Source: Candidatus Merdisoma merdipullorum (GTDB lineage Bacteria; Bacillota; Clostridia; Lachnospirales; Lachnospiraceae). From it: DNA of 36,255 nucleotides. Within the stretch, counting starts at the first letter, position 1. The number at the start of each line of letters is the position of its first letter. Both the position numbers and the translations under genes were made by a program. The notes under the pieces are model-generated. The model was not told where the DNA came from. It ran no database searches and saw only the letters and a program-made list of their open reading frames with translations. The DNA is taken from assembly GCA_018715645.1 (NCBI GenBank), contig DVLE01000050.1, forward strand, positions 1 through 36,255. The letters run 5' to 3'. Positions 1 through 36,255 of this stretch are shown here, piece by piece.

Positions 1-45
1 ATGATCATAAGCCTTCAGTGTGATTCTCATTACTTGACTTGCCAT
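1..45 (-). CDS. rpsJ: 30S ribosomal protein S10, N-terminal fragment (runs off left edge)
   Basis: Reading the minus strand from 45 to 1 gives 15 codons, MASQVMRITLKAYDH, which is the conserved N-terminus of ribosomal protein S10. The start ATG at 45 is preceded by a good GGAGG ribosome binding site (about 55-60) and a run of T. S10 is a 30S head protein and also the NusB partner in antitermination; its gene normally opens the S10-spc ribosomal protein operon, which would continue to the left of the window. The promoter and leader immediately upstream (46-315) fit that position. Only the first 15 residues are visible, but the match to the family start is distinctive. Confidence 0.9.
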   Translation of the reverse strand, partial: MASQVMRITLKAYDH

Positions 46-280
46 AAAAAAAGTCGCCTCCTTTTCGTACTTTTAAGACCAGTACGACAAGCGGTGACTG
101 TACACTCTCCCGTGTGTATCCTGTATAAAAAAGGAAAACATCACGTTGTTTCCATTCTCTGATGGACAGCTATTTTGTACAGTGACTTGTCGCCAGTTTC
201 ATAACTTGACATTCGCTCCACGGAAAACCTGCCACTTATGGGCAGCAACCTCACGCTTCACAGCTATCAATGTCACAACA
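46..280 (-). ncRNA. 5' leader of the S10 ribosomal protein operon (putative ribosomal-protein leader)
   Basis: About 235 nt lie between the predicted start of transcription near 280 and the rpsJ ATG. On the minus strand the leader folds into an outer stem (269-274 with 208-213), an inner hairpin with a CTGCC/GGCAG stem (229-245), and a long-range pairing of ACTGTACA (176-183) with TGTACAGT (97-104). Firmicute S10 operons commonly carry structured leaders used for autogenous control by a ribosomal protein, and the block around 208-260 resembles such leaders from memory. Which protein binds here, and whether control is by attenuation or translation, cannot be told; no U-rich terminator is seen before the ATG. 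Confidence 0.55.
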
Positions 281-286
281 TTTGCA

Positions 287-315
287 ATTATACAGGATTG
301 TTCCGGGAATTGCAA
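287..315 (-). promoter_or_regulatory. S10 operon promoter
   Basis: On the minus strand a -35 TTGCAA (310-315) and a perfect -10 TATAAT (287-292) are separated by 17 bp. The AT-rich tract upstream (about 316-347) could act as an UP element. Transcription would start near 280 and read the rpsJ leader. Confidence 0.8.
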
Positions 316-380
316 GGATTTTTTCAAAAAAATTCCGCGAAAACTTTTTACAAAATGCACAAAGTTTTTCCCGGAATTTT
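301..380. repeat. Three TTCC-N-(G/C)GAA palindromes and an imperfect inverted repeat upstream of the S10 promoter
   Basis: TTCCGGGAA (301-309), TTCCGCGAA (333-341) and TTCCCGGAA (368-376) are near-identical 9-bp palindromes. The first sits in the spacer of the S10 promoter. The second and third are embedded in a larger imperfect inverted repeat (329-347 with 361-380). They could be operators or a hairpin; no regulator is known from the sequence. The remaining stretch 381-545 shows no gene or recognisable element. Confidence 0.4.
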
Positions 381-545
381 GGCAGTTTTGACGATGTCGG
401 ATTGAAGCTGTTCCTTACACTTCTGGCATCTGTTCCTCAAAGGCAGAAAGGCTTCCGCACCGGGCCGCCAGCTTATGCCAGCGTGCCAGCACCTCCGGCT
501 CTGTCTCCGCTCTGTAGATAGCGTCCAAAGACACATTTTAACCGC

Positions 546-574
546 TTCAAAATCAGCCTCTCTGCTGTTATAAT
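546..574 (+). promoter_or_regulatory. Promoter of the HAD hydrolase gene
   Basis: TTCAAA (546-551) and TATAAT (569-574) are spaced by 17 bp, followed 41 bp later by a GGGAGGAG ribosome binding site and the ATG at 616. Confidence 0.65.
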
Positions 575-615
575 ACATTTATAAGTAAATATGAATCTTC
601 AGAGGGAGGAGCCAA

Positions 616-1458
616 ATGAACATCAGACTCATTGCGTTTGATCTGGATGGAACACTTTTAAACAGCGAAAAATCTATCTCCGCACAGACAAGAGCCGCGC
701 TGGAACGAGCCGCCGACAGCGGAGCCTTCCTTGTCCCGGCGACAGGACGGCTGCACATGGGAATCCCCGGAGAGGTCCTTTCTCTCCCCTCCGTACGATA
801 TGTCATCGCCGTCAACGGGGCCGAGGTCTGCGACATGGAAACGAATCAAATCCTGTACCGGGCGGAGCTGGACAGGCAGGAAGCCCTGGATCTTATGGAC
901 TATATGGACGCCCTTCCCGCCATCTACGGCTGGTATCAGAACGGACAGGGCTTTATTCCGTCCCGCTTTTATGACAAGATGGAGGCCTACGCCCACGCAC
1001 CCTGGCTTCTGGAAAGCATGAAAAGCTGTTATCTTCCCACAGACACGCCAAAGGAAACGCTCTTTGAGCAGGAGGGCGGCCCCCAGAAGCTGCAGCTCTA
1101 TTTTCGTGATCCGGAAGCCAGGCTGAAAGCCCTGGCCGATATGGAAAAGCGATTTCCCCAGTACGCGATTTCCTCATCCCTTCCTATAAATATTGAAATC
1201 AACGCTCCGGACGCCACCAAAGGACAGGCCCTCTCTTTTCTTACTTCCTATCTGAAGCTGAAACAAGAGGACACCATCGCATTTGGAGACGGAACCAATG
1301 ACATTTCTATGATACGCCAGGCCGGGCTGGGCGTCGCCATGGGGAACTCCGCTCCCGAAGTCCTGGATGCCGCGGACGAAATCACGGATACCAACGATCA
1401 GGATGGAATCGCCAAAGTTCTTATGACCTTCGGTTATGAAACCGGGATTTCCGTATAA
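616..1458 (+). CDS. Cof-type HAD-IIB family hydrolase (sugar-phosphate or related phosphatase)
   Basis: The 280-aa product has the HAD signature DLDGT with nucleophile D9 and general acid D11, motif II TGR at 43-45, and the C-terminal acidic motif GDGTND near residue 222. The large insertion between them is the C2-type cap of the Cof/YbiV group. Members are cytosolic Mg-dependent phosphatases acting on sugar phosphates, pyridoxal phosphate or flavin phosphates; the substrate here cannot be told. The start is supported by a strong ribosome binding site (602-611). Its last 25 bp overlap the 3' end of the convergent alpha-amylase gene, so the two messages are antisense to each other there, and no separate terminator is visible. 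Confidence 0.9.
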   Translation: MNIRLIAFDLDGTLLNSEKSISAQTRAALERAADSGAFLVPATGRLHMGIPGEVLSLPSVRYVIAVNGAEVCDMETNQILYRAELDRQEALDLMDYMDALPAIYGWYQNGQGFIPSRFYDKMEAYAHAPWLLESMKSCYLPTDTPKETLFEQEGGPQKLQLYFRDPEARLKALADMEKRFPQYAISSSLPINIEINAPDATKGQALSFLTSYLKLKQEDTIAFGDGTNDISMIRQAGLGVAMGNSAPEVLDAADEITDTNDQDGIAKVLMTFGYETGISV

Positions 1459-2915
1459 AGCCTTTCCCAGGCTTTTTGGAAAACCCACACGGATACGGAA
1501 CCGCCGTTTACCCGAAACCAGGCCCAGCCATCATCTCCCACTGTCACAGTCTCCGGGATCCCTCCCATGACGTCCGTCATGCATTTGCCCGCGTGGTGAC
1601 GTCCCACATACATACGCTTGGAGCCTGCCGTGCTGTCCGTGAGCAGCACGGCCGTTCCTGAATCCGTATGCTGCCCGTCTCCTTCTCTGGTAAAGCCCAC
1701 CACGGAAGCATCGTCAAAATACAGATTTTCCTTTCCATAAGCGTACAGCTCCCGAATCTTCATCAGATACGGCAGGCCGCGCACCGGGGCTATCCCGTCA
1801 TGGGGAATCCCGTAATAATCCCCGTAAAACACACAGGGAAGCCCTGACTCGCGTAAAAGGATCAGAGCATAAGCAATCGGCTTAAACCAGGCCGGGATAA
1901 AGGAATAGAGAGCCTGTCCCGGCTGCGTATCATGATTATCCACAAAGGGAGCCGCATGAGCCGGATCAAGGCCGGTCAGCGTATTCTCATACAGCCTGCT
2001 CATATCATAATTTCCATCCGAAGTCGCCGCTTCAAGAAAATGGAAATGCAGCGGCACGTCAAACAGATACAGGCTGTTCTCCAGCGCGTCCAGATAGTAT
2101 TTCAGTCTTCCGACGTCCTTGGACCAGTATTCGCCTACGGCGAACAGTTCTCTGCCTGCATGGGCGCGCATGGTCTTTAACCACTCCCGGTAAAAATCAA
2201 ACCCAATATGCTTCACTGCGTCAAGCCGGAAGCCGTCCATATGTACCGTGTCCAGATACCACTTTCCCCAGTCGGCAGTCTCTTTCACAACCTCCGGCTG
2301 ATCCGTATCCAGATCGGCGCCCATCAGATAATCGTAATTGCCGTTCTCCTGGTCTATTTTTCGCTCCCAGTTCTTTCCCGCGAACCGGAAAATTCCCTTA
2401 CGCTTTCCGCCCTCATCCCAGTCTGTTCCGCTGAAATGGCGGGCTCTCCACTGAAAAGCAGAATATTTTCCCCCTCGTCCCGGAAAATCGAAGCGGGTCC
2501 AGGCTGTGATCTGCCGGTCTTCGCCTACCTCCTGGTTGCGATCCGTATTGAGCATCTCCTCAGCCAGCACGGTCTCCGTCCCGTCCGCCCCCATCCTGTG
2601 ATTCAGAACAATATCGGCAAGCACCCGAACGCCCTGAGTCTGAAGACTGCGAACAGCCTCCAGATATTCCTCCCGCGTTCCATATTTGGTACGGATGGAG
2701 CCTTTCTGATCAAATTCCCCTAAATCATAAGTGTCGTACACATCATAGCCCACGCTCTTACTGCCGGCCGCCCCCTTGTAGGCCGGAGGCAGCCAGACCA
2801 TATCGACGCCCGCTTCCCGAATCTTCCCTGCCTGTGCAGCGCAGCGCCGCCAGTGAAGACCGTTTTCCGGGAGATACCATTCAAAATACTGCATCATTGT
2901 ATGATTATTTTCCAT
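1434..2915 (-). CDS. Cytosolic alpha-amylase (GH13)
   Basis: The 493-aa protein hydrolyses internal alpha-1,4 bonds of starch- or glycogen-type glucans. All four GH13 regions are present: DIVLNH (101-106), GFRLDAVKH (228-236, nucleophile D232), the acid/base E262 in GEYW, and FVDNHD (324-329). The MMQYFEWYLP opening is typical of the bacterial liquefying/cytoplasmic amylase branch (GH13_5). No signal peptide is present, so it probably works inside the cell on glycogen or imported maltodextrins. A GGAAAGGAAAG ribosome binding site precedes the ATG. The carboxylesterase stop lies 44 bp upstream, so the two are probably co-transcribed. The 3' end overlaps the HAD gene by 25 bp. Confidence 0.93.
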   Translation of the reverse strand: MENNHTMMQYFEWYLPENGLHWRRCAAQAGKIREAGVDMVWLPPAYKGAAGSKSVGYDVYDTYDLGEFDQKGSIRTKYGTREEYLEAVRSLQTQGVRVLADIVLNHRMGADGTETVLAEEMLNTDRNQEVGEDRQITAWTRFDFPGRGGKYSAFQWRARHFSGTDWDEGGKRKGIFRFAGKNWERKIDQENGNYDYLMGADLDTDQPEVVKETADWGKWYLDTVHMDGFRLDAVKHIGFDFYREWLKTMRAHAGRELFAVGEYWSKDVGRLKYYLDALENSLYLFDVPLHFHFLEAATSDGNYDMSRLYENTLTGLDPAHAAPFVDNHDTQPGQALYSFIPAWFKPIAYALILLRESGLPCVFYGDYYGIPHDGIAPVRGLPYLMKIRELYAYGKENLYFDDASVVGFTREGDGQHTDSGTAVLLTDSTAGSKRMYVGRHHAGKCMTDVMGGIPETVTVGDDGWAWFRVNGGSVSVWVFQKAWERLYTEIPVS

Positions 2916-2959
2916 AGTTCTTTCCTTTCCGGCTCGTTTTCCTGTAAGCTCTGCCGCCC

Positions 2960-4339
2960 TTATGCCTGCCGTCTCTCCGCCTGCACAGCCTCCAGATCAC
3001 AGACAGGATTTGCGGCGTTGTCAAAGCATTTGATTTTCCGTGACCGGGAAGTGAACGGCGGCCATTCGTCCTCCGGCAGCTCCTGGAAGTCAAAGAAACG
3101 GCACCAAAGGGGCTGCAGCGTATTTTTCAGTCTTTCAAGCTCCTCTCTGGAAGCACCTTTGAGCATCGGAGCTTCCCAGGCGTCCAGATTACCGAATACA
3201 AACGGAAGCTCGATGCAGTGACAGGCTCTGCGCTCAGAATCAGGAGCGCCCCACACAAAACGGTAGGCGTATACCTCACAGCCTGCCGCGCATAGGGCTT
3301 CGGCAAGCGAAAGTCCCGGAATCTCATAGCGAAGCTCCTGCTGTCTCCTTAACCTCTCCTCCTCAGCCCCATTCTTCGGAATGACAAAGGCCCGCATCTC
3401 ATCTTTCGCAAAGCCAATCAACAGGCGAATATGCCTCCGGGACGCCTCCTCTGCGGCTGCCCGAACCGTCTGCTTTGGCGTATGCCACTCGTCCAGCACG
3501 GGTTTAAAAAACATATTTTCATATTTTGGTCCAAGCACAGGCCAGAGCCGCGCTGTTGCCGCCAAGATTTCAGACACGGGCTTTTTACACGCTTCTGTGC
3601 GGAGTTTGTCTCCTGTCCAGGCTGTATTGATTCCCAGCTCCTCCAGAAATACCCAGCCTATCTGAAAGGCGTCCTCCTTCTTGTGATTGCCCCTTCCCAA
3701 AGAAGGACTTTCAAGAACAATCTGCTGAAACAGCCCTTCTGTATCCTTCCGCGACAATAGATGTACGATGGCATTTCCTCCCGCCGACTGTCCAAACAAT
3801 GTAATCCGTGCCGGATCTCCGCCGAACTGACGGATATTCCTCTGTATCCAGAGAAGCGCGCAGATCTGATCTTCGATGCTCAGATTTTCCTCATTCAGCC
3901 CCGGATACTGAAGAAAGCCCAGAGCGCCCAGCCGGAAATTCAGATTTACGCATACCAGTTTTCCGTTCTCCGCCAGCTCGCCGCCATCATAGATTTCCAG
4001 ATCTCCGCCGCCATAGCAGTTCGCCCCTCCGTGAAACCACACGGCTACCGGAAGGTTTCCTGTCAACTCCGGCGTACTGACAGAAAGCGTCAGGCAATCC
4101 TCATCCTGCGCCAGACAGGAAGATCCCATGGCGGAATCCGTATCGGAAATGCCCTGCGGCGCCATCGGGCGCCGGAAAGCCGCGTCGTATACGCCCTCCC
4201 AGGTCAGCTCCGGATCCGGCAGGGCAAACCTTCTGTCTCCCACAGGAGGCTTCGCGTAGGGGATTCCGTGAAACTGTATCACGCCTCCGTTTTCCCTGCC
4301 TTTTACCTTTCCTCCCTCTGTCTGTACCAGATAGTCCAT
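2960..4339 (-). CDS. Type B carboxylesterase / lipase family protein
   Basis: This is a 459-aa alpha/beta hydrolase of the carboxylesterase-B (COesterase) family. Visible elements, numbered from the chosen start, are EDCL (80-83), the oxyanion-hole HGG (103-105), the nucleophile elbow GQSAG with S185, and the late HCIELPFVFG segment that carries the catalytic His. It would hydrolyse carboxylic esters in the cytosol; no signal peptide is seen. I chose ATG 4339 (MDYLVQTEGG) over an in-frame ATG at 4366 because GGAAGGAAAAG lies directly before it. It lies downstream of ftsH, with a hairpin between, and upstream of the amylase. The natural substrate is unknown. Confidence 0.88.
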   Translation of the reverse strand: MDYLVQTEGGKVKGRENGGVIQFHGIPYAKPPVGDRRFALPDPELTWEGVYDAAFRRPMAPQGISDTDSAMGSSCLAQDEDCLTLSVSTPELTGNLPVAVWFHGGANCYGGGDLEIYDGGELAENGKLVCVNLNFRLGALGFLQYPGLNEENLSIEDQICALLWIQRNIRQFGGDPARITLFGQSAGGNAIVHLLSRKDTEGLFQQIVLESPSLGRGNHKKEDAFQIGWVFLEELGINTAWTGDKLRTEACKKPVSEILAATARLWPVLGPKYENMFFKPVLDEWHTPKQTVRAAAEEASRRHIRLLIGFAKDEMRAFVIPKNGAEEERLRRQQELRYEIPGLSLAEALCAAGCEVYAYRFVWGAPDSERRACHCIELPFVFGNLDAWEAPMLKGASREELERLKNTLQPLWCRFFDFQELPEDEWPPFTSRSRKIKCFDNAANPVCDLEAVQAERRQA

Positions 4340-4373
4340 ACTTTTCCTTCCTTCCACGCATCCCAAAATGCTG

Positions 4374-4406
4374 GGAGACCTCTGGAATCATGCTCCACAG
4401 GTCTCC
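4374..4406 (-). terminator. Hairpin downstream of ftsH (possible weak terminator)
   Basis: GGAGACCT and AGGTCTCC arms (4374-4381, 4399-4406) enclose a further TGGA/TCCA stem with one mismatch between. The arm is followed on the minus strand by CCCAGCATTTT, so there is no immediate U-tract. It may terminate some ftsH transcripts or protect the 3' end. Confidence 0.45.
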
Positions 4407-4412
4407 TTTCGT

Positions 4413-6443
4413 CTAATTTTCTTCTGTTTCTTCCTGCGTCTCGGAAATTTCCGCCGCAGGTTTACTTTCTGCCGCGGGCTGTTCCTCTGCCGCAGGTTTA
4501 CTCTCCGCCGGCTTCATCTCAGCGCGCCCGCCTTCCTTTTCGGCGTTATCCGGCTTCTTTTCATCCGGTTCAGGGATTCCTTTGACTTCCCGGAAAATCT
4601 TCATAAATTCTTTGCCCGTGATCGTCTCCTTCTGGATCAGAAATTCCGCAATCTTGTCCATGACCTCACGGTTTTCACCAAGAAGACGCTTCGCTTCCTC
4701 ATAGGAATCCTTGAGGATCCGCATTACTTCCTGATCTACATCGGCAGCCGTCACATCGCTGCAGTTCATAATCGTACGGCCGCTCAGATATTCATTTTCC
4801 TGCACTTCCAGCCCCATCAGGCCAAATTTCTCAGACATACCGTACTGCGTTACCATCGCGCGGGCAATCCGGGTAGCCTTCTCAATATCATTGGCTGCTC
4901 CCGTCGTGACCGTATCGAAGACGAGCTCCTCTGCGGCGCGTCCCGCCAGCAGTCCTACCAGCATCGCGTCGATCTCTTTTTTGGTATTCAGGAACTTTTC
5001 TTCCTCCGGCACCTGCATCACATAGCCCAGCGCTCCCATGGTACGGGGCACAATCGTGATCTTCTGCACAGGCTCCGCGTCTTTTTGCAGGGCGCTCACA
5101 AGCGCATGGCCTACCTCATGGTAAGACACGATACGCCGCTCCTCCTTGCTCATGATGCGATCCTTCTTTTCCTTACCCACAAGGACAACCTCTACAGATT
5201 CAAAGAGGTCCTTCTGGGATACGGCTACCCGTCCGTTCTTGACGGCCAGGATCGCAGCTTCGTTGATCATATTCGCCAGATCCGAACCTACAGCTCCGCT
5301 GGTGGCAAGGGCGATCGCTTCCAGATCTACGGTATCGTCCATCTTCACATTCTTGGAATGCACCTTCAGAATGTCCACACGCCCTTTCAGATCGGGCCGA
5401 TCCACAATAATCCGGCGGTCAAAACGTCCCGGACGCAAAAGCGCAGGATCAAGAACCTCCGGACGGTTTGTAGCTCCAAGAACCAGGCAGGCTGTATGGC
5501 TGTCAAAACCGTCCATCTCAGCCAGAAGCTGGTTCAATGTCTGCTCACGCTCGTCGTTGCCGCCTCCGTAACGGGAATCACGGCTTTTTCCAATAGCGTC
5601 TATCTCGTCGATAAAGATGATACAGGGAGAATGCTTCTTTGCCTCCTGAAACAGATCCCGGACACGGGAAGCTCCCACACCCACGAACATCTCCACAAAA
5701 TCCGAACCGGACAGGGAGAAGAACGGCACATGGGCTTCTCCTGCCACAGCCTTTGCAAGCAGTGTCTTTCCGGTACCCGGAGGGCCGACCAAAAGCGCGC
5801 CCTTGGGAAGCTTCGCTCCGATCTTTGCATACTTGCCCGGATTATGAAGGAAATCCACGACCTCCTGGAGAGATTCCTTGGCCTCTTCCTCTCCTGCCAC
5901 ATCCTTAAACGTCACTCCGGTATCCTTCTCAATGTAGACCTTCGCCTTGCTCTTGCCTACATTCATCCCCATCATGCCGCCTCCGCCGCCCATGCGGCGC
6001 ATAATCAGCCCAAAGACTGCCCAAAGCAGCAGAACCGGAAGCAGAATGTTGACAACAGCCGAAAGCAAAACAGCCCTGAAATCTTCCACCGGAGCCTCAT
6101 ACTTTACATTCGCGTCCGCAAGCTTCTGTTCCAGATTCAGATCCGGTACAATTCCTGTATAATAAGTGATATTCCGTCCAAGAGCATCCTTCTCTGTGGA
6201 TACGATGTCAATCCGGCTGGAACCAACCTCCACGCTCTCCACCTGGCCGTTATCCAGCATATCCATAAATTCATCATAGGTGATGGATTCGCTGGAAGAT
6301 CCTGCGTTTCCAATAAAATTCCAAAACAGAATAGCCACCATGGCAATAATCAAGAACATCAGAATACTCTGACGGTTTTTGGGATTTTTATTATCGTCTC
6401 CGCCTCCGGGTGGGCGGTTAGAATTGTTGTTATGTTCTTCCAT
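4413..6443 (-). CDS. ftsH: ATP-dependent zinc metalloprotease FtsH
   Basis: The 676-aa membrane AAA protease degrades misassembled membrane proteins and short-lived regulators. The order is: short Asn/Gly-rich N-terminus, TM1 (about 27-45), extracytoplasmic domain, TM2 (about 130-148), AAA domain with Walker A GPPGTGKT (220-227), pore loop FVGVG, Walker B IIFIDEID (275-282) and arginine-finger region RPGRFDRR, then the zinc site HEVGH (442-446). The last 60 or so residues are a charged Ala/Glu/Pro-rich tail with repeated AESKPAAE-like units, typical of variable FtsH tails. It has its own promoter (6542-6570) and an AGGAGG-like site before ATG 6443. All catalytic elements are intact. Confidence 0.97.
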
Positions 6444-6541
6444 ATTTCTCCTCCTTGTGCGCTATAGACGCTGCCACATCCTTCCCTCCCCGCGAGGGCC
6501 TGTCCGAGGACATGGATACATGACGCGACCATAACACTACC

Positions 6542-6570
6542 ATTATAATGTGTGTTTTTCCAGAAAGCAA
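6542..6570 (-). promoter_or_regulatory. ftsH: ftsH promoter
   Basis: On the minus strand, TTGCTT (6565-6570) and TATAAT (6542-6547) are separated by 17 bp, about 100 bp upstream of the ftsH start. The rest of the 6444-6701 gap holds only this promoter and the hairpin at 6654-6674. Confidence 0.65.
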
Positions 6571-6653
6571 TACGAAAACCTGTGAAAATTCTGTTAGCAA
6601 GCCGCAGGGCGCACCCGATCAGAACCAGGAAGACAACAGCGGCAAAACACAAG

Positions 6654-6674
6654 CCGGAGGAACGCTTCCTCCGG
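6654..6674 (-). terminator. Terminator hairpin after the divIVA-family gene
   Basis: A perfect 9-bp stem, CCGGAGGAA with TTCCTCCGG and a 3-nt loop, lies 28 bp beyond the divIVA-family stop on the minus strand. It is followed by CTTGTGTTTTG, a modest U-rich stretch. It separates this gene from the ftsH promoter. Confidence 0.65.
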
Positions 6675-6701
6675 CCCATGGCTTCCTTTTCTTATGCTGT
6701 G

Positions 6702-7694
6702 TTATTGTCCGGCAATGTCCTCACCGGCGCTATCCTTTTTCTTTCCTTCTGTTTCCCCCTCGGACTCCCGCATCTTTTCCAGGGCCCGGTAATGCTCTCC
6801 GTCCCAGTAGTCGTCGAGGCGGATCGGCATATTCTCTATCATCCGGTTCATGCGGGTATAAATATTGTACAAGCCCTGCTGCGCGCTGTTGACCTCTTTC
6901 ATATACTGGTCAATCTTATGCTTTGCCGCGATAAGCTGGATTCCCTTTTCCTCCAGCTCCATATTGATGCGCGCCGCGATGACGCCCTTCTGCTTTTCGG
7001 CGTCTTCTATGGCCTTCTCTACGATCTGTTCGCTCTGCCTCTGGGCTTCCTCCCGGATAAGCTCCGCGTTTCTGTGCGCTTCCTCAATGATCTTCGTCAC
7101 GGTCCTGTAATCAAAGAAGTCATCGCTGTCCCCTTCCTTTGCGGAGTCTGCCTGCTCTCCCATTGCTTCAAGCTCCTTATTCAAAGCCTCAAGTCTTGCT
7201 TTCAGCTCCGCATTCTCACTCAGCAGACGGACTTTTTCCCTCTGCGCAGACACATAGGACGCATATTCCTCATTCTCCGCTTCTTCTGAACCTGGAAGAC
7301 GCTCCGCTTCAGCCTCGGCATCCAAAGCGGGGGCTTCCAGACGCTCTGAGAGTTCCTTCCGCGCCTTTTCCAGTTCTTCCTGAAAGACCGCCGCTTCCTC
7401 TTTCATCTTCTGAAGCTCCTGCTCAAGTCCCGCGGACTCCTCCTCTTTCCGGCGAAGCTTCTCCTCAAGTCCCGCGGATTTTTCCTTCGTTCTCTGCAAT
7501 TCTTCTTTTGCGTCCGTGGATTCTTCCTGTTTTTCCTTGCTTTCCTCAAGCTGGCGAAGCAGATCGTTCTTCTCCTTCTGGTTCAGAACCTTGACCGCCT
7601 CTATTTCGTTTTCGAGGGTTTGGATATATTCGTGGACATCTTCCTTATTATACCCGCCAAACAGGGCCGCCCGAAATAATGTCTTTTTTGCCAC
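6702..7694 (-). CDS. DivIVA-family coiled-coil protein
   Basis: The 330-aa product opens with a DivIVA-like N-terminal segment (FGGYNKEDVHEYIQTLENE), which in this family binds curved or negatively charged membrane. Long Glu/Lys/Gln-rich coiled coils follow, from about residue 25 to 175 and again 195 to 290. DivIVA/GpsB-type proteins act as scaffolds at poles and septa. The start is a GTG at 7694, supported by AGGAGGG just upstream. The gene begins 42 bp after the stop of the last pel-operon gene with no convincing terminator between, so read-through from the exopolysaccharide operon is possible. The C-terminal tail is charged and likely disordered. DivIVA itself, rather than a diverged paralogue, cannot be claimed. 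Confidence 0.8.
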   Translation of the reverse strand: MAKKTLFRAALFGGYNKEDVHEYIQTLENEIEAVKVLNQKEKNDLLRQLEESKEKQEESTDAKEELQRTKEKSAGLEEKLRRKEEESAGLEQELQKMKEEAAVFQEELEKARKELSERLEAPALDAEAEAERLPGSEEAENEEYASYVSAQREKVRLLSENAELKARLEALNKELEAMGEQADSAKEGDSDDFFDYRTVTKIIEEAHRNAELIREEAQRQSEQIVEKAIEDAEKQKGVIAARINMELEEKGIQLIAAKHKIDQYMKEVNSAQQGLYNIYTRMNRMIENMPIRLDDYWDGEHYRALEKMRESEGETEGKKKDSAGEDIAGQ

Positions 7695-7736
7695 TTAAAT
7701 CCCTCCTGTTACTGACTGCGGCAGCTTAGGCCGTCT

Positions 7737-9125
7737 CTAATTTTCATACGTATAGATCAAATGGATCCCCTCGTCGGTTCTCTCGCAATCCATGGCCAGA
7801 GCAATTGTCTCCGCCTCATCCGGATCTGTAATGCCGATTCCTATCGTATAGCCCTGACGCAGCAGATCCGTAAACGGAATGTGATTCTCTGTCTCTATCT
7901 GTTCCCCTGGCATCAGCTCTGACAGGCGTATATCCACCGTCTCCCAGTATTCCAGATTTCCTTCCAGATCGTAGACATACATCATCACAGGCCAATCCCA
8001 GTAAATCGGCGCAATCCCGGAGTTTTCCCAGGTCATATAGACGTCGAGCTGATCGTCCGCAAAGGAAAACTGGGTACGCAGGCTTGAGATATAGAACCGG
8101 TAGCCCAGAAGCTCTCTGACTGCCTCAGCTCCTGGCAGCGCGGCCTCCTCGTCCTCTGGCGTGTGGGGACCGATAAACGACATATGGGAACGCTCAATCA
8201 GATCGAGCGTCGTTCCAAGCTCCGCATCCAGCATCTCCTCCATAGAGAGCGAACTCGTAAATTCGCCTCCCACCGGAGCCGTCTTCCAGAAATCAGGGAG
8301 AGGCTCAAGAATCAGCTCTCCATTCTCCGTCGGATATCTTCCGCCGTTTTCGATCCAGCCCAGCCATTCCTCCGTGTCGCCTTTGTGTCCTGTCATATCA
8401 TTATATAACCCCAGGCCGCCGTCTGCAACCATTATGTAGTTTCTTCGCATCAAAAGTCTTGCATTGTGGAAGCTGTTCGAGTAATCCAGCACGTACTCCC
8501 AGCATATATCTGCGTCCGGCAGAGGAGCGACTCCCTCGTCCGTATTTGTATGCCATTCTCCCCAGTGTCCCAGGCTTCCCAGCTCCACGTAAGCCAGGAA
8601 ATCATCCTCATTAAAATATTCGGCAAGAGCCGCTACCGCCAGCGCATGGCGTTCCCGGAAAAAGCTGCTGCCATAGTCAGGCGAATAGCCGCTTCCATAG
8701 GAGGTGTCATAAAAATCCCCGTCTCCCGTTCTCTCGTACAGCCACTGAGGTATATCCATATGCCCTGCTTCTCTCGGAACATCACACATAAAACGCAGAA
8801 CGGCATGCTTATTCTGCGCCTTCCACTCAGAAATATGGTACTTTTCTTCCAAAGCCGCCGTATCATACTGTCCCTGCACCGGCTCCCAGTCCGCCCAGGT
8901 AATACCGATATAAACAAGATTCGAGTCTTCATGTCCGCTCTCCTCGTCGGCCGCCACCGCGTAACCGATGAGCGGATTGTAAAGACTCTCGTCGGTCTCC
9001 TGGAAGGTCACAGTCTGATTCAGGCGGTACCGGTAAGGCAGAATATAGAGCAAAAGAGCCGCTATGGCTATGGCCAGCGCCAGCATCACGATGTAGGGGG
9101 CCGGGGAACTCTTTTTCTTATCCAT
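7737..9125 (-). CDS. DUF4832-type putative extracellular glycoside hydrolase
   Basis: The 462-aa protein has an N-terminal membrane anchor (TM about 11-30) and an outside domain. The family recognition (DUF4832, often with DUF4874) is from memory and rests on features such as YNPLIGYA, ITWADWEPVQGQYD and YVELGSLGHWGEWHT, which resemble the barrel strands of GH42-like clan A glycosidases. A C-terminal beta domain with a MTWENSG segment follows. It is the last gene of the pel-type operon and overlaps the DUF4956 stop by 8 bp, so it is translationally linked. A role in trimming or releasing the exopolysaccharide is plausible, taking the place of the hydrolase domain of PelA, but this is inference. 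No catalytic pair has been proven here. Confidence 0.65.
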   Translation of the reverse strand: MDKKKSSPAPYIVMLALAIAIAALLLYILPYRYRLNQTVTFQETDESLYNPLIGYAVAADEESGHEDSNLVYIGITWADWEPVQGQYDTAALEEKYHISEWKAQNKHAVLRFMCDVPREAGHMDIPQWLYERTGDGDFYDTSYGSGYSPDYGSSFFRERHALAVAALAEYFNEDDFLAYVELGSLGHWGEWHTNTDEGVAPLPDADICWEYVLDYSNSFHNARLLMRRNYIMVADGGLGLYNDMTGHKGDTEEWLGWIENGGRYPTENGELILEPLPDFWKTAPVGGEFTSSLSMEEMLDAELGTTLDLIERSHMSFIGPHTPEDEEAALPGAEAVRELLGYRFYISSLRTQFSFADDQLDVYMTWENSGIAPIYWDWPVMMYVYDLEGNLEYWETVDIRLSELMPGEQIETENHIPFTDLLRQGYTIGIGITDPDEAETIALAMDCERTDEGIHLIYTYEN

Positions 9126-9801
9126 GATATTCTCCGTTATACTGTATCAGGGTGACATCCTTCACACCCTCTACTGCCTGGATCTGTTCCATGAACAGCG
9201 TATTGTTGTTCCGGCACAGAAGCTCCAGGGTCAGCTCCGTCACATTCCCACGTATGGTCTTGGATTTGAGCTGATGCCTTGTCTTTGCCAGGATACGCAG
9301 GATCTCGTCTCCTGCCAGCTCCGATTCATAGTGAGCCACCAGAATGAAGATCGCGCCTCTCTTTCTGCGGTTGTAAAACATATGAATCACCAGAACCATC
9401 ATGAGCATCGTCACGATCGCCAGAGCATAAAGTCCGGCTCCCAGCGTAATTCCCACAGAGATCGCCCAGAACAGATACAGAAGATCCATCGGATCCTTGA
9501 TCGCTGTACGATAACGGACGATAGACAGCGCACCCACCATACCAAGGGAAATCACGATGTTGCTGCTGATGGCCAAAGTCAGCATACAGCTTAAGACCGT
9601 CATTCCCACAAGCGTCGTCGCAAAAGAGCTGGAAAAGACCACGCCTCCGAAGAAATGTCCGTATACCTTGTAGATCAGAACTCCCAGAATCACCGCCAGT
9701 ATCAGAGCTACCGCCGAAGTCACTACAAAGTCCAGCGTCAGACCCTGGCCGGAGGCAAAGGACTCCCAAACCGAATTTTTAAAATAATCCTGAAGATTCA
9801 T
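9118..9801 (-). CDS. DUF4956 family membrane protein
   Basis: The 227-aa protein has about four hydrophobic helices (roughly residues 20-40, 50-75, 80-95 and 105-140). They include the family-typical stretch SLGMVGALSIVRYRTAIKDP, followed by a soluble C-terminal alpha/beta domain of about 80 residues. DUF4956 genes are known to travel with VTC-domain and CotH genes, as here; the function is unknown and a partner role in polyphosphate or phosphoryl transfer is only a guess. The start at 9801 is chosen because AGGAGGGG lies 6 bp upstream. Only 1 bp separates it from the VTC gene stop, and its 3' end overlaps the DUF4832 start by 8 bp. Confidence 0.8.
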   Translation of the reverse strand: MNLQDYFKNSVWESFASGQGLTLDFVVTSAVALILAVILGVLIYKVYGHFFGGVVFSSSFATTLVGMTVLSCMLTLAISSNIVISLGMVGALSIVRYRTAIKDPMDLLYLFWAISVGITLGAGLYALAIVTMLMMVLVIHMFYNRRKRGAIFILVAHYESELAGDEILRILAKTRHQLKSKTIRGNVTELTLELLCRNNNTLFMEQIQAVEGVKDVTLIQYNGEYHG

Positions 9802-9802
9802 C

Positions 9803-10558
9803 TTAACCCCTCCTGTTTCTGTTTGTCTTTGAGATTCCGGCCAGAACATCTGTGAGATGCCAGGCTCTCTCATAGCACAGCGTATATTTGGAAATAGCGG
9901 CAAACTCCTGTCCGTCCAATGGAAGAAGCTTTTGGATCAATCCCGGCAGAAATTCCGTAAATTTTACCTCCAGCACCAGGACTTCCGGCTCCAGAACAGC
10001 CAGCGTTGGAAGCTCCGGATCAAAAATGTCCGTATTCAGAAGCGCCGAACGCACATCACTGTCAAAAGTGATCCGTACGGTCCCCTCATCCCGAATCAGA
10101 GGCTCCCTCTCATAATCCACGATGACCTTGGGCCGCCACAGATTGACCGTACATTCATAATAAAATTCCCGGCACAAAGGCTCCCTGTGCGTCAGCAAAA
10201 ACTCATAATCGCCCGCCATCAGCCTTTCGTATTCTTCCCTTGTAATGGCGGCCGAGTCCTTGTGGATATAGCTGTCCCATTTCTTTTTCCGTTCCAGAAC
10301 AATCCGGGAATCGCTGTAATTGTAGATGCGTATCCTCCATTTCTGGCGGTCCGCCACACCCATGATCTTTTCCTCATAGGCTTCTCCCCAGTAATTATCA
10401 AAATAGAGACTGCGTATGGTATAGATACCGTTCACCGCATGGGGATCATGCTCCATAAAAGGTTCCAGCCTCCGCTTCAGGGCCTCCGCCTCCCATTTGG
10501 AGATAAAGTATTTCCATTCGTTCCGGTACTGAGGGATTTTATAGTAATATCCTGCCAT
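9803..10558 (-). CDS. VTC-domain protein (polyphosphate polymerase-like)
   Basis: The 251-aa protein is a stand-alone VTC domain, the tunnel fold that in eukaryotic Vtc4 polymerises polyphosphate from ATP. Basic and acidic tunnel motifs are visible: EWKYFIS near the start, RSLYFDN, KWRIRIYN, LERKKKW, and VLEVKF near residue 205. No transmembrane segment is seen, so the active site should be cytosolic, next to the DUF4956 membrane partner. The start ATG 10558 has GAGGAG upstream and follows the CotH stop by 7 bp. Bacterial VTC proteins may make polyP or bind other triphosphates; which applies here is not determined. Confidence 0.82.
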   Translation of the reverse strand: MAGYYYKIPQYRNEWKYFISKWEAEALKRRLEPFMEHDPHAVNGIYTIRSLYFDNYWGEAYEEKIMGVADRQKWRIRIYNYSDSRIVLERKKKWDSYIHKDSAAITREEYERLMAGDYEFLLTHREPLCREFYYECTVNLWRPKVIVDYEREPLIRDEGTVRITFDSDVRSALLNTDIFDPELPTLAVLEPEVLVLEVKFTEFLPGLIQKLLPLDGQEFAAISKYTLCYERAWHLTDVLAGISKTNRNRRG

Positions 10559-10565
10559 TCTCTCC

Positions 10566-12359
10566 TCATTCCTCTGTAAAGCGGGACGCCGCCACAGTTC
10601 CGTCCTTGAACACATAGAAGCAGAGAACTCCGTGGACAGTGCCGTTATTTTCCGAGTTATAGTAATCAAACGCCTGCTGCTCAGCTCCCGCCGCACCGCG
10701 CGCAGTCACCTTCACAAAATACTGTCTGGGCGCCAAACTCGCCGACAGGGAGGTTCCGCCTGTCTCCTGATCAACCAGACAATTCGCAAACGTAAAGTCC
10801 TCCGCCACCTGCACCTGGTAGGTGACGCTTCCGTCCGCCGCATAAGACTCCTCCCAGCGAAGGGTGACGCTTCCGTCCGCCGCCGCTTCCGGATCCTCTA
10901 TATGGAAGGGGAAGGGACGCTCAAGGCTTTCCAGATAGCTCTGATAATTCTCCTCGATCTCCTCTGCCATGCTGTCCGCCAGGATTCCGTAAGTCTCCTG
11001 ATCCACGCGGGCATAGATTCGATCCGGCATCGAGTAGACATAAGGCTCCGCGAGAGCCCGGTACTCGTCTATCAGCCCCTGGATCCTTTCCTGCGTCAGA
11101 TACTGACCCTTAAGCGTTTCCACCGCCTCGCTCAAAGCCGCGAGGAATTCCGGATCCTGCAGAACTCTCCGGAACAGGACTGCATCTGTAAAGGAACTCA
11201 CGCCCTCCGACCACAGCGCCCTTGTCTCTCCTCTTATCCTGTCATATTCTTTTGAGAATGCCGCATCCAGATCCCAGGAAAGGAAAAACCATTTCTCTGA
11301 AGCCTGCGGGCTGTACAGATAATAGCCCATCTCCCCGGCGCCGGAATTTCCAGATAAGATCTGGAAGGCCATCCAATACGCAAGGTTTTCCCGGTCAAAA
11401 TACTGATCCAGAATATCGCCGATAGGAACCGTCTCGTCATTCACAACTTCCAAAAGTTGCAAAAGCTTCGTATGGTCCTCGTTTCCTTTTATCTCAAGAT
11501 ACTGCTCGAAAGTGTCCAGATCAAAGCGTGCGTCAGTGGCCAGATACAGGGCGTCCTCATGTCTCTCCCAGTCAAAGCCCTCCGCCTTGTAGAGCTGTCC
11601 GTCCCTGTCAAAGCCATGATTATTCAGCCAGGTTCCGTTCACCTGCTCAATCTGGGTGAACAGACCGTAATCTACAAATTTTCCGTCCTGCCCTTCCGTC
11701 TTATCTTTGACGTAAAGATGTACCAGCCGGGTACGAACGCTTACAAGCTGCGGAATTTCCTGCAAAAGCTTATAGGACAAAAGATTTGTAAAACGCATGG
11801 GATCTCCCACATACTTGTTCAGCACGATGACTTCCTGATCTTCCCAGTCTCCCTTTCCGCTCTTGATGTCGATCCGGTAGCTTTTTTGATTCTGTTCAGA
11901 AGAAGATTCCCCGCGGACGCGGATCGTGGCGTTGGCCGTAAGCTCCCCGTAGCCAAATTCTCCTTCCACAGGACCGTTTTCGTCTCCCACCTGCAGCACG
12001 GCTTCGCAGGCCCAGGGTTCCAGCCCCTGCTCCTCGTACCAGGACAGGGGGTGACTGTTCACCTCCGCCCAGGTATGGTTCGTCCCCTCGTCGGCATTTC
12101 CCTGCCCTGTGGTAAGATACAGGGTTACGATTTCAGCCGCATCATCTTCATACAATGCCGCGTTATCCCGGAATTTGTCGTCTGTGTAGGCGCTTCCTTC
12201 CGTCTCATAGGTCTCATCCGGACTGATCAGCGTCGTGATCGTCTGTGCGCAGCCGGATAAGGCCAGCGACAGGGAGACCGCCAGCAAAAGGACTCCCGCC
12301 GCTTTCCCATACGGACGCCTGACTGCATCCTTTTCTTCCCCGACACGTTTCTTATTCAT
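10566..12359 (-). CDS. CotH kinase family lipoprotein
   Basis: The 597-aa protein begins with a lipoprotein signal peptide (basic n-region, hydrophobic h-region, lipobox LSGC with C37), so it should be anchored on the outer face of the membrane. A CotH kinase domain follows, with typical segments DYGLFTQIEQVNGTWLNNHG, GQLYKAEGFDW and the metal-site motif SWDLDAAF. The C-terminal 90 residues look like a fibronectin-III-type beta domain. CotH proteins are atypical protein kinases (spore coat CotH phosphorylates CotB/CotG). Its closest visible relative is the C-terminal half of the upstream fused PelG-CotH protein, so it probably arose by tandem duplication. It starts 1 bp after the upstream stop. 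Confidence 0.85.
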   Translation of the reverse strand: MNKKRVGEEKDAVRRPYGKAAGVLLLAVSLSLALSGCAQTITTLISPDETYETEGSAYTDDKFRDNAALYEDDAAEIVTLYLTTGQGNADEGTNHTWAEVNSHPLSWYEEQGLEPWACEAVLQVGDENGPVEGEFGYGELTANATIRVRGESSSEQNQKSYRIDIKSGKGDWEDQEVIVLNKYVGDPMRFTNLLSYKLLQEIPQLVSVRTRLVHLYVKDKTEGQDGKFVDYGLFTQIEQVNGTWLNNHGFDRDGQLYKAEGFDWERHEDALYLATDARFDLDTFEQYLEIKGNEDHTKLLQLLEVVNDETVPIGDILDQYFDRENLAYWMAFQILSGNSGAGEMGYYLYSPQASEKWFFLSWDLDAAFSKEYDRIRGETRALWSEGVSSFTDAVLFRRVLQDPEFLAALSEAVETLKGQYLTQERIQGLIDEYRALAEPYVYSMPDRIYARVDQETYGILADSMAEEIEENYQSYLESLERPFPFHIEDPEAAADGSVTLRWEESYAADGSVTYQVQVAEDFTFANCLVDQETGGTSLSASLAPRQYFVKVTARGAAGAEQQAFDYYNSENNGTVHGVLCFYVFKDGTVAASRFTEE

Positions 12360-12360
12360 C

Positions 12361-15300
12361 TTAGTCCCCTTCCACTGCCACGTAATCCGATATGCTTCCA
12401 TCTTCATTTACATAGAAAGATTTCGCTCCGTAAACCTTACCGATTCCGCTGACAGAATAATAATCATAGCAGTCCTGTTCATAGCCCGATGTATTTTGGG
12501 CCCTGACGCGCAGGAAGTACTGCCCCGGTTCCAGGCTGTCAAAGCTCCAGATCGGAAGGCGGAGTCCCTCCTCCTGCGCGATAACATTCTGGAAATTGTA
12601 ATCCGTAGCCAGCACCGCGCTGTAGGTGATCTCCTCCCCGTCCATATCATAGGAAGCGTCCCATTCTACGGAGAGACCTCCCTCCTCATTCTCATAGGGA
12701 GTACCTACAAAGAAGGGCCAGGGCTTCTCCAGACTTTCCAGATAATACTGGTAATTTCTTTCCACCTCGGAGGGCAGGACCTCCACCAGCATATCGTACT
12801 CTGCGGAAGATACCACCGTATTCTCTGAATCCGCTCCTCCGTAGAGGTAGGGCTTCACCACCTCCGCATAGCTGTCCGCCATCTCCCGCAGCTTCTCGTA
12901 GGTCAGATAGTTCTGCCGCAGATCCTCGACGGCCGCCGTCAGCATCTCCACATACTGGTCCTCCCGGAACATCCGGCTGATCACTACCAGACGGGTAAAC
13001 TGCGTCAGCCCTCTCTCCCAGGAATCTCCTTCCATATAGTCTGTCATATCAAAATACGTCCGCCGAAAGGCCGCGTCGTTATCCCAGGAGATAAAATAAA
13101 ACTTCTCCGAATTCAGAGGGCTGTAGATGTACGCGTTTCTCGAAGCCACATCATAATTTCCTGTAAGAATATGGAATGCCATCCAGTAACAAATATTTTC
13201 CGGATCAAAATGCTGCTCTATCGTTTCTTCTATAGGTATCGCATAATCGTTTAGCTTTTCCAGCACCTCCAGAAGCTTGGAGTGATCGTCACTCCCCTTT
13301 ACCTCCAGATATTCCTCGAAGGCGTCCAGATCGTAATCGGGATCCGTCGCCAGTTTCATCTCCTCATACTGATACCACTCAAAAGCCTCTACCTTATAAA
13401 GCTGTCCCCGGCTGTCCAGACCGTGATTTTTCAGATAGGTCTTGTTCATCTGCTCTACCTGAACATAAAGCCCATAATCCACAAAATCTGCTCCCGCGCC
13501 CTGAGTCTCATCCTTTACATAGAGATGGACAAACTGCGTCCGGGCGCTCATCATCTGCGGGATCTCCTTCATCAGATCATACATCAGCTTATTGGTAAAG
13601 CGCAAAGGTATATTGACATGCTTATTCAGCGCCAGGGTTCTCTGTCCTCTCCACTCGCCCTTTCCATCCTTGATCCGTATTTTATAATTTTTATCCTCCG
13701 CCTCGGAGGATGTCTGTCCCCGGATCTGGACCGAGACATTGGGCGTCGTCTCGCCGTAGCCAAACTCTCCCTCCACAGGGCCGTTCTCGTCCCCTATCTG
13801 CAGAAGTCCTTCGCAGTTGTACCGTTCCAGATCATTCTCCTCATAATAGTAGACCGAATTGGCGTTCACATCCGCCCATGTATGGTTCGTATTATCCGCC
13901 GCGTTTCCCTGGGTTACGGTCAGATACATCGTAACCACCGAAGTCTCGTCGTCCTCCGCGTAGATTGCGTCGTTATCCCGAAAGGTCTCCTCCGGCGCCT
14001 CCTTCTCCACATAGTCCCTTGCAGGCTGCTGCTCCGCCTGTCCGGACTGTTCCTGTGTCTCCTGCTGCCCGCAGCCGGAGAGCAAAAACAAAAGAAGCAG
14101 CGAGAGAACGGCGGCCTTTTTTCCGCCTTTACGTGCCCGCTTCTGCCTCTTCCTTCTTTCCCTTTCCTCCAGATAGTCGCAGAGCTTCACAAAGATGCCG
14201 GACTCATCCCTTCCTACGACCGCCTGGCGGCAGAGCAGATGATAGGGCAGCTTTCGCGTATAAAATTCCAGGCGCAGCCATACTACCAGGTAAAAGGAAA
14301 GCGCTCCTGCCAGAAAACCAAGGCCGAAAAACTTCACGGGACTGAAAAGGATCTGCAGAATCGTTCCCGCGACGCTTATGACCGCAAAGGCCAGCGTCCC
14401 CAGAAGCGCTCCCGTGTAATCCTCAAAATACAAAAGAATCAGCATGATCGAATTGCTGATGGCATAGACCCCATATCCCGCGCACAGGAAGCGATAAATC
14501 CCCATGGACACATCCGTAATGCCTACAGGCATCAGTTCCAGGAGGAAGCCGCCGAACACGACAAAGAGAATCGTGGAGATAAGCTGCTTGTGTCCGCTGA
14601 AGGTCAGCTCCTGCTGCAGAACGGAAAGCATCTCGTTTTCCGCCTGTTCAATATCCTGAATCGAGCCCTTGTCGTTGAACAGGCTGTAATAATTCCGGTA
14701 ATGAGGATAAAAACGCACCTCTACGGAAGTCACGAAATTCACCGTAGTGATCAGAATCGAAAAAAAGGCAAACAGGGCCGGAACGTCATGGGTAGGCGCT
14801 CCGTAAAACAGTCCCTCCACCTGCACCGCCAGGGGACCGAAATACATGATGACCAGATGGGCAAAAAGCCCGATATTCACAAAACCGCCGGTAAAGGCCA
14901 GGGAGCGGTAGCGGTCAAACCACCGAAGAAAGGAAAATTTACTGCCCCTGCTTTTCGGAAAATAATCCAGAAGCAGCTTGTAATACCATGCCATCAGGAT
15001 TCCATAGGCCACGATCACACAGAGCATCAGACTGACGATGCTCACCCAGCCCAGAATCACCAGAATCAGCGCCAGCAGAAAGCCCACCATCAGGGAGATG
15101 GCAAAGGCCAGCACGATCGCCTTGTAATCCTTAAGCGCCGTCAGATAGATCATCTCGGTCCATACCACGATCAGAATCAGGGCAAACCACAGGCAGAGAA
15201 GCTGATAGGCCGGACGCACGCCGGAAAAGAACAGAAAGATGCCGTAGAGCGCTCCGCCCAACACAAGCATGATCGAACACGCTCCATAGAAGGAAGGCAT

Positions 15301-15600
15301 GATTCTGCTCAGCTTTTCCTCATACAGCATATCCGAGGTATAGCGGGTGACGATCATATTGAACCAGCTCGTCACGGTAAGGGACACGAGCAGCGTGTAG
15401 GTCAGCATACAGTTCATAAGCTCTCTGTCATGCTGATCCATGCCTGCGATCCTGGCCACCAGGGCCATACCTGCCAGCAGAACCACGCCCAGAATCATAG
15501 GGCCCACACAGATGATTCCCGCGTAACCATAGGCTCTGCACAGGGAAAAGAAGCCCTTTTTATTGAATAATCTCTTTAAACTGAATCCTATGCCTGCCAT
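12361..15600 (-). CDS. pelG: PelG-type exopolysaccharide exporter fused to a CotH kinase domain
   Basis: The 1079-aa frame has two parts. Residues 1 to about 480 match PelG, the multi-helix (about 12 TM) flippase-like transporter of Pel polysaccharide: it opens MAGIGFSLKRLF and has the conserved VTSVEVRFYPHYRNYY near 290-305. Residues about 520-1079 are a CotH kinase domain with DYGLYVQVEQMNKTYLKNHG, GQLYKVEAFEW and SWDNDAAF near 839-846, plus a C-terminal beta domain like that of the next gene. Between them lies a basic stretch and a hydrophobic run ending in a lipobox-like LSGC (507-510). The lipobox is now internal, so it may act as an extra TM helix or mark a former gene boundary; an in-frame GTG at 14190 is a possible restart but lacks a good ribosome binding site. 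The start overlaps the pelF stop by 13 bp. Confidence 0.88.
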   Translation of the reverse strand: MAGIGFSLKRLFNKKGFFSLCRAYGYAGIICVGPMILGVVLLAGMALVARIAGMDQHDRELMNCMLTYTLLVSLTVTSWFNMIVTRYTSDMLYEEKLSRIMPSFYGACSIMLVLGGALYGIFLFFSGVRPAYQLLCLWFALILIVVWTEMIYLTALKDYKAIVLAFAISLMVGFLLALILVILGWVSIVSLMLCVIVAYGILMAWYYKLLLDYFPKSRGSKFSFLRWFDRYRSLAFTGGFVNIGLFAHLVIMYFGPLAVQVEGLFYGAPTHDVPALFAFFSILITTVNFVTSVEVRFYPHYRNYYSLFNDKGSIQDIEQAENEMLSVLQQELTFSGHKQLISTILFVVFGGFLLELMPVGITDVSMGIYRFLCAGYGVYAISNSIMLILLYFEDYTGALLGTLAFAVISVAGTILQILFSPVKFFGLGFLAGALSFYLVVWLRLEFYTRKLPYHLLCRQAVVGRDESGIFVKLCDYLEERERRKRQKRARKGGKKAAVLSLLLLFLLSGCGQQETQEQSGQAEQQPARDYVEKEAPEETFRDNDAIYAEDDETSVVTMYLTVTQGNAADNTNHTWADVNANSVYYYEENDLERYNCEGLLQIGDENGPVEGEFGYGETTPNVSVQIRGQTSSEAEDKNYKIRIKDGKGEWRGQRTLALNKHVNIPLRFTNKLMYDLMKEIPQMMSARTQFVHLYVKDETQGAGADFVDYGLYVQVEQMNKTYLKNHGLDSRGQLYKVEAFEWYQYEEMKLATDPDYDLDAFEEYLEVKGSDDHSKLLEVLEKLNDYAIPIEETIEQHFDPENICYWMAFHILTGNYDVASRNAYIYSPLNSEKFYFISWDNDAAFRRTYFDMTDYMEGDSWERGLTQFTRLVVISRMFREDQYVEMLTAAVEDLRQNYLTYEKLREMADSYAEVVKPYLYGGADSENTVVSSAEYDMLVEVLPSEVERNYQYYLESLEKPWPFFVGTPYENEEGGLSVEWDASYDMDGEEITYSAVLATDYNFQNVIAQEEGLRLPIWSFDSLEPGQYFLRVRAQNTSGYEQDCYDYYSVSGIGKVYGAKSFYVNEDGSISDYVAVEGD

Positions 15601-17006
15601 CGCCTGAACACCTCGTCGTACACATCCAGATAATTCCGGATCATATCTTCATGTCTGAAATACAGTTCTACCCGCTTCTTCCCTATCCTTCCCATCTGAT
15701 ACCGTTCCTCCGCCTTCACGCAGAGCTGCTCCATCGCGTCGCAGACAGCCTCGCGGAACATGGGAGGCACACAGTAGCCCGCCTCTCCCAGATCGTCGTC
15801 TCCCATTCCGCCGATCAACTGTTTGCAGCAGCCTACGTCCGTAGTCACGCAGGGACGGCCGGCCGCAAAGGATTCCAGCACGGACAGGGGAAGCCCCTCT
15901 GATATGCTGGTCAAAACCGTGAAATCAAACTTTTCCATATATTCCAGTACGTTTACCGTTCCCAGGAAATAGAGATCCTCCACCTTGAGCTGCTCCGCCA
16001 GATCATAACACTCCTGGGCGTATTCCTCGTCGTCCTCCGGGCCTGCGATATGCAGCCGGGCATTGGGCACTCGCTTTTTCAGATCGGCAAACGCGTAAAT
16101 CATCGTCTTGACATCCTTGATCGGCGCGATACGCAGCACCGCCCCGATGTCCACATAGCCGTTTTCTTTCTTTGGCGGAATATTGCAGAACCGCTCGTAA
16201 TGAATCCCGTTGGGAATATAGCGGCATTTCTCCCGCGGACAGCCCATCTCGATCTGCGTCTCCATGGCGCGGTCAAACAGGCTGGTGATCATCGAAGCCT
16301 TTTCATAGGCTCCCCCTGACAGCATATAAAAGAAGCGCACCCAGAACCGCTTGAACGCCGGAAGCACCCATTTCGCCCGGATAATCTCCTCCTCACGCTC
16401 TCTCGTATAGATACCATGCTCTGTGATCTCGTAAGGCACATGATTCACATAGCTTCCAAGCCGGGCCAGAATGCCGCTGTAGCCTGTGGCAATCGCATGA
16501 TAAATATCCGCCTTCGGCACATCCGTCTGCAGAATATAGAGGACGGGAAGCAGCATGGAGCGAACGGTATGGAACAGATCGGAAAACGCCGTGTAAGGGT
16601 ACTCCTCCTTACAGATCTGGACCAGAATGTCCAGAAAGTCCTCGCTCATGAGGAACGCTATCGGAGACACCTTTCTGTCATGATACATACGAAACAGCGT
16701 CTCCCAGTCAGGCTTCCGGCAGTTGATAAATTCTCTCAACGCTCCAAGCTCCTCCTCTGTAAAGCGGTATCTTTTCTTCTCATAACGCATGGAGAGCGCG
16801 TCGTTCAGAAAGATCTCGCGGATCTCCACCACGTTATCCGGAAGCTCATACTTGAACTTTCCCCGGTCCTCGGAGGACGCGCCCACAGCCCATACTACAA
16901 ATTCATGCTGGGGCATGGCCTTCATATACTGATGAATCCAGGTGGACACGCCGCCTGTCACATAAGGGTAGCACCCCTCCAGTATGACACAGATTCTCAA
17001 TTTCAC
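15588..17006 (-). CDS. pelF: PelF-type GT4 glycosyltransferase
   Basis: The 472-aa cytosolic glycosyltransferase is of the GT4 PelF subfamily, which polymerises Pel from a UDP-hexosamine donor in complex with PelD, PelE and PelG. The N-terminus LRICVILEGCYPYVTGGVSTW is diagnostic of PelF. The GT4 EX7E motif is in SEGLPLSVLE, in the C-terminal Rossmann half. Translation must begin at GTG 17006, because the conserved N-terminus starts there and the codon overlaps the upstream TGA as GTGA; the purine-rich AAGAAGG just before is very close to the start, so translational coupling is likely. The gene overlaps pelG by 13 bp. Confidence 0.92.
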   Translation of the reverse strand: MKLRICVILEGCYPYVTGGVSTWIHQYMKAMPQHEFVVWAVGASSEDRGKFKYELPDNVVEIREIFLNDALSMRYEKKRYRFTEEELGALREFINCRKPDWETLFRMYHDRKVSPIAFLMSEDFLDILVQICKEEYPYTAFSDLFHTVRSMLLPVLYILQTDVPKADIYHAIATGYSGILARLGSYVNHVPYEITEHGIYTREREEEIIRAKWVLPAFKRFWVRFFYMLSGGAYEKASMITSLFDRAMETQIEMGCPREKCRYIPNGIHYERFCNIPPKKENGYVDIGAVLRIAPIKDVKTMIYAFADLKKRVPNARLHIAGPEDDEEYAQECYDLAEQLKVEDLYFLGTVNVLEYMEKFDFTVLTSISEGLPLSVLESFAAGRPCVTTDVGCCKQLIGGMGDDDLGEAGYCVPPMFREAVCDAMEQLCVKAEERYQMGRIGKKRVELYFRHEDMIRNYLDVYDEVFRRWQA

Positions 17007-18865
17007 ACCTTCTTCTTGATCATTACCTGCGCTTCCTCTGCCTTTATCAGATAGAGATTGCCCTGCAGATGCTCTATGGTTCCGCCGTCCACGCCTTCTT
17101 CGGAGGTATCCGGCTCCCAGTCGTTGAACCGGGCGAGGAGCCATGCCTCATCCTGGAAATCAGAGAGGGTAAGCGCAAGTCCCTCCTCCCCCTCCTCACG
17201 CTCCACATCCACATAGTAGAATCTCTGAACCGCCCCCGCCATCTCAGATCCGGTCAGATAGCGGATCGAGGGAGCCGCCTCGTCTAGCCATTCCACGTAA
17301 TCGCAAAGTCTGTGATACCTTTCCTCCCAGCCAAACTCCTCTCCCTGATCTGTAGCCAGCACGTCGTCTGAATTCTGAAAATGGGAACTCACATAGTGAA
17401 GATTCAGCTCAGACATTGCTCTCAGACGCATATCATCGTCCAGAATATAACCGGAAATCACGCGGGGCGTCTCGACAATCCCATCCTCCGACACCTCGTA
17501 TTCCTGCTCATAGATTACGTCGCTGCCAAGGTAAAGGCTGGCTATGGCGCGGATATTCGGGAATTCTTCCACGATAAGGCTGCGCCCCTCCTCGGAGAGA
17601 ACATTGGAGGGCGGCACATATACCTGAAAGCTCTCTTCCGGATAAAGTCCCTCGCAGAACTCCTGCAGCTCCTCCAGAGACGCTTTCATGTCCTCGTAGC
17701 TTCTCCACGTTTCATAGCCGTCGTACTCGCCTCTGTAATCAAAATTCTCCAGGCACAGCGGCATATGGTTATAACCATGATACCCCAGCTCGCCTCCCAG
17801 ATCCAGAAGGGAATTTCCAAAATACATAAAGCGCTGGGAATCCGAAAGGCTCTCAAAGGGCCCTTCTACCTGATCGGAGTATTCTTCGATCACCATTCCC
17901 GTATATTTGATTCCGTATTTCTCACTGAGGCTGCTGACGTCTCTCCACCAGATCTGCGTATAGAAATCGCCGACGCTCAGTCCGTAATCTTCCTCGATAT
18001 GCTGTCCCTCTCCGCTGGGAATCGGCGCCGGGAAGTCATCCAGATAATAGGCCGCCCCGTTGACGACCGGCCAGGCGCAGACTTCTCCCAGCATACTGTA
18101 GGCAGCCGCGTAGATCCCCCGGTAGCCCTTATCGTAGATTCCCAGATTGACAAAGACAATCTTACCTTTCTGATAATCTCTCTGCCACAGAAGCGGCACC
18201 TCCGCCTCGTCGTTTGTCGTGACGGATACCCGGCACTCGCTGTCAAGGGAGACCGACAGGGAGGATTCAAAGGGTTCCTCTATGGGGTAGTCCGTCTTTC
18301 CCTGGCCGAGAAGCAGTTCGTCCTGAAGCCTCAGGCCCGGAGTCTCATAAAGCGTAGGTCCCACGAACTCTATTCCGGCTCTCGCACAAAGCCATTCAGA
18401 GACCGTAGTGATCTCCGGGACAAGGGCGATCAGCAGATCCCCGCCTCCTGCCACCCAGTCCGCCAGATCCAGGATCTCCTGCTCCGTCTGGTTATAACGC
18501 CCATAGCCCAGGACCACCTTTTCAAACGCCTCATAGTCCGGAATCTCCTCCCGGCTTATGTCCACCTCGCGAAAGCTCACCTTCATATCATGAAGGATCT
18601 GGGGCATCTGCTCATGGAGAAGCTGGGAACTGGCATCCTCGCTGTCCCACAGATACAGGCACTCTGCCTTTCCGCTTTCTTCCCCATCCGCCGCCGTCCC
18701 GGATGCCTGCGTAAAGCTGTCGTTATCAAGAAGCGCCACTGCCGCTTCCTGGGTTCTTTCCTCTCCAAACCAGAAATTCTGCCCGATCAGGGCGACCGTC
18801 AGCATCACAAAGGCCGCAAGAAGAATAATTACCGGCGTATAACGGGGTTTTCTCTTTCTCTCCAT
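17003..18865 (-). CDS. DUF2194 protein, PelA-like deacetylase candidate (copy 1)
   Basis: The 620-aa protein has an N-terminal TM anchor (about 10-29) and an extracellular part. Residues about 68-260 resemble a flavodoxin/GATase-like alpha/beta domain. Residues about 265-500 look like a polysaccharide deacetylase barrel, with DDFP (276-279) as the likely metal/base Asp pair and HGYNH (363-367) as the HxxxH metal motif. The last 100 residues are beta-rich. This order mirrors the middle and deacetylase domains of Pseudomonas PelA without its GH166 hydrolase domain, so a role in deacetylating the exported Pel polymer is likely but inferred. It is 13 bp downstream of its paralogue and overlaps pelF by 4 bp. 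Confidence 0.78.
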   Translation of the reverse strand: MERKRKPRYTPVIILLAAFVMLTVALIGQNFWFGEERTQEAAVALLDNDSFTQASGTAADGEESGKAECLYLWDSEDASSQLLHEQMPQILHDMKVSFREVDISREEIPDYEAFEKVVLGYGRYNQTEQEILDLADWVAGGGDLLIALVPEITTVSEWLCARAGIEFVGPTLYETPGLRLQDELLLGQGKTDYPIEEPFESSLSVSLDSECRVSVTTNDEAEVPLLWQRDYQKGKIVFVNLGIYDKGYRGIYAAAYSMLGEVCAWPVVNGAAYYLDDFPAPIPSGEGQHIEEDYGLSVGDFYTQIWWRDVSSLSEKYGIKYTGMVIEEYSDQVEGPFESLSDSQRFMYFGNSLLDLGGELGYHGYNHMPLCLENFDYRGEYDGYETWRSYEDMKASLEELQEFCEGLYPEESFQVYVPPSNVLSEEGRSLIVEEFPNIRAIASLYLGSDVIYEQEYEVSEDGIVETPRVISGYILDDDMRLRAMSELNLHYVSSHFQNSDDVLATDQGEEFGWEERYHRLCDYVEWLDEAAPSIRYLTGSEMAGAVQRFYYVDVEREEGEEGLALTLSDFQDEAWLLARFNDWEPDTSEEGVDGGTIEHLQGNLYLIKAEEAQVMIKKKV

Positions 18866-18878
18866 GCAGTTCTCTCTC

Positions 18879-20714
18879 CTATTTTACCAGTTCAATCGTA
18901 ACCTGCTCCTCATCCGCCTGCAGAAGATACAGGCCCTCTGCCATCTTTGTCAGCTCTCCTCCCGTGACGGTCCCCGGCTCGCCCTCGTTGATGCGGACCA
19001 TGAGCCAGGCCTGCGTGCCAAAGCCGCCAAGCGTAAGCTCCAGAGAATGCTCCGTAAGCGTCCGGTCCACGGTCAGATAGTCATACTGCTGCACAGCGGC
19101 AGCCAGCTCCGTACCCGTCAGATTCCGGATCGCAGGAGCAGAGGTATACAGCCACTCCGTATATTCGCTGATCCTCCGGAACAGCTCCTCCCAGCCAAGA
19201 TCAGCGCCCCGGTCCACATCCAGCACATCGTCGGGATGCTGGAAATGGGAGTTGACAAAATGAAAATTCAGCTCCGCCATGGCCGCCAGACGCATATAGT
19301 CATCCAGCACATAGCCGGAGATCACACGGGGCGTATCGATGATTCCATCCTCCGCCACCTCAAATTCCTGCTCAAAGGCCAGATCACCCGGCAGATACAC
19401 ACTGGCCACTGCCTGTATCTGCGGGAAATCTTCCGCAAGCATCCCCCTTCCTTCCTCAGACAAGATATTGGACGGGGGAACGTAGACCTGGAATTCCTCC
19501 TGCGGAAAAATCTGCGCGCAGAAATCATGCAATTCCTGGAGGGCCGCCCGCATATCCTCATAGCTGGCCCACTGCTTGTAAGAATCGTACATTCCCTGAT
19601 AACTGAAGTTCTCCAGGCAGAGAGGCATGTGATTGTAGCCATGAAACCCGATCTCGCCTCCCGCGTCTAAAAGCATATTGCCAAAATATTCATATCTTTG
19701 AGTATCGCTGTTCCTCTCAAACGGTCCTTCCACCTGATCGGAATACTGTTCAATCACAAGCCCCGTATAGCGTATCCCGTACTCCTTTCCCAGATTATAG
19801 ACGTCATTCCACCATACCTGGGTATAGAAATCCGCGATGTCCATTCCGTAATCCTCCCGGATCTTCCGGCTGTCCCCGCCAGGTACCGGAGAAGGAAAAT
19901 CGTCAATGTAAAAAGTGGAACCGTTGATTACGGGATAGGCTTCCGCATCTCCAAGAAGCGTATAGGCCGCACAGTGAAAGCCTCTGTACGCCTTTTCCAG
20001 AAAACTCAGGTTATCCACCACGACGCTTCCTTCTCCCGTCTCCTTCCGCCAGAGCAGCGGAACCGGGTTCTCTCCCCCCGACTCCATGTATACCTCGCAG
20101 TCGGAATCCAGACTGACGGAAAGAGAAGATTCATAAGCGTCTGTAATGCGAAGATCCAGCCCTTCCGTCCCTATCATAAAGTTCTTCACAAAGCGAAGCT
20201 CCTCCACTACAGCCAGATCCGGACTGATTCCGACGATCCCCATCAGATCCTGAAGGCTCTGAAATCCACTGTCGATCTCCGGCGGATACAGCACAAGCAG
20301 ATGGCCTCCCGCCCGGATCCAGTCCTGCAGTTCCAGGAGTCCATCGCCCAGATTCCGTAGATAATCCACAGACAGTACAATCTTCGTATACCGATCCAGA
20401 TTGCGCGACGCAGCCTCTCCCGCAAGGCAGCTCTCCCAGGGAACCTTCATCTGATCAAGCACCTCGCTCATCAGCGTATACCCCTGGTTTCCTCTGGCAG
20501 AATCTTCATAGATAAGAAGGCATTCCGGCTCCTGCGCCTCTCCCTGCGGACTGAACGCCTCCTTTGCAAGCGGCGTCAGAATACGTTCCTGATGCGTATA
20601 GGTGACATTTCGCTGTACCACGCACAGCACCGCCACAAGCGCCAGGAATACCACTATCACCTTCTGCATTCTTTTAAAACGGAATTTTTCTCTCTGCCTC
20701 TTTTTACGCTTCAT
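18879..20714 (-). CDS. DUF2194 protein, PelA-like deacetylase candidate (copy 2)
   Basis: The 611-aa protein is a paralogue of the next gene along its whole length. A very basic N-terminus, a TM anchor (about 18-34), a flavodoxin-like domain (about 63-255), and a deacetylase-like domain with DDFP (271-274) and HGYNH (358-362) are visible, followed by a C-terminal beta region. Both copies keep the same metal-motif residues, so neither looks dead. Divergence is spread over the whole protein, which suggests an old tandem duplication; the copies might act on different chain positions or form a heterodimer. The start overlaps the pelE stop by 11 bp. Confidence 0.78.
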   Translation of the reverse strand: MKRKKRQREKFRFKRMQKVIVVFLALVAVLCVVQRNVTYTHQERILTPLAKEAFSPQGEAQEPECLLIYEDSARGNQGYTLMSEVLDQMKVPWESCLAGEAASRNLDRYTKIVLSVDYLRNLGDGLLELQDWIRAGGHLLVLYPPEIDSGFQSLQDLMGIVGISPDLAVVEELRFVKNFMIGTEGLDLRITDAYESSLSVSLDSDCEVYMESGGENPVPLLWRKETGEGSVVVDNLSFLEKAYRGFHCAAYTLLGDAEAYPVINGSTFYIDDFPSPVPGGDSRKIREDYGMDIADFYTQVWWNDVYNLGKEYGIRYTGLVIEQYSDQVEGPFERNSDTQRYEYFGNMLLDAGGEIGFHGYNHMPLCLENFSYQGMYDSYKQWASYEDMRAALQELHDFCAQIFPQEEFQVYVPPSNILSEEGRGMLAEDFPQIQAVASVYLPGDLAFEQEFEVAEDGIIDTPRVISGYVLDDYMRLAAMAELNFHFVNSHFQHPDDVLDVDRGADLGWEELFRRISEYTEWLYTSAPAIRNLTGTELAAAVQQYDYLTVDRTLTEHSLELTLGGFGTQAWLMVRINEGEPGTVTGGELTKMAEGLYLLQADEEQVTIELVK

Positions 20715-21609
20715 CAGCCTTTACACTCCCGTCCTTCCAGAACCGCACGGTTCCTCTGCCTTCCGCGGAAAGATGAATCTGTCTCCGTTCCAGCAGTTCA
20801 AGCGTTTGGGAAATCCCCGCCCGGTTTTTCACAGACGCGTAATACTGAATCAGAAACAGGTAGCCCAGCTCATGCTTTGGCCACAGATTCAGCACCCGTT
20901 CGATGTCCTCATAGGCCTGGTTATATTCTCCCACCAACAGATCCGCCTGTATCTTTTTTTCATACAGTCTGAGACTGTCTCCATCCTTTTTCAGCTTCTC
21001 GCTCAGAAGATTGCTGTAGTTGCGAAGCTGAAGCTCTCTGGCATTGCCTTCCAGAAGCCCGCTTCCCAGATATTGATCCAAAAGTTCCAGATATTTCTCA
21101 AGAAGTTCATCGTCGTCCGGCTCCTCCTCCATTCGCCGCTGAATTTCCTGAAATTTTAAATCATAATCCTTCTGAAGCTCCGCCAGGGCCGTGACCGCAT
21201 AATGCACCACTTCCGTATCGTCGTTCATTCTGGCTTCCTGAAGCTGCTCCACATAATCGTCCGGATTGGAATACATGACCTCCATCATCAGCTCCCGCCG
21301 GAGGGAAGGATCGTTGATCAAAAGGGCCTCCTCCAGAGGAACCACCCGCTCCTCGGCGGGATCCTCCTCCATCAGAATACTCTTATGCACCTCATCGTTG
21401 ACCTTCAGCTTTTCTATTCCTACTTCTTCTCTTATCTGCTGCTTTCCTCTGGCACGGATCTCCTGAATCACCAGACAGACGACGCCCCATACAGGCACCA
21501 GCAAAACCAGCATAAAAGCCATCTTTCCGCACTTCAGCGCCCCAAGCCATATCAGCAGATACAGTACCAGGCAGAGTACGAGATGTATGACAAGGAAAAG
21601 GAGCAGCAT
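20704..21609 (-). CDS. pelE: PelE-like TPR membrane protein
   Basis: The 301-aa protein has two N-terminal TM helices (about 2-22 and 30-50). A helical cytosolic domain follows with HEAT/TPR-like repeats, including a segment LLINDPSLRRELMMEV near residue 95 that resembles PelE and TPR motifs near residues 215-280. In Pel systems PelE bridges PelD and the PelF glycosyltransferase at the inner membrane. Position supports the call: it starts 2 bp after the pelD stop and overlaps the first DUF2194 gene, as in the pelD-pelE order of other clusters. Sequence alone is only moderately diagnostic, since PelE is poorly conserved. Confidence 0.78.
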   Translation of the reverse strand: MLLLFLVIHLVLCLVLYLLIWLGALKCGKMAFMLVLLVPVWGVVCLVIQEIRARGKQQIREEVGIEKLKVNDEVHKSILMEEDPAEERVVPLEEALLINDPSLRRELMMEVMYSNPDDYVEQLQEARMNDDTEVVHYAVTALAELQKDYDLKFQEIQRRMEEEPDDDELLEKYLELLDQYLGSGLLEGNARELQLRNYSNLLSEKLKKDGDSLRLYEKKIQADLLVGEYNQAYEDIERVLNLWPKHELGYLFLIQYYASVKNRAGISQTLELLERRQIHLSAEGRGTVRFWKDGSVKADEA

Positions 21610-21611
21610 CT

Positions 21612-23741
21612 CTATCCTACCTCCTCTGTCAGCTCAAAATTCAGTCCGTTCGCCACCAGACGCTTTTCGACCACCGGAAAGCTTGCCCGGTTCATCTGTA
21701 CCAGAAGCAGATACAGTCTTCCGTCTTCTCCGGCTCCCAGCGTATCCGTGGCCCGAATCGTCCCTGCCAGCGCTTCACTGACAAACTTCTTATCGGTCTG
21801 TTCAAACCGGAGCAGCACAAAATCAGCCACGCCGGCTTCCTTCATATCAGATTGGATATTCACAAGCTGACGGAACCGCTCCGGATACACCACCTGCGTG
21901 TCCGGAAAATAGATGTCCTCCGCCTGAAGCTCCTCGTAATCCAACGCGCGCAGGAATGACGTCTGCACAAGTCCGCAGAGTATCCGGAAGATATTCATAT
22001 AGTGCATATTGTACTGTTCTACTCCCGCTTCCTGGATGGTAATCAGAAGCACCATCATATCTCCCCGGAATACGCCGCAGGCATACATCGGAAGCCCCTC
22101 CTCAAGCTTCGTGTTCTTAAACACCTCGCCTTTCAAGGTCTGAGCGTATAGTTCCTGGTAATCCGACAGCTTTATGGATTTTGTCAGCCGCAAAAGCTGA
22201 CTGTTGGAACAGACGGCCAGGCGGCCGAACTTCTGCCATTTATCCAGCGTGTAGATAGCGATGGAATGATTCTCCAGAATATCCTCCATAACTTTCAGTC
22301 CTTCCAGGAAAATACTTTCCGGAAGCTGGCTGTCCAGCTTCTGGACTGCGTCGAAAATCTTTCCAAAACTGTCCTTAAAGCCAAGAATCTGCCTTTTATA
22401 TTCACCCTTATTTTCGATAGCTCCTTTGTATACGTCATTCAGAAAAATATATTTATTGCGCAAAAGGGCGTATTCCTTTTTGGAAAACTGAATTTCCTCC
22501 TCCTTTTTATTACGGATATAGCCCGTGATAGAGCCGGCCATAAGATAGATGGCAAAAGGAATCCAGTTTTCAATATTATAGAAAAGCAGGGTCCCGCTCA
22601 TCCCCATCAGCGCATACTGCCAAACCAGAACTATACATTCCAGAAGCGCGGCGACAATGCCCATCTTCATGCCGTGAATGGTTCCCACAATCACGATATA
22701 CATCAGCCGGACATCGGCAAATTCAAAGTACACGGCCTCCGAGGTATAAGAGCTGATAAGCTCCGCAAGCAGAAACAGCACAAAGACTTCCAGGTATTGA
22801 AGCAGCCCCTTTCCCTTCCCCAGAAGCCACTCCGCCAGCCGGCTCGAAAGCTTGCGGTTCCCCGCAAGTACCTCCCGTATAAAACGTCTGTAGCAGACGC
22901 CTACGTCCTCCATCATATGAACCACAGGAACGAAGCCGTAGGTACGGCGCAGTTCCAGCGGATAATCCGGCCAGGCGATGGTATCGGCAAAGTTTTCATA
23001 ACAGATCTGCGCATCCGGAACCGTCAGTCTTAGAAGCTCCTCCAGATCTCCGTAGGTATGACGGTAACCGCTGACAGCGAAATAAGAGCCGCTTTCATCC
23101 TCCGTCTCCTCCGTAATGCGCAGCAGAAGCTCAGCCAAATCAGAATACGCGAGGAAATCCACCCGGTCTTCCGCATGGTGAGGAAAGAAGATTTTGTTCT
23201 TTTCGTACATATGATGAAAAATAGTTCCGAGAAAGTTCTTGTCATTGAGCTTGCCGGCGAGATAGGGCAGCCACAAAATCACCGTCTGAACCTTCATTTT
23301 TTTGGCAAAATATGTACAAAGCTCCTCCATCTGAGCCGCACGGAAGGAGTAGCCGTTCGGATAGTCCTTTCCCGTCACAATGCCGCTCTTACCGTAGTTC
23401 TTGACATAATTCTGACTCTCTACCGTGGAGAGCAGGACCAGCTTCTCCACCTTGGAGCGGCTGCACTCCAGAAGAGTCTGTTCCAGCTTCCGGTCCTCCC
23501 CGTACAGTCCCTCTCCTCCGTCCACATAACCGGAAACAAAATACACGGCCTGGAAGCTGTATACGTCAAAAAGCTGTCCAAACTTTTCCTCCGCAGGATC
23601 CGTATGGTAAATCTGCACATTGGGCAGCTTTTCCGTAAGGTAAGTCTCCCCCGCCAGGATCACCCTGTATTCTTCAGCCAGAGGAAGTAGGGCTTCTCTC
23701 GTAAAAATCTCTGTTTTCCCTGTAATGAGTATATCAGCCAT
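21612..23741 (-). CDS. pelD: PelD-type c-di-GMP receptor with N-terminal degenerate SDR-like domain
   Basis: The 709-aa protein has, in order: an NAD(P)-epimerase/SDR-like domain (about 1-290), a block of four TM helices (about 310-410), a GAF-like domain (about 450-590), and a degenerate GGDEF domain (about 600-700). The GGDEF active site is lost (GAGEDGR in its place), but the RxxD inhibitory-site motif is kept as RATD (663-666), the c-di-GMP site of PelD. The SDR part lacks a clean GxxGxxG and has YSFRA where YxxxK is expected, so it is probably not an active dehydrogenase. Start ATG 23741 is preferred over TTG 23756 because GGGGAGA lies ahead of it. It is the first gene behind a c-di-GMP riboswitch. 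Confidence 0.88.
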   Translation of the reverse strand: MADILITGKTEIFTREALLPLAEEYRVILAGETYLTEKLPNVQIYHTDPAEEKFGQLFDVYSFQAVYFVSGYVDGGEGLYGEDRKLEQTLLECSRSKVEKLVLLSTVESQNYVKNYGKSGIVTGKDYPNGYSFRAAQMEELCTYFAKKMKVQTVILWLPYLAGKLNDKNFLGTIFHHMYEKNKIFFPHHAEDRVDFLAYSDLAELLLRITEETEDESGSYFAVSGYRHTYGDLEELLRLTVPDAQICYENFADTIAWPDYPLELRRTYGFVPVVHMMEDVGVCYRRFIREVLAGNRKLSSRLAEWLLGKGKGLLQYLEVFVLFLLAELISSYTSEAVYFEFADVRLMYIVIVGTIHGMKMGIVAALLECIVLVWQYALMGMSGTLLFYNIENWIPFAIYLMAGSITGYIRNKKEEEIQFSKKEYALLRNKYIFLNDVYKGAIENKGEYKRQILGFKDSFGKIFDAVQKLDSQLPESIFLEGLKVMEDILENHSIAIYTLDKWQKFGRLAVCSNSQLLRLTKSIKLSDYQELYAQTLKGEVFKNTKLEEGLPMYACGVFRGDMMVLLITIQEAGVEQYNMHYMNIFRILCGLVQTSFLRALDYEELQAEDIYFPDTQVVYPERFRQLVNIQSDMKEAGVADFVLLRFEQTDKKFVSEALAGTIRATDTLGAGEDGRLYLLLVQMNRASFPVVEKRLVANGLNFELTEEVG

Positions 23742-23770
23742 CCCTTTTCTCCCCAAAATAAGAAGCTATA

Positions 23771-23813
23771 AAAAAAGCTGCATTGTTCTCCATCTTCTGT
23801 GAATCAATGCAGC
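23771..23813 (-). terminator. Intrinsic terminator in the pel leader (expression platform of the riboswitch)
   Basis: On the minus strand GCTGCATTG (23805-23813) pairs with CAATGCAGC (23777-23785) across a 19-nt loop, and is followed by an uninterrupted run of T (23771-23776 and on). It lies 11 nt after the riboswitch aptamer and about 30 nt before the pelD ATG, so it can gate transcription of the whole operon. A competing 7-bp pairing is possible between CAGTCGA in the aptamer and TTGACTG in the linker. Whether ligand turns the operon on or off is not clear from the sequence. Confidence 0.88.
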
Positions 23814-23821
23814 CAGTCAAT

Positions 23822-23896
23822 CATGGCAGCGCCGGTACAGCCCTGCTTTAGACACTTAAGCTTTGCGTGACAATCTTTCGACTGTTTTGCCTACTT
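23822..23896 (-). promoter_or_regulatory. c-di-GMP-I riboswitch (GEMM-I) controlling the pel operon
   Basis: The minus strand has the GEMM-I core in order: GGCAAA (P1 5' side, 23886-23891), a six-base-pair stem ACAGTC/GATTGT closed by a GAAA tetraloop, the conserved ACGCAAAGC, a CTAA segment, a second stem region with GTACCGGCGC, and TGCC (23825-23828) closing P1 with GGCA. These are the hallmark nucleotides of the c-di-GMP-I aptamer, including the tetraloop docking stem. It begins almost at the predicted transcription start and is directly followed by an intrinsic terminator and pelD, itself a c-di-GMP receptor gene. Confidence 0.9.
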
Positions 23897-23897
23897 T

Positions 23898-23927
23898 ATC
23901 ATATCATAAACGGCCCCTTTTTGTCAA
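23898..23927 (-). promoter_or_regulatory. pel operon promoter
   Basis: Minus-strand TTGACA (23922-23927, consensus) and TATGAT (23898-23903) are separated by 18 bp. The expected start point is about 23891, so the transcript opens with the riboswitch aptamer. Confidence 0.82.
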
Positions 23928-24063
23928 AAACTAAAGAACAGCGCCCATACCTGAGAATCCTCTTATCCCGGTCCTTTAAATCCGCCTGTTTTTTGCCTGA
24001 AAATCCGTAATTTTTTCGGCCTGTTTAAGGCGCTGAACGCTGGATTTTTACTGGCTGCGGCGT

Positions 24064-24069
24064 TATAAT
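24064..24069 (+). promoter_or_regulatory. pyrG: pyrG -10 element
   Basis: A perfect TATAAT lies 48 bp before the pyrG start. The best -35 at 17 bp spacing, TGGATT (24041-24046), is weak. No terminator-antiterminator structure is seen between it and the ATG. Confidence 0.55.
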
Positions 24070-24116
24070 ATGGAAGTTATTGTTTCATTCAATCGATTTC
24101 ACGAGGAGGGAAAATT

Positions 24117-25727
24117 ATGCCTGTAAAGTATGTCTTTGTCACCGGCGGAGTCGTATCCGGCCTTGGAAAAGGAATCACAGCCGCTTCCCTGGGGCGTCTT
24201 CTGAAGGCGCGGGGCTATAAGGTCACGATGCAGAAATTCGATCCCTATATCAACATTGATCCCGGCACCATGAATCCGGTACAGCACGGCGAAGTCTTTG
24301 TCACGGACGATGGAGCGGAGACTGATCTGGATCTGGGACACTATGAGCGTTTCATTGACGAATCTCTTACGAAAAATTCCAACGTGACGACCGGCAAGAT
24401 CTACTGGTCCGTGCTTCACAAAGAACGGCGCGGCGATTACGGCGGCGGAACCGTACAGGTCATTCCTCATATCACCAACGAGATCAAAAGCCGTTTTTAC
24501 CGCAATTACTCGGAGGATGAAATGCATATCGCGATCATCGAAGTAGGCGGCACTGTGGGCGACATCGAAAGCCAGCCTTTTCTGGAGGCCATCCGCCAGT
24601 TTCAGCATGACGTGGGACACGAAAACGCAATCCTGATCCATGTCACCCTGATCCCCTATATCAAAGCCTCCGGAGAGCTGAAAACAAAACCCACCCAGGC
24701 CTCCGTCAAGGATCTGCAGGGTATGGGAATCTGGCCCGACATCATCGTATGCCGCAGCGAATACCCTCTGGATCAGCAGCTCAAAGACAAGATCGCTCTG
24801 TTTTGCAATGTGCCAAGCGCTCACGTACTCCAAAATCTTGACGTGGAATATCTCTACGAGGCTCCGCTGGCCATGGAGCGGGAACATCTGGCTGAAGTTT
24901 CCTGCGAATGTCTGAAGCTTCCCTGTCCCGAACCCGATCTGACGGACTGGACAGCCATGGTCGACGCCCTGCGTCACCCCACCTCCGAGGTCACGGTGGC
25001 CCTTGTCGGAAAATATATTCAGCTCCACGACGCCTATATCAGCGTGGTGGAAGCTCTGAAGCACGGCGGTATCGCCAGCCGCGCAGTAGTCCATATCAAA
25101 TGGGTAGATTCTGAGCTTGTAAATGACGAAAACGCCGCCGAATATCTGAAGGATGTAGACGGTATTCTGGTCCCCGGCGGCTTCGGCGACCGGGGCATCG
25201 AAGGGAAAATAAGCGCCATTCGTTATGCCAGGGAAAAAGGCGTTCCCTTCCTTGGACTCTGCCTCGGCATGCAAATGGCTATCGTAGAGTTCGCCCGCCA
25301 TGTTATCGGATACGAAGACGCTCACAGTGCGGAACTTAATCCGGACACTACTCACCCTATGATTCATCTGATGCCGGAGCAGGACGGCGTCGAGGACATC
25401 GGAGGCACGCTGCGTCTTGGATCCTATCCCTGTATCCTGGATAAGTCCACAAAAGCTTATGAGCTTTACGGAAAAGAAACCATTCACGAACGTCACCGCC
25501 ATCGCTATGAGGTCAACAACGATTACCGTGATGCTTTGAAAAAAGCGGGCCTGACACTGTCCGGTCTCTCCCCCGATGGCCGCATTGTAGAGATGATTGA
25601 GCTCAAATCTCATCCCTTCTTCCTGGCCACCCAGGGACATCCGGAGCTGAAATCACGTCCCAACCGCCCCCATCCGCTGTTCCGCGGCTTTGTGGCTGCG
25701 GCTCTGGAACATCAAAACCAAAAGTAA
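24117..25727 (+). CDS. pyrG: CTP synthase
   Basis: The 536-aa enzyme makes CTP from UTP, ATP and glutamine, the last step of pyrimidine nucleotide synthesis. The N-terminal synthase domain opens [17 protein letters not shown] (P-loop) and contains [14 protein letters not shown] and the HYERF segment. The C-terminal class I glutamine amidotransferase domain has PGGFGDRG, the nucleophile elbow GLCLGMQM (Cys near residue 380) and the His-Glu pair in GHPELKSRP near the end. Length and motifs are complete. GAGGAGGG precedes the ATG. It is divergent from the pel operon, with the two promoters about 135 bp apart. Confidence 0.98.
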
Positions 25728-25731
25728 ATAA

Positions 25732-25892
25732 GAATTTCGCTTGCGAAATTCTCCGCGCGCGAGCGGGCTGCAAGGCAGCAATTTCCTCTCCGCGAGCTGC
25801 GCATCCTTGCACGAAGTGCATTTTGTTTCATGGGAAAGACCTTTTTCTACTTTACTTTCACACATTAACGTAACACGGTCTTTCCTATGAAA
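25732..25892 (+). repeat. Hairpin-rich 3' region of pyrG (candidate intergenic repeat element)
   Basis: Three inverted repeats sit in 160 bp: a perfect GAATTTCGC-TT-GCGAAATTC (25732-25751), TGCAC-GAA-GTGCA (25808-25820), and a 16-bp arm pair (25826-25841 with 25877-25892) around a 35-nt loop. The single mismatch in the last becomes a G-U pair in plus-strand RNA, suggesting it is a structure of the pyrG transcript. Its compact layout resembles dispersed intergenic elements, but repetition cannot be checked here. No convincing gene is present. Confidence 0.5.
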
Positions 25893-25893
25893 T

Positions 25894-25944
25894 AAAAAAA
25901 GGAACGCCGCTTTGCAGTTCTTCTGCAAAACAGCGTTCCTTTTT
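25894..25944. terminator. Bidirectional terminator between pyrG and the DUF1846 gene
   Basis: AAAAAAGGAACGC and GCGTTCCTTTTT arms flank an inner TTTGCAG/CTGCAAA stem, giving a long hairpin with a T-run on both strands. It serves pyrG (+) and the DUF1846 gene (-), whose stop codon begins at 25951. Confidence 0.88.
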
Positions 25945-25948
25945 CTGA

Positions 25949-27403
25949 TTATCTGGGCTCCGACGTAAGCATAACGCCCAGTTTCTGAAACGTCTTTTCA
26001 TCCGTATCACTCAGCATCCGGGAAGTATGCACCTGGCTTCCGCGCAGCCGGGGAAGCTGACGGAGAGCCAGATCTGCAAGCTCATTGCTCTCGGAACTCG
26101 CAGAGAGCGCTATCAGAACCTCCTCCATGTGGAGACGCGGATTCCTGCTTCCAAGATAATTTACCTTCAGCTTCTGAATCGGCATAATCACGTTCGGCGT
26201 AATAAGCAGCACATCCCTTTCAATCCCGGCCAGCACCTTCAGGGCTTTGATCAAAAGCGCGGAGCAGGCTCCCATAAGATCGCTGGTCTTTCCGGTAATG
26301 AGCCGCCCGTCAGGCAGTTCCAGCGCCGCCGCCGTATGCCCGGTCTCCTCCGCGCGTCTGAGGGCTGCCGCCACCACCTTCCTGTCCTCTGTTGTCACAC
26401 CGGCCTTGTTCATCAGAAGCTCGATCTTGTAGGCTTCCTCCTCCGTGGCCTTTCCGCGGGCAATATTCACCAGCGTATGATAATACCGGCGTACAATCTC
26501 CTGGCAGGAAGCCTTCCTGCACACCTCGTCGTCAACGATACAGTTGCCGGCCATATTTACGCCCATATCCGTGGGCGACTGATAAGGACAGTCTCCGTAT
26601 ATCTTCATGAAGATCGCCTTCAGCACAGGGAAAATCTCCACATCCCGGTTGTAGTTTACCGTGGTTTTTCCATAGGCTTCCAGGTGATAGGGATCGATCA
26701 TGTTGACATCGTTGAGATCCGCCGTGGCAGCCTCGTAGGCCAGATTCACCGGATGGCTCAGGGGCAGATTCCAAATCGGGAAGGTCTCATACTTTGCATA
26801 GCCTGCGCGCACTCCCCGTTTGTGCTCATGATAAAGCTGAGACAGACAGGTCGCCATCTTTCCGCTTCCCGGCCCCGGCGCCGTGACTACCACCAGAGGC
26901 TTCGTCGTCTCGATATACTCATTATGGCCATACCCCTCCTCACTGACAATCATAGGAATATTGTTCGGGTATCCCGGAATCAGGTAATGGCGGTATACCT
27001 TTACGCCCATCTTCTCCAGACGGCTCTGAAACATCTGCGCGCTGTACTGACCTGCGAAATGAGTAATACACACGCTGCCCACATAGAGATTCTTGGACTC
27101 AAAGATCGCCTTGAGGCGCAGCAGATCAGAATCATAGGTGATTCCCAGATCTCCTCTGACCTTATTCTTCTCAATGTCCTCCGCACTGATCACAATCACT
27201 ATCTCCACCTGATCGGCAAGCTGCATCAGCATCCGCAGCTTGCTGTCCGGCTCAAAGCCCGGAAGCACTCTGGAGGCATGATAATCATCGTAAAGCTTTC
27301 CTCCAAACTCCAGGTACAGTTTATTGTCAAACTGACTGATGCGCTCCCGGATATGCTCCGACTGCATCTTCAGATATTGTTCATTGTCAAATCCTTTTTT
27401 CAT
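25949..27403 (-). CDS. DUF1846 domain-containing protein
   Basis: The 484-aa cytosolic protein belongs to the DUF1846 family, recognised by its N-terminus (KKGFDNEQYLKMQSEHI), the GGKLYDDYHASRVLPGF segment and the P-loop-like APGPGSGKMATC near residue 175. Members are about 490-500 aa with a known fold but no settled function; a nucleotide-binding or transferase role has been suggested by structure only. The ATG at 27403 has GAGGGAG upstream. A 190-bp leader with two strong hairpins separates it from galE on the same strand. The gene is complete, and gene order gives no further clue to its job. Confidence 0.88.
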   Translation of the reverse strand: MKKGFDNEQYLKMQSEHIRERISQFDNKLYLEFGGKLYDDYHASRVLPGFEPDSKLRMLMQLADQVEIVIVISAEDIEKNKVRGDLGITYDSDLLRLKAIFESKNLYVGSVCITHFAGQYSAQMFQSRLEKMGVKVYRHYLIPGYPNNIPMIVSEEGYGHNEYIETTKPLVVVTAPGPGSGKMATCLSQLYHEHKRGVRAGYAKYETFPIWNLPLSHPVNLAYEAATADLNDVNMIDPYHLEAYGKTTVNYNRDVEIFPVLKAIFMKIYGDCPYQSPTDMGVNMAGNCIVDDEVCRKASCQEIVRRYYHTLVNIARGKATEEEAYKIELLMNKAGVTTEDRKVVAAALRRAEETGHTAAALELPDGRLITGKTSDLMGACSALLIKALKVLAGIERDVLLITPNVIMPIQKLKVNYLGSRNPRLHMEEVLIALSASSESNELADLALRQLPRLRGSQVHTSRMLSDTDEKTFQKLGVMLTSEPR

Positions 27404-27452
27404 TCGTCATATCTCCCTCAGCAAAATTTGTATATTTTCCAAACAGATTCAT

Positions 27453-27550
27453 ACCCTCGGCCGGTCGGACGCATACGCTTCCTGCCAACCGAGGGTAGTT
27501 ATTTCATACAGGCTCCCTTAATCGACGCAGGCATATCCGCCAATTAAGGC
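27453..27550 (-). promoter_or_regulatory. Structured leader upstream of the DUF1846 gene (two 12-bp hairpins)
   Basis: Minus-strand RNA can form CCTTAATTGGCG/CGTCGATTAAGG (27538-27549 with 27516-27527) and ACCCTCGGTTGG/CCGGCCGAGGGT (27485-27496 with 27453-27464), each about 12 bp. The non-Watson-Crick positions are G-U on the minus strand but would be A-C on the plus strand, so the structure belongs to the minus-strand transcript. Neither is followed by a T-run. This may be a cis-regulatory leader or galE 3' structure; I do not recognise the family. Confidence 0.5.
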
Positions 27551-27595
27551 AAATCAATAAGAAAGACATCTGCCGCAAAGTTCTCCCCGCAGCGC

Positions 27596-28615
27596 TCAGT
27601 CCGCATAACCATTGGGATTCATAGTCTGCCATCTCCAGGAATCCTCGCACATCTCCTCGATTCCATACTGGGCTTCCCAGCCAAGCTCCGCCTTCGCTTT
27701 GGACGGATCCGCGTAGCAGGTGGCAATATCTCCCGGCCTTCTCTCCATAATGACATAGGGAAGTTTTTTGCCGCAGGCTTTTTCAAATGCGTGAACCACA
27801 TCCAGCACACTGTATCCCTTGCCTGTGCCAAGATTGTAAATCAGCACGCCGCCTTCTGATTTTTCCATCTTCTGAATAGCCGCCACATGGCCCTTTGCCA
27901 GATCCACCACATGAATATAATCACGCACGCCGGTTCCATCGGGAGTATCGTAATCATTGCCAAACACGCGCACATATTCCAGTTTTCCGATAGCGACCTG
28001 AGATACGTACGGCACCAGATTGTTCGGGATTCCTTTGGGATCCTCTCCGATGAGACCGCTCTTGTGCGCTCCGATCGGATTGAAGTAACGAAGCAGAATT
28101 ACCTTCCATTCCGGGTCAGACACCCAGATGTCCTCCAGCACCTGCTCCAGCATACTTTTAGTCTGTCCATAAGGATTTGTACATTTTCCCTTGGGACACT
28201 CCTCCGTGATCGGTACAAAAGCCGGATCGCCGTATACCGTAGCCGAAGAACTGAATACAATATTTTTCACACCATGCTTACGCATAACATCACAGAGGAC
28301 GAGCGTACCGGCAATGTTATTATAGTAATATTCGATGGGCTTTGCTACGGATTCTCCCACAGCCTTCAGGCCTGCAAAATGAATCACGGACTCTATCTTT
28401 TCCTTTTCAAAAATCGCGTTCAGCGCTTCCCTGTCCAGAATATCAGCTTCATAGAACGTCACACGCTTTCCTGTGATCTGCTCCACGCGCTCTACAGCCT
28501 TCTTACTGGAGTTATAAAGATTGTCCACTACCACAACCTCATACCCCGCATCCAGTAGCTCTACACAGGTGTGGCTTCCGATAAAGCCAGCGCCGCCTGT
28601 CACCAAAATTGCCAT
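27596..28615 (-). CDS. galE: UDP-glucose 4-epimerase
   Basis: The 339-aa extended SDR interconverts UDP-glucose and UDP-galactose, and in some members UDP-GlcNAc and UDP-GalNAc. The NAD-binding GGAGFIGSH (8-16), the catalytic Ser in the SSSATVYG segment and the YGQTK (YxxxK) are all intact. Start ATG 28615 is chosen because AGGAGG lies 8 bp upstream, although the frame is open further. Because Pel is a GalNAc-rich polymer in Pseudomonas, whose cluster relies on a UDP-GlcNAc epimerase, a GalE 4 kb from the pel operon may supply precursor. That link is inference, and substrate range cannot be read from the sequence. Confidence 0.95.
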
Positions 28616-28683
28616 ACATCCATCCTCCTGATTCTCATTTTCCGGCGGGAACTTTTCTTCTCCGCCTTCGTGCCTCCCTGATA

Positions 28684-28712
28684 AATATATCATGCTTTCC
28701 CTGTCGGCGCAA
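28684..28712 (-). promoter_or_regulatory. galE: Candidate galE promoter
   Basis: Minus-strand TTGCGC (28707-28712) and TATATT (28684-28689), 17 bp apart, lie about 70 bp before the galE ATG. The -35 is weak. Confidence 0.5.
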
Positions 28713-28810
28713 GGGCGAACCCTGCTGCGGATGAAAGGAACAGGGAGAGCGCCCAGATACAGATTAAGATTTTGTTAATACTGATAGCGCATTTATGCGG
28801 GTTTCATGGC

Positions 28811-28840
28811 ATTTGTTACTAATTTGTTACTATTTGTACC
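28811..28840. repeat. Tandem 11-bp direct repeats near the host-prophage boundary
   Basis: ATTTGTTACTA occurs at 28811-28821 and 28822-28832, followed by a partial third copy ATTTGTACC (28832-28840). It lies where the GC-richer host sequence changes to AT-rich phage-like sequence. Short tandem repeats of this kind can be integrase arm sites in an att region, but no partner site is in view. The rest of 28713-28925 shows only an uncertain 62-codon frame at 28865-29053. Confidence 0.35.
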
Positions 28841-28925
28841 TGTTATTAAGGAGATGTCTTTTATATGTTGAGCTTAATTCTTGTCGAAATTTGCGGAATT
28901 GAATCAGAAAACGAACGCCAGTTTC

Positions 28926-28953
28926 TTGATTTTTTTTCAAAACGCGTTATAAT
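28926..28953 (+). promoter_or_regulatory. Promoter for the small protein-GNAT pair
   Basis: TTGATT (28926-28931) and TATAAT (28948-28953) are 16 bp apart, about 155 bp upstream of the small protein ATG. Confidence 0.65.
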
Positions 28954-29107
28954 AAAAATACAGAAAGATCTGTTTGATGTTTTTATTCTACACCACGGTT
29001 CGACAGAAATTGCACCACCTGTTTGCTATTATTATTGCAGAAAGGCGGTGTAAGTTGTTATGGAGAAAAAAGGAACATCAACGCAAACAAAAGAGGAGGA
29101 AGGTACA

Positions 29108-29242
29108 ATGGCAGCCACTGTAAAGAATTATGTCTACGAGGTAAAGGGCGCAGACAGTAAAAGAATTTTGGAGCAGCCAGCAGTGAGCAAATCATTCCTC
29201 AAGGAATGTAAAAAAGTAGCACAGAAGTACCGCAAGAAATGA
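29108..29242 (+). CDS. Small basic protein, 44 aa, upstream of a GNAT gene
   Basis: The frame encodes a 44-residue lysine-rich protein starting MAATVKNYVYEVKG and ending KKVAQKYRKK. It is open further up to an ATG at 29060, but the strong GAGGAGGAAGG directly before ATG 29108 fixes the likely start. It has a short beta-prone N-terminal half and a basic helical C-terminal half. It ends 1 bp before the GNAT start, so the two are surely co-transcribed. I do not recognise the family. Small DNA-binding antitoxins pair with GNAT toxins in some systems, but no ribbon-helix-helix motif is evident here. Confidence 0.65.
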   Translation: MAATVKNYVYEVKGADSKRILEQPAVSKSFLKECKKVAQKYRKK

Positions 29243-29243
29243 A

Positions 29244-29780
29244 ATGTCGATATACCGAACATTAATGACTGCTGAACATGCTCCAATAAGCCGAGGGTTT
29301 CAAGTAAACCCTGAGCATTGCAACAATCCTGGCCATTATGAAACTTACATAAGTCAGGATTGTTTTGCTGATCAGAAACAAGGAATGGGCGTAACCCATG
29401 CTTTTATTGATGAAGATGAAAACAGCGGAACAAAGAAAATCGCAGGATATATAACGCTTCGCGGAAGTTCTTTAATTATGGAAAGCGGAGAAGATTATAA
29501 ACTTGGATATCCCGCTTTGGAAATTTCAGAGCTGGCGGTAGATAAGGATTATGAGAATCAAGGCTTAGGCACAGAAATGGTTAAGTTCGCCATTGGTGAA
29601 GCTGTTGAATTAAATGAAGAACGCATTGGATTTCAATATGTTATTCTATGTGCCGATCCCGAAGCTGTTGGATTTTATCAAAAGTTAGGATTCAACAGTA
29701 TCCGTCAACTTCAGGAAATACCAAGAGAACATAGAAACAGTTCATGTGTTCCAATGATGATGAAAATTGCTACCGTATAA
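29244..29780 (+). CDS. GNAT family N-acetyltransferase
   Basis: The 178-aa protein has the GNAT acetyl-CoA fold: ISELAVDKDYENQGLGTEMV near residues 95-115 is strand 4 plus motif A with the Q-x-G-x-G/A-type loop (NQGLGT), and ADPEAVGFYQKLGFN near 138-152 is motif B with the usual FYxKLGF. It would transfer an acetyl group to an amine on a small molecule, protein or charged tRNA; the substrate is not evident. Its AT-rich codon use resembles the neighbouring phage genes more than galE or pyrG, so it may be prophage cargo. It forms a pair with the 44-aa gene just upstream and converges on the 1551-aa virion-type gene across a shared terminator. Confidence 0.85.
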   Translation: MSIYRTLMTAEHAPISRGFQVNPEHCNNPGHYETYISQDCFADQKQGMGVTHAFIDEDENSGTKKIAGYITLRGSSLIMESGEDYKLGYPALEISELAVDKDYENQGLGTEMVKFAIGEAVELNEERIGFQYVILCADPEAVGFYQKLGFNSIRQLQEIPREHRNSSCVPMMMKIATV

Positions 29781-29815
29781 AAATAAGGCCCCGGTTTGTT
29801 CCGGAGCCTTATTTT
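29780..29815. terminator. Bidirectional terminator between GNAT and the large phage gene
   Basis: AAAATAAGGCCCCGG (29780-29794) pairs with CCGGAGCCTTATTTT (29801-29815) with one mismatch and a 6-nt loop, with T-runs on both strands. It overlaps the last base of the GNAT stop codon and the stop codon of the minus-strand gene. Confidence 0.9.
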
Positions 29816-32800
29816 TATGAGTACGGATTTTTCTTCCAAGAAGGATTGTACATATGCCAATAATATGCCTTCTGTAACCTCGTAAGATTTGTAGAATCGA
29901 GATACGCTTGGGCTTCATCTTGTGTAAGGGAACCGTTACCACTTGTATCTGCACCTGATTTGAATGTCAAATACTGCACCAGTCCGGTCGCTCCCTGTTC
30001 CTGGTAAATATCATATAGTTTCGCATTGTTATCGCTCATATCCTTTCCGACCACATATTGAAGCGCAATCGCGTTTGAAAGACTATAAAGATCCGATACC
30101 ATATCTGCCTGATTAGATTGTAAAAGGCCAGTGGAATTCTGTCTCAACGCCTCAATCAATTCATAAGATGTTTCCCCAGCAATTCGCTGTGCTTCTGAAT
30201 ACTCCTCGCCCGTCATACGCTGGCCACCCCCATAATTACGCGATATGCTTTGTGGAAGTACGCCTGCTTCTCCTGTGCTATTATACAACTCCTGCAAATA
30301 ATTGTCATTTGGAGTCGTCCTATCTTCCGAATAATATCCAGGGCTAAAAAACTGATATGCCAGATTTCCCAGGAGGCCGCCTCCGCCCTGAAAATTCTCT
30401 TGCGTCCGGCCCCAGGCGTCCCGGTATTCCGGTGCATCATCGGACAGGAAGGGAATCTTATTCCTTGTGCTATTTACAGTGTATTCCAGCTCACCGGCCG
30501 CACCAGTAGAGTCAGAGTAAGAGGTCCGGCGTGTATTATCAATAGCACGCGCTGTCGCACCTAAAAATGATGGAATGCCTTGCGTAAAATATCCAGTCAA
30601 AGCGTTTGTGGCTGCCAATGTAAGTCTTTCCGTATCATCTTCTGCATATTGCGCAGCACTTAAAGCATCGCTAACTCCACTCATCATAGTTGTTTCAACG
30701 ATTGGATCTGCCATGCTGGCAAATGCGCTTATTAAATCGCCTGCTCCTAATCCACCGTTTGCTTCATGTTCTTTCTGGAGTTCCACTCCTACTAATAAAG
30801 GCAGTATAGACGGGGCCGCCCAATCTATTGTATAACTACTCCCATCCCCCAAAACAAGAGAATAATTCTGCGCACCCTGAAGCTCATCGAAACTTGCTTG
30901 ATCAGCATCTTGCTTTCCAGTTCCTCTTATTATTCCCTTTGAGCCAAGATACCCACCCAGTGCCATTATTCCAGTGCCAGTTAATCCAGATGCAAGGCCG
31001 TCCAAAACTTCCGAAGCCGTAAATGCCCCGTCTTTCACAGAACGAAAAAGTTTTATTGCAGTAGGAATAAAGTTCGCCGGCGAATATCTGAGCGCTGATA
31101 TAACAATATTACTGGGAGTTTTCTTGAAAGGCATAATACCTTCCACTAGCGCACTTATAGCCTTCGCTCCGCTTCCTCCCTCATTTAAAGTATTACTGAA
31201 TTGAGTAATAGCTTTCGCAAATGCGTTGTCCTCATGAAAAGTCGCTCTCTGGGCTTCCTTGATGGCAAACTCCCTGCCGCGCTGCACAAGGCTCTGGACA
31301 GCTTCATCAGCAGAATTCAACGCATCAGCTCCGAGACCATTCGCTTTCAGGTATCCGGCCAGACTCGTACTGTACTTTGCTTTCAATCCCAGCCAGTCCT
31401 CCGCTTCCAGAAGGCCGCTGTTTTTATCTGCCAGCCACTGGATTGCTCTGCCCGGACCACTTCGGAAGGCCTTGGCCTGCCCTTTGATTCCGCCGGTCAC
31501 ATTGTACTTGCTACCCGATAAAGCCCTGTATGCTACATTCTCTGCATCATCAGCGGCCGCACTTATCAGTCCCCGGTCTGTCCCGCTCAGAGGATTCAGC
31601 GCAGATCTAGTCCTCTGTATGCCATTCGGGGCGATACGGTCAAGAGCCGCCTCCATAGCGGCCGCCAGATTATTTTTCACGCCGGAAACCACGTTCATGC
31701 CGACGTTTCCGATTAGATTTCTCTCATGCGTCGCAGGCTTGCTCAGCATAGACAGATACCGCCACGCATCCCATTTATCTCGCCAACTTGATGTCGTGAC
31801 TTCATTTGCCAGCAGCGCATAGGCTCTTTCCTCAAGATTCACCCGCCGGCGGCTGTTCTCAGGGAATTTATTGGCTTCATCGAAAATGGAAATCACCTGG
31901 TCGATAGTCTCGTCAGAAATTCCATACTGCTGTGTAGCCAGGATAGAATTTACCATGCCCTCCACCTGATCGGCATATCCATTCTGAAGAAGTCTGGCAA
32001 TTTCCGTGGCATCCTCAGTATCGACTTTTCCTGAAATGCTTGACTGACTGATTATGTCGTTGACGGCCTTCTGAATCTCATCTCCATCCACAACAGTCCG
32101 GCTCTGAAGCATCTCATCCAAACGGCCCAGGATTTCATCTGTAACGCGCTTTGCCTCTTTTGCATCATTCGGAGAAGCGGCCGCCCAATCTTTAATCTCC
32201 GCATCAAGGATATTTTGAGCTTTGGCAATCGCTCCTTCTGCCGTCCGGGAATATTTTTCAAGGGCCTGCAGCCGCACACCGGCATCATGGCCTTCGCTGG
32301 CAATTTTACGGGCAATTTCACGTACAGCGTCGTGATCCCCGGAATCTGCAGCACTTTTGAGCAGCATCATACCGCCGTCAAAGTCCTGCGCGGTCTTCCA
32401 GTTTGAAGACATGAGCCGGTCCGTTTCGCCGACGAAATCTTTTGAAAAAGCTTCCTTCGCCGCACGGATACTTTCATCCTCAGTTACCGTCCTGAAATTC
32501 ATCCGTCCGGACTCTATTTCTTCTCGAAGAATTGCCTGCATCTCCGGATTATTCTTGACAATATCAGAATTTTTCAGGGTGTTTGTTGCTGTCCGCGTGA
32601 CATACTCTCCATTTTGAGCCATTCTTCCCTGATAATCAATATTCGTATTGTTTCCACGGAAGAACTGCTCTGAACCTGCTGAAACCTGCTCCCAAAGGTC
32701 TTCCGATGTTTCACCAGAATTATTCTGTGGGCGGTACGCCAACCTGTCCGCGCTGCGCTCAAAAGTACTAATAGGATTTGATATGCTTTCAGACACATCG

Positions 32801-34470
32801 TCAATATCTTTGAGTTGTGGGATGCTTTGAAAGTTTCCCTTACCTTCAAAAATATCATCAAACTGCTGCCGTGCATCTTCCACAAGATCGCTGATTCCGG
32901 GATACTCCCGGCCGTATGTATATGTTGTCCCTGCACGTTTCCGAGCGCCGCTTTTTGTAAAAGTGCCTCCCTCCGTATATGTGCGCCCCTGCAACGCCTC
33001 ATCAAGCCTTCCAAGCGCACGGCTGGCATTGTCGGCAGCCTGCATAGATCCGGTATTCTCAAATTCCACAATGTTTGTTCTAAATGAATCTAAATCATTC
33101 AAAAGGGTATCATCGCCATACATCCGCACTAGCTTTGATACCTCATTGTCCAACTTGCTGAAAGAAGAATTTTTTGGAACTGAAGTCTTCGGCATAGACG
33201 TAATTTTCTTTGGCGCTTCCGCAAAATCTAAAGCATCCATCTCATTCACATTCGACATGTCGATAAAATCCTCTGTCTGACGGACCGCTGTCTCCGGGAT
33301 TGCATCTGCGACCGCTCTGGATGCTGTTTCTGCCGTGTTATCGCTTGATTTGGCAACCTGTTCGCCCAGGGTTGATAAATCGCCCATTTGCGCAATTCTA
33401 TCTCTTAAATATGGAATTTCCATATTGTCTACTGATGTCCTGCGGAGTCTATTTAATGCCGCTGATGCCGTCATACCAAGCATCTCGCCGCCAGCATTAA
33501 GAGCAAGATTCTGTAAAGTGCTTTCCGTCGCCAGCCCTGCGACATCTCCGGCAGAAGCTCCATTCTCAACAGCATCAACCATCCGAGGTACAGTATCCAA
33601 ACTTATATCCAGCATCATATCGCCAAGAACATTCTGGATATGCTTAGCACCTTCTTGTACTGCTGCTTGGCTCATTTGCCCTCTAGTAGCCGCATTCGCC
33701 AGTGTACTCGCAGCCTGTCCGGTCATATTACCAAGAGCAGGAATAGCATTGACAAATTGTGAACCAAGATAATATCCTGCCAAATTTCCACCAAGAGAAC
33801 CTATGGTTGATGCAACCTTATGTTCCTCATTCAGATCATCAACCTCATCTGCAAGTTGTTCGGAATCAACAAGATCTGTTCCCAGCAAAGGATCAACATA
33901 CTTATCAACTGCCCCGGCAAATTGCTTCGCCCCAGGGAAATTATATAGAGCATTTTTTACGAATGCTTCTACGCTTCCCGTTTCTCTGTTTTCACTTCGT
34001 TGCACACTTTGATCTTGTGTAGCATATGACACAAAATTGTCAAAATCATCGCCTGTCAGTTCCGTTCCTCCAGGAAGAACTACCTTCGTTGCATAGTTTC
34101 CACCGGCTTCCGCTGTAGATTTAGAAATAGCGTCACTGATCGATTCCATTTCTTTCACTTCAGCATCAGTCATTTGATAATTTTTCTGCGTGTATTTCCG
34201 AATACGCTCAAGAATCTGATCGTCAGACAGATTACCAGATGCTCCTCTGCTTTGTGTTTTGGATCTCGTACTAGAAGCGGAAGGGGTAGGGCTTGCCTGC
34301 CCTACCCCTGACTGTTTCGGCTTACTTCTTGAGATAACGGCGTCAACATCTGCGGTCGTGTAAGAACGGCCCGTTCCTGCCTCTCTCGCGTAGCCTCCTT
34401 TTTTATTTTCTGCAAGATTGCTACTGCCTGCGATAATCTTTTCAACATCTTTCGCCGTATATCTCGCCAT
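29815..34470 (-). CDS. Very large phage virion/polyvalent-type protein (1551 aa)
   Basis: The N-terminus carries two short repeats (RYTAKDVEKIIAGS and SYTTADVDAVISRS), and long helical, Ala/Asp-rich regions follow. A region around residues 1120-1220 (PFKKTPSNIVISALRYSP, then Gly/Ala-rich hydrophobic helices) resembles, from memory, large polyvalent protein-associated (LPD) modules in phage proteins. A canonical EF-hand loop, DTSGNGSLTQDE (1508-1519), lies near the C-terminus. There is no signal peptide or catalytic motif I can name. Size, gene order and composition suggest an internal virion or ejection protein rather than an enzyme. AGGAGG precedes the ATG, which is 12 bp after the 355-aa gene stop. 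Confidence 0.7.
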   Translation of the reverse strand: MARYTAKDVEKIIAGSSNLAENKKGGYAREAGTGRSYTTADVDAVISRSKPKQSGVGQASPTPSASSTRSKTQSRGASGNLSDDQILERIRKYTQKNYQMTDAEVKEMESISDAISKSTAEAGGNYATKVVLPGGTELTGDDFDNFVSYATQDQSVQRSENRETGSVEAFVKNALYNFPGAKQFAGAVDKYVDPLLGTDLVDSEQLADEVDDLNEEHKVASTIGSLGGNLAGYYLGSQFVNAIPALGNMTGQAASTLANAATRGQMSQAAVQEGAKHIQNVLGDMMLDISLDTVPRMVDAVENGASAGDVAGLATESTLQNLALNAGGEMLGMTASAALNRLRRTSVDNMEIPYLRDRIAQMGDLSTLGEQVAKSSDNTAETASRAVADAIPETAVRQTEDFIDMSNVNEMDALDFAEAPKKITSMPKTSVPKNSSFSKLDNEVSKLVRMYGDDTLLNDLDSFRTNIVEFENTGSMQAADNASRALGRLDEALQGRTYTEGGTFTKSGARKRAGTTYTYGREYPGISDLVEDARQQFDDIFEGKGNFQSIPQLKDIDDVSESISNPISTFERSADRLAYRPQNNSGETSEDLWEQVSAGSEQFFRGNNTNIDYQGRMAQNGEYVTRTATNTLKNSDIVKNNPEMQAILREEIESGRMNFRTVTEDESIRAAKEAFSKDFVGETDRLMSSNWKTAQDFDGGMMLLKSAADSGDHDAVREIARKIASEGHDAGVRLQALEKYSRTAEGAIAKAQNILDAEIKDWAAASPNDAKEAKRVTDEILGRLDEMLQSRTVVDGDEIQKAVNDIISQSSISGKVDTEDATEIARLLQNGYADQVEGMVNSILATQQYGISDETIDQVISIFDEANKFPENSRRRVNLEERAYALLANEVTTSSWRDKWDAWRYLSMLSKPATHERNLIGNVGMNVVSGVKNNLAAAMEAALDRIAPNGIQRTRSALNPLSGTDRGLISAAADDAENVAYRALSGSKYNVTGGIKGQAKAFRSGPGRAIQWLADKNSGLLEAEDWLGLKAKYSTSLAGYLKANGLGADALNSADEAVQSLVQRGREFAIKEAQRATFHEDNAFAKAITQFSNTLNEGGSGAKAISALVEGIMPFKKTPSNIVISALRYSPANFIPTAIKLFRSVKDGAFTASEVLDGLASGLTGTGIMALGGYLGSKGIIRGTGKQDADQASFDELQGAQNYSLVLGDGSSYTIDWAAPSILPLLVGVELQKEHEANGGLGAGDLISAFASMADPIVETTMMSGVSDALSAAQYAEDDTERLTLAATNALTGYFTQGIPSFLGATARAIDNTRRTSYSDSTGAAGELEYTVNSTRNKIPFLSDDAPEYRDAWGRTQENFQGGGGLLGNLAYQFFSPGYYSEDRTTPNDNYLQELYNSTGEAGVLPQSISRNYGGGQRMTGEEYSEAQRIAGETSYELIEALRQNSTGLLQSNQADMVSDLYSLSNAIALQYVVGKDMSDNNAKLYDIYQEQGATGLVQYLTFKSGADTSGNGSLTQDEAQAYLDSTNLTRLQKAYYWHMYNPSWKKNPYS

Positions 34471-34482
34471 GCTTTATCCTCC

Positions 34483-35550
34483 TTACATACTATACCCAAG
34501 CTGAGAAAGGATAGCTGCTATAGAATCACTACTTACACTATTGTTAGCCAGTGTCTGTATAATAGAGTTTGCGCTCTGTCCATTTGCCGCCATCTGCTGC
34601 GCCAACCGTAAAGCATACCTCGGCGCCCTTGCGGTTAATCCGGAAGAACTTCCCTGAGTAGTGCTTACTGATGCGGGAGTATTACCCGGTTCGGTCTGCT
34701 CGGTCGGCGTATATGCTGCCTGATTATTTGTTGCCGCACTCATAGCTGCAAGATAAGTCGGATCCACGTCCATAAGCCTGGAAATCTGCTCATCATAAGC
34801 CTGTGCAAGCGCGTTTTGCCGATCACTTTCAAATTGTGTCAAATACTGCGCTCTTTGCAGTTCATCTGCTGCTAACTGCTCATTATAAGCCTGCTGTGCA
34901 GAATTTCTATTTTGGCTATACAGATTTTCCAATTTTCCAAGATTTTCATTGGCTGTTGTAGCAATGGCATTTCTGGCATTCCCGTAATTATTTTCAAGAC
35001 CTGCCATTGTTGTTTCGCTTGCGCCTCCGGAAAGACCTTGAGCCGCCATATTCTGAGCTAAATTTCTCTGGGACATCATTCTGTTGATATATGCCTCGCG
35101 CGCCGCATTCGTAGCATCTGTATTGATCTCGGATCGAGAGGCATTATAATCTGTTGCGAGATTTTGCAGTGTGCTGTCCAAATTTCCTTTAAGAATCTGC
35201 CCTCTCTGATCAAAAGCAGAATTCATGGCCGCTACATTTCGTTCATAGGCTTCATTGGCTGCCCTTATCCTTTGCTGTTCAAGCTCTCTTTTTTGAGCTT
35301 CCAGAGCAGCAAGATACGCCTTCCACTGTTCACTTTGATCTACAGTATTAGTATTGCTGCTTCCCCCAGAACTGGAACTTCCACGGGTAGACGTAATCGC
35401 GCCGGTTCCAGAACCACTGCTACCATACCGTTCTTCATAAGGATCTCGACCTGTGGAATTGCTTCTCCCCGAAGAATTCTGACGCTTTTTTAATACATTA
35501 TTTGTCGCATTCTTTATAACATTACTGCCAAATATATTTGCCATTGACAT
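34483..35550 (-). CDS. Putative phage virion protein, Ala/Asn/Gln-rich coiled coil (355 aa)
   Basis: The protein has a Ser/Gly-rich low-complexity N-terminal region (about 20-75). A long Ala/Gln/Asn-rich coiled coil (about 80-265) holds the segment AAQGLSGGASETTMAGLE, which is common in phage head or ejection proteins. A Thr/Ser-rich linker and a C-terminal helical tail with two similar units (SANSIIQTLANN, SSDSIAAILSQL) follow. No catalytic motif is seen. It is co-transcribed with the 1551-aa gene. Two starts are possible: ATG 35550 (3 bp after AAAGGAG) and ATG 35544 (9 bp after it), the latter better spaced. Its promoter region abuts the left arm of the 27-bp inverted repeat. Confidence 0.7.
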   Translation of the reverse strand: MSMANIFGSNVIKNATNNVLKKRQNSSGRSNSTGRDPYEERYGSSGSGTGAITSTRGSSSSGGSSNTNTVDQSEQWKAYLAALEAQKRELEQQRIRAANEAYERNVAAMNSAFDQRGQILKGNLDSTLQNLATDYNASRSEINTDATNAAREAYINRMMSQRNLAQNMAAQGLSGGASETTMAGLENNYGNARNAIATTANENLGKLENLYSQNRNSAQQAYNEQLAADELQRAQYLTQFESDRQNALAQAYDEQISRLMDVDPTYLAAMSAATNNQAAYTPTEQTEPGNTPASVSTTQGSSSGLTARAPRYALRLAQQMAANGQSANSIIQTLANNSVSSDSIAAILSQLGYSM

Positions 35551-35566
35551 AATCTCCTTTCCTCTT

Positions 35567-35593
35567 TCAGAACACTTGTTTACTAAATTCCAG
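35567..35593 (+). repeat. Left arm of a 27-bp perfect inverted repeat (putative recombination site)
   Basis: Starts TCAGAACACT and ends AAATTCCAG, identical over 27 bp to the reverse complement of 36149-36175. The outer 9-mers (TCAGAACAC and, read inward from the other end, CTGGAATTT) are related as imperfect half-sites sharing GAA, with a 9-bp core, as in recombinase crossover sites. Confidence 0.85.
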
Positions 35594-35897
35594 AACCAAT
35601 AATAGCTTCTCGTGGAAGTATTTCAATGATCCAATCAATGCCGTCAAGAAAGGCGGAAGCGTGACGTTATCATGCGGTTCAAACGCGTCCGGGATTCCGG
35701 CTGGCGATATGGGGACTTTGTTTGTCCTTCCAGAAGAATTCCGACCTGCAATCACGGTACGCATGATTACTTTCCCAACATCAAATATACAGATCACGAT
35801 AGATGCGCTCGGAAATGTAACTGCATACAATTACGGCGATGCAGTATCAGGAAATACGGCGGCGAGATTTACGATGACTTACATAGCCGCATCATGA
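35568..35897 (+). CDS. Start-less tail-fibre C-terminal module 1 (silent cassette)
   Basis: Reading rightward from the left arm, the frame QNTCLLNS continues into about 100 residues of compact, phage-fibre-like beta sequence. These include WKYFNDPINAVKKGG, GTLFVLPEEFRPAITVRM, and a terminal IDALGNVTAYNYGD then ARFTMTYIAAS, and it stops with TGA at 35895. No ribosome binding site or ATG lies upstream, and the frame meets a TAA at 35550-35552, so it cannot be made as an independent protein from this position. A GTG at 35661 is internal to the domain. The shared frame with module 2 through the repeat implies it is attached to a fibre N-terminus by recombination. Confidence 0.75.
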   Translation, partial: QNTCLLNSRTNNSFSWKYFNDPINAVKKGGSVTLSCGSNASGIPAGDMGTLFVLPEEFRPAITVRMITFPTSNIQITIDALGNVTAYNYGDAVSGNTAARFTMTYIAAS

Positions 35898-35901
35898 TTT
35901 A

Positions 35902-36174
35902 CTAGCCTCTTGTCTTTACCCAATCGCCCCATGTACCGGACAAATACCAGCGCTCATATTGGATAGGAGAGTTATATGCAGTGTATCTTTGCAGGCAAAC
36001 CTTGCCGTCAATTGAGGGAAGAATTTCTACATAGCCATTGCCTGTACCAGGCGGTTTGTTCGTTATGGTTGACGCTGTGTACCCAAAGGCTAAAGAGAGG
36101 AAATCATTAAGATCTCCTTCTATAGCTCGTATGACAGTGTTTTGCTTACTGGAATTTAGTAAACAAGTGTTCTG
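35902..36174 (-). CDS. Start-less tail-fibre C-terminal module 2 (silent cassette)
   Basis: Reading leftward from the right arm in the same frame (QNTCLLNS) gives a different, 90-residue ending. It contains AFGYTASTITNKPPG, GNGYVEILPSIDGKVCLQRYT and the terminal YERWYLSGTWGDWVKTRG, a pattern typical of phage tail-fibre or baseplate receptor-binding tips. It stops with TAG at 35904-35902, only 4 bp from the end of module 1 on the other strand. No start codon or ribosome binding site precedes it, since upstream in frame is a TGA. This frame was found by translating the minus strand directly. Confidence 0.75.
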   Translation of the reverse strand, partial: QNTCLLNSSKQNTVIRAIEGDLNDFLSLAFGYTASTITNKPPGTGNGYVEILPSIDGKVCLQRYTAYNSPIQYERWYLSGTWGDWVKTRG

Positions 36175-36175
36175 A
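36149..36175 (-). repeat. Right arm of the 27-bp perfect inverted repeat
   Basis: Exact reverse complement of 35567-35593. Together the arms bound a 555-bp segment (35594-36148) filled almost completely by two convergent coding modules. Confidence 0.85.
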
Positions 36176-36181
36176 TTTCAT

Positions 36182-36206
36182 AAAAGGCCCCGGATTTCTC
36201 CGGGGC
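36182..36206 (-). terminator. Terminator for a minus-strand gene entering from the right
   Basis: On the minus strand GCCCCGG (36200-36206) pairs with CCGGGGC (36187-36193) over a 6-nt loop, followed by CTTTTA. It lies just after the stop at 36228-36230 and before the right repeat arm, so the silent cassette is insulated from transcription from the right. Confidence 0.8.
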
Positions 36207-36227
36207 TACTCCTAATTTTGCGATAAC

Positions 36228-36255
36228 CTATGACGTCACGATGATCGCATCATAT
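36228..36255 (-). CDS. C-terminal end of a phage gene running off the right edge
   Basis: The only minus-strand frame open to the right edge and ending just before the terminator reads YDAIIVTS then TAG (36230-36228). Endings of this kind are common in tail-fibre tip proteins. It may be the last residues of the currently expressed tail-fibre gene, but eight codons are too few to be sure. Confidence 0.35.

Follow-up and report, generated by a model that had tools for sequence, protein, structure and literature searches.

Among described systems, the Rin shufflon comes closest to the locus reported here; it is known from dnaJ2 prophages of Bifidobacterium (PMC6109161) and from clade 1 prophages of Eggerthella lenta (PMC8778435). 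In these systems, silent variable segments lie beside a gene with a constant RBP N-terminus, repeats of 11 and 8 bp stand at the start of each variable C-terminal segment, and a phage tyrosine recombinase, present besides the integrase, adjoins the array (PMC6109161, PMC8778435). Fibre C-termini are also inverted by Gin, Cin and Min, which are serine recombinases, a Gin-type fibre shufflon being carried by phage FRphi (PMC13418256), and inversions around prophage tail fibres are on record in Proteobacteria (PMC5903667). Open-access titles and abstract openings described neither a separate start-less fibre store nor such a system in Clostridia.

The system analysed here resembles Rin in having a tyrosine recombinase apart from the integrase, short in-frame repeats and a constant N-terminus with silent segments. 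It differs in that the recombinase gene is located close to the packaging genes, at the opposite side of the late region, and in that a two-module fibre switch is accompanied by a further two-module cassette set apart from it, behind the endolysin gene. With Gin, Cin and Min it has in common the fibre C-termini and a predicted switching by DNA inversion in a phage, but no serine recombinase was found on the prophage contigs C21, C34 and C56. We consider it probable that the further cassette serves as a distal store (D locus) of two silent modules for a Rin-like fibre shufflon run by a phage-encoded, Xer-like tyrosine recombinase.

The window, that is the whole stretch of DNA analysed (36,255 bp), is the complete contig C21 of a metagenome-assembled genome of 97 contigs and 87% completeness; the contig ends 80 bp to the right of the cassette. 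The features of the window, and those of contigs C34 and C56 to which they are compared, are as follows.

28763..28779, plus strand: presumed attachment-site core ATTAAGATTTTGTTAAT, common to C56:20797-20813
29244..29780, plus strand: GNAT acetyltransferase, with the presumed att core on one side and the late genes on the other
29815..34470, minus strand: presumed virion protein, 1551 aa, conserved among related phages
34483..35550, minus strand: presumed virion protein, 355 aa, next downstream of the cassette, with relatives in L009, G334 and G171
35567..35593, plus strand: left repeat arm, site D2, pointing against the direction in which the fibre is read
35568..35897, plus strand: module 1, start-less, part of P0001, 109 codons, stop at 35895-35897
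35902..36174, minus strand: module 2, start-less, P0002, 90 codons, stop at 35902-35904
36149..36175, minus strand: right repeat arm, site D1, in the fibre-gene direction
36187..36206, minus strand: terminator-like hairpin separating the cassette from the endolysin gene (three such sites in the stretch, 1.6 expected)
36228..36255, minus strand: 3' end of the amidase/SPOR endolysin gene, which begins on C34
C34:13811-14446: fibre gene, whose collagen-like part matches tail-fibre families (PHROG)
C34:14092-14115: site F1, 24 nt, inside the fibre gene at the entry into the module
C34:14807-14830: site F2, 24 nt, behind the fibre gene at the start of the second, convergent module
C56:684-1706, minus strand: Xer-like tyrosine recombinase, 340 aa (Phage_integrase, 1.9e-28)

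Comparison of repeats within the window showed that the two 27-nt arms are 100% complementary with 555 nt between them, as the sequence-only reading of this DNA had stated. Both arms are read in one common frame (QNTCLLNS) that leads into two different modules, whose stops face each other across a gap of 4 bp. The frames ahead of the arms close after 5 and 1 codons and hold no start codon, so both modules are start-less; on the common frame, the missing starts and the convergence alike, reading of the open frames agrees with what had been claimed. When the cassette interior was dinucleotide-shuffled, 7 of 20000 shuffles left both strands open and convergent (at least 85 codons on each strand, convergence within 30 bp).

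The description of the modules as phage-fibre-like was right in kind, while their own family matches are weak: P0002 matched phrog_3971 at 5.7e-5, and Pfam gave no match for either module. Module 1 resembles the expressed fibre tip of prophage L085 (37% identity over 93 residues; pairwise E=4e-6, which becomes 0.0059 when the search space is set to 1000). Homology of P0002 to the L085 fibre is not claimed from phrog_3971, since the two match different parts of this 331-position profile (117-178 and 190-302, respectively), and the profiles of P0002 and A4, when compared, did not match significantly (probability 3.9%). No relatives of P0001 were found in IMG/VR or in phage records, and the same holds for the neighbouring 355-aa protein in phage records and GTDB contigs. 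Structure prediction, which had been proposed for the modules, was run on P0001 with AlphaFold without an alignment and gave a poor model (mean pLDDT 37), as it did for the C34 fibre (45).

A fibre gene had been expected on the minus strand to the right of the cassette. Judged from its sequence, the gene cut by the right edge is instead the end of a SPOR-domain amidase (endolysin): the minus-strand translation there reads ...YDAIIVTS*, which completes the amidase running off C34 in its SPOR domain. Another prophage of this genome, on contig C10, has an amidase that ends in GYDAIIVQA. C34 (16792 bp) was found through a relative of a 620-aa tail-region protein from the prophage of Lachnoclostridium sp. 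An196 (G334). It carries a weak terminase match, the fibre gene, a Tad2-like gene and the amidase cut at the contig end, along with presumed portal and tail genes that we name by position. C56, inspected by eye, has an early region resembling that of An196; a weakly matching integrase lies at one end (C56:19477-20685; 6.4e-5, below the curated cut-off) and a strongly matching second tyrosine recombinase, separate from it, at the other.

The 17-mer ATTAAGATTTTGTTAAT is common to C56 and the window in direct orientation; another common 16-mer is not colinear. With the host flanks joined at this att core, the other 15 genomes of the genus gave one aligned piece in 4, adjacent matches in 3, a match to a single flank in 7 and to neither in 1. 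The contiguous and side-by-side cases assign the C56 recombinase to the prophage of the window, and the split amidase together with the An196 gene order places C34 in the middle. On this sequence evidence, C56, C34 and the right end of the window are one prophage of about 45 kb; C56 as far as the core, the whole of C34 and the window onward from 28763 sum to 45,098 bases. The GNAT acetyltransferase lies inside this prophage, perhaps as cargo, provided that the att core has been assigned correctly. The Tad2-like gene on C34 (L024 14902-15396; PF11195, the anti-Thoeris family, 1.3e-21) stands behind the fibre switch, as does that of An196 (L013 10569-11117; PF11195, 4e-21).

The fibre gene lies about 2.8 kb upstream, on C34, and the PHROG matches of its collagen-like part identify it, at the level of sequence families, as a fibre gene. 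It supplies a constant RBP N-terminus with an internal site (14092-14115), and F1 and F2 are 83% complementary over 24 nt. The F locus thus has the same convergent two-module design as the window cassette plus a fibre N-terminus, and its repeats, like those of the cassette, are short, in frame and at the beginning of each variable segment. The proposal that the modules await a constant fibre gene outside the window holds insofar as such a gene exists on C34, but that gene has a two-module switch of its own, and the window cassette is a separate locus, distal from this switch.

The core AATTCCAG is common to all four prophage sites (F1, F2, D1 and D2), and all have it in one and the same codon frame. 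At the core, F1 agrees with the D arms in 11 bases (CTAAATTCCAG) and F2 agrees with them in 8; the pattern GAACnnTnGTTynnTnAATTCCAG fits both window arms and most back-of-switch sites. A third copy of the repeat, which was to be looked for in a minus-strand fibre gene, was not found in the genome at up to three mismatches in the 21-nt core, where 2 places match. Sites beyond the cassette do exist at the C34 fibre gene, as diverged relatives rather than a perfect third copy. A looser site pattern, searched in 397 genomes, occurs at 4 places in this one and is lacking from the remaining 396; the exact repeat is found in no IMG/VR stretch and in none of the 15 other genomes of the genus. No F module was found at the D locus, no D module at the F locus and no module common to both. 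Corresponding sites in relatives range from F and D cores that differ by two bases (An196) to 14 bases in common among all four sites (IMG/VR phage G422).

Likely to be the enzyme behind fibre switching, as far as sequence can tell, is the tyrosine recombinase on C56. Each of the 20 proteins aligned has R, H, R, H and Y (the lysine column aligned poorly, and we make no claim on the lysine). A Rin-type recombinase lacks an arm-type DNA-binding domain; in the C56 protein, Pfam recognizes just a SAM-like and a catalytic domain, preceded by about 60 residues. The gene does not flank the array: it sits at the end of C56, the fibre switch at C34:14.1-14.8 kb and the cassette in the window. The prophage of An196 has a 27%-identical recombinase at the corresponding position. 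The C10 prophage encodes a recombinase 95.9% identical to that on C56 (C10:219309-220331), together with a fibre switch (L155 9837-10338, C10:201837-202338) that carries CTAAATTCCAG and whose hinge has 26 bases identical to the C34 fibre gene, and G411 combines a 66%-identical recombinase with two switches bearing TAAATTCCAGG. Recombinases 47-72% identical to that of An196 go with other sites in G413, G415, G419, G422 and MT839831.1, where TAAAT is present in the fibre-side or only site copies; in MT839831.1 the related recombinase directly precedes a start-less cassette. Of the serine or tyrosine recombinase expected nearby, it was thus a tyrosine enzyme that was found, on C56 of the same prophage, and no serine enzyme on the prophage contigs. 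The An196 prophage also encodes a 284-aa serine recombinase with Resolvase and Recombinase domains (L015 16122-16976, G334). This is shorter than expected for a large serine recombinase.

Tyrosine recombinases also invert type I restriction specificity genes. The proteins of C68, MT835621.1 and MT838471.1, of the same recombinase family and 33-35% identical, have targets that look like hsdS (by eye, not by HMM) and not like fibres, and five hsdS-like loci scanned contained no convergent cassette. On C68 (L025), the 35%-identical recombinase stands beside an apparent type I restriction specificity gene, named by eye.

The prevalence of the design was assessed by scanning for exact inverted repeats of at least 12 bp whose two arms have a common reading frame and lead to stops no more than 100 bp apart. 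Applied to 74 loci (1.14 Mb) before the recombinase survey, this first scan returned, at 13 bp or more, the window cassette, the C34 switch, two cassettes of An196 and a hit in L082, with 0 control hits. The An196 cassettes were met again in L041 and L081; the L082 hit was dismissed, lying inside an ordinary gene or without fibre context. A stricter scan of 41 pieces (745 kb) of recombinase-bearing genomes returned 29 hits against 0 in the control; the 29 include duplicates and some that we attribute to chance. The same strict scan of 58 other relatives (940 kb) gave 3 hits, one of them the An196 prophage again, with 5 in the control. A scan at k=9 was discarded as too lax (173 control hits), and the two G422 cassettes come from a laxer scan (gap up to 150 bp) whose control gave 4 hits in 544,436 bases. 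By judgement we dropped duplicates from overlapping pieces, nested hits (L129 9091, L135 9702, L150 2599) and hits in ordinary genes or without fibre context (L015 7391, L082 137, L087 16002, L128/L129 816, L134/L135 3974, L135 8974, L139/L140 19637, L146 16021, L150 314, L151/L152 and other 10-12-bp hits).

An accepted cassette was present in 8 of 15 recombinase-bearing virus records, each covered in full (G411, G412, G413, G415, G419, G422, G423, G424) and absent from the other 7 (G414, G416, G417, G418, G420, G421, G425), as well as from the partial loci L104-L108, whose recombinases are 29-32% identical. TPELB_ph1, with a second tyrosine recombinase near presumed tail genes, was rejected because its AT-rich repeats were not distinguishable from chance ones. 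Among 18 classified cassettes, 10 have an open frame of at least 100 codons on one arm; in the other 8, neither arm exceeds 36 codons. Six of these eight are clean distal start-less cassettes (the window, An196, MT839831.1, G422 and two in G419); the G412 cassette, part of a five-site array, and that of G415, with uncertain arms, were not counted as distal. Start-less cassettes apart from the fibre switch thus also occur in An196 and in the IMG/VR phages G419 and G422. The distal cassette follows a presumed endolysin gene in the window, G422 and MT839831.1 (named by eye in the last two), but the last gene in An196. The G412 array (L126 4058-5927) is a compact multi-module array in which AACTCCTCTTT occurs five times, twice in one orientation and three times in the opposite one, at about 0.4 to 2.3 kb downstream of a recombinase gene.

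Signs of exchange were seen among relatives. The prophages of An196 and L085 (Candidatus Mediterraneibacter intestinipullorum) align at 93.4% over 5977 bp and 95.2% over 6090 bp. One alignment stops exactly where the fibre repeat (8893-8906) ends, at L013:8906, the other at 17654, 5 bases beyond the distal repeat (17635-17649), and the modules differ beyond both points. The first unaligned stretch extends beyond the switch as far as L013:11565, and from 17654 onward there is no alignment; at sequence level, each difference has one border only at a repeat, which fits exchange there and is no proof of it. The C10 switch and G411 each have one module clearly related to the other's (1.8e-14), with unrelated partner modules, from which it would seem that fibre tips travel between phages having this site. 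A 23-bp repeat is present at the 3' end of a tRNA-Gly gene (L089 13846-13868) and behind the distal cassette of An196 (L013 18466-18488); the two copies are likely the ends of the An196 prophage.

If the window cassette is a distal store, the recombinase would invert F1-F2 and so pick the fibre tip, inversion of D1-D2 alone would have no effect, and recombination between F and D sites would bring D modules to the fibre gene. By one possible route, F1 x D2 recombination would flip the stretch with the lysis genes and join a D module to the fibre N-terminus; recombination of the inner pair, D1 x F2, would then turn the lysis genes back, leaving the two cassettes in swapped places. The effect would be receptor-binding tips held in reserve beyond the two-state switch. 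Support comes from the F locus of the same prophage, with its identical design and sites of common core and frame, from the 95.9% (C10) and 66% (G411) relatives of the recombinase that accompany same-core fibre switches, from the distal start-less cassettes of An196, G419 and G422, the last with sites 14 bases alike, from MT839831.1, where a related recombinase adjoins a start-less cassette, from the loss of identity between the An196 and L085 prophages at the fibre repeat and just past the distal one, and from the likeness of module 1 to an expressed fibre tip. The receptor-switching shufflon layout recognized in the sequence-only reading is supported in part, by the start-less modules, fibre gene, related sites and candidate recombinase; its Gin/Cin type is unsupported, with no serine recombinase on C21, C34, C56 or C10.

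Several observations weigh against a distal store: 7 of the 15 recombinase-bearing virus records lack an accepted cassette, the modules have weak family matches, no Pfam match and poor structure models, the F and D cores of An196 are two bases apart, and the differences between An196 and L085 are one-sided at the repeats. F x D exchange may also be weak or absent, given the 8 (F2/D) and 11 (F1/D) common core bases. This divergence, paralleled in An196, the 27-bp identity of the D arms, as might be expected of arms that pair with each other, and the lack of a module common to F and D would all suit an autonomous silent switch or a relic, in which D1-D2 was left by duplication or a move and perhaps still inverts, feeding nothing into the fibre. 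We regard this as unlikely, as both frames are intact and convergent (against 7 of 20000 shuffles), and distal start-less cassettes recur in other phages, with sites identical to the fibre's in G422.

A serine invertase of the Gin/Cin/Min kind acting on the repeat from elsewhere appears very improbable: in this incomplete genome, Resolvase domains (PF00239) occur at 4 places, on C66, C42, C30 and C81, and these could act in trans, but there are none on C21, C34, C56 or C10, and it is the tyrosine recombinase of the prophage whose relatives track the site core in C10 and G411. Still harder to credit is a chance repeat, or two unrelated small open reading frames with no fibre role; weak family matches and the lack of Pfam hits would be expected of it, whereas the same design stands at a real fibre gene of the same prophage, the strict scan of 41 pieces gave 29 hits against 0 in its control, and few shuffles reproduce the cassette.

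Going beyond the distal store that we favour, we tentatively propose a cassette pool, which we think rather unlikely: an expressed switch and remote start-less cassettes with compatible sites might be exchanged whole by nested inversions, and co-resident prophages whose recombinase and site core are nearly alike (C10 and C56/C34/window, their fibre hinges agreeing in 26 bases) could trade tips in trans. Such a pool would be a little like integron cassettes, but the sites here are inverted.

The system would extend tyrosine-recombinase fibre switching from actinobacterial phages, where we found it described, to phages of gut Clostridia. It would do so with a remote recombinase and a separate silent module store, which start-based gene calling would miss. 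Recognizing such stores would predict the fibre variants that a lysogen can make, and points to a way in which prophages residing together could share receptor-binding modules.
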